From Byssovorax sp. (GTDB taxonomy: Bacteria > Myxococcota_A > Polyangia > Polyangiales > Polyangiaceae), in the NCBI GenBank assembly GCA_025362495.1, contig JANYGI010000011.1, forward strand, positions 1-64,000: a stretch of DNA of 64,000 nt, written 5' to 3'. Below are positions 1 to 64,000 of this stretch, in pieces. Every line of letters begins with the position of its first letter. Within the stretch, counting starts at the first letter, position 1. The notes beneath the pieces are model-generated. The model saw nothing but the letters and a program-made list of their open reading frames with translations. It was not told the DNA's origin and did not search any database. Position numbers and translations under genes: made by a program.

Positions 1-392
1 CCGGGATAGCCCGGCTGCGGCGGCGGACCCGCGCCGGGGATCTGCGGCATCTGCGGCGGACCACCCTGGTTGAAGCCCGGCGGCGAGTGCGGACCCGAGC
101 CCGAGCCTGGTCCCGCCCCGGGGGCCGCCATCGGCGGGGGCGTCACGCTCGTCGCGGGGCCCTGGCCGGTGCCCATGGGCTGACCCGAGCCGGGTGCTCC
201 TTCGACGCGGGCGCCGCCCGGGAACGGCGTGCGCGGGCTGTAGCTCCGCTGCCGCGCGTACTGCTTCATCGACTCGTTGATCAGGTAATCAATCGAGCAC
301 TCGAGCTCGCGAGCCATCTGCTCGAACGTCTCCCAGAGGACGTCGCGGCACTGGAACGTTCGTGCGCTTTTCTTGTTCGGATCCGCGCTCAT
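1..392 (-). CDS. FHA-type signalling protein, N-terminal part (gene runs off the window)
   Basis: Starts at an ATG (complement 390-392) behind an AGGGGAAA ribosome-binding site and stays open to base 1, so only about 130 residues are visible. Residues 10-48 form a compact helical segment containing CRDVLWETFEQMAREL and SIDYLINESMKQYA, which reads like a ribbon-helix-helix or dimerisation module. From residue 50 it becomes a Pro/Gly/Gln-rich linker. From memory, myxobacterial proteins with this N-terminus carry an FHA (phosphothreonine-binding) domain after such a linker; that part is outside the window, so the FHA assignment is recall and inference. It would act in the cytoplasm downstream of Ser/Thr kinases. 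Confidence 0.6.
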   Translation of the reverse strand, partial: MSADPNKKSARTFQCRDVLWETFEQMARELECSIDYLINESMKQYARQRSYSPRTPFPGGARVEGAPGSGQPMGTGQGPATSVTPPPMAAPGAGPGSGSGPHSPPGFNQGGPPQMPQIPGAGPPPQPGYP

Positions 393-562
393 TTTCCCCT
401 GGCGATCTGGACGGTGGCGGAGGAGGGCCCCCGTCGCGTTGCGAGCCGTGCACCCCGACCGGCGTCGAGGCTCGGGGCCGCCGGAGGCCCCATGGTGGCC
501 GGGCGCTGGCCCGATCCGCGAACATCATGAAGCGAGAAGCGACGTCGGGAAAAGTTCGAGGT

Positions 563-588
563 GAGGGCGCCCATCGAAATGCGCCCTC
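563..588 (-). terminator. Hairpin downstream of the HEAT-like lipoprotein gene
   Basis: Perfect 8-base inverted repeat GAGGGCGC/GCGCCCTC with a 10-base loop. It lies about 45 bases past the stop codon of the minus-strand gene at 634. A TTTT run follows some 15 bases later on that strand, too far for a classical intrinsic terminator. Confidence 0.4.
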
Positions 589-633
589 GCAGCGGAGCCC
601 GCGAAAGGGCCGACCATCCTACTCGAACCACGG

Positions 634-2250
634 TCACTTCTTGTCTTCCTTCTTCTCGGGCTGCCGCTCCTTCATGGCGGGCTCGACGCAGTAGCGGACG
701 AAGTCGCCGACGGTCTTGACGTCCTTCATCTCGCGCTCTTTTGCGGGATCCTTCGCGCCCTCTTTGGGGACTTCGCAGGCCCATTTGCAGTCGGGATCCG
801 TCTCGCAGACGGGCGCGTGGGTGCTGTCGCTCTCGTAGGGCGCGAGCGACGCGACGTCGGCCGAGGTGCCGAACGTGAACCAGTAGCCGAGGGCCGTGGT
901 GCGCTGGGCCGAGGTGCCGCTCGTGAAGTACTTCTTCAGGCCGTCGACCGGCTTGCCCTCTTTGAGGTCGCCGAGCGAAGCGCCGTACGCCAGCGCCTCG
1001 CCCATCGCGAAGCCCTTCGCCGAGCCCTCGGGCAGCTTGCCCATGAACTCGTCGATGTGCTTCACGGTCGACATCTTGAGGACCGTGCCCGCCGCGGCGC
1101 GCCGGATCTTCCATTTGTCGGTCTTGAAGATCTCGTAGAGCTTGTCGACGACGAGCTCGCGCGGGAGCTCGCCCACGCGGCGGAACGCCTGGTCGAGCAC
1201 CACGTCGGGCGCGTCGGTCGCGGCGATCTGGAGGATGCGCTTCAGGTCGTCGGGGTTGTTGCGATCGAGGCGACCCTCGAGCGCAGCGAGCGCGGCTTGG
1301 CGGCGCTTCTCGCTCTGCTCTTTGTTCGCGGCGAAGTTCAGGAGGAAGTCGACGCAGGGGCGGCCGCCCACCTTGCGCATCGACGCGAAGACGCGGACCA
1401 GATCCTCGTCGCGGTACTGCGCGAGCTGAGCCTCGAACTGCTTCGGCGTGGGCTCGAGCCGCGACGCCGCGTTGGCCGCCTTGAGCTCGGGATCTTTGAT
1501 CTTCGTCCACTCGTCCGACATCACGTACTGCGCGATGGCGACGAGCTGCGCGGAGGCCGCCTCCTTCGTCTTCTGATCGCCGAGCTCGGCGATGAGTGTC
1601 GCCATCTGATCGAGGCGCTTCGCGTCGCGCGTCATAAGCTTCGGCAGGCCGGCGACGGCCGGCGCGCCGATGTACCGCAGCAGCTGCTCCATCCCGAAGG
1701 CCTGGCTGCGGTTGTCGAGGCGATGCTCGAAGTCGGCGATGGCCCAGTCGATCAGCGCCGACTTGAGCTGCTGCTTCAGCGCCTCGTCGGCGATGATCAC
1801 CGTCTTGTCCGAGGTGAACATCGCGTAGGCCGCGTCCTTGTAGGGGAACGACGGATCCGGCGGCGACGGCTGGTTGGCCTGCGCGACCGGCGGCGGCTTC
1901 TTCAGCTCGGTGATGATCTCCGGCACCAGCGACGCGACGATGACCTGCCGCGTCTCGGGCGAGATGCCGGCGAGCGCGTCGACCATGATCCCGATGCCGA
2001 CGCGACGACCCGCGCGCGGCTTCATCCGGATGAGCGACATGGCCGCCTCCACGCGGAGCGCCGTGTCGTATTTGTCGTAGACGAGCACGGCCCGGAGCTT
2101 CTCCGGCCCGTGCGCTGTGCTCTCCCAGCGGTGCACGTCGTCGTCGCCGACGCGGCAGCCGCTCACTGCGAGGCCACACCCTGCCGCTGCCACGCCCACC
2201 GCGAAACCCGCGAAGCGCGCGCGCCATCCTGCTCGATCAAGCTGTGCCAT
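634..2250 (-). CDS. Lipoprotein with HEAT-like helical repeats
   Basis: 538 residues. The N-terminus has basic residues (RAGWRAR), a hydrophobic stretch and two possible lipobox cysteines, C25 (AAAGC) and C32 (AVSGC). It is therefore probably exported and lipid-anchored. The mature part is a series of paired amphipathic helices (for example around AAMSLIRMKPRAG, DVVLDQAFRRVGEL and RRAAAGTVLKMSTVKHIDE) typical of HEAT/armadillo-like scaffolds. The C-terminal 40 residues are very rich in Lys and Glu. A Cys pair (CETDPDCKWAC) near residue 493 may form a disulphide. An ATG at 2250 sits behind AAGGAC. No enzymatic motif is visible, so a protein-protein scaffold in the envelope is the most that can be said. 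Confidence 0.7.
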   Translation of the reverse strand: MAQLDRAGWRARFAGFAVGVAAAGCGLAVSGCRVGDDDVHRWESTAHGPEKLRAVLVYDKYDTALRVEAAMSLIRMKPRAGRRVGIGIMVDALAGISPETRQVIVASLVPEIITELKKPPPVAQANQPSPPDPSFPYKDAAYAMFTSDKTVIIADEALKQQLKSALIDWAIADFEHRLDNRSQAFGMEQLLRYIGAPAVAGLPKLMTRDAKRLDQMATLIAELGDQKTKEAASAQLVAIAQYVMSDEWTKIKDPELKAANAASRLEPTPKQFEAQLAQYRDEDLVRVFASMRKVGGRPCVDFLLNFAANKEQSEKRRQAALAALEGRLDRNNPDDLKRILQIAATDAPDVVLDQAFRRVGELPRELVVDKLYEIFKTDKWKIRRAAAGTVLKMSTVKHIDEFMGKLPEGSAKGFAMGEALAYGASLGDLKEGKPVDGLKKYFTSGTSAQRTTALGYWFTFGTSADVASLAPYESDSTHAPVCETDPDCKWACEVPKEGAKDPAKEREMKDVKTVGDFVRYCVEPAMKERQPEKKEDKK

Positions 2251-2430
2251 GCATGTCCTTGGATTGGCCGCGATGGTAGCCCCCAGCGTGCGTCCGGCTC
2301 AAAGAATTTCCCTTTCGAGGTCACAGAATGTCCAGCAGATCCCCCTGTTTGTTCAGGCATCAGGGTGCGGATCCGCGATCCCGAGGGGGTGCATCCCGGG
2401 TTTGAAGCACCCCGGACTTGCCCTGGCGGA

Positions 2431-2436
2431 TAGAGT
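2431..2436 (+). promoter_or_regulatory. Candidate -10 hexamer of ftsK
   Basis: TAGAGT, 25 bases before the ftsK ATG. An inverted repeat GGGGTGC (2386-2392) / GCACCCC (2407-2413) lies just upstream and could be an operator. No -35 is recognisable. Confidence 0.35.
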
Positions 2437-2461
2437 GCGCGTAAGTAGGTGCAGGTAGGGA

Positions 2462-5359
2462 ATGGCATTTCCACTGTTCGCCCCACGTCGCGCTCAAATC
2501 GCTGGTGGTCCCGTTGCCGGGGCCGCCACAACCGCCGGCGCTTTGCCCTCGAAAGGGGCGGCGGCGCCGCGGAAGTCTTCACACGGCTACGCCCGGGAGG
2601 CGGCGGCCCTCGTGCTGCTGGCGTCCGCGCTTTACATGGCGCTGGCGCTGACCTCGTTCCGGGGTGATCCCGGGCGACCGGAGATCGTCGGCGACGACTG
2701 GGTCGGCCCGGCCGGGGCCTTCCTGGCGCGCGCTGCGGTCGAGGCCATCGGCCTCGCGGCGTGGTTTCTCCCGATCGAGCTCGCGCTCGTCGCGTCGCCG
2801 CTCCTCAATGGAAAGCCTTCGATCGCCGGCGTAGCGCGCTTCGCCGGGGACATCGTCGTCGTGGTGATCCTCGCGGCGCTCGCGCACGTTGCGCTGCCGC
2901 ACGCGACGGCCTTCAACGCGATGCCCCTCGGCGGCATGGTCGGCGAGCTCTTCGGCGAGGTGGCGCGCACGCTCTTCTCGCAGATCGGCTCGTACATCAT
3001 CGGCCTCACCGTGGTCTCGCTGATCCTGATCGGGCGCGCGACGTTCTCGTTCATCGACGTGGTCAAGCGCGCCGAGCGCGGGGCCGTGCTCCTCGCGGAG
3101 CGCGTGTCGACCTGGATGCGCGCGCTGATCGCGGCCTGGACGACGGCCCGCGCGATCGATCAGCAGCGCGACGAGAAGCAGCGTCGCGACGCGGAGCCGA
3201 AGATCGGCCGCGCCGGCGGCGGCGACGCGATCATCGCGGCGCTGACCGAGGACGAGCTCGAGTCGACGTCGATCGATCGCGACAGCGCGCCCGACGTCGC
3301 GGTGGCCTCCGGGGCCGGCGCGGCGCTGCCCGCCTTGAACGAGGCGCTCGCTCGCAGCGCGAATGGCGGCGGCGGCGCGACGATCTTCGGCGAGGCCGAG
3401 GCCGAGGCCGAAGCGGAGGCCGAGGTCGCGGCGCCGAAGCCCCGTCGCGGCAAGCGGATCGCGAAGTTCGAGCCCGAGCCCGAGCCCGCGCCGATCGTCA
3501 CGCCGACGAAGATTTCCCTGCCGGCGAAGAGCGTCGAGAAGGTGTCGAAGCGCGCCGCGCCGATCGTCGCGGAGAGCCTCGTCGAGGAGACCGCGGGCCT
3601 GGAGATCTCGACGCCCTCTCCGATCGCGCCGGTGCGCGCGAAGGTGATCGAGAAGGTGATCGAAAAGGTGATCGAGAAGACGCCGCCGCCCGCGCGGATC
3701 GCGATCCCGATCGAAGACGACAAGCCCGCGCCCGCGAAGCCCAGGGCGGCAGCGATCGCGCCCGTGGCCGAGCCGAAGATCGTCGACACCAGCGCCGCGA
3801 GCGCGACCGAGAAGGTCGAGCGGATCAAGGTCGTCCCGGCCGTCGGTCAGGGCTTTCGCTTGCCGCCGATCGAGATGCTCGACGAGCCCGGCAGCGACGT
3901 GCCCCCCATCGATGAAGAGCAGCTCAAGCTCACGGCGCAGATGCTCGAGAAGACGCTGAGCGACTACGGCGTGAGCGGGAAGGTGGAAGAGATCCACCCC
4001 GGCCCGACCGTGACGACGTTCGAAGTCTCGCCCGCCGCGGGGACCAAGGTCTCCAAGGTCGCGGGGCTCGCCGACGATCTCGCGCTCGGCCTCTCGCGCA
4101 AGGTCCGCATCATCGCGCCGATCCCCGGGAAGAACCGGATCGGCTTTGAAATCCCCAACGAGCAGCGCATCCCGGTGAGCCTGCGCGAGCTGGTCGAGGA
4201 CCGTCGCTTCCAGGAGATGAAGGCGCCGCTCCCGTGCGTGCTCGGCCGCGACATCATCGGGACGCCGTACTTCGCCGACCTCGCGTCGATGCCGCACGTG
4301 ATCGTCGCCGGCGCGACCGGCGCGGGCAAGAGCGTCGGGCTCAACGTGATGCTGGTGAGCTTGCTCTTCCGCAAGACGCCGGCCGAGCTGCGCCTCTTGA
4401 TGATCGATCCCAAGGTCGTCGAGCTCGCGCCGTTCGATCGGATCCCGCACATGCTCCTGCCCGTCGTCACCGACATGAAGCAGGCCGCAAACGCCTTGAA
4501 ATGGGCTGTCGATGAGATGGAGCGCCGCTACCAGCTCTTCGCCAACGCGGGCACGAAGAACATCGGCACGTACAACGGCTGGGTCGAGAAGGTGCAGCGC
4601 GGCGAGGCTCGCCCGCCGAAGCCGCCGCTCAAGGTGGCCGCCGTCGCGGCAGACGGGACCGAGGTGGAGATCGACGCGGCCAGGGACGGCAGCGACGCCG
4701 AGATGCCCGAGAAACTCCCCTGGATCCTGATCGTCGTCGACGAGTTCGCCGACCTGATGATGCAGCAGGGCAAGGACGTCGAGGTCAGCGTGGCCCGCCT
4801 CGCGCAGAAGGCCCGCGCCGCCGGCATGCACGTGATCCTGGCGACGCAGCGCCCCAGCGTCGACGTCATCACCGGCATGATCAAGGCGAACTTCCCGACG
4901 CGGATCGCCTTCCGTGTGGCCCAGAAGGTCGACAGCCGTACCATCCTCGACGAGCAGGGCGCCGAGCACCTGCTCGGGCGCGGCGACATGCTGATCAAGA
5001 TGAACGGCGCCAACGACACGCGCCGCGTCCAGTGCCCGTTCTGCTCCGAGGAAGAGGTCCAGCGGATCACGGACTTTCTCCGCCTACAGGGCGAGCCGGT
5101 CTACGACGAGGCGATCCTCAAGCCGCGCGATGATGACGGCGACGAGGCCGACACTGCCGACGCGGAGGCCGACCCCATGTACGATGCCGCCGTGCGCATC
5201 GTGGCCGACACCCGCCGCTGCTCGACTTCGTGGATCCAGCGCAAGCTCGGCGTCGGCTACAACCGCGCCGCGAAGATCGTCGAATCGATGGAGAAGCGAG
5301 GCCTGGTCGGGCCCGCGAACGGAGCAAAAGACCGTGAGGTCTTGATCGCGCCCATCTGA
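2462..5359 (+). CDS. ftsK: DNA translocase FtsK/SpoIIIE
   Basis: 965 residues. Four hydrophobic segments (about residues 42-190) anchor it in the membrane. Then comes a long low-complexity linker with an Ala-Glu run (near 315) and three tandem KVIE units (near 397). The C-terminal motor has Walker A GATGAGKS at 617-624 and Walker B ILIVVDEFADLM near 755-766. The winged-helix gamma domain that reads KOPS-like sites occupies about 904-965 (YDAAVRIVADTRRCSTSWIQ). It pumps chromosomal DNA at the division septum and promotes dimer resolution. The domain order and length are normal for the family; the linker is the variable part. The next gene begins at its last base, so the small protein downstream is probably co-transcribed. 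Confidence 0.95.
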   Translation: MAFPLFAPRRAQIAGGPVAGAATTAGALPSKGAAAPRKSSHGYAREAAALVLLASALYMALALTSFRGDPGRPEIVGDDWVGPAGAFLARAAVEAIGLAAWFLPIELALVASPLLNGKPSIAGVARFAGDIVVVVILAALAHVALPHATAFNAMPLGGMVGELFGEVARTLFSQIGSYIIGLTVVSLILIGRATFSFIDVVKRAERGAVLLAERVSTWMRALIAAWTTARAIDQQRDEKQRRDAEPKIGRAGGGDAIIAALTEDELESTSIDRDSAPDVAVASGAGAALPALNEALARSANGGGGATIFGEAEAEAEAEAEVAAPKPRRGKRIAKFEPEPEPAPIVTPTKISLPAKSVEKVSKRAAPIVAESLVEETAGLEISTPSPIAPVRAKVIEKVIEKVIEKTPPPARIAIPIEDDKPAPAKPRAAAIAPVAEPKIVDTSAASATEKVERIKVVPAVGQGFRLPPIEMLDEPGSDVPPIDEEQLKLTAQMLEKTLSDYGVSGKVEEIHPGPTVTTFEVSPAAGTKVSKVAGLADDLALGLSRKVRIIAPIPGKNRIGFEIPNEQRIPVSLRELVEDRRFQEMKAPLPCVLGRDIIGTPYFADLASMPHVIVAGATGAGKSVGLNVMLVSLLFRKTPAELRLLMIDPKVVELAPFDRIPHMLLPVVTDMKQAANALKWAVDEMERRYQLFANAGTKNIGTYNGWVEKVQRGEARPPKPPLKVAAVAADGTEVEIDAARDGSDAEMPEKLPWILIVVDEFADLMMQQGKDVEVSVARLAQKARAAGMHVILATQRPSVDVITGMIKANFPTRIAFRVAQKVDSRTILDEQGAEHLLGRGDMLIKMNGANDTRRVQCPFCSEEEVQRITDFLRLQGEPVYDEAILKPRDDDGDEADTADAEADPMYDAAVRIVADTRRCSTSWIQRKLGVGYNRAAKIVESMEKRGLVGPANGAKDREVLIAPI

Positions 5360-5442
5360 TGATGCATGCGAGAGGCCCGCAAGGTCCCCGCTGTCCAGCC
5401 TTTTTTGACTTTCGCGATGGGATGCTTCATGGAGCACAGACG

Positions 5443-5718
5443 ATGACGGCTGAGGAGGAGCGCACCCGTCTTATCGGTGAGATTGCCCGCGTTCTACGCG
5501 AGGATCCCGTCACGGAGGACGTGCGGTGCGCCGCGCTCACGTTCATCGGATGGCTCGCTCGACGGATGCCCGGGGAGCCCGTGTCCCTCGCCGGCGTCCG
5601 CGAGATGATCCACGAGCGCGCCGAGCGGGAGCCTCCGACGCGCGGCGCCCCTCGATCTCGCCGTGTTCCTCGCGCCATCCCCGGCGAAGAAGCCGCGCCC
5701 AGCCGCCGCGCGCGCTGA
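5443..5718 (+). CDS. Small helical protein of unknown function
   Basis: 91 residues from the ATG at 5443. A longer reading from the ATG at 5359, overlapping the ftsK stop by one base, is possible, but the extra 28 residues look unstructured. The N-terminal 55 residues form amphipathic helices (EEERTRLIGEIARVLRED, VREMIHERAERE). The C-terminus is basic and Pro/Arg-rich. I recognise no family. Its place between ftsK and the proline-rich protein, all on one strand with short gaps, suggests a shared transcript. A nucleic-acid- or protein-binding role is possible from the basic tail but is only a guess. Confidence 0.5.
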   Translation: MTAEEERTRLIGEIARVLREDPVTEDVRCAALTFIGWLARRMPGEPVSLAGVREMIHERAEREPPTRGAPRSRRVPRAIPGEEAAPSRRAR

Positions 5719-5771
5719 CCGACGACAAATCAGGAACCCGCTCGAGGGGCATCGTGGTACGTGGAATCGTG

Positions 5772-8132
5772 ATGGTCGCGCTTCCCGAGTCGCGTCCCGA
5801 GGACGATGAAGACGTCGTCTGGGGACTCTCGACCGCCAGCGCTCTCTGGGCTCGGGGGGAGCGGCGGGATGCGATCGTGTGGCTGCGACGCGCCGCCGAC
5901 GCCGCCGCGGCCGCCGGGCAAGAGTTCCGCGGGTCGGAGCTCGGCATGTACGCGAGCGAGCTCGAAGACACGCTCGGGCGCGTCGAGACGTCGGCGGACG
6001 GCGCCCCGATCGAAGGCGACCCGGCCGGGGCGAGCGCCACGGAGCCCGCGTCGCCCGAGGCGATCGAGCTGCTCGACATCGAAGCGGACCGGCCCTCGCA
6101 GATCTCGATCGACCTCGAAGACGACACGACGCTGGAGGCTCCGGCGCGGCCTCCTCCGCCCGGTCGCATCGCGCTGACGCCGGGGCCGGTGCCTCCGCCG
6201 CGATCGGCGTTTCCTCCCGCGCCCGCGCCGATCACCGGGCCTCCGCCCAGCAAGCCGTCGTCGTCGCCCCCGAGCCCCGAGCCGGGCGCCGCTCCTGCTG
6301 TCGACGACGTGGAGATCCCTCCGCCGTCGCCGGTGGGAGTGACCGCGCCGCAGATGCCGCACTCGTTCGAGCTCACGCCGATGCCGTCGGCGTCGTCGTC
6401 GCTGCGCGCGCCGCCGGCCTCGGCGCGCCGAATGACGCCGACGCCGCGCAAATCGCAGCCCCGCGGACCGATCCTCGATCCCTGGGCCGACGAGCCGACG
6501 GACCCGGGGATCTCCGTGGCGCGTCCGACGGTCTCGTTTCGTCAGAGCGACGGCGGCGACGAGCTCGTTCTCCCGCGGCGTGCGCCGACACTGCGCACGT
6601 TCGACCTCGACGACGAAGTGGTGACGTCGGCTGCCCCGCTCGATGCGTCGCTCACGCGGAAGGTCGAGCCACGACCGCCGCGCAACAAGGTCGCGAGGCC
6701 GATGCCGCCGACGGCGCCGGGGCAGCTCGCCCAGGCAGCCGCGGCTGTTCCGTCGAAGGGGCTCAGTGTCCCGCCGCCTCCGGCAAGCCCGAGCGCGCCT
6801 GCGCCCAAGGCGACCCCGCCTGCGCCTCCTTCGAGCAAGGTCGCCGCGGCGCCGTCGCCGCCGTCAGCGCCGCCGGTCGAGGCCGCGCCTCCGGTCGTTG
6901 TCGCGCCGGTTGCTGCGCCGCCGATCGTCGCTGCGCCCGCGTCGAGCTCGCTGCCGGTGGCCGTTGCGCCGCCCGCGCCGCCGGTGGCCGTCGCTGCGGC
7001 TCCGGTCGTGCCGCCTGCGCCGATCAAGCCTCCTGCGCCGGCGATCGCCGCGCCCGTCGCTTCGAAGCAGAGCGTCCCGCCGCCGGCGACGCCGTGGCCC
7101 GCGCCCGCCGCCGCCAGGCCCAGCGTTCCGCCTCCGCCCGTCGTGACGCCGCCGCCCCGCGCGACGATGACGCCCGCGCCGCCGCCTGCCTCGACGACCC
7201 CGCCTGCGCCGACGAAGCTCAGCGTTCCGCCGCCGCCCGTCGTCATCGCCGCCGCTCCGAAGCTCACCTTGCCGCGGCCGCCTGCGCTTCCCAGCCTGCC
7301 GAAGCCGAGCATCCCGCCGCCTCCGGTGGCGATCGCGCCGGCGCTGCCGGTCCTGCGATTCGTGCCTCCGCCGGCTCCGGCGCTGATCGACGGCGTGCCC
7401 CTCGACGAGGTCGACGCGTTCAGCGATCTGCCGCCGGACATGCAGCACCGGCTCGCGGCGCTCGCGCGGATCGAGCCGCTGTCAGCCGACGAAGAGGTCT
7501 CCAGCTTCGGCGCGGCGTTACTGCTCGCGGGCGAGGCCTCGGTCTGCGCCACCATCGTCGACACGCCGGCGTGTCGCGCCGTGAAGGGCACGCTCGTCCC
7601 ATCGCGCGGCTCGCTGTCCGAGCCCGTCGGCATTCGCGTCGTCGCCGGATCGCAGGGCGCGCGCATCGCCATCTGGGAGCAGCCCGTGATCGAGGACGCG
7701 CTCAAATCGTGCCCGTGGGTCCTCGACGAGCTGGTGAGCCGCGCCGATCGCATCCAGGCGCTCGCCGGCGCGACGATGGGCCCCCTCGGTGAGCTCGACG
7801 AGGCCGCGCGCGGCGAGCTGCTCGACCGGCTCACCGTTCATTTCGCGCAGCCGTTCGAATCGCTCGTCGACGACAGCGGCGACACGCTCGGCATCGCGGT
7901 CGTCGGCGGCGGCGTGGTGGAGCTCGCGGCGCACGGCGAGCTCGCGGCGAAGGCCCTGCACCCTGGCGAGATGCTCTTCCCGCGCGCGGTGATCGAGGGT
8001 CGACCCGCGCCGCGCACCGCGAACGCGGGCCCGTCCGGCGCCCTCGTGCTCATCGGCGAGGCGAAGATCGCCATGGAGCTGATGGCGAGCTCGCCCCCGC
8101 TCGCCGCGCTCCTGACCGACGCCACCGACTGA
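5772..8132 (+). CDS. Proline-rich protein with cyclic-nucleotide-binding-like C-terminal part
   Basis: About 786 residues from the ATG at 5772. An in-frame GTG at 5754 has a better placed GAGG and is an alternative start. The N-terminal 60 residues (WGLSTASALWARGERRDAIVWLRRAADAA) look like a single TPR-like helical pair. Residues of about 110-540 are a Pro/Ala/Val-rich linker with repeated SVPPPP units. The last 240 residues hold two consecutive beta-rich segments beginning IDGVPLDEVDAFSDLPPDMQHRL and FAQPFESLVDDSGDTLGIAV. Their arrangement resembles Crp/cNMP-binding folds, but I do not see an intact nucleotide-binding cassette. It is probably a cytoplasmic regulatory or scaffold protein; its binding partners cannot be read from the sequence. 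Confidence 0.65.
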   Translation: MVALPESRPEDDEDVVWGLSTASALWARGERRDAIVWLRRAADAAAAAGQEFRGSELGMYASELEDTLGRVETSADGAPIEGDPAGASATEPASPEAIELLDIEADRPSQISIDLEDDTTLEAPARPPPPGRIALTPGPVPPPRSAFPPAPAPITGPPPSKPSSSPPSPEPGAAPAVDDVEIPPPSPVGVTAPQMPHSFELTPMPSASSSLRAPPASARRMTPTPRKSQPRGPILDPWADEPTDPGISVARPTVSFRQSDGGDELVLPRRAPTLRTFDLDDEVVTSAAPLDASLTRKVEPRPPRNKVARPMPPTAPGQLAQAAAAVPSKGLSVPPPPASPSAPAPKATPPAPPSSKVAAAPSPPSAPPVEAAPPVVVAPVAAPPIVAAPASSSLPVAVAPPAPPVAVAAAPVVPPAPIKPPAPAIAAPVASKQSVPPPATPWPAPAAARPSVPPPPVVTPPPRATMTPAPPPASTTPPAPTKLSVPPPPVVIAAAPKLTLPRPPALPSLPKPSIPPPPVAIAPALPVLRFVPPPAPALIDGVPLDEVDAFSDLPPDMQHRLAALARIEPLSADEEVSSFGAALLLAGEASVCATIVDTPACRAVKGTLVPSRGSLSEPVGIRVVAGSQGARIAIWEQPVIEDALKSCPWVLDELVSRADRIQALAGATMGPLGELDEAARGELLDRLTVHFAQPFESLVDDSGDTLGIAVVGGGVVELAAHGELAAKALHPGEMLFPRAVIEGRPAPRTANAGPSGALVLIGEAKIAMELMASSPPLAALLTDATD

Positions 8133-8138
8133 CACGCG

Positions 8139-8164
8139 GTCGTCGCCCGCGCCTCGGCGACGAC
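8139..8164. terminator. Bidirectional hairpin between convergent genes
   Basis: Perfect 9-base inverted repeat GTCGTCGCC/GGCGACGAC with an 8-base loop, placed in the 47-base gap between two genes that end toward each other. No U-tract on either strand. Confidence 0.55.
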
Positions 8165-8179
8165 GTAGAACGCTTCAAA

Positions 8180-8878
8180 TCACGGCGTCTGCGCGACGGT
8201 CTTCGGCTCGGGAGCTCTCGGCTCGACGGCCCCGTCGTCGATCTTCCAGATCAGCTCGTTGTTGCCCTGCGCGCCGGCGAAGCGGAGGCCGAACCACTTC
8301 GCCTGCGCCGAGATCGTCGGCCGCCCGTCAGGGCCGGTGCGCGGGAAGCGGATGTGGAACGCCTGCCGGAACACGGTGTTGTACGGGAAGTAGTTGCGCT
8401 CGAGCGCGTTGGGCCGCTTGATCGCGGTGATCTCCTGCGGCGCCGTCTCGTTCCCGGTGTCGTCGATCAGGCGCACGATCCAGGCGCTGTCGGGGCGCGT
8501 GAGGTCGTTGTAGCGGCGCTCGCCGCCGTAGATCGCCACGAAGAACTGGTGACGGAGGCGCGTCTCCTGGAGCGTGCTCTCGAGCAGCTTCTTCCGCTGC
8601 TCGATCGTCAGGCGGTAATCCTGGACGTAGCGCACGACGTACGCCCAGCGAAAATCCCACGATTCGTAGGTCGCCGTGGCCGTGAGGAAGTTGTCGAGCT
8701 CCGAGAAGGCGACGAGCTGCTCGGTGCGCGTCCACTGCCGGAGGACCGTCTCGTAGTCGGTCGCGACGTACTCGCGCGGGCCCTCGTTGATGTTCACGGA
8801 TTGCGCGGCGCAGCCGGCGAGCGGCAGCGCCGCGACGAGAAGCAAGCCGCGCAGGCAGCGTGAGACCTGAGAGAGCAC
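8180..8878 (-). CDS. Lipoprotein of unknown function
   Basis: 232 residues from a GTG. The signal peptide is MLSQVSRCLRGLLLVAALPLAGC with lipobox LAGC and the lipidated residue at C23. The mature protein is mostly alpha/beta with many aromatic residues (TYESWDFRWAYVVRYVQDYR) and no cysteine. I know of no named domain; it reads like a conserved myxobacterial envelope lipoprotein. It is monocistronic: its own TACGCT hexamer lies six bases before the start, and its 3' end faces the proline-rich gene across a hairpin. Function unknown. Confidence 0.7.
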   Translation of the reverse strand: MLSQVSRCLRGLLLVAALPLAGCAAQSVNINEGPREYVATDYETVLRQWTRTEQLVAFSELDNFLTATATYESWDFRWAYVVRYVQDYRLTIEQRKKLLESTLQETRLRHQFFVAIYGGERRYNDLTRPDSAWIVRLIDDTGNETAPQEITAIKRPNALERNYFPYNTVFRQAFHIRFPRTGPDGRPTISAQAKWFGLRFAGAQGNNELIWKIDDGAVEPRAPEPKTVAQTP

Positions 8879-8884
8879 GGCGAC

Positions 8885-8890
8885 AGCGTA
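8885..8890 (-). promoter_or_regulatory. Leaderless-type -10 (TACGCT) of the lipoprotein gene
   Basis: TACGCT on the minus strand, six bases before the GTG at 8878, with no ribosome-binding site between. Confidence 0.5.
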
Positions 8891-8937
8891 TCGGATTTGC
8901 TTCTCGTGGCGGGTTTTTTCGCGAGATTCCGGCTAGA

Positions 8938-10008
<1,071 letters not shown>

Positions 10009-10076
10009 GCGACAATCCTCCTGATCGCGAGGGCTCTGGTCCGCGATCGCGAGGGGCTATACCACGCGGTTGGGGC

Positions 10077-11054
10077 TCATCTGGAAGCCGATTTCGAGAG
10101 GCCCGCGTCGAAATCGAACGCCACGGCGAGACGCGCTGCGTAATACGACGCGGCCTCTCCGCGCAGCGGCGTGGTGAGCGGAATGAGCACGCTCAACGCC
10201 GGCGCGACGCGGCCCAGCATGAAGCGAATGCTCGGCGACAGTGTCACCGAGGCGCGCTTGTCGTCGTCGAGCGCGGCGCTCACCTGGTAGACCTCCCACG
10301 CCTCGATGCCGAGGCCGATCTCCTTCGTCGCGCGGATGCCGAGGTAGAGCGTGGCGCGCGCCACGAAGTCCATCCGGTGCTCGATGATCTCTTCGTTGGT
10401 GAACGCGCCGCCGCCGGGCAGCGCGACGCGCTGCTCGCCGCGACGGAGAGGGCGCACCGCCACGGTGACGTCGAGCCCCTGACGGAACTGGAAGATGAAG
10501 CGGCCGACGATGTGACGGATGTCGAACCAGGGCCGCACCGTGAGAACACGATCGTTGAAGTACGACGCGTCCCAGGGGCGCACGACGCGCACCGTCTGGA
10601 GCACTTCGGAGTCGACCTCGTCGAGGCGGCGCGGCAACGGCAACACCACACCGAGGCCCGCGCCCGACGAGAGCCCGACGACGCTCGACCACAGGCCGCG
10701 CCCCCAGATCTCGGGGTTGCCGAAGAACAGACCATGTCCCACGCCGGGGACGGCGCCCGCGGCGATGTCGTGCGCGGCGCCGAGGTACCACTTGCGCGAC
10801 TGCACCGGGAATTCGAGCTCGTTGTGCGCGAACCACGCCGAGGCGCGCCCGCCGCTCGACAGGAGCGTCTTCGGATCGATGCTCGCGGCGGTGTACTCGA
10901 ACGTGTACGTGAGCGCCGGGTGCGCCAGCGCGGGCAACGTCGGCGGCGCGGGGGCGTCGAGCACGGCCTCGCGATCCTCGGCCGCAGCGGGGACCGCCGC
11001 GAGCGAAATTGTCGCGATTGCCGCGGCGAAAACGAGGGTTTGTGCGCGCGTCAC
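10077..11054 (-). CDS. Exported protein, probable outer-membrane beta-barrel
   Basis: 325 residues. A clear Sec signal peptide (MTRAQTLVFAAAIATISLAAVPAAA) ends near residue 25. The mature chain has alternating hydrophobic beta-strand patterns with many aromatics and ends in an amphipathic strand (YYAARLAVAFDFDAGL). This suggests a barrel of the transporter/MetA-pathway type, but no family name is certain. Its start overlaps the lpxC stop by four bases, so it is translated from the rseP-lpxC transcript. Placement in an envelope operon supports an outer-membrane location. Confidence 0.7.
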   Translation of the reverse strand: MTRAQTLVFAAAIATISLAAVPAAAEDREAVLDAPAPPTLPALAHPALTYTFEYTAASIDPKTLLSSGGRASAWFAHNELEFPVQSRKWYLGAAHDIAAGAVPGVGHGLFFGNPEIWGRGLWSSVVGLSSGAGLGVVLPLPRRLDEVDSEVLQTVRVVRPWDASYFNDRVLTVRPWFDIRHIVGRFIFQFRQGLDVTVAVRPLRRGEQRVALPGGGAFTNEEIIEHRMDFVARATLYLGIRATKEIGLGIEAWEVYQVSAALDDDKRASVTLSPSIRFMLGRVAPALSVLIPLTTPLRGEAASYYAARLAVAFDFDAGLSKSASR

Positions 11055-11896
11055 GCCGGGCTCCAGGCCAGCACGCCGAGGGCGAACGCCTCGGCGATGA
11101 CGGCGTGCGTGGCCGCGTGCCCGGGGCGCTGCGCGGTGATCGAGCCGCGCGGCGGGCCGCCGTGGATCGCGAGATCGCCGATCAGATCCAGCAGCTTGTG
11201 GCGCGCGGCCTCGCCTTCTTCAGCGGGCCTGCAGCCGGCGATCGCGCCGCCGTCGCCGTAGACGAGGACCGCGTCGAGATCGACGGCCGCGGCGCGCCCC
11301 GAGGCCAGCAGCGCCGCGTGCTCGTCGGCCCAGCCGAAGGTGCGCGCCGGCGCGATGCGCTCCACGAAGTCGCGCGCGTCACCGGCCCACGCGGCGGTCT
11401 CGCGACCGACGGGCGCGCGAAACTCCACGTCGACCCGCAGCGCGACGCCGGGATCACGCGCGAAGTCGTAGACCGCGTTGCCCCTTGAAATCGAGGCGTT
11501 TCGCGTGACGACGAGCGTGCGAGGCGCGGCCTCTTCGGCCGTGACGTCGAGCGCGAGGATCGCCTCGGCGAAGCGTCGCGCTCCGCCGTCGAGCAACGGC
11601 AGCTCATCATCGTCGATGGTGATCCGCACGCCGCTCGAGACGCCGAGCCCGCCGAGCGCGGCGAACAGGTGCTCGACGAGATCGACGCGGATGCGATCGT
11701 CAATCGACGCCAGCGTCACGCCGCGATCGGCGCGGGCCACGTGGAGCTCGGCGAGCGACGCCTCGGCTCCGCGCTGCGCGATCGTGATCGGCCCCGCGAC
11801 GGCTTCGAGGCCGACCGTCGCGGGCCCGCCTCGATGCAGCGCCACGCCGCGGAGGACGCGCGCGCCGGGACCTGAAGCCGCGTGGACCGCGCTCAC
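11051..11896 (-). CDS. lpxC: UDP-3-O-acyl-N-acetylglucosamine deacetylase (LpxC)
   Basis: 281 residues, slightly shorter than the 300-odd of E. coli. LpxC is the zinc enzyme of the first committed step of lipid A synthesis. The motif VEHL gives E75 and H76, HKLLDLIGD gives H233 and D237, and PGHA gives H260. These match the catalytic base, the three zinc ligands and the catalytic His of the family. ELPLLDGGA and ARTFGW are also diagnostic. It lies 21 bases after rseP and overlaps the next gene by four, so the three are one operon. Identity with lpxC is good, but sequence around the acyl tunnel is divergent. Confidence 0.88.
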   Translation of the reverse strand: MSAVHAASGPGARVLRGVALHRGGPATVGLEAVAGPITIAQRGAEASLAELHVARADRGVTLASIDDRIRVDLVEHLFAALGGLGVSSGVRITIDDDELPLLDGGARRFAEAILALDVTAEEAAPRTLVVTRNASISRGNAVYDFARDPGVALRVDVEFRAPVGRETAAWAGDARDFVERIAPARTFGWADEHAALLASGRAAAVDLDAVLVYGDGGAIAGCRPAEEGEAARHKLLDLIGDLAIHGGPPRGSITAQRPGHAATHAVIAEAFALGVLAWSPA

Positions 11897-11917
11897 GGCG
11901 ATCGCTCGCGGGCCCGG

Positions 11918-13066
11918 CTACTTCGCGCCGAAGATGTCGTTGGCGATCGTCACGTAGAACATCAGCCCGAGCATCATCACCATGCCGACGAGGTGGATGC
12001 TCTGCTCGATGCGCGCGTTGGGACGGCGCCGCGTCGTCGCCTCGTAGCCGAGAAACATCAACCGGCCGCCGTCGAGCGCGGGGAACGGCACGAGGTTGAA
12101 CGCGCCGAGGTACGCCGAGAGCGCGCCGAGGAACCCGAGTAGATCCGTGAGCCCACCGCGAGCGCGGCTCGCCGCTTCCTCGACGATGCCCACGGGGCCC
12201 GAGAGCCGCCCCTCGATCTTCCCGGCGATGAGCTCGCCCAGGTTCACGACGAGCATCTTCACGACCATCGGCGGCGTCTTCAGCGCGAGCATCGCGGCCT
12301 GACCCGTCGACACCGACTCGCGGCGCTCCATCATCCCGACGCCGATCTTGCCGTCGCCCTTCTTGTCGGGCGCCGGCGTCACCGTGAGCGTGACCCTCGC
12401 GCCGCCGCGCTCAACCACGATCGGGATCGCCTCGCTGGGGTGCTTGGAGATGACCTCGGCCATCTTCTTCCACTCCGTCACGGGGACGCTGTTGATCTCG
12501 ACGACCTTGTCGCCCGTCTTCATCCCGGCCGCAGCCGCGGGGCGGATCGGCAGCTCTTCGACCACGGCGATGTCGGTCGGGAGCGGCTTGCTCGGATCGG
12601 GCTCGATCAGGCGGCCACCGAAGAGGAACGCGAAGAAGAACAGCACCGACGCGAACAGGTAATTGGAGAGCGGCCCGCCGAACACCGTCGCGATGCGACC
12701 GAACAGGCTGGCGTTGGCGTAGCTGCCCTTGTCGTTGGGATCGATCTCCTCGAGCGGGTTCATCCCGTCGATTTGCACGTAGGCGAGGAACGGGATCATC
12801 GCGACCTGGTAGATGGTCGGCCCGTGCTTCTCGGGGTTGTGCTTCCACAGGCGGAGGCGGATCTTGTCGGCCGCCGTCGTGAACCAGAAGAAGCCGTCGC
12901 GCGGCACGATCTTGAAGAACGTGGGGCCGAAGCCGATGCTGAAGCGCGTGACGCGCATCCCGAAGGCGCGCGCCACGAAGAAGTGCCCCGCCTCGTGCAC
13001 GACCATCAGCAGCGCCAGGCCGAGTATCCCGACGAAGATCCAGCCGCCCTTCGCGAAAAAACTCAT
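11918..13066 (-). CDS. rseP: Site-2 protease RseP (M50 family)
   Basis: 382 residues. The first membrane helix carries the zinc motif HEAGH (H24, E25, H28). The C-terminal membrane part has FPALDGG with the third zinc ligand D332. A single PDZ domain (about residues 180-265, AAAAGMKTGDKVVEINSVPV) lies between; E. coli RseP has two. It cleaves transmembrane segments of anti-sigma factors and signal peptides in the inner membrane. First gene of the operon with lpxC. An ATG start with TAGACT nine bases upstream and no ribosome-binding site suggests a leaderless transcript. Confidence 0.93.
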   Translation of the reverse strand: MSFFAKGGWIFVGILGLALLMVVHEAGHFFVARAFGMRVTRFSIGFGPTFFKIVPRDGFFWFTTAADKIRLRLWKHNPEKHGPTIYQVAMIPFLAYVQIDGMNPLEEIDPNDKGSYANASLFGRIATVFGGPLSNYLFASVLFFFAFLFGGRLIEPDPSKPLPTDIAVVEELPIRPAAAAGMKTGDKVVEINSVPVTEWKKMAEVISKHPSEAIPIVVERGGARVTLTVTPAPDKKGDGKIGVGMMERRESVSTGQAAMLALKTPPMVVKMLVVNLGELIAGKIEGRLSGPVGIVEEAASRARGGLTDLLGFLGALSAYLGAFNLVPFPALDGGRLMFLGYEATTRRRPNARIEQSIHLVGMVMMLGLMFYVTIANDIFGAK

Positions 13067-13075
13067 CGTCGGGCG

Positions 13076-13081
13076 AGTCTA
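13076..13081 (-). promoter_or_regulatory. Leaderless-type -10 (TAGACT) of rseP-lpxC
   Basis: TAGACT on the minus strand, nine bases before the rseP ATG at 13066. Confidence 0.5.
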
Positions 13082-13117
13082 GCCGGAGGCTCCGAGCGGC
13101 GCACGTGTGGAGCGTGA

Positions 13118-13148
13118 AAACGCCAGAGTGCCTGTATTCACGGCGTTT
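13118..13148. repeat. Inverted repeat in the rseP / TonB-receptor divergent region
   Basis: AAACGCC (13118-13124) and GGCGTTT (13142-13148), 17 bases apart. It sits between two divergent promoters and could be an operator. No riboswitch core is recognisable in this 205-base region. Confidence 0.3.
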
Positions 13149-13271
13149 CCGGCGCGGTCGGGGCCTGCGGCTCGCTGTGCTCGACGGGACGACGAGCCGC
13201 CTCGACGGCCGCGCGTGCCGCCCGCCAGCGCCCTCGATCTCGCCGTCGATCCGTTCTACGCAGCCCCGGCC

Positions 13272-15278
13272 ATGCGGCGATCTCCTCCGATAGCGACCGC
13301 CGCCTTCGCGCTCCTCGCCGCCGCGGACGCGCGCGCCGACGCCCCGCGCGAGGATCCGATCGAGGTCACCGTCCACGGTTCGACGGCCGGCGGCTTCACC
13401 TCGCAGGTCTCGACCGACACCGCGCCGCGCGAGCCGATCGACGCCGCCTCGATGCTCGCCGAGCTCCCGAGCGTGCACGTGAGTCGCCTCGGATCCGACG
13501 GCTCGTTCGCGACGCTCTCGATCCGCGGATCGGCCTCGTCGCAGGTCGGCGTCGTCCTCGCGGGGATCCCGCTCACCAGCGCGGCCGATCCCTCGTTCGA
13601 CGTCGGATCGTTGCCGCTCTGGCCCGGCGCCACGTTCCGCGTGTACCGCGGCTTCGCGCCCGCGTCGCTCGGCACCACGGGCTACCTCGGCGGCGTGCTC
13701 TCGGTCGAAGCGCCGACCGCGGCGCTCGGGGCGCACACCGAGTCGTGGCTCGCGGCCGGCTCGTTCGGATCTCTCAAAGTGCGCGTCGGCGACACGCGCA
13801 AGGTGGGCTCCCTCCAGCTCGGCGGCGGCTTCTTCGCCTCGCGATCCGACGGCGATTTCACCTACGATCTGGCCGATCCCGTCACTGGCAAGCTCACCGA
13901 GCGCACGCGCACCAACGCGGGCCACGTCGCGGTCGGCGGCATCGAGCGCGTCGCGCTGGAGCGCCCGTGGGGCAGCGTCGGCGCGCTGGTCTACGCCGAC
14001 ACGCGCCGCCTCGGCGTCCCGGGATCGGCCGCGTACACCACCGAGTTCACGCGCCTCTCCACGTCGCGCGTCGTCGTCGGCGCCGACGCCTCGATTCACA
14101 CCGGCGCAACGGGCGCAGTGCGTCTCCTCGCGTGGGGGCGCCGCGAGACCTCGACGCTCGACGATCCGCGCCGCGAGCTCGACGCGACCCACACCACGTC
14201 GACGAGCAGCGAGACCCTCGCGACCGGCCTCTCCGCGGGCTGGCGTGGTCGACCGCATCCGTCGCTCACGGTCGACGTTCGCGTCGACGCGCGCGCCGAG
14301 CGCTTCGCTCCCAACGCGGGGGATCACGGCCTCCTCACGCTGCCCGCGCTGCGCCTCGCCGGCGGCGGCGGCGCCGAGATCGAGTGGCGCCCCGCCGATC
14401 GTCTCGCGATCACGGCCTCCGCGCGCCTCGACGCTCGCCGCGACGACGCCCCGGGATCGACTGGATTCGACGGCAAAACGCCTCTCGCCGCCCCCTCGGA
14501 CCTCGCGCCGAGCGGCCACCTCGGCGCCTCGTACCGCCTCGCCGACGCTGCGGTGATCTCCGCGCACGCGGGCGCCCTCGGTCGTCCACCGAGCTTCCAG
14601 GAGCTCTACGGCAACGGCGCTTCGCTGGTCGGCGACGCCGCCCTCCGGCCCGAGCGCGCCCTCTCGGCCGACGCGGGGATCCATGGAAGCCTCGGTGATC
14701 GCCGCGTTTCATTCGCCTACGAGGTCGTCTCGTTCGTCACGTCGGCGCGCGATCTGATCACCTTCGTCCCGCTCGGCATCGCCACCTTCAAGGCCGAGAA
14801 CATCGATCACGCGCTGCTCGCGGGGGCCGAGGTCTCGGCCTCGTTCACGGCGCGCGGCCTGCGATCGCAGGTGAGCTACACGTTCCTGTTCACGCGCAAC
14901 CAGAGCGGCAATCCGATCTCGGATGGCCGCCCGCTCGTGGGCCGGCCGCAGCAAGATCTCGCGTACGACGCCTCGTACCGCTTCGGCCCTGTCGGTCTTC
15001 GCTACGGCCTCGATGCGCTCGAGGGCGTCACGGCCAACACCGAGGGCACGCTGGTGATCCCGCCGCGCATCCTCCACGGCGCCGGGGCCTCGATCGAGCT
15101 CCCGCTCCGCATCCCGGTGCGCCTCGGCTTCGACGCCGAGAACCTCGCCGATCTCCGCACCATCCCGATCGCCTCGCACCAGCGCGGCAGCGTCACGCTC
15201 CCGTACAGCGAGTTCCCCGGGTTCCCGCTGCCAGGCCGCAGCTTCTGGCTCACCCTCCGCGTGCAAACCGCGCGCTGA
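13272..15278 (+). CDS. TonB-dependent receptor
   Basis: 668 residues from the ATG at 13272; upstream in-frame codons have no signal-peptide character. The signal peptide is short (MRRSPPIATAAFALLAAADARA). The plug domain follows (about 25-150) with MLAELPSVHVSRLG, SIRGSASSQVGVVLAGIPL and GATFRVYRGFAPASLGTTGYLGG. The rest is beta-barrel, with the typical FRAxxINH-like FKAENIDHALLAGAE and the late GRPLVGRPQQ. The last residues are LTLRVQTAR, not the usual terminal aromatic. Size and plug resemble BtuB/vitamin-B12-type receptors, but the substrate cannot be read. No TonB, ExbB or ExbD gene is adjacent. Confidence 0.85.
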   Translation: MRRSPPIATAAFALLAAADARADAPREDPIEVTVHGSTAGGFTSQVSTDTAPREPIDAASMLAELPSVHVSRLGSDGSFATLSIRGSASSQVGVVLAGIPLTSAADPSFDVGSLPLWPGATFRVYRGFAPASLGTTGYLGGVLSVEAPTAALGAHTESWLAAGSFGSLKVRVGDTRKVGSLQLGGGFFASRSDGDFTYDLADPVTGKLTERTRTNAGHVAVGGIERVALERPWGSVGALVYADTRRLGVPGSAAYTTEFTRLSTSRVVVGADASIHTGATGAVRLLAWGRRETSTLDDPRRELDATHTTSTSSETLATGLSAGWRGRPHPSLTVDVRVDARAERFAPNAGDHGLLTLPALRLAGGGGAEIEWRPADRLAITASARLDARRDDAPGSTGFDGKTPLAAPSDLAPSGHLGASYRLADAAVISAHAGALGRPPSFQELYGNGASLVGDAALRPERALSADAGIHGSLGDRRVSFAYEVVSFVTSARDLITFVPLGIATFKAENIDHALLAGAEVSASFTARGLRSQVSYTFLFTRNQSGNPISDGRPLVGRPQQDLAYDASYRFGPVGLRYGLDALEGVTANTEGTLVIPPRILHGAGASIELPLRIPVRLGFDAENLADLRTIPIASHQRGSVTLPYSEFPGFPLPGRSFWLTLRVQTAR

Positions 15279-15290
15279 AACGCGGCGAAA

Positions 15291-16691
15291 TCAGAAGCCG
15301 GCGCTGTCGACGCCGCCGTGCGGATCGCTGCTCTTGCCCTTCGGGGCCTTCGCCGACGCGCTGCTGCTCGGCGCCGTCGCGAGCGCCTTCTGCACCGGCG
15401 GCAGATCCGATGGTTGCAGCACCAACGATTTTGCCGCGTCGGCCTTGGCGCGCTCGTCGGCCTCGGCGTTGGCCTCGACCTTGAGCTGCGCGAACGACTG
15501 GTGCACGCGGGCCATGCTCGTCATCAGCGCGAAGCTGCTGCGCCCCGCGCACGCGACCAGCGGCGGGCGCAGGCGCAGGAACGCGAGCACGCCGGCGAGG
15601 CTCACCGCGGCGAGCAGCATCGCCACGCCGACCCAGGTCGACGACGAGCGGCGCCGCATCCGCTGCGTCGGGCGCCCGTCGGCCCACGGCCCCTGCGTAG
15701 TGCTGCCCGGCATCCCTGGAGGCGGCGGGATCGACTGCATGCGCAGGTACGGCGACGGCCCCGGCATCAGCGTCGGCACGCGCGGACCCATGCCCGGGAA
15801 CGTCCCGCTGTGCCGCGACGCCGCGGCCGCCTCGAGCAGCTCGGCCAGCTCGCGCGCCGTGCCGATGCGGTGGCCTCGCTCCTTCGTGAGGCAGCGATCG
15901 ATGATCTGTGACAGCTCCAGCGGGACGCCGGGCGCCTCCTCGATCGCCGGCTTGTGCGGCTTGGTGATGATCGAGAGCATCAGCGCGTTGTAGTTGGGCG
16001 CGTCGAACGGGACCGAGCCCGTGAGCGTCTCGTACAGGATCACGCCGAGCGACCACACGTCGCTGCGCCCGTCGATGTCGGCCTCGCCCTTGGCCTGCTC
16101 CGGGCTCATGTACGCGGGCGATCCGAGGACGGCGCCGGTCGTCGTCTTCACGAAGTCGCCCTTGCCCGGGGCCGTGGCCTTCGAGACGCCGAAGTCGAGC
16201 ACCTTGGGGATCACGTCGCCGCGATCGTCGAGCGCGAAGAAGATGTTCCCGGGCTTGAGATCGCGGTGAACGAGCCCACGAACGTGCGCCTCTTCGAGCC
16301 CGCGGCAGATGAACGCGAGCCAGGCCGCGGCCTCCCCCGGTCGGAACGTGCCGGAGCGCGCGAGCCGCTGATCGAAGCCTTCTCCTTCGAGCAGCTCCAT
16401 CACGAGGTACGGCGACGCGTCCTCGGCCTGGCCCATGTCGTAGACATCGACGACGGCGGGGTGCTTGATCTGCCCGCAGGCCCGCGCCTCGTGGAAGAAG
16501 CGGTGCAGCGCCTCTTTGTTCTGCGCCAGCGAGGGCAGCAGGAACTTGATCGCAAAATCGCGATCGGTGAGCTCGTTGCGCGCAGCCCACACGGATCCCA
16601 TCCCGCCCGCGCCGAGCAGGCGCAAGAGACGGTACTTCCCGGAGATCAACAATCCGGGATGCAGTTTGGGGGTCCCTTCTTCAGGGTCCAT
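15291..16691 (-). CDS. Membrane-anchored Ser/Thr protein kinase (Hanks type)
   Basis: 466 residues from the ATG at 16691. A GTG at 16715 would add eight residues, but a TACCGT -10 candidate overlaps that GTG, so the ATG fits better. The kinase domain (about 18-285) has the Gly loop LGAGGMGSV, K49 in AIK, HRDLKPGN with catalytic D144, DFG with D166, and SPAYMSPEQ. A single membrane helix lies at about 353-373. The extracytoplasmic tail is short and Lys/Ser-rich with no sensor domain I recognise. It convergently abuts the TonB-receptor gene. Confidence 0.92.
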   Translation of the reverse strand: MDPEEGTPKLHPGLLISGKYRLLRLLGAGGMGSVWAARNELTDRDFAIKFLLPSLAQNKEALHRFFHEARACGQIKHPAVVDVYDMGQAEDASPYLVMELLEGEGFDQRLARSGTFRPGEAAAWLAFICRGLEEAHVRGLVHRDLKPGNIFFALDDRGDVIPKVLDFGVSKATAPGKGDFVKTTTGAVLGSPAYMSPEQAKGEADIDGRSDVWSLGVILYETLTGSVPFDAPNYNALMLSIITKPHKPAIEEAPGVPLELSQIIDRCLTKERGHRIGTARELAELLEAAAASRHSGTFPGMGPRVPTLMPGPSPYLRMQSIPPPPGMPGSTTQGPWADGRPTQRMRRRSSSTWVGVAMLLAAVSLAGVLAFLRLRPPLVACAGRSSFALMTSMARVHQSFAQLKVEANAEADERAKADAAKSLVLQPSDLPPVQKALATAPSSSASAKAPKGKSSDPHGGVDSAGF

Positions 16692-16740
16692 GTCCAGCAG
16701 GTCTGCGTGTGCCACGGTAGAAAAGCGCCGCTAAAACGCG

Positions 16741-16766
16741 GGTACGATTTGGCGTACCTTGTACGC
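16741..16766. repeat. Three overlapping GTACG/CGTAC half-sites upstream of the kinase gene
   Basis: GGTACG (16741), CGTACC (16753) and GTACGC (16761-16766) give two overlapping palindromes. One is GCGTAC-CTT-GTACGC (16752-16766). They lie about 50-75 bases before the kinase start, a likely operator position. The rest of 16716-17006 shows nothing else. Confidence 0.35.
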
Positions 16767-17006
16767 AGTCGGGCGCCAAGGGATTCCCGAGACTAACGCG
16801 ATCGGGCGGACGCGGTCACCTTGATCGCGCGAAAATCCTCCGGGTTGCTCACTGCGCGCGCGCTCCCGGATCCCTGTCGATCCCCATCCGCGCCGCGAAC
16901 GCTCGCCCCACAAACGCGCGACAGGGCAGGCACTGCTGCCCGCCCCGCATCGATCCTCGATCGGCCGTGGAGCGAGCGCGAACGCCGCCTCACCCCGGCG
17001 CGAGAT

Positions 17007-18167
17007 CTACTTGCGCTGCTGGCCCGGCGCCTGGCCCTGCGCGCCCGCCGCGAGCTGCTGCTGCTGCTGCTGCAGGTACTGCGCGACCATGCGCGAGCGC
17101 TCGATCGCGAACTGCTTCACTTCCTTGTTGGGCGAGCCAGCGAGGGCGTTGAGCAGCTTGGTGACCTTCTCGATCTGACGCGACTGGAAGAGGGCCTCGA
17201 AGTAGTTGTTCGCCAGGCGAACGTCGCGGCTCATCTTCGCTTCGTGCGGCTGGAGCACCTTGATCACCGACTCGAGATCGCCCTTCTGCCCGTGCAGCGC
17301 CGAGAGGCAGAGGATCGCCAGCGGATCGTCGGGGGCCTTCGCGAGGGCCTTCTCGGCGTACTTCACGGCCTGATCGCGGGTCGCCTCGTCGTTGGCGTAA
17401 TAGCCCTGGATCGCGATGTATGGGGCCGCCGTCGTCTGACCGGCCGCGCGCTTCTCGAGCTCGGCGAGGGCCGCGTCTTCGCTGTCCTTCTGCTTGATGA
17501 ACTGGAACAGGTAGGCCCACGCGTCGATGCAGCCCGGGTCGATGGCGATCGCCTTGTCGACGAACTCGAGCTCCTTGTCCTGCTCCTTCTTCTGCTGGAA
17601 CAGCTTGGCGAGGTGGAGCGAAGGGTAGGGGTTGTCCTTCATCAGGTTCTGCGCGCCCTTGAGCGTGCCTTCGGCCTTGTCGAGCTTCTTCGGGTCCTCG
17701 GTGCCCTGCGAGAGCTGCGCGATGCCGAGCGCGAGCCAGTCGTCGCCCGTGCCGCCCTTGGCCACGATCTTCGAGAGGACCTGCTCGGCGCGGAGCAGGC
17801 GCTGGTGCTTGAGCAGCTCCTGGGCGTAAATCCGGCCGCGGTTGAGGTCGTCGGGCTGCTCGACCCAGTGCTTGTCGAGGCCGGCGAGCAGATCTTCGAG
17901 GCCGATGGCGATCGGGCGGCCCTGATCGTCCTGGACCTGCACCGCGGGCCCGTTGAAGCCGAGGAGCTTCCACATCATCTCGACCGTGATGGCGGCCGGG
18001 CCCTGCTCCATGAGCGCCGTCATCTCGTCGGTCGGCTTGTTCACGGGGATCACGATCAACGCGTTGCCCGGGACGCCGTTCGGGAACGCGCTCACCGGGG
18101 CGACGATGGCCGCTCCGCCCGAAATCTGAAGCCCCGCCACGCCGTTCTGTCCGTTCGTCGCTGCCAT
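17007..18167 (-). CDS. Tetratricopeptide-repeat protein
   Basis: 386 residues from the ATG at 18167, with GGGGAG upstream. There is no signal peptide, so it is cytoplasmic. Residues 1-130 form an unassigned domain (NALIVIPVNKPTDEMTALMEQ). From about 130 the chain is TPR-like helices (RIYAQELLKHQRLLRAEQVL, ELEFVDKAIAIDPGCIDAWA, AVKYAEKALAKAPDDPLAIL). The C-terminus is a Gln/Ala-rich tail. Probably a protein-interaction scaffold. A longer reading of the frame into 19211 covers the YdcF gene on the other strand and is not real. Confidence 0.75.
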   Translation of the reverse strand: MAATNGQNGVAGLQISGGAAIVAPVSAFPNGVPGNALIVIPVNKPTDEMTALMEQGPAAITVEMMWKLLGFNGPAVQVQDDQGRPIAIGLEDLLAGLDKHWVEQPDDLNRGRIYAQELLKHQRLLRAEQVLSKIVAKGGTGDDWLALGIAQLSQGTEDPKKLDKAEGTLKGAQNLMKDNPYPSLHLAKLFQQKKEQDKELEFVDKAIAIDPGCIDAWAYLFQFIKQKDSEDAALAELEKRAAGQTTAAPYIAIQGYYANDEATRDQAVKYAEKALAKAPDDPLAILCLSALHGQKGDLESVIKVLQPHEAKMSRDVRLANNYFEALFQSRQIEKVTKLLNALAGSPNKEVKQFAIERSRMVAQYLQQQQQQLAAGAQGQAPGQQRK

Positions 18168-18297
18168 GGTTCGCTCGCTCCCCGCGGGTGCCGTTCCGAC
18201 CAGGATCCCCCGGGAAATCGCGGCGAATGGCGCACGCGGCGAGGGGCCCAGTCGAAGGGCCGCGGACGCTAGCAGGCCCCGCGAAGACGAGCAATGG

Positions 18298-18303
18298 TAT
18301 CCT
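18298..18303 (+). promoter_or_regulatory. Leaderless-type -10 (TATCCT) of the YdcF-like gene
   Basis: TATCCT, 11 bases before the ATG at 18315, which supports that start over the earlier in-frame GTG at 18294. Confidence 0.45.
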
Positions 18304-18314
18304 CGCGGCCCTCG

Positions 18315-18950
18315 ATGCCGGACTCTTCGCCGCGCCGCACGTCCCCGCGCGCCCGCGTCGTCGACCTCGCTGCCCGCGTGCTCGGGTGGCCCCTGGCCTC
18401 CGTCGACGACACCCGCCTGACGGCCGACGCGATCGTGATCCTCGGCGCGCCGATGCGCCGCGACGGCACGCTCTCTCCGCAGGCCGACGAGCGGGTTCGG
18501 GTCGGCGTCGATCTCTTCCGAGCCGGCCTCGCCGCGGTGATCTGCGTCGTCGGCGGTCACTGCCCCGAGCCCCACGACGACGCGCTCGCCGAGGCCGAAG
18601 GCATGGCCCGCCTCGTCCGCGCCCTCGGCGTCCCCGAGAGCGCAATCCGCGTCGACCGCCTCTCGAACAGCACCGTCACCAACGCCGCGCGGGCCGCGGC
18701 GATCTTGCTGCCCGAGGGGCGCCGCCGCGTCTGGCTCGTCACCCAGCCGTTCCATCTTCGCCGCGCGCGCTTCCTCTTTCGTCGCGCCGGCTTCGAGGCG
18801 CTCGGCTGGCACATCGACGGAAGCGTTCAGTACCGACGCCCCGATCTCGCCCTCCGCTGGATCGCCCGCGAGTACGCCGCGTGGGCCCTCGCGCTCGCCC
18901 GCGCAGCCGCCGCGCCGCCCGCAAAACGGGCGCCGGGAGAGCGGATGTAA
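18315..18950 (+). CDS. YdcF-like protein (DUF218)
   Basis: 211 residues from the ATG at 18315. The DUF218 core is clear: ADAIVILGAPMRRDGTLSPQADERVRVGVDLF at the start, VVGGH, SNSTVTNAARAAAIL and VTQPFHLRRARFLFRRAGF. The family adopts a Rossmann-like fold, binds nucleotides or envelope precursors, and includes YdcF, SanA and ElyC. The protein has no convincing membrane helix, unlike ElyC. Substrate is unknown. Confidence 0.8.
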   Translation: MPDSSPRRTSPRARVVDLAARVLGWPLASVDDTRLTADAIVILGAPMRRDGTLSPQADERVRVGVDLFRAGLAAVICVVGGHCPEPHDDALAEAEGMARLVRALGVPESAIRVDRLSNSTVTNAARAAAILLPEGRRRVWLVTQPFHLRRARFLFRRAGFEALGWHIDGSVQYRRPDLALRWIAREYAAWALALARAAAAPPAKRAPGERM

Positions 18951-19068
18951 ACTCACCTCCTCGAAGCCTTTTTGCGCGGGAATACGCAGGCTTTTCACTA
19001 CCCGCGGCGGCGGGTGGATGGTATGTCTGGCGGCCTTCACCGGCATCCAAAACGGAGCTCGTACCCCC

Positions 19069-20553
19069 ATGGCGAATACGCTCGGCCCGCGTAAAGTCCT
19101 CCTGCTCGAGTTCAACGAGATCACGCGCGCGATCATCGATCCGCTGATCGCCAAGGGGAAGCTGCCGAACCTCGCGCGCTTGCTCCGCGAGGGCGCCGTC
19201 GCCGCGCCCACCAGCGTCGATCACGCGCCGCACCTCGATCCGTGGGTCACCTGGGTCACGGTCCACACCGGGGTCGATCGCAGCGTCCACGGCGCCACCG
19301 TGCTCGAGCAAGACTCGACGACGATCACCGCCAAGCGCACCTGGAACTACGCGGAAGAGGCCGGCAAATCGATCGGCGTGTTCGGCAGCATCAGCGCCTA
19401 TCCGCCGCGACCGGCGCCGGGGTTCATCGTGCCTGGCCCGTTCGCGCCCACGTCGGACACCTTCCCTCCGTACCTGTCGCCCGCGCAGGACCTCAATCGC
19501 AAGTACACCCAGGTCCACGGCAAGGCCGCCAAGGAAGACTCGCCACTCGCGATGGCGAAGATGGGAATCAATCTCTTCAAGCTCGGCCTGAAGCCCTCCA
19601 CGTGCGCCACGATCGCCGCGCAGCTCGTCCGCGAGCGTGTCGATCCGAACGTGCGCTGGAGGCGCGTCTCGCTCCAGCCGCTCGTCAATTACGACTTCTT
19701 CGAGAGCCTCTATCGCGCCTACCAGCCCGATTTCGCCACCTGGCACACCAACCACGCGGCGCACTACATGCACCATTACTGGCGCTCGTACGACGACAGT
19801 GGCTTTCTCACGAAAGCCACCGCGGAAGAGAAGGCCAGGACGGGCGGAGCGGTCGAGTTCGGATACACCCTCTGCGACGAGCTGCTCGGCCGCTTCCTCG
19901 CGCTCGTGGGCGACGATACCATCATCGCCGTGGCCACCAGCATGGGCCAGAAGCCCTATGTCGCCGAGATGTTCCCCGACGGCCGCGTCGTCGTCCGCAT
20001 GAAGGATCCGAAGCGGATCCTCGATCTCGTGGGGGCCAGAGGCATCACCGAGATCGTCCCCACCATGGTCCCGCAGTGGAACGTGAAGATCCCCGACCCG
20101 ACCGAGCGCGCCCGGGTCATGGATGTCCTCAACCGTGCTCGCGTCACCAACGCCCCGCGCCCCAACGCCTTCTTCGTCATCGAGACGGGCGAGATCCTCA
20201 CCGTCACGCCGGCGGGGATCGGCAAGCACTCCGGGGAGATTCGCTATTTCTTCCCGGACGACGCGCCCAACGCCGACAAGAACGGATATCTCCTGGAAGA
20301 GCTGTTCGAGCGCGACACCCCGAGCAAGCAAGGCATGCACGATCCGACTGGCCTCTTCATCCTCCATGGAAAGGGCATCCGCCCCGGCGTCGAGATCAAG
20401 AACACCACCAACCTCGACATCGCCCCCACGCTCCTCGCGCTGATGGGGATCCCGGTCCCGGCGATCATGAAGGGCCGTGTCATGAGCGAGGCCTGGGGCG
20501 AGGCGCCCGCTGCACCGGATCGAGCGGAGCGCGTCGACATCAACCTGAGCTGA
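19069..20553 (+). CDS. Alkaline-phosphatase-superfamily protein with degenerate metal sites
   Basis: 494 residues from the ATG at 19069 behind GGAG; an ATG-like upstream start at 19018 is less likely. The overall order matches the type I phosphodiesterase / nucleotide pyrophosphatase family: KLPNLARLLREGAV, VTVHTGVDRSVHGA, a YTLCDELLGRFLAL segment and HDPTGLFILHGKGI near the C-terminus. However the first metal Asp is replaced in LLLEFNEI, the nucleophile Ser/Thr position reads HLDPWVTW, and the canonical SDHG reads TSMG. Only the late His is kept. It may therefore be a catalytically dead binding protein. No signal peptide is evident. Confidence 0.65.
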   Translation: MANTLGPRKVLLLEFNEITRAIIDPLIAKGKLPNLARLLREGAVAAPTSVDHAPHLDPWVTWVTVHTGVDRSVHGATVLEQDSTTITAKRTWNYAEEAGKSIGVFGSISAYPPRPAPGFIVPGPFAPTSDTFPPYLSPAQDLNRKYTQVHGKAAKEDSPLAMAKMGINLFKLGLKPSTCATIAAQLVRERVDPNVRWRRVSLQPLVNYDFFESLYRAYQPDFATWHTNHAAHYMHHYWRSYDDSGFLTKATAEEKARTGGAVEFGYTLCDELLGRFLALVGDDTIIAVATSMGQKPYVAEMFPDGRVVVRMKDPKRILDLVGARGITEIVPTMVPQWNVKIPDPTERARVMDVLNRARVTNAPRPNAFFVIETGEILTVTPAGIGKHSGEIRYFFPDDAPNADKNGYLLEELFERDTPSKQGMHDPTGLFILHGKGIRPGVEIKNTTNLDIAPTLLALMGIPVPAIMKGRVMSEAWGEAPAAPDRAERVDINLS

Positions 20554-20576
20554 AGCCAACCCGAGCGCAGAGGCGA

Positions 20577-20597
20577 AGAGGCCAGTCGACGGCCTCT
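20577..20597. terminator. Hairpin between convergent genes
   Basis: AGAGGCC/GGCCTCT, 7 base pairs with a 7-base loop, in the 76-base gap between the phosphodiesterase-like gene and the FG-GAP gene. Confidence 0.45.
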
Positions 20598-20629
20598 CGT
20601 GCCTTTGCGCCACGGGGCGCCGCGCGTCG

Positions 20630-23122
20630 TCACGGGAGGCAGCCCCGGTTGAACAGCGCGCCGCCTGGCACGAAGAGGTCGACGCGGCCATCGTCGTCGA
20701 GATCCGCCGCCGTGATTGCGCTGCCGAAGCTGCTCTCCTCGTAATCGACGGCGGCCGCGAAGGTGCCATTGCCCTGATTGACCAGCACGGCCACCGAGCT
20801 GTGCTGCGGGGTCGTGACCGCGAGATCGGGCTTCCCGTCGCCGTCGAGATCCGCCACAACCACCTGGGCGGGCTCGCTGCGCACCGGGTAGACGACCGGC
20901 GCGGCGAAGAGGCCATTGCCGAGGTTGTGAACGACGCTCACCGCCCCGAGCTGAGTGACCACCACGAGGTCGGGCCGCGCATCACCGTCGATATCGCGCG
21001 CCACGACCCACAGGGCGTTCGATCCGACGGCGAGCGCGGCGGGAGCGCCGAACGTGCCGTTGCCCAGGTTGAGCAGCACACTGACAGTACCACTCGCACT
21101 ATCGTTGGCGACGGCCAGATCGGGCTTACCATCACCGTCGAGATCGGCCGCGGCGATCGACGTGGCGCCCACGCCGGCGGGGTAGTCGATCGGCGGTCCG
21201 AACGTGCCATTGCCCTGATTGAGCAGCACGCTGACGTTGCCGTCGCCCTTGTTCGCGACGGCGAGATCGGGCTTGCCGTCGCCATCCAGATCCAGCGCGA
21301 CTACCGAGCTCGCGGCGGCGCCGGTCGCGTGGTGGACCGGAGCGCCGAAGGTGCCATTGCCCTGATTGAGCATCACGCTCACCCCGCTGTCGGCAAGGTT
21401 CGACGGGTCGTCATTGGCGATCGCCAGATCGGGCTTGCCGTCGCTATCGAGATCCACGGCCGTGATCGCCCTGGGCCCCGGGCTCGTGGGCTGGAGGACC
21501 TTGGCGGCCAGCGTGCCATTGCCGCTGTTGAGGTTCACGAACACGAAGGCGCTGTTGATGTTCACGCCGACGAAGTCGGGCGTGCCGTCGCCGTCGAGGT
21601 CTGCCGTCGCGATAGATCCCCAGCCGCCGTCGCTTTCCTGATCGTTGATCGCGTTGACGAAGACGCCGTTGCCAGGGTTGATGAGCACGGTCACGTTACC
21701 GGCGTACTTGTTGGTGATCGCGAGGTCGGGCCGCGAATCGCCGTTGAAATCCCCGGCGATCATCGCGCTCGGATACGTGCTCACCGGCGTGGTGAGCGCC
21801 GGGGCGAAGGCGCCATTGCCCAGGCCGAGCAGCGTGATCATCTGGCCGGAGCTGGCAGCGACGACGTCGAGCTTTCCATCGCCGTCGAGGTCGGCCACGG
21901 CGACGGAGGGCGGCCCCACGTTCGAGGGCGTGTCGATTGGAAACACCGTGGGAGGCCCGAACGCGCCGCCGCCGAGGTTGAAGAGCACGCTGACCTCGTC
22001 GAAGCTGCCGCCGAACTGGAGGTTGGTGATGGCGACATCGAGCTTGCCATCGCCGTTGAGATCCCCGAGCGCCATCGCGCCGGCGCCGCTCACGTACGAG
22101 TCGACCGGCGCCCCGAACGCGCCATTGCCCTGGTTGATCAGAGCGCGCAGGCCGTGTGTGTTGAACTGGTCGACCCCCACCAGGAGATCGATCTTCCCGT
22201 CGCCGTCGAGGTCGCCCGCCGCAATCGACGAGGTCTGTGAACCCATGGGATACTGCGTGCTTCCGAGGATGCCATTGCCGAGATTGAGCAGCACGGTCAC
22301 CGCCGTCACGGTCCCTCCCGCGACCGCGAGATCCGTCTTGCCGTCGCCGTTGAAGTCCGCGGCCACGAGGAAGCTCGCTGCGCCGGTGTTGCTCGTCGAA
22401 GCGTTGTAGTGGACCGGGGCGCCGAAGGTGCCGTTTCCCGCGTTGAGGAGCACCTGCACGCCGCCGTTGGCGACCGCGAGATCGAGCTTGCCGTCCCCGT
22501 CGACATCGATCGCCACGACGGCGGTGGCGGGCCCCGTTCCAGTGACGTAGTCGACAGGGGGAGAGAACACGCCGTTGCCCAGGCCGAGGAGCACGCTCAC
22601 GGTCCCGCCGAGGTTCGCGACGGCGAGATCACGCTTGCCGTCGCCGTCGAGATCCGCCGAAATCATCGAGATCGGCTGCACTCCGACCCTCGGTGTCGGC
22701 ACTCCCGGCAACGCGAGCGTGCCAGCGCACGCCGGCGCGACGCATTGACCCAGGTCGTTACACTCGGTGCCTCCCTTGGCGCACGGCGAGCCGGCGGGCA
22801 GCGGCGTGCTCACGGGAGCGCCGTTGAAACAGCCATCGACGGTGCACGGATTCCCATCGTCGACAGGTGTGCAGCCGGCTCCTCCCGTGCCGCCACCGGT
22901 GGACGAGGTCGCCGCCGTCGTTGCGCCGCCGCTCCCGCTCGCGCTCGCGCTCGACGAGGCCGACTGGACCTCGCCGCCACCGGCCCCGCCGGAGCCCGCT
23001 GGTGGCGACGAGCCGCAGCCGAGCGCGCCCCACCCGAGCAACATCAAGAGAATCGATGCGCTGCGGGCGCCGATTGGCGCGTGAAACCGAGGCGACCACC
23101 CGTCGTCCACAAGGCACTTCAT
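20630..23122 (-). CDS. FG-GAP/VCBS-repeat lipoprotein
   Basis: 830 residues. The signal peptide ends at lipobox ALGC, C36. A Gly/Ser/Thr linker follows and then a Cys-rich stretch with eight cysteines (CTPVDDGNPCTVDGC to GQC) of the kind found in myxobacterial MYXO-CTERM and EGF-like proteins. The rest holds 14 copies of a D-x-D/N-G-D calcium-loop repeat (DLDGDGKPDLAVAN and variants) alternating with VLLNxGNGTFGAPV strands. Such repeats build a seven-bladed propeller per seven copies, so two propellers fit. A surface adhesion or binding role is likely. The repeats are similar at DNA level and could recombine. Confidence 0.88.
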   Translation of the reverse strand: MKCLVDDGWSPRFHAPIGARSASILLMLLGWGALGCGSSPPAGSGGAGGGEVQSASSSASASGSGGATTAATSSTGGGTGGAGCTPVDDGNPCTVDGCFNGAPVSTPLPAGSPCAKGGTECNDLGQCVAPACAGTLALPGVPTPRVGVQPISMISADLDGDGKRDLAVANLGGTVSVLLGLGNGVFSPPVDYVTGTGPATAVVAIDVDGDGKLDLAVANGGVQVLLNAGNGTFGAPVHYNASTSNTGAASFLVAADFNGDGKTDLAVAGGTVTAVTVLLNLGNGILGSTQYPMGSQTSSIAAGDLDGDGKIDLLVGVDQFNTHGLRALINQGNGAFGAPVDSYVSGAGAMALGDLNGDGKLDVAITNLQFGGSFDEVSVLFNLGGGAFGPPTVFPIDTPSNVGPPSVAVADLDGDGKLDVVAASSGQMITLLGLGNGAFAPALTTPVSTYPSAMIAGDFNGDSRPDLAITNKYAGNVTVLINPGNGVFVNAINDQESDGGWGSIATADLDGDGTPDFVGVNINSAFVFVNLNSGNGTLAAKVLQPTSPGPRAITAVDLDSDGKPDLAIANDDPSNLADSGVSVMLNQGNGTFGAPVHHATGAAASSVVALDLDGDGKPDLAVANKGDGNVSVLLNQGNGTFGPPIDYPAGVGATSIAAADLDGDGKPDLAVANDSASGTVSVLLNLGNGTFGAPAALAVGSNALWVVARDIDGDARPDLVVVTQLGAVSVVHNLGNGLFAAPVVYPVRSEPAQVVVADLDGDGKPDLAVTTPQHSSVAVLVNQGNGTFAAAVDYEESSFGSAITAADLDDDGRVDLFVPGGALFNRGCLP

Positions 23123-23197
23123 GCTCCTTGCTGGCCGCGCGGACGGTTATCTTCGCGACCGTTTCGAGCGCGCGTTCGTTTTCGAGAACGTTGCGGG

Positions 23198-25492
<2,295 letters not shown>

Positions 25493-25504
25493 CGCGAGCT
25501 GATC

Positions 25505-25510
25505 ACGATA
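25505..25510 (-). promoter_or_regulatory. -10 candidate (TATCGT) proximal to recD2
   Basis: TATCGT on the minus strand, 12 bases before the ATG at 25492. A second candidate, TATATGCT, lies further up in the duplicated element. Confidence 0.4.
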
Positions 25511-25542
25511 GTCGGCGAAGGGGGGCGCTGTCGCATCTGCGC

Positions 25543-25583
25543 GGAGCATATACCCGCTCCCGCTGGGCGGCGGTACGCTCGCG
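25543..25583. promoter_or_regulatory. Bidirectional promoter element, copy A
   Basis: GGAGCATATACCCGCTCCC, ten variable bases, then GGTACGCTCGCG. TATGCT faces the recD2 gene (minus) and TACGCT faces the truncated gene at 25719 (plus), with 23 bases between the two hexamers. Same sequence and spacing as copy B at 30359. Confidence 0.5.
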
Positions 25584-25718
25584 GAGCCCTGGGCTCGACG
25601 CGGCGCGCGCCTGTTCGCCCGCTTGCGCCCTCGCTGCGATCGGCTCTTGCAGGCGGTACCACCGCACCCGGGAGTCGAGGTGCGGGAACCGGACGACTCG
25701 CCTTCTCAGGCCGCTTCG

Positions 25719-26330
25719 ATGAGGTGCCCGACAATCGTCCTCATCGTCGCGCCTGATGCCGCCGTGGCAGCTTGGGCGACGGAGCCAATCGACATCGGCC
25801 TGGGGTGTGGGTCCCTCTCGCCGCGAGTGCTGGGCCCGGCGATCGTGCCCGAAGTGACGGACATGGCCCTCGCCGAGCGTGAAACGGCGCTCGCGATACT
25901 CTCGGCCGTGGCGCATGGCAACGGACCGAACGGGCTCGAGGTTGTTCAGGCCGTGCTGGGCGCGCTCGAGCGCTTCGACCGGGAACACGCAGCGGTGTAC
26001 TTTCAGATCGTTTACAATGCGTTGCGCGAGCCCATGCGGAGGGCGTTGGAGGCACTGATCATGGAACGGCAGGCCGAAGCGAAGGCGACTTTTCCGGTGT
26101 TTGCGCAGCAGCTGATCGACCGCGGCAAGGTCGAAGGCCTTCGTGAAGGCGAGATCAAAGGTAAGCTGGAAGGCGCGCGCGGCGTGCTTCTTCGTCTCGT
26201 GGCGCGCGCTGGAATTGCGTTCAGCGACGACGACCGGGCCCGCGTGCACGCCTGCACCGATCTGGCGACCCTCGATCGGTGGGTCGACAACGTGCTTGGC
26301 GCGAAAACCGCGGCTGACGTGCTCGCCTGA
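25719..26330 (+). CDS. 5'-truncated Rpn/PD-(D/E)XK transposase-like protein
   Basis: 203 residues from the ATG at 25719. The text matches the C-terminal two thirds of a protein family very abundant in Polyangiales genomes (recalled, not searched): CPTIVLIVAPDAAVAAWA, then VTDxxxAxxxxxLAILSAMAHG, a Glu/Gly-rich hinge (EGLREGEIKGKLEGA) and a helical end (ARAGIAFSDDDRARVHACTDLATLDRWVDNVL). The expected N-terminal 80-100 residues carrying the nuclease core are missing and no frame upstream supplies them. It is probably a remnant that may still be translated from the adjacent bidirectional promoter. Confidence 0.6.
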   Translation: MRCPTIVLIVAPDAAVAAWATEPIDIGLGCGSLSPRVLGPAIVPEVTDMALAERETALAILSAVAHGNGPNGLEVVQAVLGALERFDREHAAVYFQIVYNALREPMRRALEALIMERQAEAKATFPVFAQQLIDRGKVEGLREGEIKGKLEGARGVLLRLVARAGIAFSDDDRARVHACTDLATLDRWVDNVLGAKTAADVLA

Positions 26331-26365
26331 TCTCCCCGGGCTCGACGTCGCCCGTCCGGTCGAGA

Positions 26366-26371
26366 TAGGGT
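26366..26371 (+). promoter_or_regulatory. Leaderless-type -10 (TAGGGT) of the BNR lipoprotein gene
   Basis: TAGGGT, seven bases before the ATG at 26379. Confidence 0.5.
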
Positions 26372-26378
26372 GTAGCCC

Positions 26379-27560
26379 ATGAACCCGATCTCCCGCGCTC
26401 GCGCGGCCCTCGCGCCCGCGGCTCTGGCGCTCCTCGCCGCCTGTGCCGACAGCCCCGCGCCGGTGTCGCGTCCGGCCGAGGTCGTCATCGCTCCTCCGCC
26501 GATGCCCGCGATCGCCGAGCCCACGCCGGCTCCTGCGCCGAGTGAGGTGGTCTCCGCGGTCGTCGCCGCGCCGCCTCTCGAGGCGCCCGCTCCGGAGCTC
26601 GACGCGGCGATCACGCCTGGATCGGCCGGCGCGTTCGGCGGCGCTGCCGGCAACGTGCCTCATGGCATCAGCAGCATCTGGGGAGCGGGCAATAGCGTCT
26701 TCGCCGTGGGATCCGGGATGATCCTGCGCTCCGAGGATCGCGGGCTCCACTTTCACATCGTCCCTGGCCCGGGCGGCTCACCCGCGGTGTGGGGACCCTC
26801 GGCAAACGAGGTGTACGTCGCCGGCGACAAGGTCGTGCGCTCGACCGACGGCGGCGCGACGTGGTCTGACATGGGCCGTTTGCCGGGCCACGCCTACGGT
26901 ATCTGGGGTACCGGGCCCGGGGACATTTACGCCGTCGGCGGCGGCGAGCGCCCCTTCGTCGCGCGCTCGATCGACCATGGCACGACCTGGATCGAGCTGA
27001 CCACGCCCATCGCCGCGGGGTGGTTTTACGGGGTCACCGGCACGGGCCCGCGCGAGCTCCTCGTGGTCGGCACCACGCCCTCCGGCGCACCGGCCACGAC
27101 ACCGGGCCTCCCGCCGAAATCGGCGGTCTTCCTGCGCTCGACCGATTCGGGGCGACACTGGACGCGCCTGCCAACGTTCCAGTCGACCACGACCGAGTTC
27201 GAGGAGAGCCGCGGAGCGTGCTTCACCCCGAAAGGGCTCTTCGCCGCCTCGAGCTACGCGCTTCATTTCACGTCGAACCTCGGCCGCACCTGGAAGCTCG
27301 TGAAGGCGGTGAACGCCGAGGTGCTGGCGCTCGGGTGTCGCGGCGACGAGGTCCTCGTCGGAGGCCGCAATCGCAAGCTCTTCGCGTCGCGCGACGGCGG
27401 CGCGACCTGGGTGGAAGATCCCGTTGGTCCCCTCTTCGCCGCGCCCTCGTTCAGCTCCGTGCAAGCCGCGTTCGTCAGCGAAGGAGGCGAGGCCTACGTC
27501 GGCTTCGAAGGCCTCTACGTGGGCCCGAGGCGAGGGAGCCTGTTTCGTCGATCGCCTTGA
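26379..27560 (+). CDS. BNR/Ycf48-like beta-propeller lipoprotein
   Basis: 393 residues. The signal peptide ends at lipobox LAAC with C22. A Pro/Ala linker covers about 23-75. The body has six Asp-box-like repeats: SEDRGLHF, STDGGATW, SIDHGTTW, STDSGRHW, TSNLGRTW and SRDGGATW. This is the pattern of sialidase-fold or Ycf48-type propellers. The catalytic residues of sialidases are not apparent, so a binding or assembly role is more likely than glycosidase activity. Confidence 0.8.
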   Translation: MNPISRARAALAPAALALLAACADSPAPVSRPAEVVIAPPPMPAIAEPTPAPAPSEVVSAVVAAPPLEAPAPELDAAITPGSAGAFGGAAGNVPHGISSIWGAGNSVFAVGSGMILRSEDRGLHFHIVPGPGGSPAVWGPSANEVYVAGDKVVRSTDGGATWSDMGRLPGHAYGIWGTGPGDIYAVGGGERPFVARSIDHGTTWIELTTPIAAGWFYGVTGTGPRELLVVGTTPSGAPATTPGLPPKSAVFLRSTDSGRHWTRLPTFQSTTTEFEESRGACFTPKGLFAASSYALHFTSNLGRTWKLVKAVNAEVLALGCRGDEVLVGGRNRKLFASRDGGATWVEDPVGPLFAAPSFSSVQAAFVSEGGEAYVGFEGLYVGPRRGSLFRRSP

Positions 27561-27624
27561 AATCGAGCCCAGAGCACGGCAGGCCGCACCGGCCGTACCA
27601 CGAGATGGGCCGGGACTTTTGCTG

Positions 27625-27642
27625 TGACGGTGACGACCGTCA
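27625..27642. terminator. Hairpin after the BNR lipoprotein gene
   Basis: TGACGGT/ACCGTCA, 7 base pairs with a 4-base loop, 65 bases past the stop at 27560. No U-tract. Confidence 0.35.
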
Positions 27643-27750
27643 GCTCACCGGGCCTCGATGTTATCGATCTCGCTTTGATGCGGCGCCTACACGCTCAACT
27701 CGGGAGCTCAGGCCAAGGTCGGGGCCGCGGCCGAGCTCTTCGGTCGAGGC

Positions 27751-28782
27751 GTGAGCGGAGACAGCAAGAGCGACGTGAAGAACGCCGCTCACGGCGGTAA
27801 CCCGAGCTCCCGCCACGACTCGAGCATGGATGACGCCGCCGCGCTCAAGGACTGTCAGGTGCCGTTGACGCTGCACCTGCGGCCGATCGACGCCTCCGAG
27901 AACACGAGCCGGCCTCCGCCTCCCGGGCACGGCTTCGCCACCAACGCCTGCGCGCCCGGCGAGGCCCTCGACGCCCACCAGTCGTGCATCAAGATCTCCA
28001 AGGGCCCCACCTACCAGTGCTCGGGCAACGATGTCAACGAGTGCAGGGCCCAGTGCGACAAGGGCAGCCCCCAGAGCTGCGCCATCGCCGGGTACATCTT
28101 CGAGAAGGGCGAGGGCGTGAAGGACGACCTCGATCTCGCTCTCAAGTATTACACCAAGGCCTGCGATGGCCACGAGAACGAGGGCTGCGCGGGGATTGGC
28201 TACATCCTCAGCAAGCGCAAGGACCCGTCGAGCACCGACATCTTCAGGAAGTCGTGCGAGCGAGGGAGCGCGCGCGGGTGCAGCGGTATCGGCCAGCAGC
28301 TGCGCCTCAAGGGCGACTACGGACCCGCGGCGAAGATCTTCGGGCGCGCGTGCAGCCTCGGCTACAAGCGCGCCTGTTTCTACGCCGGAGCCATGCTGAG
28401 CAAGCTCCGCACGAACCCCGAGGATGGCTTCGAGTTCTACCAGATGGCCTGCTACGGCGGCGACGAGCGCGGCTGCCTCGCCGCGGGCGCGATGGAGCTC
28501 GACGGCGTCGGGACGCGGGCCAACCCCGCGGGCAAGGCGCTGATCGAGCGCGGCCGCATCGGCCTCGAGAAGGAGTGCGACGACAGGCACTACGAGTCGT
28601 GCGAGGTGCTGGGCGACTTCTGGATGGGCCAGTTCACCGGCAATACCCCCACGAAGGACAAGGCCCGATCGTACTACGACATCGCCTGCAAAGGCGGCTC
28701 GGAGAACGCCTGCGCCGAGCTCAGGGGCGGCTCGTCGCCCCCCGGATCGGGGCCGCCGCCGAAGCCCAAGGGCAGGCGCTGA
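27751..28782 (+). CDS. Sel1-repeat protein with lost or disrupted N-terminus
   Basis: 343 residues from a GTG at 27751. The same frame continues upstream to a TGA at 27676-27678, reading CGAYTLNSGAQAKVGAAAELF right after the stop. That is how a mature lipoprotein would begin after its lipobox Cys. Only six codons from an ATG precede the TGA, too few for a signal peptide. From residue 70 there are paired-cysteine Sel1-like repeats of about 36 residues (CAIAGYIFEKGEGVKDDLDLALKYYTKAC and so on). The extra disulphide-capable cysteines suggest an exported origin. As it stands the protein would be cytoplasmic or not expressed. Confidence 0.6.
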   Translation: MSGDSKSDVKNAAHGGNPSSRHDSSMDDAAALKDCQVPLTLHLRPIDASENTSRPPPPGHGFATNACAPGEALDAHQSCIKISKGPTYQCSGNDVNECRAQCDKGSPQSCAIAGYIFEKGEGVKDDLDLALKYYTKACDGHENEGCAGIGYILSKRKDPSSTDIFRKSCERGSARGCSGIGQQLRLKGDYGPAAKIFGRACSLGYKRACFYAGAMLSKLRTNPEDGFEFYQMACYGGDERGCLAAGAMELDGVGTRANPAGKALIERGRIGLEKECDDRHYESCEVLGDFWMGQFTGNTPTKDKARSYYDIACKGGSENACAELRGGSSPPGSGPPPKPKGRR

Positions 28783-28803
28783 TTCGCGCGACGAGGGGCC
28801 GCG

Positions 28804-28830
28804 GAGCCTGGTCGTGATCCGGCCAGGCTC
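28804..28830. terminator. Hairpin between convergent Sel1 and GH5 genes
   Basis: GAGCCTGG/CCAGGCTC, 8 base pairs with an 11-base loop. A second inverted repeat GGACGAG/CTCGTCC occupies 28845-28873. Confidence 0.5.
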
Positions 28831-28876
28831 GCCCCGGTGACGACGGACGAGAGAGGCTCTCGCTCGCTCGTCCGGA

Positions 28877-30352
28877 TCAGGCCCCGGTGATCACGATGGT
28901 GTGCGAGCCCGGGCCGCCACAGGGCACCTCGACGATGCCAGTCGCCTGGTCGCGCTCCACGCTCTCGAGCCGCACGCCATCGCACGTCACGATCAGGAAC
29001 TGGTCCGGCTGCCCGGCGGGGACCATGATCCGCGAGGGCGCGGTGATCGCCGGATCACCCGTGAAATGCAGCTCGAACTGCTTCTTCGCCCGGTCGTGCG
29101 CGAAGCTCGTCGGCCAGCCGGCCACGGCCTCCGGCGCGACGCGGGAGACGGCCGTCAGCACCGCTTCTCGGACGTGCCAGCCGAAGTCGGTGCCATCGCC
29201 GCCAAAAAGCCCCCACGAGCCCTGGCTCATCTCCTTCCACAGCCAGAAGAAGCCGCTGGCCTGGTACTGGTCTTCCAGCTCCATCTGCCAGCCGAGGTAG
29301 TTGCTGGCCTGGATCCCCTGCGGATCGTAGCCAAACTCGGTGATCGCCAGCGGAGCGTTCCAGCTCTTGGCCTCGGCGCGAGCTGCCTTGTTGGAGGGCT
29401 CGAGCGTGGCCCGCGTCATCGCCGTACGCTCCTCGTCGGTGCCGCTGAAGGCCAGCGTGTACACGTGGGGCGAGTACACCGTACCCGGCCAGGGATCGCG
29501 CGCGGCGAGCGGCGCGTGGTTGAAGAGGTTCCGCTGCGCGTCGGGCTCGAAGAAGGCGAGGCGGCCGGGATCTGCCGCGCGGATCGCGGTGATCACCTCG
29601 TCGTGCAGGCGATAGAGCTGCGCCGTCTCGTCCGCCAGGGGCTCGTTCATGATCTCGATGCCGATCACCGCGTCGTTGCCCGCGAAGCGCGCGGCCACGT
29701 GGCCGACGGCCGCGGCAAACCGGGTTCGAAGGGCGGCGCCGTCGTCGCTGAAGAACGTGGAGAAGGCCTGGAGCACCTGCGGTGAAGTGCGACGCTTGTC
29801 GAGATCGTTCAGCGGCCCTTCGAGGAGCTTGGTCGGAGCGGGCTTGATCGCCCATAGCGGCGCGCCGTCCTCGCCGATCTCCTTGGAATAGGCGTCCTGG
29901 TGAAAGTCGATCAGCACCCGGGAGTTCGCCGATGAGAGCAGCCCCACGACGGCCGCGACGCGGTCGAGGTAGGCCTCGTCGAAGCCCTTGCCATCGACGG
30001 GCTCGAGGCCGCTCCAGTTGATCGGCAGGCGCAGGGCGTTGAAGCCCATCGCGCGCATCTGCTTGGCGTCGCTCGCCGTGAACGCGGGGATCGGCTCCAG
30101 CTCCTTGCGACCGTCGGTGAAGCTGACGTCGAAGACGCCGTTCACCCGCGCGTTGACGCCGTGGAGGAAGATCACGCGGCCCTGCGCGTCGACGAGCTGC
30201 GCGCATTGTGTGCTCGCCCGACCCGCCGCGAAGCGGGCGTCGGCGCAGGGCGGGCCCGAAGGTCCCTGCGGCGCGGGCTGCGTTTCCGGCGTCGAAGAGC
30301 AAGCGAGGAGGCCAAGAGCGACGAGGCCCGGAGCGAGGTGACGAGGGTGCAT
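28877..30352 (-). CDS. Secreted GH5 hydrolase (endoglycoceramidase/cellulase-like), lipoprotein
   Basis: 491 residues. The signal peptide ends at LLAC, C18, followed by a Pro-rich spacer. The (beta/alpha)8 catalytic domain covers about 50-400 with RLPINWSGLEP, DFHQDAYS, MNEP (E237 as acid/base) and ITEFGYD (E339 as nucleophile). The HQD(A)YS and WLWKE motifs are closest to the endoglycoceramidase-like branch of GH5, so a lipid-linked or beta-glucan glycan is the likely substrate. A small C-terminal beta domain (400-491) follows. It acts at the cell surface or in the periplasm. Confidence 0.85.
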   Translation of the reverse strand: MHPRHLAPGLVALGLLACSSTPETQPAPQGPSGPPCADARFAAGRASTQCAQLVDAQGRVIFLHGVNARVNGVFDVSFTDGRKELEPIPAFTASDAKQMRAMGFNALRLPINWSGLEPVDGKGFDEAYLDRVAAVVGLLSSANSRVLIDFHQDAYSKEIGEDGAPLWAIKPAPTKLLEGPLNDLDKRRTSPQVLQAFSTFFSDDGAALRTRFAAAVGHVAARFAGNDAVIGIEIMNEPLADETAQLYRLHDEVITAIRAADPGRLAFFEPDAQRNLFNHAPLAARDPWPGTVYSPHVYTLAFSGTDEERTAMTRATLEPSNKAARAEAKSWNAPLAITEFGYDPQGIQASNYLGWQMELEDQYQASGFFWLWKEMSQGSWGLFGGDGTDFGWHVREAVLTAVSRVAPEAVAGWPTSFAHDRAKKQFELHFTGDPAITAPSRIMVPAGQPDQFLIVTCDGVRLESVERDQATGIVEVPCGGPGSHTIVITGA

Positions 30353-30358
30353 CGGCGA

Positions 30359-30399
30359 GGAGCATATACCCGCTCCCTTCGAGCCGAGGTACGCTCGCG
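30359..30399. promoter_or_regulatory. Bidirectional promoter element, copy B
   Basis: GGAGCATATACCCGCTCCC, ten variable bases, then GGTACGCTCGCG. TATGCT ends eight bases before the GH5 ATG (minus, 30352) and TACGCT ends five bases before the CoA-binding ATG (plus, 30401). Both genes appear leaderless. Confidence 0.6.
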
Positions 30400-30400
30400 C

Positions 30401-30841
30401 ATGCCTGAGATCGAGAGCTCGACGGGGATCCGCGACGTCCTGTCACGCGCCCGGACCATCGCCGTGCTCGGCGCGCATCACCAGCCGAGCCGCCCCGCGT
30501 TCTACGTCCCCGACTACCTCCACGCGCAGGGCTACCGCGTCGTGCCCGTCAACCCGACCCTCGTCGGCACGACGCTGTGGGGCGAGCCCGTGCGGGCCAC
30601 GCTGGCCGAGATCGGCGAGCCCATCGACATCGTCGACGTCTTTCGCCTCGCCGAGCTGCTCCCCGGTCACCTCGCCGATCTCCTGCAAATGAAGCCCTCG
30701 CCGCGCGTCGTCTGGCTCCAGCTCGGCATCCGCAACGACGCCTTCGCCAGGGCGCTGATCGCCGCCGGGATCGACGTGGTGCAGGACCGCTGCACGCTCG
30801 CCGATCACCGGGCGATGGGCCTCGGCGCGGTGCCGCGATGA
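30401..30841 (+). CDS. CoA-binding-domain protein
   Basis: 146 residues, the usual length of stand-alone CoA_binding_2 proteins. Rossmann-type start TIAVLGAHHQPSRPAFYVPDYLHAQGYRVVPVNP, the central GEPVRATLAEIGEPIDIVDVFR and VVWLQLGI are the family signature. The end (DVVQDRCTLADH) keeps the usual Cys-containing turn. Such proteins bind CoA or related nucleotides; the reaction, if any, is unknown. The stop overlaps the next ATG by four bases. Confidence 0.88.
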   Translation: MPEIESSTGIRDVLSRARTIAVLGAHHQPSRPAFYVPDYLHAQGYRVVPVNPTLVGTTLWGEPVRATLAEIGEPIDIVDVFRLAELLPGHLADLLQMKPSPRVVWLQLGIRNDAFARALIAAGIDVVQDRCTLADHRAMGLGAVPR

Positions 30842-32067
30842 ACCCGCTGGAGACGCTGCGCATCGCCCTCCGCGCGCTCCTGCGCAACAAGACGCGGAGC
30901 GCGCTGACGGCGCTGGGGATCATCATCGGCGTGGCCGCCGTCATCGCCGTGATGGCGATCGGCGAGGGCGCGAAGCAGCAGATCGAGGCGCAGTTCGCGG
31001 CGATGGGCACCAACCTGCTCATCTTGCAGCCCGGATCGAGCACCGCGTCGGGCGTGCGCGGCGGCTCGGGCTCCTCGGCCTCGCTGACGTGGGACGACCT
31101 CAAGGCCATCCAGACGCAGATCCCTTCGGTGTCGGGCGCGGCGCCGTCGCTGCGCTCGAACGCGACGCTCGTGTCCGAAGAGCAGAACTGGACGACGTCG
31201 GTGATCGGGACGACGCCCGACTACTTCGTGATCCGCAACTGGCCGATCATCCGCGGTACCGGCCTCAGCCCCACCGACGTCGACTCGGGCACCAAGGTCG
31301 TCGTGCTCGGCACCACCGTCGCCGACAAGCTTTTCGGCCAAAACTCCGATCCGATCGGGCAGAGCGTCCGGATCAAGAACATCCCGTTCCAGGTCATCGG
31401 CGTGGCCGGACCGAAGGGGCAATCGGCGCAAGGGCAAGACTACGACGACACGTGCTTCGTCCCGTCGTCCACGTTCCAGGCCAAGATCCAGGGCGGCCTC
31501 GCGGCGTACATCTCGGGCTCGCTGGTGATCGCGGCGACAAGCGGCGGCGCGACGACGGTGGCGCAGACGGCCATCACCGATCTGCTCCGCGAGCGCCATC
31601 ACCTGCGCGCCGGCGCCGACGACGACTTCTCGATCCGCAACCTCGCCGAGCTCGCGAGCGCCCAGCAAGAGGGCACGAAGACGATGACCTCGCTCCTCGC
31701 GTCGGTCGCCGCGGTCTCGCTCCTCGTCGGCGGGATCGGGATCATGAACATCATGCTCGTGAGCGTGACGGAGCGGACGCGCGAGATCGGGATCCGCCTC
31801 GCGGTCGGCGCGCAATCGCGGCACATCCTCATGCAATTTCTGATGGAGGCGATGGCGCTCTCGATCGGCGGCGGGCTCCTCGGCGTCGGCATCGGCGCCT
31901 TCGCCTCGATGCGGATCGCCGACAGCTTCGGCTGGCCGGTGCTGATCCGGCCCGACATCGTCGCCATCGCCGTGGCATTCAGCGCTGCCGTCGGCATCGT
32001 CTTCGGCCTCTATCCGGCGCGCAAAGCGTCGCGGCTCGATCCGATCCAGGCGCTGCGCTTCGAGTAG
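30838..32067 (+). CDS. ABC-transporter permease, MacB type
   Basis: 409 residues with four membrane helices: one near the N-terminus (ALTALGIIIGVAAVIAVMAI) and three at the C-terminus (LLASVAAVSLLVGGIGIMNIMLVSV and following). A MacB-like periplasmic core domain lies between. The FtsX motif GIRLAVGAQSRHILMQFLMEAM is present. Family members act with an ATPase and a membrane-fusion protein to move peptides or lipoproteins, but neither is adjacent here. It is translationally coupled to the CoA-binding gene. Confidence 0.88.
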   Translation: MNPLETLRIALRALLRNKTRSALTALGIIIGVAAVIAVMAIGEGAKQQIEAQFAAMGTNLLILQPGSSTASGVRGGSGSSASLTWDDLKAIQTQIPSVSGAAPSLRSNATLVSEEQNWTTSVIGTTPDYFVIRNWPIIRGTGLSPTDVDSGTKVVVLGTTVADKLFGQNSDPIGQSVRIKNIPFQVIGVAGPKGQSAQGQDYDDTCFVPSSTFQAKIQGGLAAYISGSLVIAATSGGATTVAQTAITDLLRERHHLRAGADDDFSIRNLAELASAQQEGTKTMTSLLASVAAVSLLVGGIGIMNIMLVSVTERTREIGIRLAVGAQSRHILMQFLMEAMALSIGGGLLGVGIGAFASMRIADSFGWPVLIRPDIVAIAVAFSAAVGIVFGLYPARKASRLDPIQALRFE

Positions 32068-32129
32068 CGGGCGCCCTCGGGTCGGCCCCTCGCGTTCCGA
32101 CGTGGATCCACCGCGCGGCGGCTCTGGTA

Positions 32130-32135
32130 TAGGCT
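32130..32135 (+). promoter_or_regulatory. Leaderless-type -10 (TAGGCT) of kup
   Basis: TAGGCT inside TGGTATAGGCT, nine bases before the ATG at 32145. Confidence 0.5.
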
Positions 32136-32144
32136 CCCACCGCC

Positions 32145-34091
32145 ATGTCGACCCCTGCCCCTGCCGGCCTGCAAACGCCGGCTTCCGCGCCGAGCCCGAA
32201 GGCCGAAGCCGGTGGCCACGCTCACTCCGGCGGCCTCAAGCTCGCGGTCGCGGCCCTCGGCGTCGTCTACGGCGACATCGGCACGAGCCCGCTCTACGCC
32301 CTGAAAGAGTGTTTCCACGGCGACCACTCCGTCGCTGCCACGCAGGCCAACGTCTTCGGCGTGCTCTCCCTGGTGTTCTGGGCCCTGACGTTCGTCGTTT
32401 CCATCAAGTACCTGACGTTCATCCTCCGCGCCGACAACCACGGCGAGGGCGGCATCCTCGCGCTGCTGGCCCTCGTCCCCGACGCGAGCACGAAGTCGAA
32501 GCGACGCGGCGGCGGGCCTTCGTTCATCGTGCTCCTCGTGATCTTCGGCGCGGCGCTGCTCTACGGCGACGGGGTGATCACGCCGGCGATCTCGGTGCTC
32601 TCCGCGATGGAAGGCCTCGAGGTGGCGACCAAGGCCTTCACGCCGGCGATCGTGCCCCTCACGGTGGTGATCCTCCTCGGCCTCTTCCTGGTCCAGCGGC
32701 GCGGCACGGCGGGCCTGGGCCGCGTCTTCGGGCCGCTCACGGTGCTCTGGTTCGCGACGATCGCCAGCTTCGGCATCGCCCAGATCGTCCGCGCGCCGGG
32801 CGTCCTCGCGGCGATCGATCCGCGCTGCGCCGTGCGCTTCTTCCTCGCCAACCGCGGCCACGGCTTTCTCGTGCTCGGCGCGGTCGTGCTCTCGATCACC
32901 GGCGCCGAGGCCCTGTACGCCGACATGGGGCACTTCGGTCGCACGCCGATCCGGCAGTCCTGGTACTTCGTCGTTTTCCCCGCGCTGCTGGCCAATTACT
33001 TCGGACAAGGCGCCTTCCTGCTCACCCACCCCGAGCAGTCGTCGAGCCCCTTCTACGCCATCGTGCCGAGCTGGGCGCTCTATCCCACGGTCGCTATCGC
33101 CACCGGGGCCACCGTGGTCGCGTCGCAGGCGCTGATCTCCGGCGCCTACTCGCTCACGCAGCAGGCGGTGCAGCTCGGCTTCTTCCCGCGCGTCACGGTC
33201 ATCCACACCTCGAAGGACACCGAGGGGCAGATCTACATCCCCGAGATCAACACGCTTCTCCTCGTGTCGTGCATCGGCCTCGTGTTCGCGTTCCGCAGCT
33301 CGTCGGCCCTGGCGGCCGCGTACGGCATCGCGGTGACGGGGACGATGAGCATCACTACCATCGTGTATTACGTGGTGGCGACGCGGACCTGGGGCTGGCC
33401 GGTGTGGAAGGCGTTGCCGCTCGCCGCAGCGTTCCTCGCGGTCGATCTCGCGTTCTTCGGCTCCACGGCGGTGAAGTTCCTCGAGGGTGGCTGGTTCCCC
33501 GTGTTGATGGCGGTCGGCATCTTCGTGGTGATGACGACGTGGAACACCGGCCGTCGCCACCTCGCGACGGTGCTCGCCGCGGCGATGCTGCCACTCGAGG
33601 TCTTCCTCGCCGACGTGAAGGAGACGAAGCCCTGGCGCGTGAAGGGCACCGCGATCTTCATGGCCTCGAACCCCAACGGCGTCCCGGCGATCTTGCTCCA
33701 CCACTTCAAGCACAATCAGGTGCTCCACGAGCGGATGGTGCTCTTGACGGTGCTCGGCCTGCACGTCCCCGAGGTGCCCGCGGAAGACCGCGTGCGCGTC
33801 GAAGAGCTGGAGCACGGCTTCTACCGCGTGACCATCCGTTACGGCTTCATGCAGAGCCCCGAGGTCCCGCGCGCCCTGGCCGAATGCGCTCGCTTCGGCC
33901 TGGTGATGCTCCCGGGCAGCACCAGCTATTTCCTCGGCCGCGAGACGCTCCTCCCGACCGGTCAGGCCCGGATGTCGCGCTGGCGAAAGACGCTGTTCGC
34001 GTTCGTGTCGCGCAACGCGCGCCCGGCGACAGCCTATTTCGGGTTGCCCCCGAACCGCGTCGTCGAGCTCGGCATGCAGGTCGATCTGTAG
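32145..34091 (+). CDS. kup: Kup potassium uptake protein
   Basis: 648 residues with about 12 membrane helices and a C-terminal cytoplasmic domain, the usual Kup layout. The signature ALGVVYGDIGTSPLYALKECF is complete, as are ADNHGEGGILALLAL, GAALLYGDGVITPAISVLSA, GAEALYADMGHFG and the late ISGAYSLTQQAVQLGFFPR. It takes up K+ (and Cs+) with protons across the inner membrane. The first 25 residues are Ala/Pro-rich. It is a single-gene unit. Confidence 0.95.
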   Translation: MSTPAPAGLQTPASAPSPKAEAGGHAHSGGLKLAVAALGVVYGDIGTSPLYALKECFHGDHSVAATQANVFGVLSLVFWALTFVVSIKYLTFILRADNHGEGGILALLALVPDASTKSKRRGGGPSFIVLLVIFGAALLYGDGVITPAISVLSAMEGLEVATKAFTPAIVPLTVVILLGLFLVQRRGTAGLGRVFGPLTVLWFATIASFGIAQIVRAPGVLAAIDPRCAVRFFLANRGHGFLVLGAVVLSITGAEALYADMGHFGRTPIRQSWYFVVFPALLANYFGQGAFLLTHPEQSSSPFYAIVPSWALYPTVAIATGATVVASQALISGAYSLTQQAVQLGFFPRVTVIHTSKDTEGQIYIPEINTLLLVSCIGLVFAFRSSSALAAAYGIAVTGTMSITTIVYYVVATRTWGWPVWKALPLAAAFLAVDLAFFGSTAVKFLEGGWFPVLMAVGIFVVMTTWNTGRRHLATVLAAAMLPLEVFLADVKETKPWRVKGTAIFMASNPNGVPAILLHHFKHNQVLHERMVLLTVLGLHVPEVPAEDRVRVEELEHGFYRVTIRYGFMQSPEVPRALAECARFGLVMLPGSTSYFLGRETLLPTGQARMSRWRKTLFAFVSRNARPATAYFGLPPNRVVELGMQVDL

Positions 34092-34179
34092 GAGCAGCTC
34101 AGGCGGTGGCTTCGCGACGCTGGTAGGACTCGTGATGATGATACTGCTCCTCCGCGCCGTCAGCGAGTGAGTCCCCGGA

Positions 34180-34647
34180 TCAGAGCAGCGGCACCCCTGA
34201 TCCCGGCCCGCGCGCCCGGAGGAGATGCATGACACCGGATGCCACAAAAGCGCTCACGAGGCCGATCGCCGAGGTGACGGCGCTGGCGTAGGGGATCACG
34301 AAGATGAAGACCATGGCAATCCCACCATGGCCCGAGGCGCCTGGATCCGACGACTGCGAGACCGCCATCAGAATGGCTGGAACGATCGGTGCGAGTGCGT
34401 GAGCCGCCACCGAGCGACGGACGAGCATGCCGAGGCTCGACGATCTCCCGACCCAGGGTGAGCTGATGAGCACCAGCACCGGAACGAGCGCGAAGAACAG
34501 GACGCCCTTCTTCGTGTCTCGATCGGCGCCGGTGATCAGCCCCCAGAGGCCCGAGATCACCAGCGCCGTCACGCCGGTCGCGTAGGCGACGACGAAGGCG
34601 GGGAAGCTGGGCGCGGCGATGGCGGGGCGCGGCGGCTCGACGGTCAT
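34180..34647 (-). CDS. Small integral membrane protein
   Basis: 155 residues with about four hydrophobic segments (FVVAYATGVTALVISGLWGLI, GVLFFALVPVLVLI, AAHALAPIVPAILMAV, AMVFIFVIPYASAVTSAIGLVSAFVASGV). No motif or charged residue in the helices suggests an activity, and I know of no family. It lies convergent to kup and starts from its own promoter. Confidence 0.6.
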   Translation of the reverse strand: MTVEPPRPAIAAPSFPAFVVAYATGVTALVISGLWGLITGADRDTKKGVLFFALVPVLVLISSPWVGRSSSLGMLVRRSVAAHALAPIVPAILMAVSQSSDPGASGHGGIAMVFIFVIPYASAVTSAIGLVSAFVASGVMHLLRARGPGSGVPLL

Positions 34648-34653
34648 GATCTC

Positions 34654-34659
34654 ACGTTA
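34654..34659 (-). promoter_or_regulatory. Leaderless-type -10 (TAACGT) of the small membrane protein gene
   Basis: TAACGT on the minus strand, seven bases before the ATG at 34647. Confidence 0.45.
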
Positions 34660-34704
34660 TCCGGTGGCGTGGTAGCTCGTCGAGCCTTTGCTGCCGTCGC
34701 GCGG

Positions 34705-35640
34705 CTAGATCGAGCAGCCGATACGGGCCGTATCGATCGCGACGTCGTCGTACCAGATGTCGTAATGGTCGCTCGCCGTGTCGGTCGCGTAGGTGATCCA
34801 CCCGAAATAGAAGCTGTTGAAATTCGGCGCCGTCCAGACCTTGCCGTTCACGCCGGCCGGGGGCACCGCGAGATCGGTGATCTCTTTATCGTCGATCCAG
34901 AACCGCATCTCGTTGGTGTCGCCGAGGAAGGCCCACTCGACGCACGACCACACGCCCACGGGGACGGCCGTCTTCGAGCTCTCGCCCGGATCGCCGGGGT
35001 TGTAGTTCGCGAAGAACTTCGCGCCGGCCGCGCCATAACGGTAGTTGCCGTCCTGACCGTTGACCTTGCCGCTCGCCTCGAAGAAGTTCGTGTGGTCCTT
35101 GGGCACGGTGAGGCCCGCGGCGATCATCACGTTGGCTCGGCCGTAAAGCGAGTTCGTCCCGCCCGGGAGCGGGAACGTCTTCGTCTCGTGCATCAGCGCC
35201 TTGTTGGAGTCCGGCAAGGTGTGGAGGTGCAACGCGTGCTTGCCATGCCGGAACTGCGAATCGTCGACAGCCACCGTGGCGCCGACGCCCTTGTCGACCG
35301 TCCAGATCGTCGGATCGGGGGCGCCGCCGAGGGCTTCCGCCTCGAAGTCGTCGCAGATGAGCAGGTTCTTTCCCGTCGTCGCGCAGCTCGGCTCCCCGGC
35401 GGGGCCGCCGGTAGAGGTGGATGCTGCCGCCGAACCGGTCGCGCTGGTAGAGCCCGTCGTGCCGGCCGCGGTGGTCGTGCCGGCCGTGCCGCCAGCGCCG
35501 CCGGCCGAGCTCGTGCTCGTTTCGGAGCCCGTGCCGGTCGAGCCGCCGGAGCCCCGCAACGACAGATCGGCGCTATTGCAGCTGGCTCCGAGCGCGGTGA
35601 AAACCACGATGAGCGAGGTCGAGCGCAGGTGCGTATTCAT
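34705..35640 (-). CDS. Lipoprotein with lectin-like / polysaccharide-lyase-like beta-sandwich
   Basis: 311 residues from the ATG at 35640, behind AAGGG. The signal peptide ends at LGASC, C21, and a Gly/Ser/Thr/Ala linker covers about 25-85. The folded part (90-311) has CDDFEAEALGGAPDPTIWTVD, HGKHALHLHTL, VGVWSCVEWAFLGDTNEMRFWIDDKEI and DHYDIWYDDVAIDTARIGC. This is the concanavalin-like sandwich typical of LamG and polysaccharide-lyase-like proteins. I see no convincing lyase active site. Surface carbohydrate binding is the best guess. Confidence 0.7.
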   Translation of the reverse strand: MNTHLRSTSLIVVFTALGASCNSADLSLRGSGGSTGTGSETSTSSAGGAGGTAGTTTAAGTTGSTSATGSAAASTSTGGPAGEPSCATTGKNLLICDDFEAEALGGAPDPTIWTVDKGVGATVAVDDSQFRHGKHALHLHTLPDSNKALMHETKTFPLPGGTNSLYGRANVMIAAGLTVPKDHTNFFEASGKVNGQDGNYRYGAAGAKFFANYNPGDPGESSKTAVPVGVWSCVEWAFLGDTNEMRFWIDDKEITDLAVPPAGVNGKVWTAPNFNSFYFGWITYATDTASDHYDIWYDDVAIDTARIGCSI

Positions 35641-35970
35641 GGTAGGCCCTTCTCCGGGCGCACCCAGCAGAGGATTGCCGCTCGCCCGCCGTCCACGATA
35701 GTCGAATCGCACCTGCCCGAGAAGCCCCCACGAGCGCATCGCCGCCGGCGCGGCCCTCAACGCAGCTCGCGACGTCGAATCCGGAGCGCGGATCCGGGCG
35801 GTCGTACGCACCCACGGTTCAACTGTGCAGTCGTGATGGGCAGTCTTTCCGGAATGCCTTCAAAGATCCTTCCCGCAAGGAATTCCTGCGTCGACGGTCA
35901 CACACGACTGAAATTAATTTCTCTTTTTTCATCTTTCAGATCTTGTTAACGTGGCTTCCAGGAGCCACCC
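35641..35970. other. 330-base intergenic region with an AT-rich patch
   Basis: Divergent region between the lectin-like lipoprotein and the DUF1592 gene. It holds the palindrome AGGAATTCCT (35878-35887) and an AT-rich stretch (about 35905-35950) that stands out in this GC-rich window. A TAACGT (35947-35952) is followed by AGGAG (35960-35964) and the ATG at 35971. No ORF with coding character is seen. Confidence 0.5.
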
Positions 35971-38040
35971 ATGCGCATCGATGTCCGACGATCGATTCTT
36001 GGATTCATCATGCCGCTGTCGCTCGCGGCGTGCGTCGGCCACGTCGGTGATGGGGGCACGGTGGACGACACCAATCCCCCGGTGCCGCCGCCGATCCCCG
36101 GCGCCGCCGACACAGGGCGCGTGACGGTGCACCGGCTGAACCACGCCGAGTACAACAACACCGTCCACGATCTCCTCGGAACGAAGCTCAATCCGGCCCT
36201 CAACTTCCCGGCCGACGACACCTCGTACGGCTTCGACAACATCGCCGACACACTGTCGCTCTCGCCCGTCCAGTTCGAGCTCTACGAGCTCACGGCGCAG
36301 ACCCTCGTCAACGAGGCGATGAAGGCCGCGGTCCCCTCGAGCATCAACCGCTTCGAGGCCGAGAAGATCGGCAGCCCGGTCGGCGTCGCCGCGGGCAACG
36401 CCTGGAACCTCTATTCGAACGGCGCAATCACCGTCACCGGCAAGACACCGGAGCCGGGAGACTACAAGATCCGCGTGCGCGCCTGGCAGACGCCCGATCC
36501 GCCCGATGCAGCGCACATGACGCTCAAGGTCGGCATGCAGAGCTTCGGCTTCGACGTCACCGCCGACTCGACCGCGCCGATGATCATCGAGCAGAAAGTC
36601 ACCATCCCCGCCGGCGTGGGCTCCGTCTCGGTGAGCTTCGACAACGACGCTGTCGACCCGGTGACGATGGCGGACCGCAACCTCTTCGTCGATTACATCG
36701 AGATCGAAGGCCCGATCGGCGCCCCGAAGACGAACCCGCTCCGCGACCGCATCATGACGTGCGATCCCGCGTCGGGCGGCGACACCTGCCTCCGCGAGAT
36801 CCTGGAAGGCTTTGCGACCCGCGCCTGGCGCCGTCCGCTGGCGAAGGCCGACGTCGATGGCCTGATGAAGTTCGTCACCCTCGCGCGCGCCCAGGCCGAC
36901 ACCGACGAGGTCGGGCTCCGCCTCGCTCTGCGCGCGGTGCTGCTCTACCCGGCGTTTCTCTACCGGGTCGAGCTCGACGCCGATCCGATGAGCGAGGTCA
37001 CCCACCCGCTCACCGACTACGAGATGGCCTCTCGCCTCTCGTATTTCCTCTGGAGCTCGATGCCCGATCAGGCCCTCTTCGACGCCGCGAGCGCCGGAAA
37101 GCTCCACGAGGACGCCGATCTCGACAAGCAGGTCGACCGGCTGCTCGCCGATCCGAAGAGCCTGGCGATGATCGACAACTTCGCCGGGCAGTGGCTCTAC
37201 ACGCGCGAGCTCGACCAGCACCAGGCCGATCCGGTGCTCTACCCGACCTACGGCGCCGACCATCTCCTCGCCGATTCCATGAAGGCCGAGGCCGACCTCT
37301 TCTTCGAAGAGCTCTTGAAGAGTGACACTCTCGGCATCGACTCGCTCCTCAAGTCCGATTTCACCTACCTCGACGACAGGCTCGCCACGCACTACGGCCT
37401 GCCCGCGCCGGGCAGCACGACGCCGGTGCGGGTGACGCTCAAGAAGGGCAGTCAGCGCGGCGGTGTCCTGAGCCAGGGCAGCCTCCTCACCGTGACGAGC
37501 AACCCCGACCGCACGAGCCCCGTCAAGCGCGGCAAGTGGATCCTCACTAACCTGCTTTGCAGCCAACCGCCGGACCCGCCGAAGGACATTCCGCCGCTCC
37601 CGAAGATGGTCCCGAAGGGCCAGACGGCGCGCGACCTGCTCAACGCGCACGTCAGCAACCCGGTCTGCGCCTCGTGCCACAACGTGATGGATCCGCTCGG
37701 ATTCGGCCTCGAAAACTTCGACGCTATCGGCGCCTGGCGCACGCTCGACAACGGACAGCCGATCGACGCGAGCGGCTCGCTCCCCGACAAGACGACGTTC
37801 AAGGACGGCGCTCAGATGGCCAGCATCATCGCCAAGGACCCTCGTTTCCCGAAGTGCGTGGCGAAGAAGATGTCGACCTACGCGCTCGGCCGCGGCGTGA
37901 CGACGATCGACGCGCCCTGGCTCGACAAGCTGACGACGGACTTCACCGCCAAGGGCTCCAGGCTTCACGAGCTGGTCAAGCTGATCGTCAAGAGCGAGCC
38001 TTTCCGCACGCGGCGCGGCGAGATTGGAGGTGGCAAGTGA
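35971..38040 (+). CDS. DUF1592-type cytochrome-like lipoprotein (DUF1587/1595/1592/1588/1585)
   Basis: 689 residues with lipobox SLAAC, C21. Domain order: DUF1587 (about 45-110, VTVHRLNHAEYNNTVHDLL), an inserted carbohydrate-binding-like beta domain (about 135-240), DUF1595 (near 265, GFATRAWRRPL), DUF1592 (about 330-480, LTDYEMASRLSYFLWSSMP), DUF1588 with CASCH at 566-570 and DPLGFGLENFDAIG, and DUF1585 at the end. These proteins are common in planctomycetes and myxobacteria and are thought to bind haem and act on extracellular polymers; function is unproven. AGGAG precedes the ATG. It overlaps the next gene by four bases. Confidence 0.9.
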   Translation: MRIDVRRSILGFIMPLSLAACVGHVGDGGTVDDTNPPVPPPIPGAADTGRVTVHRLNHAEYNNTVHDLLGTKLNPALNFPADDTSYGFDNIADTLSLSPVQFELYELTAQTLVNEAMKAAVPSSINRFEAEKIGSPVGVAAGNAWNLYSNGAITVTGKTPEPGDYKIRVRAWQTPDPPDAAHMTLKVGMQSFGFDVTADSTAPMIIEQKVTIPAGVGSVSVSFDNDAVDPVTMADRNLFVDYIEIEGPIGAPKTNPLRDRIMTCDPASGGDTCLREILEGFATRAWRRPLAKADVDGLMKFVTLARAQADTDEVGLRLALRAVLLYPAFLYRVELDADPMSEVTHPLTDYEMASRLSYFLWSSMPDQALFDAASAGKLHEDADLDKQVDRLLADPKSLAMIDNFAGQWLYTRELDQHQADPVLYPTYGADHLLADSMKAEADLFFEELLKSDTLGIDSLLKSDFTYLDDRLATHYGLPAPGSTTPVRVTLKKGSQRGGVLSQGSLLTVTSNPDRTSPVKRGKWILTNLLCSQPPDPPKDIPPLPKMVPKGQTARDLLNAHVSNPVCASCHNVMDPLGFGLENFDAIGAWRTLDNGQPIDASGSLPDKTTFKDGAQMASIIAKDPRFPKCVAKKMSTYALGRGVTTIDAPWLDKLTTDFTAKGSRLHELVKLIVKSEPFRTRRGEIGGGK

Positions 38041-39410
38041 TCATCCGGACTCCTCGTGGCCTGAAGCAGGCCGATCTCTCGCGTGTTGGCCGCCGCCAGC
38101 TCCTCGGCGGCCTGGCGCTCGGCGGCGCCGGCGCTCTGCTCGGACTGCCCTTCTTCGAGTCGCTCTTCGGCGGCTCCGAGGCCCAGGCCGACGATCCGGC
38201 GCCGAAGCGCCTCATCGCCTTCTACGTGCCCTGCGGCATCAACATGGTCGACTTCACCCCGAAGAAGCAGGGGTTTGCCTACGATCTGCGGCCGATCCTC
38301 TCGCCCCTGGAGATGATTCGACCCAAGGTCAGCGTCATCACGGGCCTCGCCAACAACCCGGCCTTCCCTGACGGCGCGGGTGATCACGCCTCGGGCACCG
38401 GCGCATTCCTCACGGTCGCGCACCCGAAGAAGACCGAAGCGGCCGACATCCAGGATGGCATTTCGGTCGATCAGGTCGCGGCCAACGCCTTCAAATCCAA
38501 GACGGCGATCGAGTCGATGCAGCTCGGCATCGACGGCGGCGGCGGCGTCGGCAACTGCGACTCGGGCTACAGCTGCGCTTACGCGCACAACATCAGCTGG
38601 TCGTCGCCGACTCAGCCGCTCCAGTGCCTCACGAGCCCGAGCCTGGTCTGGGATCAGCTCTTCTCGGGCGCCGATCCGACGCAAACCTCGAAAGAGAAAG
38701 CGCGTCAGTTGCTCTACCGCACGAGCATCCTCGACTACGTCAAGGACGACACGACGACGCTGAGGGGCAAGCTCGGGCAAACCGATCAGAAGAAGCTCGA
38801 TCAGTATCTGGACGGCGTCGCCGATCTCGAGGCCAAGATCCAGAAGAGCACGCAAGGCCCGATGTGCGTCGCCATCCCCAAGCCGGTCGATGGCGGCACG
38901 GTGGAGCAGCACGTCGACATCATGACCGATCTGATGACTCTGGCGTTCCAGTGCGACGCGACGCGCGTCATCTCGTTCATGCTGGCGAACGCCGGGTCGA
39001 ACCGCGAATACCCGTTCCTGAACGGCGTCACCGGCGGTCACCACGAGAACAGCCACCACGGCGGCGATCCGGTCAAGCTGGCCAATCTGACGAAGATTGG
39101 CACCTGGGAGATCATGCAGTTCGCCAGCCTCTGCGCGAAGCTCGACGCGGTCACCGACGTCAACGGCAAGACCATCCTCGACAACTCGCTCGTCTACCTC
39201 GGCAGCGAGATCGAGGACGGCAACACCCACTATCACCGCAACATGCCCATCCTGCTCGCCGGCAGCGCGGGTGGCGCGATCACCCCCGGCCAGCACCTCG
39301 TCTACGACGAGTCGGTGTCGGTGGCGCAGCTCTACATCACGATGCTGAACGCGCTGGGCGTCCCTACCAAGAGCTTCGGCGACGCGACCTCGCCCCTCGC
39401 GAAGCTGTAA
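38037..39410 (+). CDS. DUF1552 protein, probable Tat substrate
   Basis: 457 residues from a GTG at 38037 behind GGAGG. The N-terminus has a twin Arg at R19-R20 (RVGRRQLLGGLALGGAGALLG), the pattern of a Tat signal, so it is probably folded before export. The DUF1552 core follows (about 55-440) with FYVPCGINMVDFTPK, VITGLANNP, DHASGTGAFLT and VYLGSEIEDGNTHYHRNMPILLAGSAGG. It resembles the sulfatase-like DUF1501 fold. It is nearly always paired with a DUF1592 gene, as here. Confidence 0.88.
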   Translation: MIIRTPRGLKQADLSRVGRRQLLGGLALGGAGALLGLPFFESLFGGSEAQADDPAPKRLIAFYVPCGINMVDFTPKKQGFAYDLRPILSPLEMIRPKVSVITGLANNPAFPDGAGDHASGTGAFLTVAHPKKTEAADIQDGISVDQVAANAFKSKTAIESMQLGIDGGGGVGNCDSGYSCAYAHNISWSSPTQPLQCLTSPSLVWDQLFSGADPTQTSKEKARQLLYRTSILDYVKDDTTTLRGKLGQTDQKKLDQYLDGVADLEAKIQKSTQGPMCVAIPKPVDGGTVEQHVDIMTDLMTLAFQCDATRVISFMLANAGSNREYPFLNGVTGGHHENSHHGGDPVKLANLTKIGTWEIMQFASLCAKLDAVTDVNGKTILDNSLVYLGSEIEDGNTHYHRNMPILLAGSAGGAITPGQHLVYDESVSVAQLYITMLNALGVPTKSFGDATSPLAKL

Positions 39411-39428
39411 AATCCCCCCAGATTCCCG

Positions 39429-39458
39429 CCTCGCCGTGAGCATCTGCTCGCGGCGAGG
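39429..39458 (+). terminator. Hairpin after the DUF1552 gene
   Basis: CCTCGCCG/CGGCGAGG with an inner GAGCA/TGCTC stem, nearly perfect over 30 bases, 18 bases past the stop. No U-tract. Confidence 0.6.
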
Positions 39459-39525
39459 TGCGTTTGTGGCCGCCACAGTCTGCGCGACCTCGGTCTCGCG
39501 CGGGGCTCCGAGCCCTGGTCGGTGG

Positions 39526-39531
39526 TACGCT
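39526..39531 (+). promoter_or_regulatory. Leaderless-type -10 (TACGCT) of the multicopper oxidase gene
   Basis: TACGCT, 13 bases before the ATG at 39545. Confidence 0.45.
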
Positions 39532-39544
39532 CGCCCGCACCGCG

Positions 39545-40804
39545 ATGTTGACCCGACGAAAAGCCCTGATCTCCGGCGCTGCCGCGCTCGCCGGCTCCGC
39601 CGCGCTCCTCCGTCATGGCGAGGCCCAGGCCGCCAGGCCGGGCCGCGTTGCCGGTGGTAACCATGCGTTCACGCCGGTGACGATGCCCAACGGCGCGACC
39701 CTCCCGTGGACGATGGTGGACGGAGCGAAGGAGTTTCACCTCGTCGCCGAGCCGGTGAAGCGCGAGTTCGCCCCGGGGATGATCGTCAATTGCTGGGGCT
39801 ACAACGGGATGACGCCCGGCCCCACGATCGAGGCGGTGGAGGGTGATCGCGTGCGCCTCATCGTCACCAATCGCCTGCCGGAGCGCACCAGCGTTCACTG
39901 GCACGGGATGCTGCTGCCGAACGGGATGGACGGCGTCTCGGGGTTGACCCAACCGCACATGGAGCCGGGCGAGACCTACGTTTACGAGTTCACCCTGCGG
40001 CAGCACGGCACGCTGATGTACCACCCGCACTCGGACGAGATGACCCAGATGGCGATGGGGATGATGGGCTTCTTCATCATCCACCCGAAGGAGGGCGAGA
40101 ACCCGCGCATCGACCGCGATTTCGCGATCATGCTCCACGAGTGGTTCGTGCCGCCGGGGGCCTTCACGCCCAACCCGAACGTGATGCTCGACTTCAACCT
40201 GTTCACGTTCAACAGCCGCGTTTGGCCCGGGACGGCGCCGCTGGTGGCGAAGACGGGTGATCGCGTGCGGGTCCGGCTCGGCAACCTGAGCATGGATAAC
40301 CACCCGATTCACTTGCACGGGTATCGCTTCGAGATGACTGGCACCGACGGCGGGAAGATCCCCGCCGCCGCGCGCTGGCCCGCGACGACGGTCGATGTGC
40401 CGCCGGGGACGACGCGCGACGTGGAGCTCGTCGCCGACGCGCCCGGCGACTGGATCTTCCACTGCCACAAGTCCCACCACACGATGAACGCGATGAGCCA
40501 CGACGTGCCCAACATGATCGGCGTCAAGCAGGCCGGCGTGGAGTCGAAGGTCCGCGCCGTGCTGCCCGGCTACATGGCCATGGGCGAGAACGGGATGGGC
40601 AACATGATGAACATGGGCCAGCCGAAGAACACCTTGCCGATGATGTCGGGGCAGGGGCCCTTCGGCCCGATCGAGATGGGCGGCATGTTCACGATGCTCA
40701 AGGTCCGCGACGGGCTCGCGAGCTACGACGATCCGGGCTGGTACAAGCACCCTGACGGCACGCAGGCGAGGAAGATCCCGACGCCGCCGCTCCCGAAGCC
40801 GTGA
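39545..40804 (+). CDS. Multicopper oxidase, Tat-exported
   Basis: 419 residues. MLTRRKALISGAAALAGSAAL is a Tat-type signal. All copper motifs are present: HWHG (H118, H120), HPH (H160, H162), HPIHLHG (H253, H256, H258) and HCHKSHHTMNAM (H306, C307, H308, H312, M317), so a complete trinuclear centre and type 1 site are predicted. A Met-rich stretch (MGENGMGNMMNMGQ) near 352-365 resembles the cuprous-ion-binding segments of CueO/CopA. It probably oxidises Cu(I) or another metal or phenol in the periplasm. It overlaps the cysteine synthase gene by four bases. Confidence 0.92.
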   Translation: MLTRRKALISGAAALAGSAALLRHGEAQAARPGRVAGGNHAFTPVTMPNGATLPWTMVDGAKEFHLVAEPVKREFAPGMIVNCWGYNGMTPGPTIEAVEGDRVRLIVTNRLPERTSVHWHGMLLPNGMDGVSGLTQPHMEPGETYVYEFTLRQHGTLMYHPHSDEMTQMAMGMMGFFIIHPKEGENPRIDRDFAIMLHEWFVPPGAFTPNPNVMLDFNLFTFNSRVWPGTAPLVAKTGDRVRVRLGNLSMDNHPIHLHGYRFEMTGTDGGKIPAAARWPATTVDVPPGTTRDVELVADAPGDWIFHCHKSHHTMNAMSHDVPNMIGVKQAGVESKVRAVLPGYMAMGENGMGNMMNMGQPKNTLPMMSGQGPFGPIEMGGMFTMLKVRDGLASYDDPGWYKHPDGTQARKIPTPPLPKP

Positions 40805-41739
40805 CGTCGATCCTCGATTGCATCGGGCGCACGCCGCTCGTGCCGCTCGGGCGCATCGCCGCGGGGCTGCCCGTGCCGGTGCTGGTGAAGTGCGAGCACC
40901 TGAACCCGGGCGGCAGCGTCAAGGATCGGATCGCTCTCGCGATCGTCGACGACGCCGAGCGCCGCGGGCTGCTGCGGCCGGGGATGACGCTGATCGAGGC
41001 CACCGCGGGCAACACGGGGATCGGCCTCGCGCTCGTCGCGGCCGTGCGCGGCTACCGGCTCGCGTGCGTGATGCCCGAGAAGATGTCGATCGACAAGCGC
41101 CAGGCCCTCGCCGCGCTCGGCGCCGAGGTGATCATCACGCCCAATGCGCCGCCCGCGCACCCCGACAATTTCCAGAACGTCGCGCGCCGGATCGCCCTGG
41201 AAAAATGCTGGTTTCTCACCGATCAGTTCAACAGCGAGGCCAACGTGCGTGTCCACGAGGAGACGACGGGGCCGGAGATCTTAGCGCAGTGCGGCGGCGT
41301 CGTCGGCGCATTCATCGCCGGCGTCGGCACCGGCGGCACGATCACCGGCGTGGGCCGCGCGCTGAAATCGCGGCTGCCCGCGGTGCGGATCGTCCTCGCC
41401 GATCCGGTCGGATCCGGCCTCGCGCACTGGGCGCTGCACGGCGTGGTCGGGCCCGACGCGGGCTACCAGATCGAAGGGATCGGCACGAGCCAGCCGCCGT
41501 CGATCCTCGATCGAAGCGTGATCGACGCGGTGGAGAGCGTGTCCGACGCGGAGAGCTTCGCGATGGTGCAGCGCCTGCTTCGTGAAGAGGGGCTGCTCGT
41601 CGGCGGGTCGGCGGGCACCGCCGTGGTCGCCGCGATGCGCGTCGCGGCGAGCGGCATCACGCGTGATCCCGTCGTCGCGCTGCTGCCCGACGGGTGGGAT
41701 CGCTACCGATCGAAACCGTGGATGATGGCCTTTTCGTAG
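40801..41739 (+). CDS. Cysteine synthase / PLP-dependent beta-synthase
   Basis: 312 residues from a GTG at 40801. PLP lysine K41 lies in NPGGSVKDR, the substrate-binding loop is EATAGNTGIG and the phosphate-binding loop is GVGTGGTITG. GGSAGT appears late. It could make cysteine from O-acetylserine and sulphide, or cystathionine from serine and homocysteine. Its translational coupling to the copper oxidase suggests co-expression under metal stress, which is inference. Confidence 0.9.
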   Translation: MTSILDCIGRTPLVPLGRIAAGLPVPVLVKCEHLNPGGSVKDRIALAIVDDAERRGLLRPGMTLIEATAGNTGIGLALVAAVRGYRLACVMPEKMSIDKRQALAALGAEVIITPNAPPAHPDNFQNVARRIALEKCWFLTDQFNSEANVRVHEETTGPEILAQCGGVVGAFIAGVGTGGTITGVGRALKSRLPAVRIVLADPVGSGLAHWALHGVVGPDAGYQIEGIGTSQPPSILDRSVIDAVESVSDAESFAMVQRLLREEGLLVGGSAGTAVVAAMRVAASGITRDPVVALLPDGWDRYRSKPWMMAFS

Positions 41740-41744
41740 GCGAT

Positions 41745-42344
41745 TTACTCGATTTTCACGCGGTAGCTCTGCCAGCCAACGCCGCCGCGATCGTCGCGCA
41801 CGACGAGCCAGAGCCTGGCCTCGCCGGGCGCGTCGGGCGCGGTCCAGGTGTCGTCCGCGTCGCTGCGCGCGGCCTCGTCGCCGGCGCGCCCGCTGCTGTC
41901 GGCCGCGAGCGCGCCGGCGGTGGTGAACCACGAAACGCGGATCGCCTCGCGACGAAGGGAGACGACGCGCCTCGGGATCGAACCACACGTACTGCTCGGC
42001 GCCCGTGCAGCTCGCTGGCGCGGATCCGGTCGCGCAGGCAGTCCACGACGCGCGCAGCGGCACGCTCTCGCCGCGCGCGACGGTCGCTCCCGGCGCGGGG
42101 CCGGGCGCATCGGGCGTGATGACCGTGCGCTCACGCGCAGGCGCACGGGCTGATAAAAGCCGCCGGTGGGATCGGGATCGACCGCGCGCCCGACAGGCTC
42201 GCCGGCCTCGGCCGGTGACGCCGCGATCGCGAGCAGCCGTGGGCCGGCGATCTGGAACCCGCGATCGTCGAGCTCCGGCGTGCAGGCGGGGAGGAGAATC
42301 GTTGCAGCAGCAACGATCGCGGCGCGTCGAGCCGCGGTCACCAC
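41745..42344 (-). pseudogene. Lipoprotein gene with two compensating frameshifts
   Basis: The outer reading frame gives a lipoprotein start (ATILLPAC, C21; then PRLLAIAASPAEAGEPV) and a credible end (EARLWLVVRDDRGGVGWQSYRV). The middle part reads as Arg-rich nonsense. In another frame the middle reads VITPDAPGPAPGATVARGESV and then TGAEQYVWFDPEARR. Shifts near 42145 and near 41975 therefore leave and restore the frame. An intact protein of about 200 residues can be reconstructed. It overlaps the receptor remnant by seven bases and belongs to the same former operon. Confidence 0.6.
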
Positions 42345-43789
42345 GCGAAGCGCGCCCCGAGCGAAGGCAGGATGGGCAGGCCGGTGATTGCGCTCTCTCG
42401 GGTGTAATCGCGGGTGTACACGAGCTCCTCCGGGTTCTGTCGGTTGGTGGCGTTCTGCACGTCGAGGTAGTTCTCGAGCTCGCTCGCGCCGATCACGAAA
42501 CGCTTGGAAACACGGACACCCAGCGCGAAGAAGGCCGGGATGCGGATCGAGCTTTGCGGGCCGAGCACCGGCTCGAAGGTGTCGTTGCGCGCGTCGTAGT
42601 AGGCGCCGCGGACGGGCGTGCGCGGGCGCCGATGCGGTACGACGCGAGCGCCGTCAGCACGTGCGTCTGATCGAAATCGAAGAGCCGCCACGCCGCGCCG
42701 TCGCGCGAGCGGCGCTCGCTGCGGAGGATGCTGTACGAGATCCACCCGAAGAGGCCGGCTCGGCGTGGCGCCCTCGACCGGCGTGCGACGGCTGCCGCTG
42801 ATCACGTACGGATCGAAGCGCAGCCCCGGGAGCAGGTGCAGGCGATCGTTCACGAGCGAAACATCGGCCTCGGCGAAGGGCGCGACGCCGGCGACGACCG
42901 CGCTCCAGGTGTCGGCGTTGACGCGATCCGAGGGCGCCTGGCCGAAGACGCGCGCGTCGCCTTCGCGCGGCGGCGACGTCACCGATCCGGCGCGATGGAT
43001 CGACGCGCTCACGGCCTCGGCGTCGACGCCGGTGGTGACGACGACGCCGGCGATCGGCTTGCCGCGCCAGCTCGCGCGCAGGCCGAAGAGCGTGGCGTCG
43101 TTCGTCAGCGAGGCCGGCGTCCCGCCGAAGCGGCTCACCAGCGTCGAGGCGTCGGCGCCCACCCACGGCGTGACGGTGACGACGCTCCCGTCCTGGTTTT
43201 CCCGACGAACGCGCGCATACACGCGCCCCCAGCGCAGCGTCGTCGACTCGGTCTTGCGCTGCGCGGGATCGGCGCTCGGCGTCGAGCGATCGGTGGCGTC
43301 GGACGAGGCGAGCCCGCCGACCTCGAACGTCGTGCGCGCGTCGGGCCGGTAGATCAAGCGCGCCTGCCCGTCGGCGTAGCGCGGGATCGGGAAGAGCGAG
43401 CTGACGTCGCGCGAGGTGAACACCGGCAAGAGCGCGTCGAGGTAGCTCTTGCGCGCGGCGACCTCGACGTGGAATCTGTCGCCGATCGACGCGCGGACCG
43501 AGCCCGCGGCGTCGAGCACGTCGGCGCCCACGGATCCATGAAACCCCTTGTCTTACAGGGGATCGAGCGCGACCGTCACCAGGCCACCGAGGCCGCGGCC
43601 GTAGCTCGCGCCGTAGCCGCCGGGAGCGACCTCGACCGACTTCACGAGGTCGGAGTGCACGACCGAGCGCAGCCCGCCGTCGTGGTACAGGCGCGGCACC
43701 CGCACCCCGTCGACGTAGACGCGCGTGTCCTCGGGCGACGCGCCCCACACCACGAGCGCGCCCGATCCCACCGTCGATCGCGCCACGCC
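42338..43789 (-). pseudogene. TonB-dependent receptor remnant
   Basis: The plug begins abruptly at GVARSTVGSGALVVWGASPEDTRV (43789), so the signal peptide and first part of the plug are missing. An in-frame TAA at 43553-43555 follows GGLVTVALDPL, after which DKGFHGSVGADVLDAA continues the same frame. Two compensating frameshifts lie near 42755 and 42620. The alternative frame between them reads GLFGWISYSILRSERRSRDG and FDFDQTHVLTALASYRI, the standard end of such receptors. The remaining barrel strands (LENYLDVQNATNRQNPEE) are intact to the terminal SLGARFAW. Confidence 0.75.
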
Positions 43790-43794
43790 GGCCA

Positions 43795-43917
43795 CGGGGT
43801 GATCGCGAGCTTCGAGATGCCCTCGATCTTCGCGAGATCGATCACGTGAACGACCTGCCCGTGGAGCGCGTGCTCGTCGGCGCTGATCGCCAGGTTCACG
43901 TCGGGAATCGCGGCAAT
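43795..43917 (-). pseudogene. ExbD/TolR C-terminal fragment
   Basis: About 41 codons reading IAAIPDVNLAISADEHALHG followed by QVVHVIDLAKIEGISKLAITP. This matches the periplasmic end of ExbD/TolR (xxIxADxxxxYxxVVxVMDLAKxAGIxKVxL). A TGA lies just upstream in frame. The fragment ends out of frame against the receptor remnant, so a deletion removed the exbD end, the intergene and the receptor N-terminus. Confidence 0.65.
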
Positions 43918-44107
43918 TCAGGCGATCTGTGGCCAAGCGACGTCCGCTCCAGCAGCGGGGCCGGTCCGGGGGCGCGGCGTCGGGGGAACCGCGGCGGCGC
44001 GACCTCGTCACGAGGCTCCGGGAGGGGAGGGGAGCGAGCGTGTCAGTCGACGGCGATGCGAGAGGACAAAAAGCAAAAACCCGGAGTTACCCGGGTTCTA
44101 CTTTCAA

Positions 44108-44180
44108 TGGGCCATGAAGGACTTGAACCTTCAGCCAAAGGATTAAGAGTCCTCTGCTCTACCAATTGAGCTAATGGCCC
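44108..44180 (-). tRNA. tRNA-Lys (anticodon CTT)
   Basis: Read by hand: 7-bp acceptor GGGCCAT/ATGGCCC, D stem GCTC/GAGC, anticodon loop CTCTTAA, T stem GAAGG/CCTTC with TTCAAGT loop, discriminator A. All pairs fit. CCA is not encoded. It decodes AAG. Confidence 0.95.
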
Positions 44181-44246
44181 GAACGTATGATTTCAAAAGT
44201 TAGTCAGGACAACCGCTGGAAAGCGCGACCGAATCGTTCGGCCCGG

Positions 44247-44320
44247 TGCGCCCGGCCCGATTCGAACGGGCGACCACCGGATTCGAAGTCCGAGGCTCTA
44301 TCCAGCTGAGCTACGGGCGC
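44247..44320 (-). tRNA. tRNA-Arg (anticodon TCG)
   Basis: Acceptor GCGCCCG/CGGGCGC, D stem GCTC/GAGC, anticodon loop CTTCGAA, T stem GCCCG/CGGGC with TTCGAAT loop, discriminator A. CCA is not encoded. It decodes CGA. Same strand as tRNA-Lys, 66 bases upstream of it, so probably co-transcribed. Confidence 0.95.
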
Positions 44321-44414
44321 TCACGCCTCGTCGCCGTTTCGGGCGGCGAAGAGAGACCCGCTTCTAATCGGCGCCCTGCTTCATGTCAAGGAATGCCGTG
44401 TCGGTTTTTGCAGC

Positions 44415-44420
44415 TATCCT
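44415..44420 (+). promoter_or_regulatory. Leaderless-type -10 (TATCCT)
   Basis: TATCCT, seven bases before the ATG at 44428; supports that start over the ATG at 44383. Confidence 0.5.
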
Positions 44421-44427
44421 CCCGCGC

Positions 44428-45033
44428 ATGACCGCCACCGCTGCCGCCACCGGATCTGCCCGCTCTCTCTCGGCTCTTCTTCGCGCCGGCGCCTCGTCGC
44501 GGGAGATGGCCGAGCACCTCGACGGACTCTCGTCCGCGGCGCGGCTCGAGCAGGTCCTGGCGATCACCGGGGGCGGGGTCGGCAAGCTCTACGCGGCCGT
44601 GGCCGACGCGCCCACGGTCACGCCGGAAGAGTTCCTCCCCCCGTCGACGAAGGGCACGCGGATTTTCGAGGGCCGCAACTCGCTCGCCGCGTTCAGCCGC
44701 TTTCAGAAGCGTTTCCTGCGACTCGAGAGCGGGATCATCGTCGGGTACAACCACCAGTCGATGTCGTTCGTGACCGGGCCCGGCTACTTCGTCGTCAAGG
44801 CGGCGAACGGCGAGGGCGAGCACGGCAAGGAGCTGTTCTTCGACTACACCGTGCCCCCGCCGGAGACGCCCGCGGGCTGGCCCGACTTCAAGCCCAACGA
44901 TCGTGGTCTCTCGAAGCTCGTCTACAGCGACATGCTCGACTACTGCCGGCGGGTCGCGCGCGGGGTCGTGGTCGGCAAGGCGTACCGCAAGGGCGTCGAC
45001 CAGAACGCGTACTTCACGCTGACGCTGCCCTAG
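44428..45033 (+). CDS. Conserved protein of unknown function
   Basis: 201 residues. A helical N-terminal half (ARSLSALLRAGASSREMAEHLDGLSSAARLEQVLAIT) is followed by a beta-rich half that includes FQKRFLRLESGIIVGYNHQ, VTGPGYFVVKAANG, ELFFDYTVPP and a Tyr-rich end (YRKGVDQNAYFTLTLP). No signal peptide or membrane helix. I cannot name a family; it reads like a compact single-domain protein typical of myxobacteria. No operon partner is evident. Confidence 0.6.
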   Translation: MTATAAATGSARSLSALLRAGASSREMAEHLDGLSSAARLEQVLAITGGGVGKLYAAVADAPTVTPEEFLPPSTKGTRIFEGRNSLAAFSRFQKRFLRLESGIIVGYNHQSMSFVTGPGYFVVKAANGEGEHGKELFFDYTVPPPETPAGWPDFKPNDRGLSKLVYSDMLDYCRRVARGVVVGKAYRKGVDQNAYFTLTLP

Positions 45034-45102
45034 CCGCGAGCAGGTTCGCGCGAGCAGGTTCGCGGCGACGATCCTGCGGTATCCGGCGAGGCGAAGGCGC
45101 GC

Positions 45103-45108
45103 TAGCGT
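45103..45108 (+). promoter_or_regulatory. Leaderless-type -10 (TAGCGT) of the endopeptidase gene
   Basis: TAGCGT, nine bases before the ATG at 45118. Confidence 0.5.
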
Positions 45109-45117
45109 GCGCGCGTC

Positions 45118-46011
45118 ATGCTGTACCGGCGCCTGCTTTCGCTTGCTGCGTTCGCCATCGCTCTCACTGGCCTCGGCGCCGCTGAAGCGAAGCCCGCGAA
45201 GAAGAAGCCGACCACCGTCGCCTCGACCACGCACGTGACGAAGGGCTCGCACAAGGGCGCGCAGTCGATCGGCGCGCCCAACGCCGGGCACCTCGAAGGG
45301 GCGATGCTGCTGCGCGGATCGCACACGCTCAAGCAGAAGGAGGGCTCGCACTCGTGGGGCCTGCCCGAGCTGGTGCACGCGCTGCAACGCGCCTCGATCA
45401 AGGTCGCGAAGAAGCATCGCAACTCGGTGATGCTGGTGGGCGATCTCTCGGGGCGCACCGGCGGGTTCCTCGAGCGGCACGGATCGCATCAGACGGGGCG
45501 CGACGCCGACGTCGGCCTCTACGTGATGAACTCGAAGGGAAAGCCCGTCAACGTGCGGCACTTCGTCGCCTTCGATGCGACGGGCAAGGGCCGCGAGCTG
45601 CCGTGGGCCATGTTCGACGAAGCGCGCAACTGGGACCTCGTCGAGGCGCTGCTCACCGACGACAAGGCCAGCGTTCGCTACCTGTTCATCTCCAACCCGC
45701 TGCGGGCGAAGCTGCTGGCGCAGGCCGCGAAGAAGCACGCGACCAGGGAGATGATCGCCCGCGCCGCCGCCGCGATGATGAGCCCGCCCGAGGCCGACGT
45801 GCACGACGACCACATCCACGTGCGGATCGCCTGCCCCGAGTCGATGCGCGGGGTGTGCATCGAGGAGGCCATGCAGCGCGTGGGCAGCGGCGACGGCGGC
45901 GCGGTGAAGGCCGCCCGCGGCGCCGACGTCGATGGAGCGGAAGAGAAGACAAGCGAAGGCAAGCCGATGGCGGAGCCGCCGCCGAGCGACGCGTCGAACG
46001 AAGCAAAATAA
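45118..46011 (+). CDS. mepA: Penicillin-insensitive murein endopeptidase (M74, MepA-like)
   Basis: 297 residues. The signal peptide (MLYRRLLSLAAFAIALTGLGAAEA) leads to a basic segment. The LAS-type zinc motifs are HGSHQTGRDADVGLY and VHDDHIHVRIACP, the two signatures of M74 endopeptidases that cut D-alanyl-meso-diaminopimelyl cross-links. The C-terminal 50 residues are an Ala/Glu/Lys-rich tail that MepA of E. coli lacks. It works in the periplasm in peptidoglycan remodelling. Confidence 0.88.
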   Translation: MLYRRLLSLAAFAIALTGLGAAEAKPAKKKPTTVASTTHVTKGSHKGAQSIGAPNAGHLEGAMLLRGSHTLKQKEGSHSWGLPELVHALQRASIKVAKKHRNSVMLVGDLSGRTGGFLERHGSHQTGRDADVGLYVMNSKGKPVNVRHFVAFDATGKGRELPWAMFDEARNWDLVEALLTDDKASVRYLFISNPLRAKLLAQAAKKHATREMIARAAAAMMSPPEADVHDDHIHVRIACPESMRGVCIEEAMQRVGSGDGGAVKAARGADVDGAEEKTSEGKPMAEPPPSDASNEAK

Positions 46012-46026
46012 GAGGAAAAAAAAGCT

Positions 46027-46473
46027 CTAAGCGAAGCGAAGAGAGGCCATGAGGGCCTCGCGCGGAGCCCGCTCGTCTTCCCGGGCGTCCCACTCGCACA
46101 CGTAGCTCGCGTGCACGAACGAGGCGCCGTTCGAGAAGAACCAGAGCTGCACGAACTGGCCGCGCAGGGCGTAGACGGCCGTCGCCATCGTCCACTCGCG
46201 CCGGGTCTGCGTGGACGCTGAAGACGGCTCGGCGAGGCCGCGGCGGGCGCCCCAGTCGTGCGCGTGCGCGAGGAGCTCGGCCGGATCATTGCCGGGCTGC
46301 TCCTCGGGATGGAACAGCGGAGCCGTCACGAGGACGGTGCCCGCGCCGCCGCCGACGGCGGCGAAGCGGACGGGCAGATCGCCGTCCGATTCGGCGAAGG
46401 TGGCGTCGTCTTCGCGCTCGGTCCAGCCGTCGGGGACGACGACGGAAAAGCCTTCGTAAACCTGTCGTTCCAC
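46027..46473 (-). CDS. DcrB-like small protein
   Basis: 148 residues from a GTG at 46473. MERQVYEGFSVVVPDGWTEREDDATF and the end APREALMASLRFA match the DUF1795/DcrB fold (Mog1/PsbP-like), used as effector chaperones of secretion systems and as envelope proteins. It has no signal peptide, so it is more like the cytoplasmic, chaperone-type members. No secretion-system gene is near. Function uncertain. Confidence 0.6.
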   Translation of the reverse strand: MERQVYEGFSVVVPDGWTEREDDATFAESDGDLPVRFAAVGGGAGTVLVTAPLFHPEEQPGNDPAELLAHAHDWGARRGLAEPSSASTQTRREWTMATAVYALRGQFVQLWFFSNGASFVHASYVCEWDAREDERAPREALMASLRFA

Positions 46474-46480
46474 GCCGGGA

Positions 46481-46486
46481 ACTCTA
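46481..46486 (-). promoter_or_regulatory. Leaderless-type -10 (TAGAGT) of the DcrB-like gene
   Basis: TAGAGT on the minus strand, seven bases before the GTG at 46473. Confidence 0.5.
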
Positions 46487-46537
46487 TCAAATCACACCCG
46501 ATTTGCCCGTGTGAACGACAGGCCGAGCGGACATTGT

Positions 46538-47311
46538 CTAGCCGATGTCGACCACCATCGGCGCGTGGTCCGAGGGGCGATCGAGCTCGCGCGGGCGGCG
46601 ATCGATCGAGGCCGCCGTGCAGCGCGCCGCGAGGGACTTCGTCACCAGCGTGAGGTCGATGCGGACGCCGTGGTTCTTGCGGAACGCGCCCGTGCGGTAG
46701 TCCCACCACGAGTAGAGGCCGGCGCCGTCGTGGTGCGCGCGGAAGGTGTCGACGAGGCCGAAGTCCATCACGTTGCGGAGGGCGGCGCGCTCCTGCGGCG
46801 TGACGAGGATCCCGCCCTCCCACTTCGGCGGATCGTGGACGTCGATGTTCTCGGGCGCGACGTTGAAGTCGCCGCAGAGCAGGAGGTCTTGCGTGTTCGT
46901 GTGGTGCGCGTCGAGCTCCTGGCGTAGCCGCGCGAGCCACTCGAGCTTGTAGGTGAACGCCGGCGCCTCGGGCGTCTGGCCGTTGGGCACGTAGACGTTG
47001 ATGATGCGAATGCCCTCGATCGTCGCGGCGATCATCCGCTTCTGCGACTCGGCGTCGTCACCGTCGAGGTTCCGCTTCACGTCGTCGATGGCCAGGCCGA
47101 AGCGCGCGCCGATCGCCACGCCGTTGTACGTCTTCTGGCCGAGCGTGACGAAGCGGTAGCCCACCTCTTCGAGCTCGCGCATCGGGAATTTCTCGTCCTC
47201 GCACTTCGTCTCTTGCAGGCAGATGACGTCGGGCGCCGAGCGCGCGAGCCAGGCGCCGAGCTGGTCGAGCCGCGACCTGACCGAGTTCACGTTCCACGAG
47301 GCGATGCGCAT
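46538..47311 (-). CDS. xthA: Exodeoxyribonuclease III
   Basis: 257 residues, normal for the family. It removes nucleotides from 3' ends and acts as AP endonuclease in base-excision repair. MRIASWNVNSVRSRL at the start, LQETK with metal ligand E34, the Tyr region INVYVPNGQ, LLCGDFNVAPENIDVHDP, the R-loop YSWWDYRTGAFRKNHGVRIDLTL and the terminal SDHAP are all intact. Confidence 0.95.
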   Translation of the reverse strand: MRIASWNVNSVRSRLDQLGAWLARSAPDVICLQETKCEDEKFPMRELEEVGYRFVTLGQKTYNGVAIGARFGLAIDDVKRNLDGDDAESQKRMIAATIEGIRIINVYVPNGQTPEAPAFTYKLEWLARLRQELDAHHTNTQDLLLCGDFNVAPENIDVHDPPKWEGGILVTPQERAALRNVMDFGLVDTFRAHHDGAGLYSWWDYRTGAFRKNHGVRIDLTLVTKSLAARCTAASIDRRPRELDRPSDHAPMVVDIG

Positions 47312-47318
47312 GCGCGGG

Positions 47319-47324
47319 ACGTTA
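47319..47324 (-). promoter_or_regulatory. Leaderless-type -10 (TAACGT) of xthA
   Basis: TAACGT on the minus strand, seven bases before the ATG at 47311, overlapping the end of the hydrolase gene. Confidence 0.45.
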
Positions 47325-48164
47325 CCTCGCGTCGCGGGAGGGCGCGAGCGCTCCGGCGACGAGGGCGAACAAGGCCTCCGGAGCGTCGACGTGGACCCAG
47401 TGGCCCGCCCCTTCGAGGACGTGCGTTAGGACCGTGGATCCGAGGCCGGCGAGGCGCGCGCGATCGGCGGGATCGAGGGCGTCCGAGGCCCCGCCGACGA
47501 CCATGTGGAGCTCGCGCGCGAGGCGGCCTTCTTCGAGGACGGGCCAGAGATCGACGGCGAAATAATCGTCGAGGAGGGCCTGGATGGCGTCGAGATCGAG
47601 CCGGAGGCGGAAGGCGTCGCCCTCGCGGCGCAGGTTCATCGCCAGCCACTCGGCGGTCCCGCGCGAGAGGCCGTGCTCGGCCGTGATAGCGAAGAAGGCC
47701 TCGCGCGAGGGCAGCGTCTGCGGCATGGCCCGGAGCATCGCCACGATCTGCGCGGTCGCGCCCGCGCGTTGGCCTCGCGGCCGCGCGCTCGGCGACGCGT
47801 CGAGGATCCAGGCTTGATCGAGGCGATCGCCGCGGCGATCGAGGTAGCGGAGCGCGACCTTGCCGCCGAACGAGTGGCCGAGCACGCCCGCGATCGGCAG
47901 GCCGAGGTGGTCGCCGAGGCGCACGAGATCGTCGGCCGCGGCGGCGAGGGTGTGCGGCGGCGGCGCGCCTTGCGAGAGCCCGTGCATGCGCAGATCAGGC
48001 AAAATGAAGCCCCATTCGGGGGCCGCCGCCGCGAGCCGCTTCGCCAGCGAGCGGAGGTTCGTCCCCGATCCGAGGATGCCATGGAGCACGAACATCCACC
48101 GCGACGGCTCCGCGTTCGGAGCCGTGAGGAGGGCGTGCTGGAGGAGGAACGGCGCGTCGCTCAT
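47322..48164 (-). CDS. Alpha/beta-hydrolase
   Basis: 280 residues. HGILGSGTNLRSLAKRL gives the oxyanion-hole loop, GHSFGG holds nucleophile S98, and EGAGHWVHVDAPEAL near the end holds the catalytic His. The Asp is probably in VVGGASDALDP. The layout is that of small esterases or lactonases (YbfF-like). Substrate is unknown. It ends ten bases before the xthA start. Confidence 0.85.
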   Translation of the reverse strand: MSDAPFLLQHALLTAPNAEPSRWMFVLHGILGSGTNLRSLAKRLAAAAPEWGFILPDLRMHGLSQGAPPPHTLAAAADDLVRLGDHLGLPIAGVLGHSFGGKVALRYLDRRGDRLDQAWILDASPSARPRGQRAGATAQIVAMLRAMPQTLPSREAFFAITAEHGLSRGTAEWLAMNLRREGDAFRLRLDLDAIQALLDDYFAVDLWPVLEEGRLARELHMVVGGASDALDPADRARLAGLGSTVLTHVLEGAGHWVHVDAPEALFALVAGALAPSRDAR

Positions 48165-48174
48165 GAGGGCGCGG

Positions 48175-48180
48175 AGCCTA
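48175..48180 (-). promoter_or_regulatory. Leaderless-type -10 (TAGGCT) of the hydrolase gene
   Basis: TAGGCT on the minus strand, ten bases before the ATG at 48164. Confidence 0.5.
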
Positions 48181-48207
48181 GTCGAGCCGGGGCCTGGAGC
48201 GGAGCCG

Positions 48208-48879
48208 TTACGCTTCGATCAGGCCGGTGCGCACCGCGATGCGGGTGAGCTCGACCGCGCTCTTGCAGCCGAGCTTGGCGTAGATGCGGACGCGGTGTGT
48301 CTCCACCGTCTTCGGGCTGATGGTGAGGCGAGCCGCGGTGTCGCGCGTCGACATGCCGCCCGCGAGCAGGCGCAGGACCTGGCGCTCGCGCTGGGTGAGC
48401 GAATCGAGCCCGCTGCTGCCCTCGGCGCCGACGGGCTTGCGCATCGCGCGCACCACCGCGCTGGCGATGTTGGCGCTGAGCGGCGCCCCGCCGACGGCGA
48501 CGTTGCGGATGCCCTCGATCACCTCTTCGAGGCGCGATGTCTTCACGAGATAGCCGTGCGCGCCGGCCCGGAGCGCCTCGGCCACGCGGAACTCGTCGTC
48601 GTAGCCGCTGAGCACGAGCAGCTTGGTGGTGGGCAGCTGAATGCGGAGCGCGCAGAGCAGCTCGATCCCGTCGCGATCGGGGATGTTGAGGTCGACCAGG
48701 GCCACGTCCGGCGTCATCACCGCGGCGTCCTTCAAGGCCTCTCCGGCGGTGCCCGCTTGCCCGATGACCTCCATGTCGAGCTCGTCCTCGATGGCGCGCG
48801 CGAACCCTTCACGGACGATGGGATGATCGTCGATCAGGTAGATTTTGATCCGGTGCGAAGAGCTCTCCAGCATGGTCAC
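48208..48879 (-). CDS. NarL/LuxR-family response regulator
   Basis: 223 residues from a GTG at 48879; an ATG six bases on (48873) is an alternative. The receiver has the acidic pair D17-D18, phosphoacceptor D63 (VALVDLNIPD), S/T and K positions (LSGYDD, GYLVKTS). The output LuxR helix-turn-helix is at the end (LTQRERQVLRLLAGGMSTRDTAARLTISPKTVETHRVRIYAKL). It is an orphan here: no histidine kinase is adjacent. TACGGT (48891-48896) lies 11 bases before the GTG. Confidence 0.92.
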   Translation of the reverse strand: MTMLESSSHRIKIYLIDDHPIVREGFARAIEDELDMEVIGQAGTAGEALKDAAVMTPDVALVDLNIPDRDGIELLCALRIQLPTTKLLVLSGYDDEFRVAEALRAGAHGYLVKTSRLEEVIEGIRNVAVGGAPLSANIASAVVRAMRKPVGAEGSSGLDSLTQRERQVLRLLAGGMSTRDTAARLTISPKTVETHRVRIYAKLGCKSAVELTRIAVRTGLIEA

Positions 48880-49255
48880 CCTGGGGGCTGACCGTACACG
48901 ACGGCCTTATCGATCTGATTCAGACGCAGAGGCCTGCCTGCGTCAAGCATCGGGGCGGGTATCACCAGGAATCAGGACACTCCTGGTGCGGTGTTCTGGA
49001 AAAGCATGGTTGAAGCGATGTGGGCACGTGCTCGCGCTGGAAACGAAGGCGCATCCTGGGCTCGATCGTGCGCATCGAGCGCGCGCGAGGAAAAGCGAAT
49101 CAATTCCGGGAATATACAGTCTGTCGCTCTGTCCAGTAATCGGTCTTCGCTCTGCCTCCACCCGGTTGCAGCACCGCTATGACCCCTGTGAAAGCACCCG
49201 GGTCGCAACAATAGATTGACAGCCTCGGGAAAACCCGCTTGGCGGCTCGGCGCGT
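48880..49255. other. 376-base intergenic region
   Basis: Divergent region between the response regulator and the HAD-GH65 gene. It holds the inverted repeat CACCAGGA/TCCTGGTG (48963-48988, 10-base loop), the palindrome TTCCGGGAA (about 49110-49118), a TTGACA (49215-49220) without a matching -10, and no convincing ORF. The repeat is a plausible operator for the neighbouring regulator. Confidence 0.4.
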
Positions 49256-52200
49256 GTGCTGACAGCGATCCCTCTCCACCAACTGGACCCGACCGGGCGA
49301 GCGCCGTCTCGTGAGGTGGTGCTGCCTGTCGAGCTCGAGCGCGCCTTCCGGCTCATCGTCTTCGACTGGGATGGAACGGCGGTGACCTCGCGCTCGGCCG
49401 ACGCCACAGCGGTGACAGGCGCCCTCGATCGGGTCCTCGCGGCGGGATCGCGGGCGGTGATCGTGACCGGGACGAGCCTCGCCAACGTGACGCGGCAGCT
49501 CGGCGGCGGCATTGCGCCCGAGCACGCGCGGCGGCTCCATGTGAGCACCAACCGCGGCTCCGAGATCTACGGCTTCGATCGGCGCTGCGAGCCGGTGCTG
49601 CTGTGGCGGCGAGTCGCGACGTCGGCGGAGGAGCAGGGCCTCGACCGCATCGCCGCCGAGGTGAAGGCGCGGCTCGAGCGGTTGACGGGGCTCACGATCG
49701 AGGTCGTCAGCAATCGCCTCAACCGTCGCAAGATCGATCTCATCCCCGAGCCGGCCTGGAAGGATCCCCCGAAGAGCGCGATCACCGAGCTCCTCGCGGC
49801 GACCGAGGCCCGCCTCCGCGGCGCGGGGCTCCGCCACGGCCTGCGGGAAGCGTTCGAGCTCACGCGGCAGATCGCGCGCGACAGCGGCCTGGAGTCGGCG
49901 CGCGTCACCAGCGACGTGAAGCACATCGAGGTCGGCCTCACCGACAAGGCCGACGCCATGGCCTACGTGATGCGCGAGATCGCCGGGCCGCTGCGCATCG
50001 CCGTGGAAGACGTCCTGGTGATCGGCGACGAGCTCGGCTCGATCGGCGGCTACCCCGGGAGCGACAGCCTGATGCTCAGCATCCCGGAGATCGTCGGCGC
50101 GACGGTGGTGTCGGTGGGGCCCGAGCCCGGCGGGGCGCCGCCGAGCGTCTTCCACGTCGGCGGCGGGCCCGAGCGGTTCGTGGCGATCCTGGAGCACCAG
50201 CTGGCGATCACCGCGCTCGGCGGCTCGTTCGCCATCCCGCGCGACGCGGCGTGGCTGATCGACGAGCCAGGCTTCGACGTGGCGCGCGAGCACGAGATCG
50301 AGTCGTGCCTCTCGATCGCCAGCGGCTACGTCGGCTCGCGCGGATCGATCGCCGAGGGCACCAGCGTGTCGCGGCCGGCCACGTTCCTCGCGGGCGCGTT
50401 CGAGCTCTCCAGCGATCCGTCGCCCGTGCCCGAGCTGTTGATCATGCCTGACTGGGGTCGTCTTCGCTTCGTGATCGAGGGCGAGCCGTTCTCGGTCGAG
50501 ACCAGCGTGACGCGGCACCACCGGCGCGTGCTCGATCTGCGGCGCGGCGTGCTCCTCCGCGACTGCACGGCGCAGGGCGCGCAAGGGCACCTGACGCGCC
50601 TGCGCACGCTGCAGGCGGCCTCGCTCGCCGATCGTCACGTGTTCATCGAGGGCGTCGAGCTGTCGCCGCTGAACTTCACGGGATCGATCCGCGTCGACGC
50701 GATCCTGAGCGGCGACGTGAAGAGCGCGAGCGGGGCGCGGCACTGGGAGAGCTTCGACACGACGGCGTGGCCGCGCGGCGCGGTGCTCTCGGGGCGCACG
50801 CGGAGCGGGCTCGTCGCGGCCCTGGCGTCGCACATCGAGGTCGACGAGCGCCCCGGCGCGGCGCCCGTGGAGCGCGAGATCGGCGACGGCTGGGCGGCAG
50901 AGCGCTGTCTCCTCCCGGTGCGCGTGGCCGAGACGCGGTCGCTCCACCGCCTCGTCGCGCTGTTCTCGTCGCGTGACGTCGACGCGCCAGCGAAGGCCGC
51001 CGAGGCGCGCTGCGCCGAGCTCGCGCGCTGGCCGATCGGCGAGCACCTCGGTCGCCACGCCGCGTCCTGGGACGAGCGCTGGCGTCACGCCGACGTGACC
51101 ATCGACGGCGCGCCGGGGCTGGAGCGCGCGCTGCGCTTCGGCCTCTATCACCTGCTCGCGGCGGTCAACCCCGACGATCCACGCTGCTCGGTCGGAGCGC
51201 GCGCGCTGTCGGGCGAGGCGTACCGCGGGCACGTCTTCTGGGACACCGAGATCTTCATGCTGCCGTTCTACGTGCACGCGTTCCCCGAGGCCGCGCGCGC
51301 GCTGATCGGCTACCGCCACCACACGCTCCCGGGGGCGCGACGCAAGGCCGCGGCGCTCGGCTACGAGGGCGCGCTCTATGCGTGGGAGTCGGCCGACACC
51401 GGCGACGAGACGACGCCCGCCGTGGTGGTGACGCCCTTCGGCGAGATGATCCGCGTGCTCTCCGGCGAGCTCGAGCATCACATCAGCGCCGACGTGGCGT
51501 ACGCCGTGGAGGCCTGCGTGCGCGCCACCGGAGACGACGAGCTGCGGTGCGGACCGGGGCTCGAGATCTTGCTCGAGACCGCGCGCTTCTGGGCGAGCCG
51601 GGTGCGCCGCGGCGCTGACGGGCTCTTCCACATCGACAGGGTGATCGGCCCTGACGAGTACCACGAGGACATCGACGACAACGCCTTCACCAACTGGATG
51701 GCGCGCCGCAACCTGCGCGCGGCCGTCGCCGTCGCGACGCGGCTCGGCCCCGACGCGACCGGCGCGACCCCCGAGGAAATCGCTCGATTTCGTGTGATCG
51801 CCGAGCGGATGTACACGGGCTACGACGCCTCGACGCAGCTCATCGAGCAGTTCCGGGGCTTCAACAAACTCGAGTACATCGACCTCGCGAGCCTCGGTCC
51901 GCGCCACGCGCCGCTCGACGTCATCCTCGGTCGCGCGCGCACCCAGGGTTCGCAGGTCGTGAAGCAGGCCGACGTGGTCCAGCTCCTCGCGCTGCTCTGG
52001 GACGAGGTCCCCGAGGCCGCGCGGCGGGTGAATTTCCTCCACTACGACGTGCGCACCGGGCACGGGAGCTCGCTCAGCCCGGGCGTCCACGCGCTCGTCG
52101 CGGCGCGGCTCGGCCTCGACGCGGTGACCGAGCGCTACCTCGATCAGACGGCGGAGATCGACCTCGGCAACGCCATGGGAAACGCGTCGGGCGGCGTCCA

Positions 52201-52534
52201 CGCGGCGGCGATGGGTGGCCTCTGGCAGGCGGTGATCTCCGGCGTCGGCGGCGTGCGGCCGGCCCCGGATCACGACGAGGCGCTCCTGATCGAGCCCAGG
52301 CTCCTCCCGACCTGGAGACACCTGGGTTTCCCGCTGTCGTGGCGAGGCCGTCAGCTCGACGTGCACCTCGAAACCGGAGGCGTCGAGGTCGCCGTCGAAG
52401 GACGAGCGCCGTTGCCTGTCCGCGTCGTCGGCGCCGCGGGACCGCCCCGGGAAGTGCTGGCCGAGCCGGGCCGTCGCTACGCCGCTCGCCGCGTCGAGGC
52501 CGGCTTCGCACCGTGGGAGGAGATCGGATCGTGA
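49256..52534 (+). CDS. HAD phosphatase - GH65 phosphorylase fusion
   Basis: 1092 residues from a GTG. The N-terminal HAD domain (about 30-290) has FDWDGTA with D37 and D39, VIVTGTS, a Lys in DKADAMAYV and GDELGSIGGYPGSD, so it appears active and of type IIB. The GH65 part (about 310-1075) has the FWDTEIFMLPFY and GPDEYHEDIDDNAFTN motifs, with E801 as likely general acid, KQADVV and HGSSLSPG (phosphate site). GH65 phosphorylases break trehalose, maltose, kojibiose or nigerose with phosphate to give beta-glucose 1-phosphate. The HAD domain may act on a sugar phosphate in the same route. It overlaps the next gene by one base. Confidence 0.88.
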   Translation: MLTAIPLHQLDPTGRAPSREVVLPVELERAFRLIVFDWDGTAVTSRSADATAVTGALDRVLAAGSRAVIVTGTSLANVTRQLGGGIAPEHARRLHVSTNRGSEIYGFDRRCEPVLLWRRVATSAEEQGLDRIAAEVKARLERLTGLTIEVVSNRLNRRKIDLIPEPAWKDPPKSAITELLAATEARLRGAGLRHGLREAFELTRQIARDSGLESARVTSDVKHIEVGLTDKADAMAYVMREIAGPLRIAVEDVLVIGDELGSIGGYPGSDSLMLSIPEIVGATVVSVGPEPGGAPPSVFHVGGGPERFVAILEHQLAITALGGSFAIPRDAAWLIDEPGFDVAREHEIESCLSIASGYVGSRGSIAEGTSVSRPATFLAGAFELSSDPSPVPELLIMPDWGRLRFVIEGEPFSVETSVTRHHRRVLDLRRGVLLRDCTAQGAQGHLTRLRTLQAASLADRHVFIEGVELSPLNFTGSIRVDAILSGDVKSASGARHWESFDTTAWPRGAVLSGRTRSGLVAALASHIEVDERPGAAPVEREIGDGWAAERCLLPVRVAETRSLHRLVALFSSRDVDAPAKAAEARCAELARWPIGEHLGRHAASWDERWRHADVTIDGAPGLERALRFGLYHLLAAVNPDDPRCSVGARALSGEAYRGHVFWDTEIFMLPFYVHAFPEAARALIGYRHHTLPGARRKAAALGYEGALYAWESADTGDETTPAVVVTPFGEMIRVLSGELEHHISADVAYAVEACVRATGDDELRCGPGLEILLETARFWASRVRRGADGLFHIDRVIGPDEYHEDIDDNAFTNWMARRNLRAAVAVATRLGPDATGATPEEIARFRVIAERMYTGYDASTQLIEQFRGFNKLEYIDLASLGPRHAPLDVILGRARTQGSQVVKQADVVQLLALLWDEVPEAARRVNFLHYDVRTGHGSSLSPGVHALVAARLGLDAVTERYLDQTAEIDLGNAMGNASGGVHAAAMGGLWQAVISGVGGVRPAPDHDEALLIEPRLLPTWRHLGFPLSWRGRQLDVHLETGGVEVAVEGRAPLPVRVVGAAGPPREVLAEPGRRYAARRVEAGFAPWEEIGS

Positions 52535-53418
52535 TGGCGCGCGTGGGGGCGAAGCTCAACGAAATGGCTTCATTTCATATCGATCCAGGGACTCACCGCA
52601 GCTGCATCCTCGTCGCCCTCGGTGGGCGCAGGGCGCCGATCGAGGCCATCGATCTCGGCCGCCGCATCGCCGCGACGATCCAGGCGACGCTGCACGGCGT
52701 GTTCGTGTGGCCGTGGAGCATCTCGCCGTGCGAGGTCCCGCGGCTGCTCGAGATCGATCCCGAGGTGCTCACCGGCATGGTGCTCGACGTCGCGGTGGGC
52801 GACGCGGTGGAGCAGATCGCCGAGTCTTCACGGGCGAGCTCGGTCGCGTTCCTGGTGTTGCCCGCCGAGAGCGCCGGCGCTGATCCTTGCGGCCTCGGCC
52901 CGCTCGCCGCGCGCGTGCTCCGTCACGTCGGCGTCGGGGTGATCATCGTGCGCCCCGGCGTCGCGCCGCGCCGCTTGCAGCGCATCCTGGTTCCGCTCGA
53001 CGGGACGCCGAGCACGGCCTCCGCGCTCGCCCCGGCCGGGGAGCTCGCGCGCCTCGCCGGAGCGTCGCTCGACATCATGATGGTGGGCGAGCTCGAGCGG
53101 CCGACGCCCGTGCCCGTCGAGCTCGGCACGATGGTGACGCCGCAGTACGTCGACCAGCCGCAGCACGAGTGGCCGGCGTTTTCCAGGGAGTTCCTCGAGC
53201 GGTTCGTCGGCGCGATCGGCCGCTGCTCGCGCGGCGTCACGTCGCGGTTCTTCCTGCGCGCGGGCGATCCGGCGCGCGAGATCTTGCGCGCGGCGAACGA
53301 GCTCGACTCGGATCTGATCGCGCTCGTCTGGCACGGAGGCTGTGAGGGCGAGCGCGGGCGCGTGTTCCGCCGCGTTCTCCACGACGCGTGCGTCCCGGTC
53401 CTCGTGCTGCGTGGCTGA
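52534..53418 (+). CDS. Universal stress protein, tandem domains
   Basis: 294 residues from the ATG at 52534, behind GGGAGGAG; a GTG three bases earlier is possible. Two UspA-like halves: about 20-150 (CILVALGGRRAPIEAIDLGRRIA; weak, no ATP motif) and 155-294 (RILVPLDGTPSTASALAPAGELARLAGASLDIMMV). The second half ends with DLIALVWHGGCEGERGRVFRRVLHDACVPVLVLRG, where the ATP-binding GxxGRxxxGS is not conserved. It is translationally linked to the HAD-GH65 gene, suggesting a stress link to glycogen or trehalose use. Confidence 0.8.
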   Translation: MARVGAKLNEMASFHIDPGTHRSCILVALGGRRAPIEAIDLGRRIAATIQATLHGVFVWPWSISPCEVPRLLEIDPEVLTGMVLDVAVGDAVEQIAESSRASSVAFLVLPAESAGADPCGLGPLAARVLRHVGVGVIIVRPGVAPRRLQRILVPLDGTPSTASALAPAGELARLAGASLDIMMVGELERPTPVPVELGTMVTPQYVDQPQHEWPAFSREFLERFVGAIGRCSRGVTSRFFLRAGDPAREILRAANELDSDLIALVWHGGCEGERGRVFRRVLHDACVPVLVLRG

Positions 53419-53464
53419 TCGGCCCGGCCCTGCGCCAAGATCCTGTACTCGCGCGCGGCGGTGA

Positions 53465-53470
53465 TATGGT
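53465..53470 (+). promoter_or_regulatory. Leaderless-type -10 (TATGGT) of the Lon-like gene
   Basis: TATGGT, nine bases before the ATG at 53480. Confidence 0.5.
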
Positions 53471-53479
53471 GCGCTCACC

Positions 53480-55807
53480 ATGCCTGCCCGGGAGCTATCC
53501 GCGCTCGAATGCCGTAGAAACGTCGACCCCAGCGTCTTCCGTTTCGTCACGACCGACGACGTCGCGCCGTTATCCGGGATCGCCTCGCAAGAGCGCGCGC
53601 TCACGGCGCTCGGCTTCGGCCTCGACATTCGCCAACCTCGCTTTCACGTCGTCGTCGTCGGCGCGTCGGGGACGGGTCGAACGTTCTGCGCCCGCTCGGT
53701 CGCGAAGCGCATCGCCGCGGGGAGGCCCACGCCGGACGACGTGCTCTTGCTGCCGAACCCGCGCCGCCCGAGCGAGCCCACCGTGCTGGCGTTGCCCGCG
53801 GGTGACGGGAAGCCGTTCGTCGACGCGATGGACGAGATGCACACCAAGATCGTCGACGGCGTCCGCGCCGTCACCGAAGGTGAGCGCTACAAGCAAGCTC
53901 GCGCGAAGATCCGTCGCCGCGTCGCGACCGAGGAGAGCCGCCTCGAAGAGACGCTGAAATCAGCCGCCCGCGCCCTCGGCCTCGACCTCACGCGCGGTGA
54001 CGACGAGGTGCAGATCGTCGCCCTCGACGAGACGGCCGGCCCGCCGAGCAGCGACGCGCTCGCGCAGATCGCCGGCTCGGTCGAAGAGTTCGAGACCACG
54101 CTCGCCACCGTGCAAGACGAGGCCGACGCCGAGCTGCGCAACGTCGTGCAGCACCTCCTCGCCGAGACCGTGAAGACGTGCTTCGCCCCGGTGCGCGCGC
54201 TCTACGAAGGGCGCGAGGCGATCACGCTGTTCCTCGCCGATGTCGAGGTCGTGGTCGCGCGCGAGCTGCGCCGCGCCGTCGACGATCCGCGCGGCGAAGA
54301 GTCGCCCACGCTCCCGCGCGGCGTGGTGATCCCGACGCTGCTCACCGAGCACAAGCCCGGGTCGGGCGCCCCCGTGGTCGAGGTCCCGTACCCGACGCTC
54401 GCCGCGCTCTTCGGTCGCACCCACGCGCCGCCCGACTCCGACTTCCCACCCGAGCCCGGCTTCGCCGTCGCGGGCGCGCTGCACGAGGCCAACGGTGGCT
54501 TCTTGCTGCTGCCGGCGAGCTCGCTCCTGAAGAACGAGCCGCTCTACGAGCAGCTCAAGGCCTGCTTGCTCGCCGGGAAGTTCATCGTCCCCGAGCACAA
54601 CCCCTCGTACTACCGCGGCACCTCGGAAGAGCTTCTTTTCCCGCCGATCCCGATCGATCTCAAGGTCGTGCTCATCGCCAACCCGAGCCTCTATCAAGAT
54701 CTCCACGAGGCCGATCCCGAGTTCTCGCAGCTCTTCAAGGTGCAGGCGCGCTTCGAGCCGACGCTCTCGATTGAAGAGGCGATCCTCACGTACCCCGCGT
54801 TCCTCGCGAGCCTCGCGCGCGACCGCGGCCTGCCGCAGCTCACGCCCGACGCCGTGGCCGAATTGCTCTTCCACGGTGGTCGCCTCGCCGAGAGCCAGAC
54901 CAAGGTGACGGCGCAGCTCGGGATGATCGCCGAGGTCACGATCGAGGCCGGCTACCGCGCCGTCTCGCGCGGCCAGGATCGCATCGACGGCGCCCAGGTG
55001 ATCGAGGCGCTCAACGCTGCGCGCCGCCGTGGCAGCCATTTTCGCGATCACATCCACGAGCTGCTCTCCGACGGGACCATCCGCATCGACGTCACCGGCG
55101 AGCGCGTCGGCCAGGTCAACGCCATCTCGGTCCTCACCGATGGGCCGCAGATGTTCGGGCGCCCGTGCCGCGTGACGGCCGTCGTTTACCCGGGATCCGA
55201 AGGCCCGGTGAACATCGCGCGCGAGGTCGAGATGTCGGGCCCGCTCCACAGCAAGGGCGTGCTCGTGCTCGGCGGCTTCCTCGCGGCGCGCTTCGCGCAG
55301 AGCCGCCCGCCGCTCTTCGGCGCGTCGCTGGTCTTCGAGCAAACGTACGAGGCGATCGACGGCGACAGTGCCTCGTCGAGCGAGCTCTACGCGCTGCTGT
55401 CGGCGCTCTCGGGCTTCCCTTTGCGGCAAGAGCTCGCCGTCACCGGCAGCGTCGATCAGCAGGGCGGCATCCAGCCCGTCGGCGGCCTCAACGAGAAGAT
55501 CGAGGCCTTCTTCGACATCTGCGCGGCGAAGGGCATCACCGGCCGCCAGGGCGTGCTCATCCCCGTCACCAACCGCGACGCGCTCATGCTGCGGAGCGAC
55601 GTCGTCGAGGCCATCGCCGCGGGCCGCTTCCACGTCTACGTGGTCTCGACCGTGGAAGAAGGCATCGAGCTGCTCACCGGCGTCCCCGCGGGCGTCGCCG
55701 ACGCCGACGGTCACTACCCCGAGTCGACGGTGTTTCGCGCCGCGGAGATGCGCCTCAAGCGCTTCCACCAGGCAATGATCGAGCTCGGTCGCGGCGGCCC
55801 GCGCTAG
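53480..55807 (+). CDS. Lon-like protease (LonB/AAA_32 type)
   Basis: 775 residues. The N-terminal P-loop reads GASGTGRT (61-68), with Arg R67 instead of the usual Lys. A coiled-coil-rich insert (about 115-260) follows, then the AAA core (ALHEANGGFLLLPASSLL; PEFSQLFKVQARFEP). The C-terminal protease domain has the Ser-Lys dyad S630 (GDSASSSELYALLSAL) and K673 (GGLNEKIEAFFDIC). This is the Lon family in which the ATPase is degenerate. It degrades proteins in the cytoplasm. Confidence 0.9.
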   Translation: MPARELSALECRRNVDPSVFRFVTTDDVAPLSGIASQERALTALGFGLDIRQPRFHVVVVGASGTGRTFCARSVAKRIAAGRPTPDDVLLLPNPRRPSEPTVLALPAGDGKPFVDAMDEMHTKIVDGVRAVTEGERYKQARAKIRRRVATEESRLEETLKSAARALGLDLTRGDDEVQIVALDETAGPPSSDALAQIAGSVEEFETTLATVQDEADAELRNVVQHLLAETVKTCFAPVRALYEGREAITLFLADVEVVVARELRRAVDDPRGEESPTLPRGVVIPTLLTEHKPGSGAPVVEVPYPTLAALFGRTHAPPDSDFPPEPGFAVAGALHEANGGFLLLPASSLLKNEPLYEQLKACLLAGKFIVPEHNPSYYRGTSEELLFPPIPIDLKVVLIANPSLYQDLHEADPEFSQLFKVQARFEPTLSIEEAILTYPAFLASLARDRGLPQLTPDAVAELLFHGGRLAESQTKVTAQLGMIAEVTIEAGYRAVSRGQDRIDGAQVIEALNAARRRGSHFRDHIHELLSDGTIRIDVTGERVGQVNAISVLTDGPQMFGRPCRVTAVVYPGSEGPVNIAREVEMSGPLHSKGVLVLGGFLAARFAQSRPPLFGASLVFEQTYEAIDGDSASSSELYALLSALSGFPLRQELAVTGSVDQQGGIQPVGGLNEKIEAFFDICAAKGITGRQGVLIPVTNRDALMLRSDVVEAIAAGRFHVYVVSTVEEGIELLTGVPAGVADADGHYPESTVFRAAEMRLKRFHQAMIELGRGGPR

Positions 55808-55897
55808 CAGGATCGCGCCGCTCTCGGGCGTGCCCGGGAGCGTTGGAGCCAAGCGTCTCGTGTCGTCAACGATGGTGCACGACGCGGGACGACGTTG

Positions 55898-56728
55898 TCA
55901 GCCCCAGGCTTTCCTGATGGCTTCGGCGACGCCGCCGCCCTGATGGCCGTCGGCGTCGAGGTGATCGGTCGCGTGCGACTTCACCTCGGCGGGGGCCTGG
56001 CCCATCGCGAAGGATCGCCCCGCGGTGTCGAACATCGGCACGTCGTTGAGCCAGTCGCCGACGACGACGACCTCGGCCGCGGTGCAGCCATGGTGCGCGG
56101 CCAGCCACTCCACCGCGGTGCCCTTCGTGGGGCCCTTGGCGCGCACGATCATCGCGTGGACGCCTGGCAGGCGCGTGATCGGGAACGAGGCCACGAACGC
56201 CGCGTCGGCGAGCTTCTCGCCGAGCTCGGCCACAGCGGAGAGGATCTGCTCCTCCATCCCGATGGATACGACGGCCATCAAGCCCAGCTCGTGATCCCAG
56301 TGGGAATGCGTGATCACGCGCTCCACCACCTCGATCTTGTTCGACCACGTGCGCACGTACGGTGCGAAGGCTTCTCCCGCGGCATCGTGGACGATGCTGT
56401 CGTGCGCGAAGAGGAAGCTCGCCGACTCGTAGCGCTCGAGCACGCCGCGGAGAACCGCTGCGTCCGCGCCGGTCAGCGATCGATAGAAGCGCGCAGCGTC
56501 GCTCGCCACATCCACGATGTGGCTGCCGTCGACGCAGGCGATAGGCCCGACGATCCCGACCTCGCGCGCGATCACGCACGAGCCCGAGTAGAGCCGCCCC
56601 GTGATGATCGTGACGGGGACGCCGCTCGCCTGGAGATCACGGATGGCTGCGGCGTCGTCGGGGTGGATCGTCCCGTCACGACGCAGCAGCGTCCCGTCGA
56701 TGTCCGAGGCGAGGAGCTTGTATTTCAA
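55898..56728 (-). CDS. Cof-type HAD phosphatase
   Basis: 276 residues from a TTG at 56728 that overlaps the rpmA stop by four bases (TTGA); an ATG at 56773 inside rpmA is less likely. The start [15 protein letters not shown] carries D9 and D11. The cap follows (about 85-190). [18 protein letters not shown] gives the late Asp pair and [15 protein letters not shown] the tail. It dephosphorylates a small phosphorylated metabolite. Coupling to rpmA is unusual. Confidence 0.85.
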
Positions 56729-56982
56729 GCCGCGGGATAAACCGAGACTTGCTTCTTCGTGTTCGACTTCCACTCGTACTTCACGACGCCCGGGATGAGC
56801 GAGAACAGCGTGAAGTCGCGGCCGGTGCCGACGTTCTTGCCCGCGTGGATCGTCGAGCCGACCTGGCGAACGATGATGTTGCCCGCGAGCACCGTCGCGC
56901 CGGCGTAGATCTTCACGCCGCGCTTTTGCGCCTTGGAGTCGCGGCCGTTACGAGAGGAGCCGCCGCCTTTTTTATGAGCCAT
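56725..56982 (-). CDS. rpmA: 50S ribosomal protein L27
   Basis: 85 residues; [24 protein letters not shown] at the start and [14 protein letters not shown] in the core are full L27 signatures. The N-terminus is of the uncleaved type. GAGGAG lies eight bases before the ATG. It is the second gene of the rplU operon. Confidence 0.98.
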
Positions 56983-57003
56983 GGGATTGTCTCCTCTTTC
57001 TGA

Positions 57004-57312
57004 CTACGCGCTGATGCCGGTGATCTTCAGCTCGGTGTAGAGCTGACGATGGCCGTTCTTGCGGCGGAAGTTCTTCCGGCGCTTGAACTTGAAGACGATG
57101 AGCTTCTCGCCCCGGGCCTGGGCCGTGATCTCGGCCGCCACGGAGGCGCCCTTCACCAGCGGTTGCCCGATCTTGGGGGAGTCGCCGCTGACGAGGAGGA
57201 CCTCGCCAAACGTGATCTTGTCGCCAGCGCTGCCGGGGAGTTTCTCCACCCGCAGCTTCTGACCTTCGGATACCCGGTACTGCTTGCCGCCCGTCTTGAT
57301 GACCGCGTACAT
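57004..57312 (-). CDS. rplU: 50S ribosomal protein L21
   Basis: 102 residues from the ATG at 57312 behind [29 protein letters not shown] at the start and [23 protein letters not shown] at the end are the L21 signature. Upstream in-frame codons belong to the leader. It is followed 21 bases later by rpmA. Confidence 0.98.
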
Positions 57313-57369
57313 GATTCGCCTCGCGCTACGCACAACCCTGCCGGAGCTCCCGGAACCAAGGGGACGCGC

Positions 57370-57397
57370 AGTATACAGATCGAAATCCGTTTGACAA
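57370..57397 (-). promoter_or_regulatory. Sigma-70-type promoter of rplU-rpmA
   Basis: Minus strand: TTGTCA (57397-57392), 16-base spacer, TATACT (57375-57370). The predicted start gives a leader of about 50 bases before the rplU ATG. It is the most canonical promoter in the window. Confidence 0.65.
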
Positions 57398-57412
57398 CCC
57401 CGGAGCGTTTGC

Positions 57413-58177
57413 TCAGCCGAGCACCGGAAGCGAGGTCTTCCGTACAGTGGGCGGCGCCTTCTCCGCCACCGGCTCGATCTCGCCGATTCCCGCGAAAATG
57501 CTGCCTGTTTCGCGCGCCCCGACGACGACGTCGAGCCCCAGGCGCTGCGCTTCGGAGGCGGCGCGCGTGAGGTACGGGAGGACCATTTCGCGCGCGGGGA
57601 CCACGCGATCACGGGCGATCGCGGCGCGACCGAATGGCTCGGCCTTCGCGAAATGAATCGCCTCGGCCCCCGCCGCGTGGGCGAGGCGGGCGATCTCGCC
57701 GAGGTGCCGGAAGTTGGATCGCGTGACCACGGTGGTGACGCCGACGGGGATGCGCTCTGCGCGCGCGGTACGCGCCCCACGCAGTGTTTGCTCGAAGCTT
57801 CCCGGCGTCCCCGTGTGGTAGTCGTGCATCGCCGCCGAGGCGCCTTGCAGCGCGACGTCGAGCGCGAGCTTCGTCGAGGCCTCGCGCAGCGCGCGCGTGA
57901 AGGCCCGGTAGGCGAGCCGCCGGCCGTTGGTCTGCACGAGGACGCGCGCGGCGCCCCTGGCGTCGGCCGCGGCGATCCACGCCGGCAGCTCGTCGTGGAC
58001 CGTGGGCTCGCCGCCCATGAACGCCACCGTCTCGCCCGGCGTGATCGTGGCGATCTGCGCCGCCACGTCGGGCGGGCCCTCTTCCCTGTCGCGCATCGCG
58101 CCCTGCGCGCAGAACACGCAGGCGTTGTTGCAGGCGAAGCCGAGGAAAATTTGATGCACCCTCGGCCTCCGGATCAC
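57413..58177 (-). CDS. Radical SAM protein
   Basis: 254 residues from a GTG. The iron-sulphur motif is C16-x3-C20-x2-C23 in [10 protein letters not shown]. The SAM-binding GGEP motif is [11 protein letters not shown]. The middle ([23 protein letters not shown]) fits a compact radical SAM barrel with no SPASM or B12 domain visible. The reaction cannot be inferred. Its start overlaps the clpB stop by four bases (GTGA), so translation is coupled. Confidence 0.88.
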
Positions 58178-60792
58178 GCCTTGGTGAAGGTGAAATCTTC
58201 ACCGCTGATGTCGACCTTGATCACCTGCCCGGCGGTGTAGCCGCCGGCGAGGATGGCCTCGGCCAGCGGGTTCTGCAGCTCGCGCAGGATGGCGCGCTTC
58301 AGCGGCCGCGCGCCGAGGCTGGGCTCGTACCCGAGATCGACGAGCCGGAGCTTCGCCGCGTCGGTGAGCACGACCTTGATCTCCTTGTCGGAGAGCAGCC
58401 GATCGAGGCGCTTCAACTGGATGTCGACGACGCCGCGCAGATCGTTCTTCGAGAGCGCCTTGAAGACGACGACGTCGTCGACGCGGTTCAGGAACTCGGG
58501 GCGGAAGAAGCCTTTGAGCTCTTCCATCAGCACGTCGCGGATCGCCTCGCGGCCGTCTTCCGAGGCCCAGAGGTTGGCGTCGGCGTCGAGGATGCGCTTG
58601 CTCCCGATGTTCGACGTCATGATCACGACGGTGTTGGAGAAGTCGGCGAGGCGGCCGCGTCCATCGGTGAGGCGACCGTCGTCGAGCACCTGCAAGAGCA
58701 GGTTGAACACGTCGGCGTGCGCCTTCTCGACCTCGTCGAAGAGGAGGACGCTGTACGGCCGGCGGCGCGCGGCCTCCGTCAACATGCCGCCCTGCTCGCT
58801 GTCGGCGTAGCCGGGCGGGGCGCCGATGAGGCGCTGCGCCATGTGGCGCTCCATGTACTCGCTCATGTCCATGCGCGTGAGCGCCGCTTCGTCGTCGAAG
58901 AGGAACTCGGCGAGGGCCTTCGCGAGCTCGGTCTTGCCGCAGCCGCTCGGGCCGAGGAACAGGAACGATCCGATGGGCTTGCCCGGATCGCGGAGGCCGA
59001 CGCGGCCGCGGCGCACGGCCTTGGCGATCGCGCGCACCGCCTCGTCCTGGCCGACGACGCGGCGAGCGAGCCGCTCTTCCATCTTGAGGAGCTTCTCGGC
59101 CTCGCCTTCGAGCATCTTCGAGACGGGGATGCCGGTCCAGTCGCCGAGCGTCTCGGCGACGTCGCTCTCGCCGACGCCGTTCGACGTGGCGGAGATCCCC
59201 TCGCGCTCGGCCGCGTGCTCCGCCGCTTCGAGGCGACGGCGAATGTCGGGGAGCGTGACGTGCTCGAGCTCGCCCAGCTTGGCGAAGACGTTGTCGCGGC
59301 GGGCGATCTCGAGGGCGCGCGTGGCGTCGGTCAGCTCCTTGCGGATGGCCGACATCGCGGCGACGACGCCCTTCCTCGACTTCATCTTCTCGAGCGACTC
59401 CTTCGCGCGCGGCTCGCTCTCGGCGAGCTCTTTTTCGAGGCGCGTTCGCGTCATCACGCTCTGACGATCCTCGTCGTCGGCGAGCGCCGCGATCTGCGCC
59501 TTGAGCGACTCGACGCGGCGCTGCAGTGTGTCGAGCTCGGGCGAGACGCCGTCGACCTCGACCCGCTTGCGCGCCGACGTCTCGTCGAGGAGATCGACCG
59601 CGGTGTCGGGCAGCGCGCGATCGGAGAGGTAGCGCTTGGCCAGCACCACCGCCGAGACGATGGCGCCCTCGGCGATGCGGACGCGGTGGTGCTCTTCGTA
59701 TTTGGTGGCGATGCCGCGGAGGATCTCGGTCGCCTGATCGATACTCGGCGGATCGAGGTTCACCACCGAGAAGCGGCGGAGGATGCCCGCGTCGCGATCG
59801 TTGATCTTGCGGATGCCCTCGGGCGTCGTCGTCGCGAGCAAGCGGATCTCGCCGCGCTGGAGCAGCGGCTTGAGCAGCTCGCCCACGCCCGAGCCCTGCG
59901 CGCCTTGACCGAAGAGGGCGTCGAGATCTTCGACGACGAGGATCGTCTCGGCGTCCGGCTTCAAGCGCAGCTTGTCGACGAGCGACTTCAACCGCTGCTC
60001 GATCTCGCCGCGCAGCTTGGCCCCGGCGACGAGCGCGCCCGTATCGAGCTCGAGGAGCTGCGCCGTCGCGAGGTTGCCCGGCACGTCGCCGTGCGAGATC
60101 CGATCGGCGAGCCCGCGGATCAGCGCCGTCTTGCCGACGCCCGGCTCGCCCACGATCAGCGGGTGATTCTTGAAGCGCCGCTCGAGGATTTGCAGCAGCC
60201 GCCGCGACTCGGTCACGCGGCCGATCACCGGATCGAAGCGGCCTTCTTTGGCGTCGGCGACGAGATCGCGCGTGAAGGGCGCCGGGCCCTCGCCGCTGCT
60301 GGTGCCGCTGGTGCTCACGGTCGAGGCGGGCTCGCGCGCGGCCTCGGTCAGCGCCGCGAGATGCGGACGAAACGCGCCGGGCCCGATGCCGAACGAGGAG
60401 AGGATCTCCCCCGCAGGGCCCTTGATTTCCTGCGCGAGCGCGTGGAGCAGGTGCTCGACGCCGACCGACTCGGACTTCTCGCGCGTGGCCTCGCGCTCGG
60501 CGCGGGCGAGCAAGTCGAGCAGGCGCGGGCTGACGTACGCGACGCCGCCGGCGGCCTTCGTCTGCCGCTTGAGCGCGGCCTCGGCGAGCTGCAGGACCTC
60601 GTTCGGATCAGCGCCGGTGCGACGAAAGACTTCGCCGACGCCGCGATCACGCTCGAGCACCCTCGTCAGCAGGTGCAGCGGAGTCACCTCCGTGTGCTGC
60701 CGCTCGTCGGCAATTTGCTGCGCCCCGGCCACGACCTGCTTCGCGTCGGTCGTGTAGCGGTCGAGGTGAATCGTTCCCTCTTTGTCGGCCAT
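58174..60792 (-). CDS. clpB: ClpB-type AAA+ disaggregase, divergent
   Basis: 872 residues with the full ClpB layout: N domain (1-150), AAA-1 (about 170-400), coiled-coil M domain (about 405-530) and AAA-2. Walker A motifs are GEPGVGKT (215-222) and GPSGCGKT (614-621). Deviations: the first Walker B reads ILVVED (E288, D289) where the family has DE; the first pore loop is AKLRGE with L260 for the usual Tyr; the second pore loop is GYAD (661-664) for GYVG. AAA-2 Walker B (LLFDEVE, D686, E687) is normal. It should remodel aggregates or a specialised client. An ATG with TAGGCT eight bases upstream. Confidence 0.9.
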   Translation of the reverse strand: MADKEGTIHLDRYTTDAKQVVAGAQQIADERQHTEVTPLHLLTRVLERDRGVGEVFRRTGADPNEVLQLAEAALKRQTKAAGGVAYVSPRLLDLLARAEREATREKSESVGVEHLLHALAQEIKGPAGEILSSFGIGPGAFRPHLAALTEAAREPASTVSTSGTSSGEGPAPFTRDLVADAKEGRFDPVIGRVTESRRLLQILERRFKNHPLIVGEPGVGKTALIRGLADRISHGDVPGNLATAQLLELDTGALVAGAKLRGEIEQRLKSLVDKLRLKPDAETILVVEDLDALFGQGAQGSGVGELLKPLLQRGEIRLLATTTPEGIRKINDRDAGILRRFSVVNLDPPSIDQATEILRGIATKYEEHHRVRIAEGAIVSAVVLAKRYLSDRALPDTAVDLLDETSARKRVEVDGVSPELDTLQRRVESLKAQIAALADDEDRQSVMTRTRLEKELAESEPRAKESLEKMKSRKGVVAAMSAIRKELTDATRALEIARRDNVFAKLGELEHVTLPDIRRRLEAAEHAAEREGISATSNGVGESDVAETLGDWTGIPVSKMLEGEAEKLLKMEERLARRVVGQDEAVRAIAKAVRRGRVGLRDPGKPIGSFLFLGPSGCGKTELAKALAEFLFDDEAALTRMDMSEYMERHMAQRLIGAPPGYADSEQGGMLTEAARRRPYSVLLFDEVEKAHADVFNLLLQVLDDGRLTDGRGRLADFSNTVVIMTSNIGSKRILDADANLWASEDGREAIRDVLMEELKGFFRPEFLNRVDDVVVFKALSKNDLRGVVDIQLKRLDRLLSDKEIKVVLTDAAKLRLVDLGYEPSLGARPLKRAILRELQNPLAEAILAGGYTAGQVIKVDISGEDFTFTKA

Positions 60793-60800
60793 GGCGCGGG

Positions 60801-60806
60801 AGCCTA
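60801..60806 (-). promoter_or_regulatory. Leaderless-type -10 (TAGGCT) of clpB
   Basis: TAGGCT on the minus strand, eight bases before the ATG at 60792. No CIRCE or sigma-32 element is seen. Confidence 0.5.
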
Positions 60807-60873
60807 CCTCAGGAAACCTCCGTAGTGGAGCGCACCGCTTGCATCTGCCCGCGGACGTGAAAAGAGTAGCCCC

Positions 60874-61164
60874 GTGTCAGCCTCAGTCCTCATCTACCTC
60901 ACCGATTGGTGCCCGTACTGCCAGCGCGCGAAGGCGCTGTTGACGAAGAAGAAGGCTGCCTTCACCGAGGTCGACGTCGATGATCGCGCCGACCTGCGGA
61001 GCTGGCTCGTCTCGGCTTCAGGCCAGCGGACGGTGCCGCAGATCTTCATCAACGGGCAGCCCATGGGCGGCTCGAGCGAGCTCGACGCGCTCGATCGGCA
61101 AGGCAAGCTCGACCGCCTCCTCGCCGTGGCTCCGCCGCCGGACGCTCCCAAACTGCCTGTTTGA
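60874..61164 (+). CDS. grxC: Glutaredoxin
   Basis: 96 residues from a GTG at 60874. IYLTDWCPYCQRAKALL gives a dithiol CPYC active site (C13, C16). TVPQIFINGQPMGGSSELDAL is the cis-Pro and GSH-binding part. It reduces disulphides and glutathionylated proteins in the cytoplasm. It diverges from clpB by 81 bases. Confidence 0.95.
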   Translation: MSASVLIYLTDWCPYCQRAKALLTKKKAAFTEVDVDDRADLRSWLVSASGQRTVPQIFINGQPMGGSSELDALDRQGKLDRLLAVAPPPDAPKLPV

Positions 61165-61297
61165 AAGGCGATCCGTGCGCTCCTCCACGCGGGGAGCGCT
61201 CGGTCACATCGGCTTCCCGCCGGGGAGGTGCGGACCTTCTCTCCTTTCTTTGATAGCGTGCGAAAGAAACGACGCGGTCGCACGTCCCATCCTCCTC

Positions 61298-62923
61298 ATG
61301 ACCTCTCGACCTGAACTCGTCCCCTCGCCAGGCTCGGCGGCCGGGGTGGCCTCTGCCCTCGTGTCCGACGCGCTCGTGGGCAAGCGGGTCGACAAGTACG
61401 AGATCGTTCGCGTCATCGGCCGCGGCGGCATGGGCACCGTCTACGAGGCGCTCAACACCACCATCGGCAAGCGCGTCGCGATGAAGTTCGTCGACGCCGA
61501 GACGGCCCAGAGCAAGGACTCGATCGCTCGCTTCCAGCGCGAGGCCGAGGCCGCGAGCGCCGTCGAGAGCGCCCACATCGTCGAGATCTTCGACTCCGGC
61601 GTGGCCGACGACGGCATCCCGTACATCGTGATGGAGCTCCTCCGCGGCGAGGATCTCGGCCACCGGATCAAGCGCTGCGGCCGCCTCGAGATCGGCGAGG
61701 CCGTGCACGTCGTCGCGCAGATCCTCCGCGGCCTGCACCGCGCCCACGAGGCCGGGATCGTTCATCGCGATCTCAAGCCCGACAACATCTTCCTCGTCGA
61801 TCGCGACGACGATCAGAGCTTCGCCAAGATCCTCGATTTCGGGATCTCCAAGGTGCAGCGCCAGGGCGGCGTCCCGGTGCACACGCTCACGCGGCAAGGC
61901 ACCGTGCTCGGCACCCCGTTCTACATGTCGCCCGAGCAAGCGCAGGCGCTGCCCGACATCGATGGGCGCACCGATCTGTGGTCGGTCGGCGCCATCCTCT
62001 ACGAGTGCCTCACGGGGCGGCCGCCCTACAGCGGCACGTCGTACGAGCAGGTGATCGTCAACATTTGCATGCACGACGCCGAGGACGTGCGCGCTCACAA
62101 TCCAGGCGTCTCCGAGGCGATCGCGCGGGTGATCAGCAAGCTGCTCGCGCGCGATCGCGTCGAGCGCTTCGCCACCGCGCGCGAGGTGCTCGAGGCGCTG
62201 AAGCTCGCGACGGGCGGGGCCATCTCCACGCGCTCCGGGGCGATCCCGGCCGAGGAGCGCGATCCGAGCCACGCGTCGTCGCCGGACTTTCGCCTCACGC
62301 CGCGCGGCGAGAACAAGCCCGCGCCCGGGACCACGCCCGGATCGCGAGCCGACGCCGCGCCGATCGAGGTGCGCTCCGCGAGCCCCTCGAAGGCCGGCTG
62401 GTCGACGAGCCGCCGCGCGAGCAACCGCGAGAAGCGAGCGTTCGCGCTGATCGCGATCTCGGCGCTGCTCGCGGGCAGCCTCGGCGCGTTCCTCTTCGTG
62501 AAATCCCGCGCGCCGCTGCCGACGCCTCCGCCGGCTCACAGCGACGAGATCCACGTGCAGCTCCAGGCCAACGTGGCCGGGGCGCGCTTCGTCGTCGACG
62601 GCGCCCCGGTGCAGAGCGGCGTCCTCAAGGGGCAAAAAGGCGAGGTGAAGCGCGTGCGCGTCGAGGCCGAGGGCTACGCGCCGAGCGAGCTCGACGTGAC
62701 GCTCGCCTCGGACGCCGAGCCGGTGCACATCGTCCTCGCGGCGACGACGTTGACGGCGTCAACCGCGTTGCCCGTCGTGTCCCCCGGCGCCGAGGTCGCG
62801 TCGGCGCGCGCGGCCGACCCGAAGCGGCCACACGACGGCGCGAAGCCCACGGTCAGCGCGGCGGCGCGGCCCACGGCGACGCCCGGAGTCGGCGGCGGCC
62901 AGCTCAAGTTGAAGACGGATTGA
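61298..62923 (+). CDS. Membrane-anchored Ser/Thr protein kinase with PEGA-like tail
   Basis: 541 residues from the ATG at 61298; a TAGCGT lies 39 bases upstream. The kinase domain (about 30-300) has IGRGGMGTV, K63, HRDLKPDN with D158, DFG (D180) and GTPFYMSPEQ. A Ser/Pro linker (310-380), a single membrane helix (about 381-401) and a beta-rich extracytoplasmic tail (VQLQANVAGARFVVDGAPVQ, PEGA-like) follow. The following PEGA protein on the same strand suggests a shared role. Confidence 0.92.
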   Translation: MTSRPELVPSPGSAAGVASALVSDALVGKRVDKYEIVRVIGRGGMGTVYEALNTTIGKRVAMKFVDAETAQSKDSIARFQREAEAASAVESAHIVEIFDSGVADDGIPYIVMELLRGEDLGHRIKRCGRLEIGEAVHVVAQILRGLHRAHEAGIVHRDLKPDNIFLVDRDDDQSFAKILDFGISKVQRQGGVPVHTLTRQGTVLGTPFYMSPEQAQALPDIDGRTDLWSVGAILYECLTGRPPYSGTSYEQVIVNICMHDAEDVRAHNPGVSEAIARVISKLLARDRVERFATAREVLEALKLATGGAISTRSGAIPAEERDPSHASSPDFRLTPRGENKPAPGTTPGSRADAAPIEVRSASPSKAGWSTSRRASNREKRAFALIAISALLAGSLGAFLFVKSRAPLPTPPPAHSDEIHVQLQANVAGARFVVDGAPVQSGVLKGQKGEVKRVRVEAEGYAPSELDVTLASDAEPVHIVLAATTLTASTALPVVSPGAEVASARAADPKRPHDGAKPTVSAAARPTATPGVGGGQLKLKTD

Positions 62924-62966
62924 AAACCGTTCCCATCCGGCGGGGAAAGCGCCAATCTTCGCGCCG

Positions 62967-64000
62967 ATGACGCTGGGGCGAGAGCACGTGGGCCCTCTCC
63001 GGGCTGCGATGGCTGCCCTGTGCTGCGCGCTCACGCTCGCTCCCATCGTGGCGCGCGCGCAGCCCGCCGCGGCGCCGTCGCCCGCTTCGTCCGCGGCCGC
63101 CGACACGTACAAGCTCCACATGGAGAACGGCGTGAAGCTGTTCGAGGATCGCAACTACGACGCCGCGCGCGCCGAGTTCCGCGCCGCCTACGACGCTCGG
63201 CCGCGGGCCAACCCGCTGATCAACATCGCCCTCGCGCACAAGGCCGAGTTCAACTATCCGGCGGCGATCGGCGCGCTCGAGACGGCGCTCGCGAAGCATC
63301 GGGACACGATGGGCGCGGGCGACATCAAGGCCGCCGAGGGCGAGCTCAAGGACATGCGCGCCCTGCTCGCGCGGGTGAAGCTCGTCGTCACGCCGGCGAG
63401 CGCGAAGGTCACCATCGACGGCGAGGCGCTGACGTCGTCGGCCCTCGATCAGCCGATCCCGCTCGGCCCGGGGACGCACCGGATCGCGGCCTCCGCCGAG
63501 GGGTTCGCCACGATCGAGCAGCGCTTCACCGTGGCCAGCGGCGAGTCGACGGAGGTGGCGCTGAACCTCGTCGCCGACCAGGGGACGATCGCCATCGAGG
63601 CGCCCGATCCGCGGATGACGATCGCGGTCGATCAGCATGTGATGAGCACGGGCACGTGGACGGGGATGCTCGCGCCCGGCTCGCACCTCGTGCAGATCTC
63701 GGGGACGGGCGGGCAGCCGTTCACCGCCGACATCCTCGTCGTCGCGGGGAAATCGCTGACCGTGCGCCCCGGTACCGATCTCTTCCCGCCGCTGCCGCCG
63801 CTCCCGTTGCCGCGCAAAGATCTGCCGGTCTTGCCGCCGAAACATGGCCTTTACGTGATCGCGATGGCCTCGCTGCTGTTCCCGACGCGCTACCCGACGG
63901 GGTTCCCGCGGCCCGAGATCAACAGCGGCGGCGCGGGCGGCGCGCGCGTCGGCTATCAGGTCAACGGCGTCGCGGGCTTCGATGGTTTCTTCGAGCACTC
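62967..64000 (+). CDS. Exported TPR/PEGA protein, C-terminus outside the window
   Basis: About 344 residues visible from the ATG at 62967; open to the window end. The signal peptide is AAMAALCCALTLAPIVARAQP (from about residue 14). A TPR-like helical unit (about 50-125, YKLHMENGVKLFEDRNYDAA) precedes two PEGA-like beta domains (about 140-205 and 205-265: VTPASAKVTIDGEAL; GTHRIAASAEGF). After a Pro/Lys-rich stretch the chain becomes strand-like (HGLYVIAMASLLFP, GARVGYQVNG), probably an outer-membrane barrel. Typical of myxobacterial envelope proteins. It lies 43 bases after the kinase. Confidence 0.75.
   Translation, partial: MTLGREHVGPLRAAMAALCCALTLAPIVARAQPAAAPSPASSAAADTYKLHMENGVKLFEDRNYDAARAEFRAAYDARPRANPLINIALAHKAEFNYPAAIGALETALAKHRDTMGAGDIKAAEGELKDMRALLARVKLVVTPASAKVTIDGEALTSSALDQPIPLGPGTHRIAASAEGFATIEQRFTVASGESTEVALNLVADQGTIAIEAPDPRMTIAVDQHVMSTGTWTGMLAPGSHLVQISGTGGQPFTADILVVAGKSLTVRPGTDLFPPLPPLPLPRKDLPVLPPKHGLYVIAMASLLFPTRYPTGFPRPEINSGGAGGARVGYQVNGVAGFDGFFEH

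Follow-up and report, generated by a model that had tools for sequence, protein, structure and literature searches.

A duplicated, putative divergent promoter element flanking a 4.8-kb segment between recD2 and a CoA-binding gene in Byssovorax sp.

The bacterial bidirectional promoters described by Warman et al. 2021 have divergent transcription start sites (TSSs) 7–25 bp apart, most commonly 18 bp, and overlapping −10 elements (as described in PMC12825309 and PMC10268837). The element considered here, present twice in the 64,000-nucleotide stretch of Byssovorax sp. DNA that we analysed (the window), resembles the promoters of that description in having outward −10 hexamers on both strands of one short pseudo-symmetrical site. 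Unlike them, it has its hexamers 23 bp apart, and the TSSs predicted from the −10 positions are about 49 bp apart, beyond the 7–25 bp range given for symmetrical bidirectional promoters (PMC10268837). Hence by the predicted TSS distance it is a back-to-back promoter pair, outside the bidirectional class as delimited there.

Two other likenesses are of interest. In promoters of the leaderless type, TANNNT is situated just upstream of the start codon, and here the −10s precede the starts of a cellulase gene and a CoA-binding gene by 5–8 nt; the differences are that two such promoters stand back to back, in two copies, and that the recD2 start is located further downstream. The element also resembles a target-site-like duplication, as direct repeats occupy both borders of a segment missing from a relative, but the repeats are far longer (66 bp), their spacer has diverged, and mobile-element machinery was not found. 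Searching the literature for leaderless genes of myxobacteria or for duplicated promoters yielded nothing useful.

The two copies and the search for others

Both copies (Table 1) match the pattern GGAGCATATACCCGCTCCC-N10-GGTACGCTCGCG exactly in both blocks. The preliminary description of this DNA had reported a 19-base and a 12-base block with a 10-base spacer, and outward hexamers TATGCT (minus strand) and TACGCT (plus strand) 23 bases apart; all of this is reproduced in each copy. The pattern gave no match in 100 shuffles, and the two-copy match is not due to chance. The further statement that the copies share nothing more in their neighbourhood needs a small correction. The similarity covers 66 bp, 25533–25598 and 30349–30414, the same 66 bp being delimited by the repeat finder, and 53 of these positions (80%) are identical. 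The left flanks match at 8 of 10 positions and the right flanks at 10 of 15 (anchored p = 0.007 and 0.016, respectively), while the spacer is identical at only 4 of 10. None of the 13 mismatches falls in the blocks, which are identical, in register, at all 31 positions. Given the number of mismatches, the probability of such confinement is 7e-5 for the 66 bp and 5e-5 for the 41 bp, both values having been calculated after the pattern had been seen.

Table 1. Features of the recD2–CoA-binding gene region of the window; promoter elements are predicted
Feature	Coordinates	Strand	Remarks
recD2 helicase gene	23198..25492	-	Pfam HHH_RecD2, SH3_13, OB_YrrC
Copy A	25543..25583	.	41-bp core of the 66-bp repeat at 25533-25598; recD2 side
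Predicted -10 TATGCT, copy A, towards recD2	25545..25550	-	orthologs: CATGCT-N6-GTG
Predicted -10 TACGCT, copy A	25574..25579	+	gene start missing at expected distance
Segment missing from the recD2–CoA-binding gene interval of Minicystis rosea	25584..30358	.	4,775 bp
Rpn/transposase-like ORF	25719..26330	+	about 98 N-terminal residues missing by comparison with a paralog of 82% identity in the same genome
BNR-repeat protein gene	26379..27560	+	
Sel1-repeat protein ORF	27751..28782	+	
GH5 cellulase-like lipoprotein gene	28877..30352	-	
Copy B	30359..30399	.	41-bp core of the 66-bp repeat at 30349-30414; between cellulase and CoA-binding genes
Predicted -10 TATGCT, copy B, towards cellulase	30361..30366	-	8 nt before cellulase ATG
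Predicted -10 TACGCT, copy B, towards CoA-binding gene	30390..30395	+	5 nt before its ATG
CoA_binding_2 (YccU-like) gene	30401..30841	+	Pfam PF13380; 67% identical to Minicystis protein

In the 10.8-Mb genome, only copies A and B match the 18-base core well at a cut-off of three mismatches: the seven other matches all have exactly three, and the reversed control gives four matches. None of 96 relatives has the whole element, even when three mismatches are allowed, and a looser pattern retrieved no additional copies. The preliminary description had proposed two reasons for the duplication, a site of a shared regulator and the spread of a small repeat, together with this pattern search of the genome and related species; as the search produced zero copies beyond A and B, it lends support to neither of them.

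A small mobile or dispersed repeat would account for two copies with identical blocks 4.8 kb apart. However, a dispersed repeat or miniature mobile element is expected in multiple copies, and there are exactly two in 10.8 Mb; neither terminal repeats nor a transposase tied to the copies were found, and the 18-mer of the element has no exact match in viral contigs (IMG/VR). We regard this explanation as highly improbable. A viral origin of the element was discarded on the same IMG/VR result.

The blocks could alternatively be operators of a shared regulator, either as a dyad GGAGC-N8-GCTCC or as inverted half sites GAGCATA...TACGCTC. This would explain the 31 identical bases and the confinement of mismatches outside the blocks, and the conserved bases outnumber those required by a sigma promoter. 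On the other hand, a regulon operator should have further sites upstream of other genes, and there is no third good site (up to three mismatches) in the genome and none in the 96 relatives. Moreover, the genes involved have no evident common function, and the palindromy mostly follows from the two outward TAYGCT −10s. Such a regulator is therefore improbable.

The intervening segment and the arrangement in Minicystis rosea

The closest relative is Minicystis rosea, with 72% identity for RecD2 and 67% for the CoA-binding protein. Its recD2 (9891661, plus strand) and CoA-binding gene (9891453, minus strand) are direct divergent neighbours whose starts are about 200 bp apart. In the blastn comparison with the window the two genes are colinear, nothing is aligned for 25355–30394, and the synteny stops past the CoA-binding gene. 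In the window the same genes are 4.8 kb apart, and copies A and B are the borders of the segment that separates them. The 41-bp element is not recognisable in the Minicystis recD2–CoA intergenic region (alignment p 0.6–0.98), and thus the link to an ancestral region rests on synteny and on short −10/start matches. The same intergenic region (L074:5498-5590) contains a long inverted repeat, GATCACATCGC ... GCGATGTGATGT, spotted by eye and not seen in the window. The synteny has a second break on the other side of recD2, at 18187–23255 (about 5 kb), holding two ORFs, one of which encodes an FG-GAP repeat protein.

Since the neighbour arrangement is known from one genome only, Minicystis, it does not prove the polarity. 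Gene content speaks for insertion in the present lineage over deletion in Minicystis: one ORF of the segment is 5'-truncated, the BNR gene has no match in Minicystis at E 1e-10, and the cellulase has no ortholog there, the best match being a paralog at 29%. The truncated ORF, which we take to be Rpn-like by resemblance, has no Pfam hit; its family has 26 matches in the genome, several of them partial. Derivation of the segment from another part of the genome was considered and discarded, as sizeable paralogs exist only for this ORF, and so was a foreign origin by composition, the GC content of 67–71% being equal to that of the surroundings.

Direct repeats flanking a segment that is missing in a relative could also be the attL and attR sites of an integrated element. 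However, the crossover core of site-specific recombination should be identical, whereas here the middle 10 bp differ, and Pfam detects no integrase domain in the four ORFs of the segment. We consider att sites very unlikely.

Predicted −10 elements and gene starts

Leaderless-type starts are frequent across the window (1–64000). TANNNT occurs 4–9 nt upstream of gene starts at 0.054 per position, compared with 0.0028 further upstream, an approximately 19-fold enrichment at 34 likely starts, the list being approximate and chosen by codon-position GC. The hexamers of copy B fit this style, with TATGCT-N8-ATG on one side and TACGCT-N5-ATG on the other. CATGCT-N6-GTG is conserved ahead of the recD2 orthologs of Minicystis, Sorangium species and one further genus, and in Sorangium and Polyangium the ATG of the CoA-binding homologs is preceded at 6–7 nt by TACACT or TAGGCT (TANNCT-N6/7-ATG). 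The outward −10s look real, and the element was probably the promoter of two adjacent genes pointing away from each other. A divergent, back-to-back promoter region should have an outward −10 at a plausible distance from each gene; copy B has both, and copy A only the one towards recD2, with a longer leader. The preliminary name, a duplicated bidirectional promoter element, is thus supported by position and by the ortholog-conserved −10s, from which we infer promoter activity of the copies; the two reasons proposed for it are not.

In copy A the recD2 start lies 44 nt downstream of the ATG at the leaderless position. That ATG opens a 15-codon ORF on the minus strand (25489–25536, MRQRPPSPTIVISSR), 8 nt after TATGCT. 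The TGA of this ORF overlaps the recD2 ATG as ATGA, which suggests translational coupling; alternatively, the G6 run at 25520–25525 may contain a one-base error. The right flank of copy A, although similar to the CoA-binding start region of copy B at 10 of 15 positions, lacks the ATG.

In a reverse derivation, the divergent cellulase/CoA-binding promoter (copy B, with both gene starts) came first, and copy A arose from it as an incomplete duplicate placed ahead of recD2; the promoter of recD2 may then be a different one, TATCGT, immediately before its ATG. In agreement with this, the ATG of copy A is 8 nt from TATGCT, exactly as the cellulase ATG in copy B, with the 8 of 10 match situated there, and the recD2 reading frame begins only 44 nt further on. 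However, TATGCTCCG of copy A agrees with the −10 that is conserved ahead of recD2 in other genera, the cellulase–CoA pair was not found in any relative, and a functionless copy should not hold 31 of 31 bases while its spacer and flanks diverge. Overall this derivation is unlikely. One candidate cellulase–CoA pair, suggested by a weak blastn hit in genome G050, was discarded, as the neighbour translates to another protein.

Origin of the two copies

The synteny with Minicystis and the position of the copies at the segment borders explain the pair as one divergent promoter region duplicated. We think it rather likely that both copies descend from a divergent, leaderless-type promoter region between recD2 and the CoA-binding gene, duplicated around the inserted segment. 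In favour of this are also the in-register identity of the blocks at the two ends of the segment, the −10s conserved in orthologs, and the match of the right flank of copy A to the CoA-binding start region. The ancestral state would be a single such region, as in Minicystis rosea; the 4.8-kb segment would have come between the two genes in this lineage, so that each border retains about 66 bp of the formerly shared sequence. The outer halves would serve the original genes, the minus-strand half of copy A recD2 and the plus-strand half of copy B the CoA-binding gene, whereas the inner minus-strand half of copy B would drive the cellulase, which would thus have acquired a copied recD2-type promoter. 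The housekeeping sigma factor would probably direct transcription from the outward TAYGCT −10 elements, and transcripts would begin at the start codon or beside it. Divergence would have been confined to the spacer and flanks, both blocks being kept, as we infer, by purifying selection.

Besides the failure to recognise the element in the Minicystis intergenic region, further observations count against duplication of the promoter region: the flank similarity is weak, recD2 starts further downstream than a leaderless gene would, and, its weakest point, the plus-strand block of copy A is conserved at 12 of 12 positions with no gene start at the expected place. The fuller version, that arrival of the segment duplicated a complete divergent promoter, so that the host genes kept theirs, the cellulase captured a promoter with its start-codon context, and the blocks have since been held identical by selection, is possible but distinctly tentative.

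The element is a tidy yet fairly ordinary genome rearrangement, and it fits the ordinary leaderless style frequent in the window. Under the duplication of an ancestral promoter region, several kilobases of extra genes can come between two divergent genes while each keeps its promoter, and the two copies provide a natural test of the constraint on individual promoter bases.
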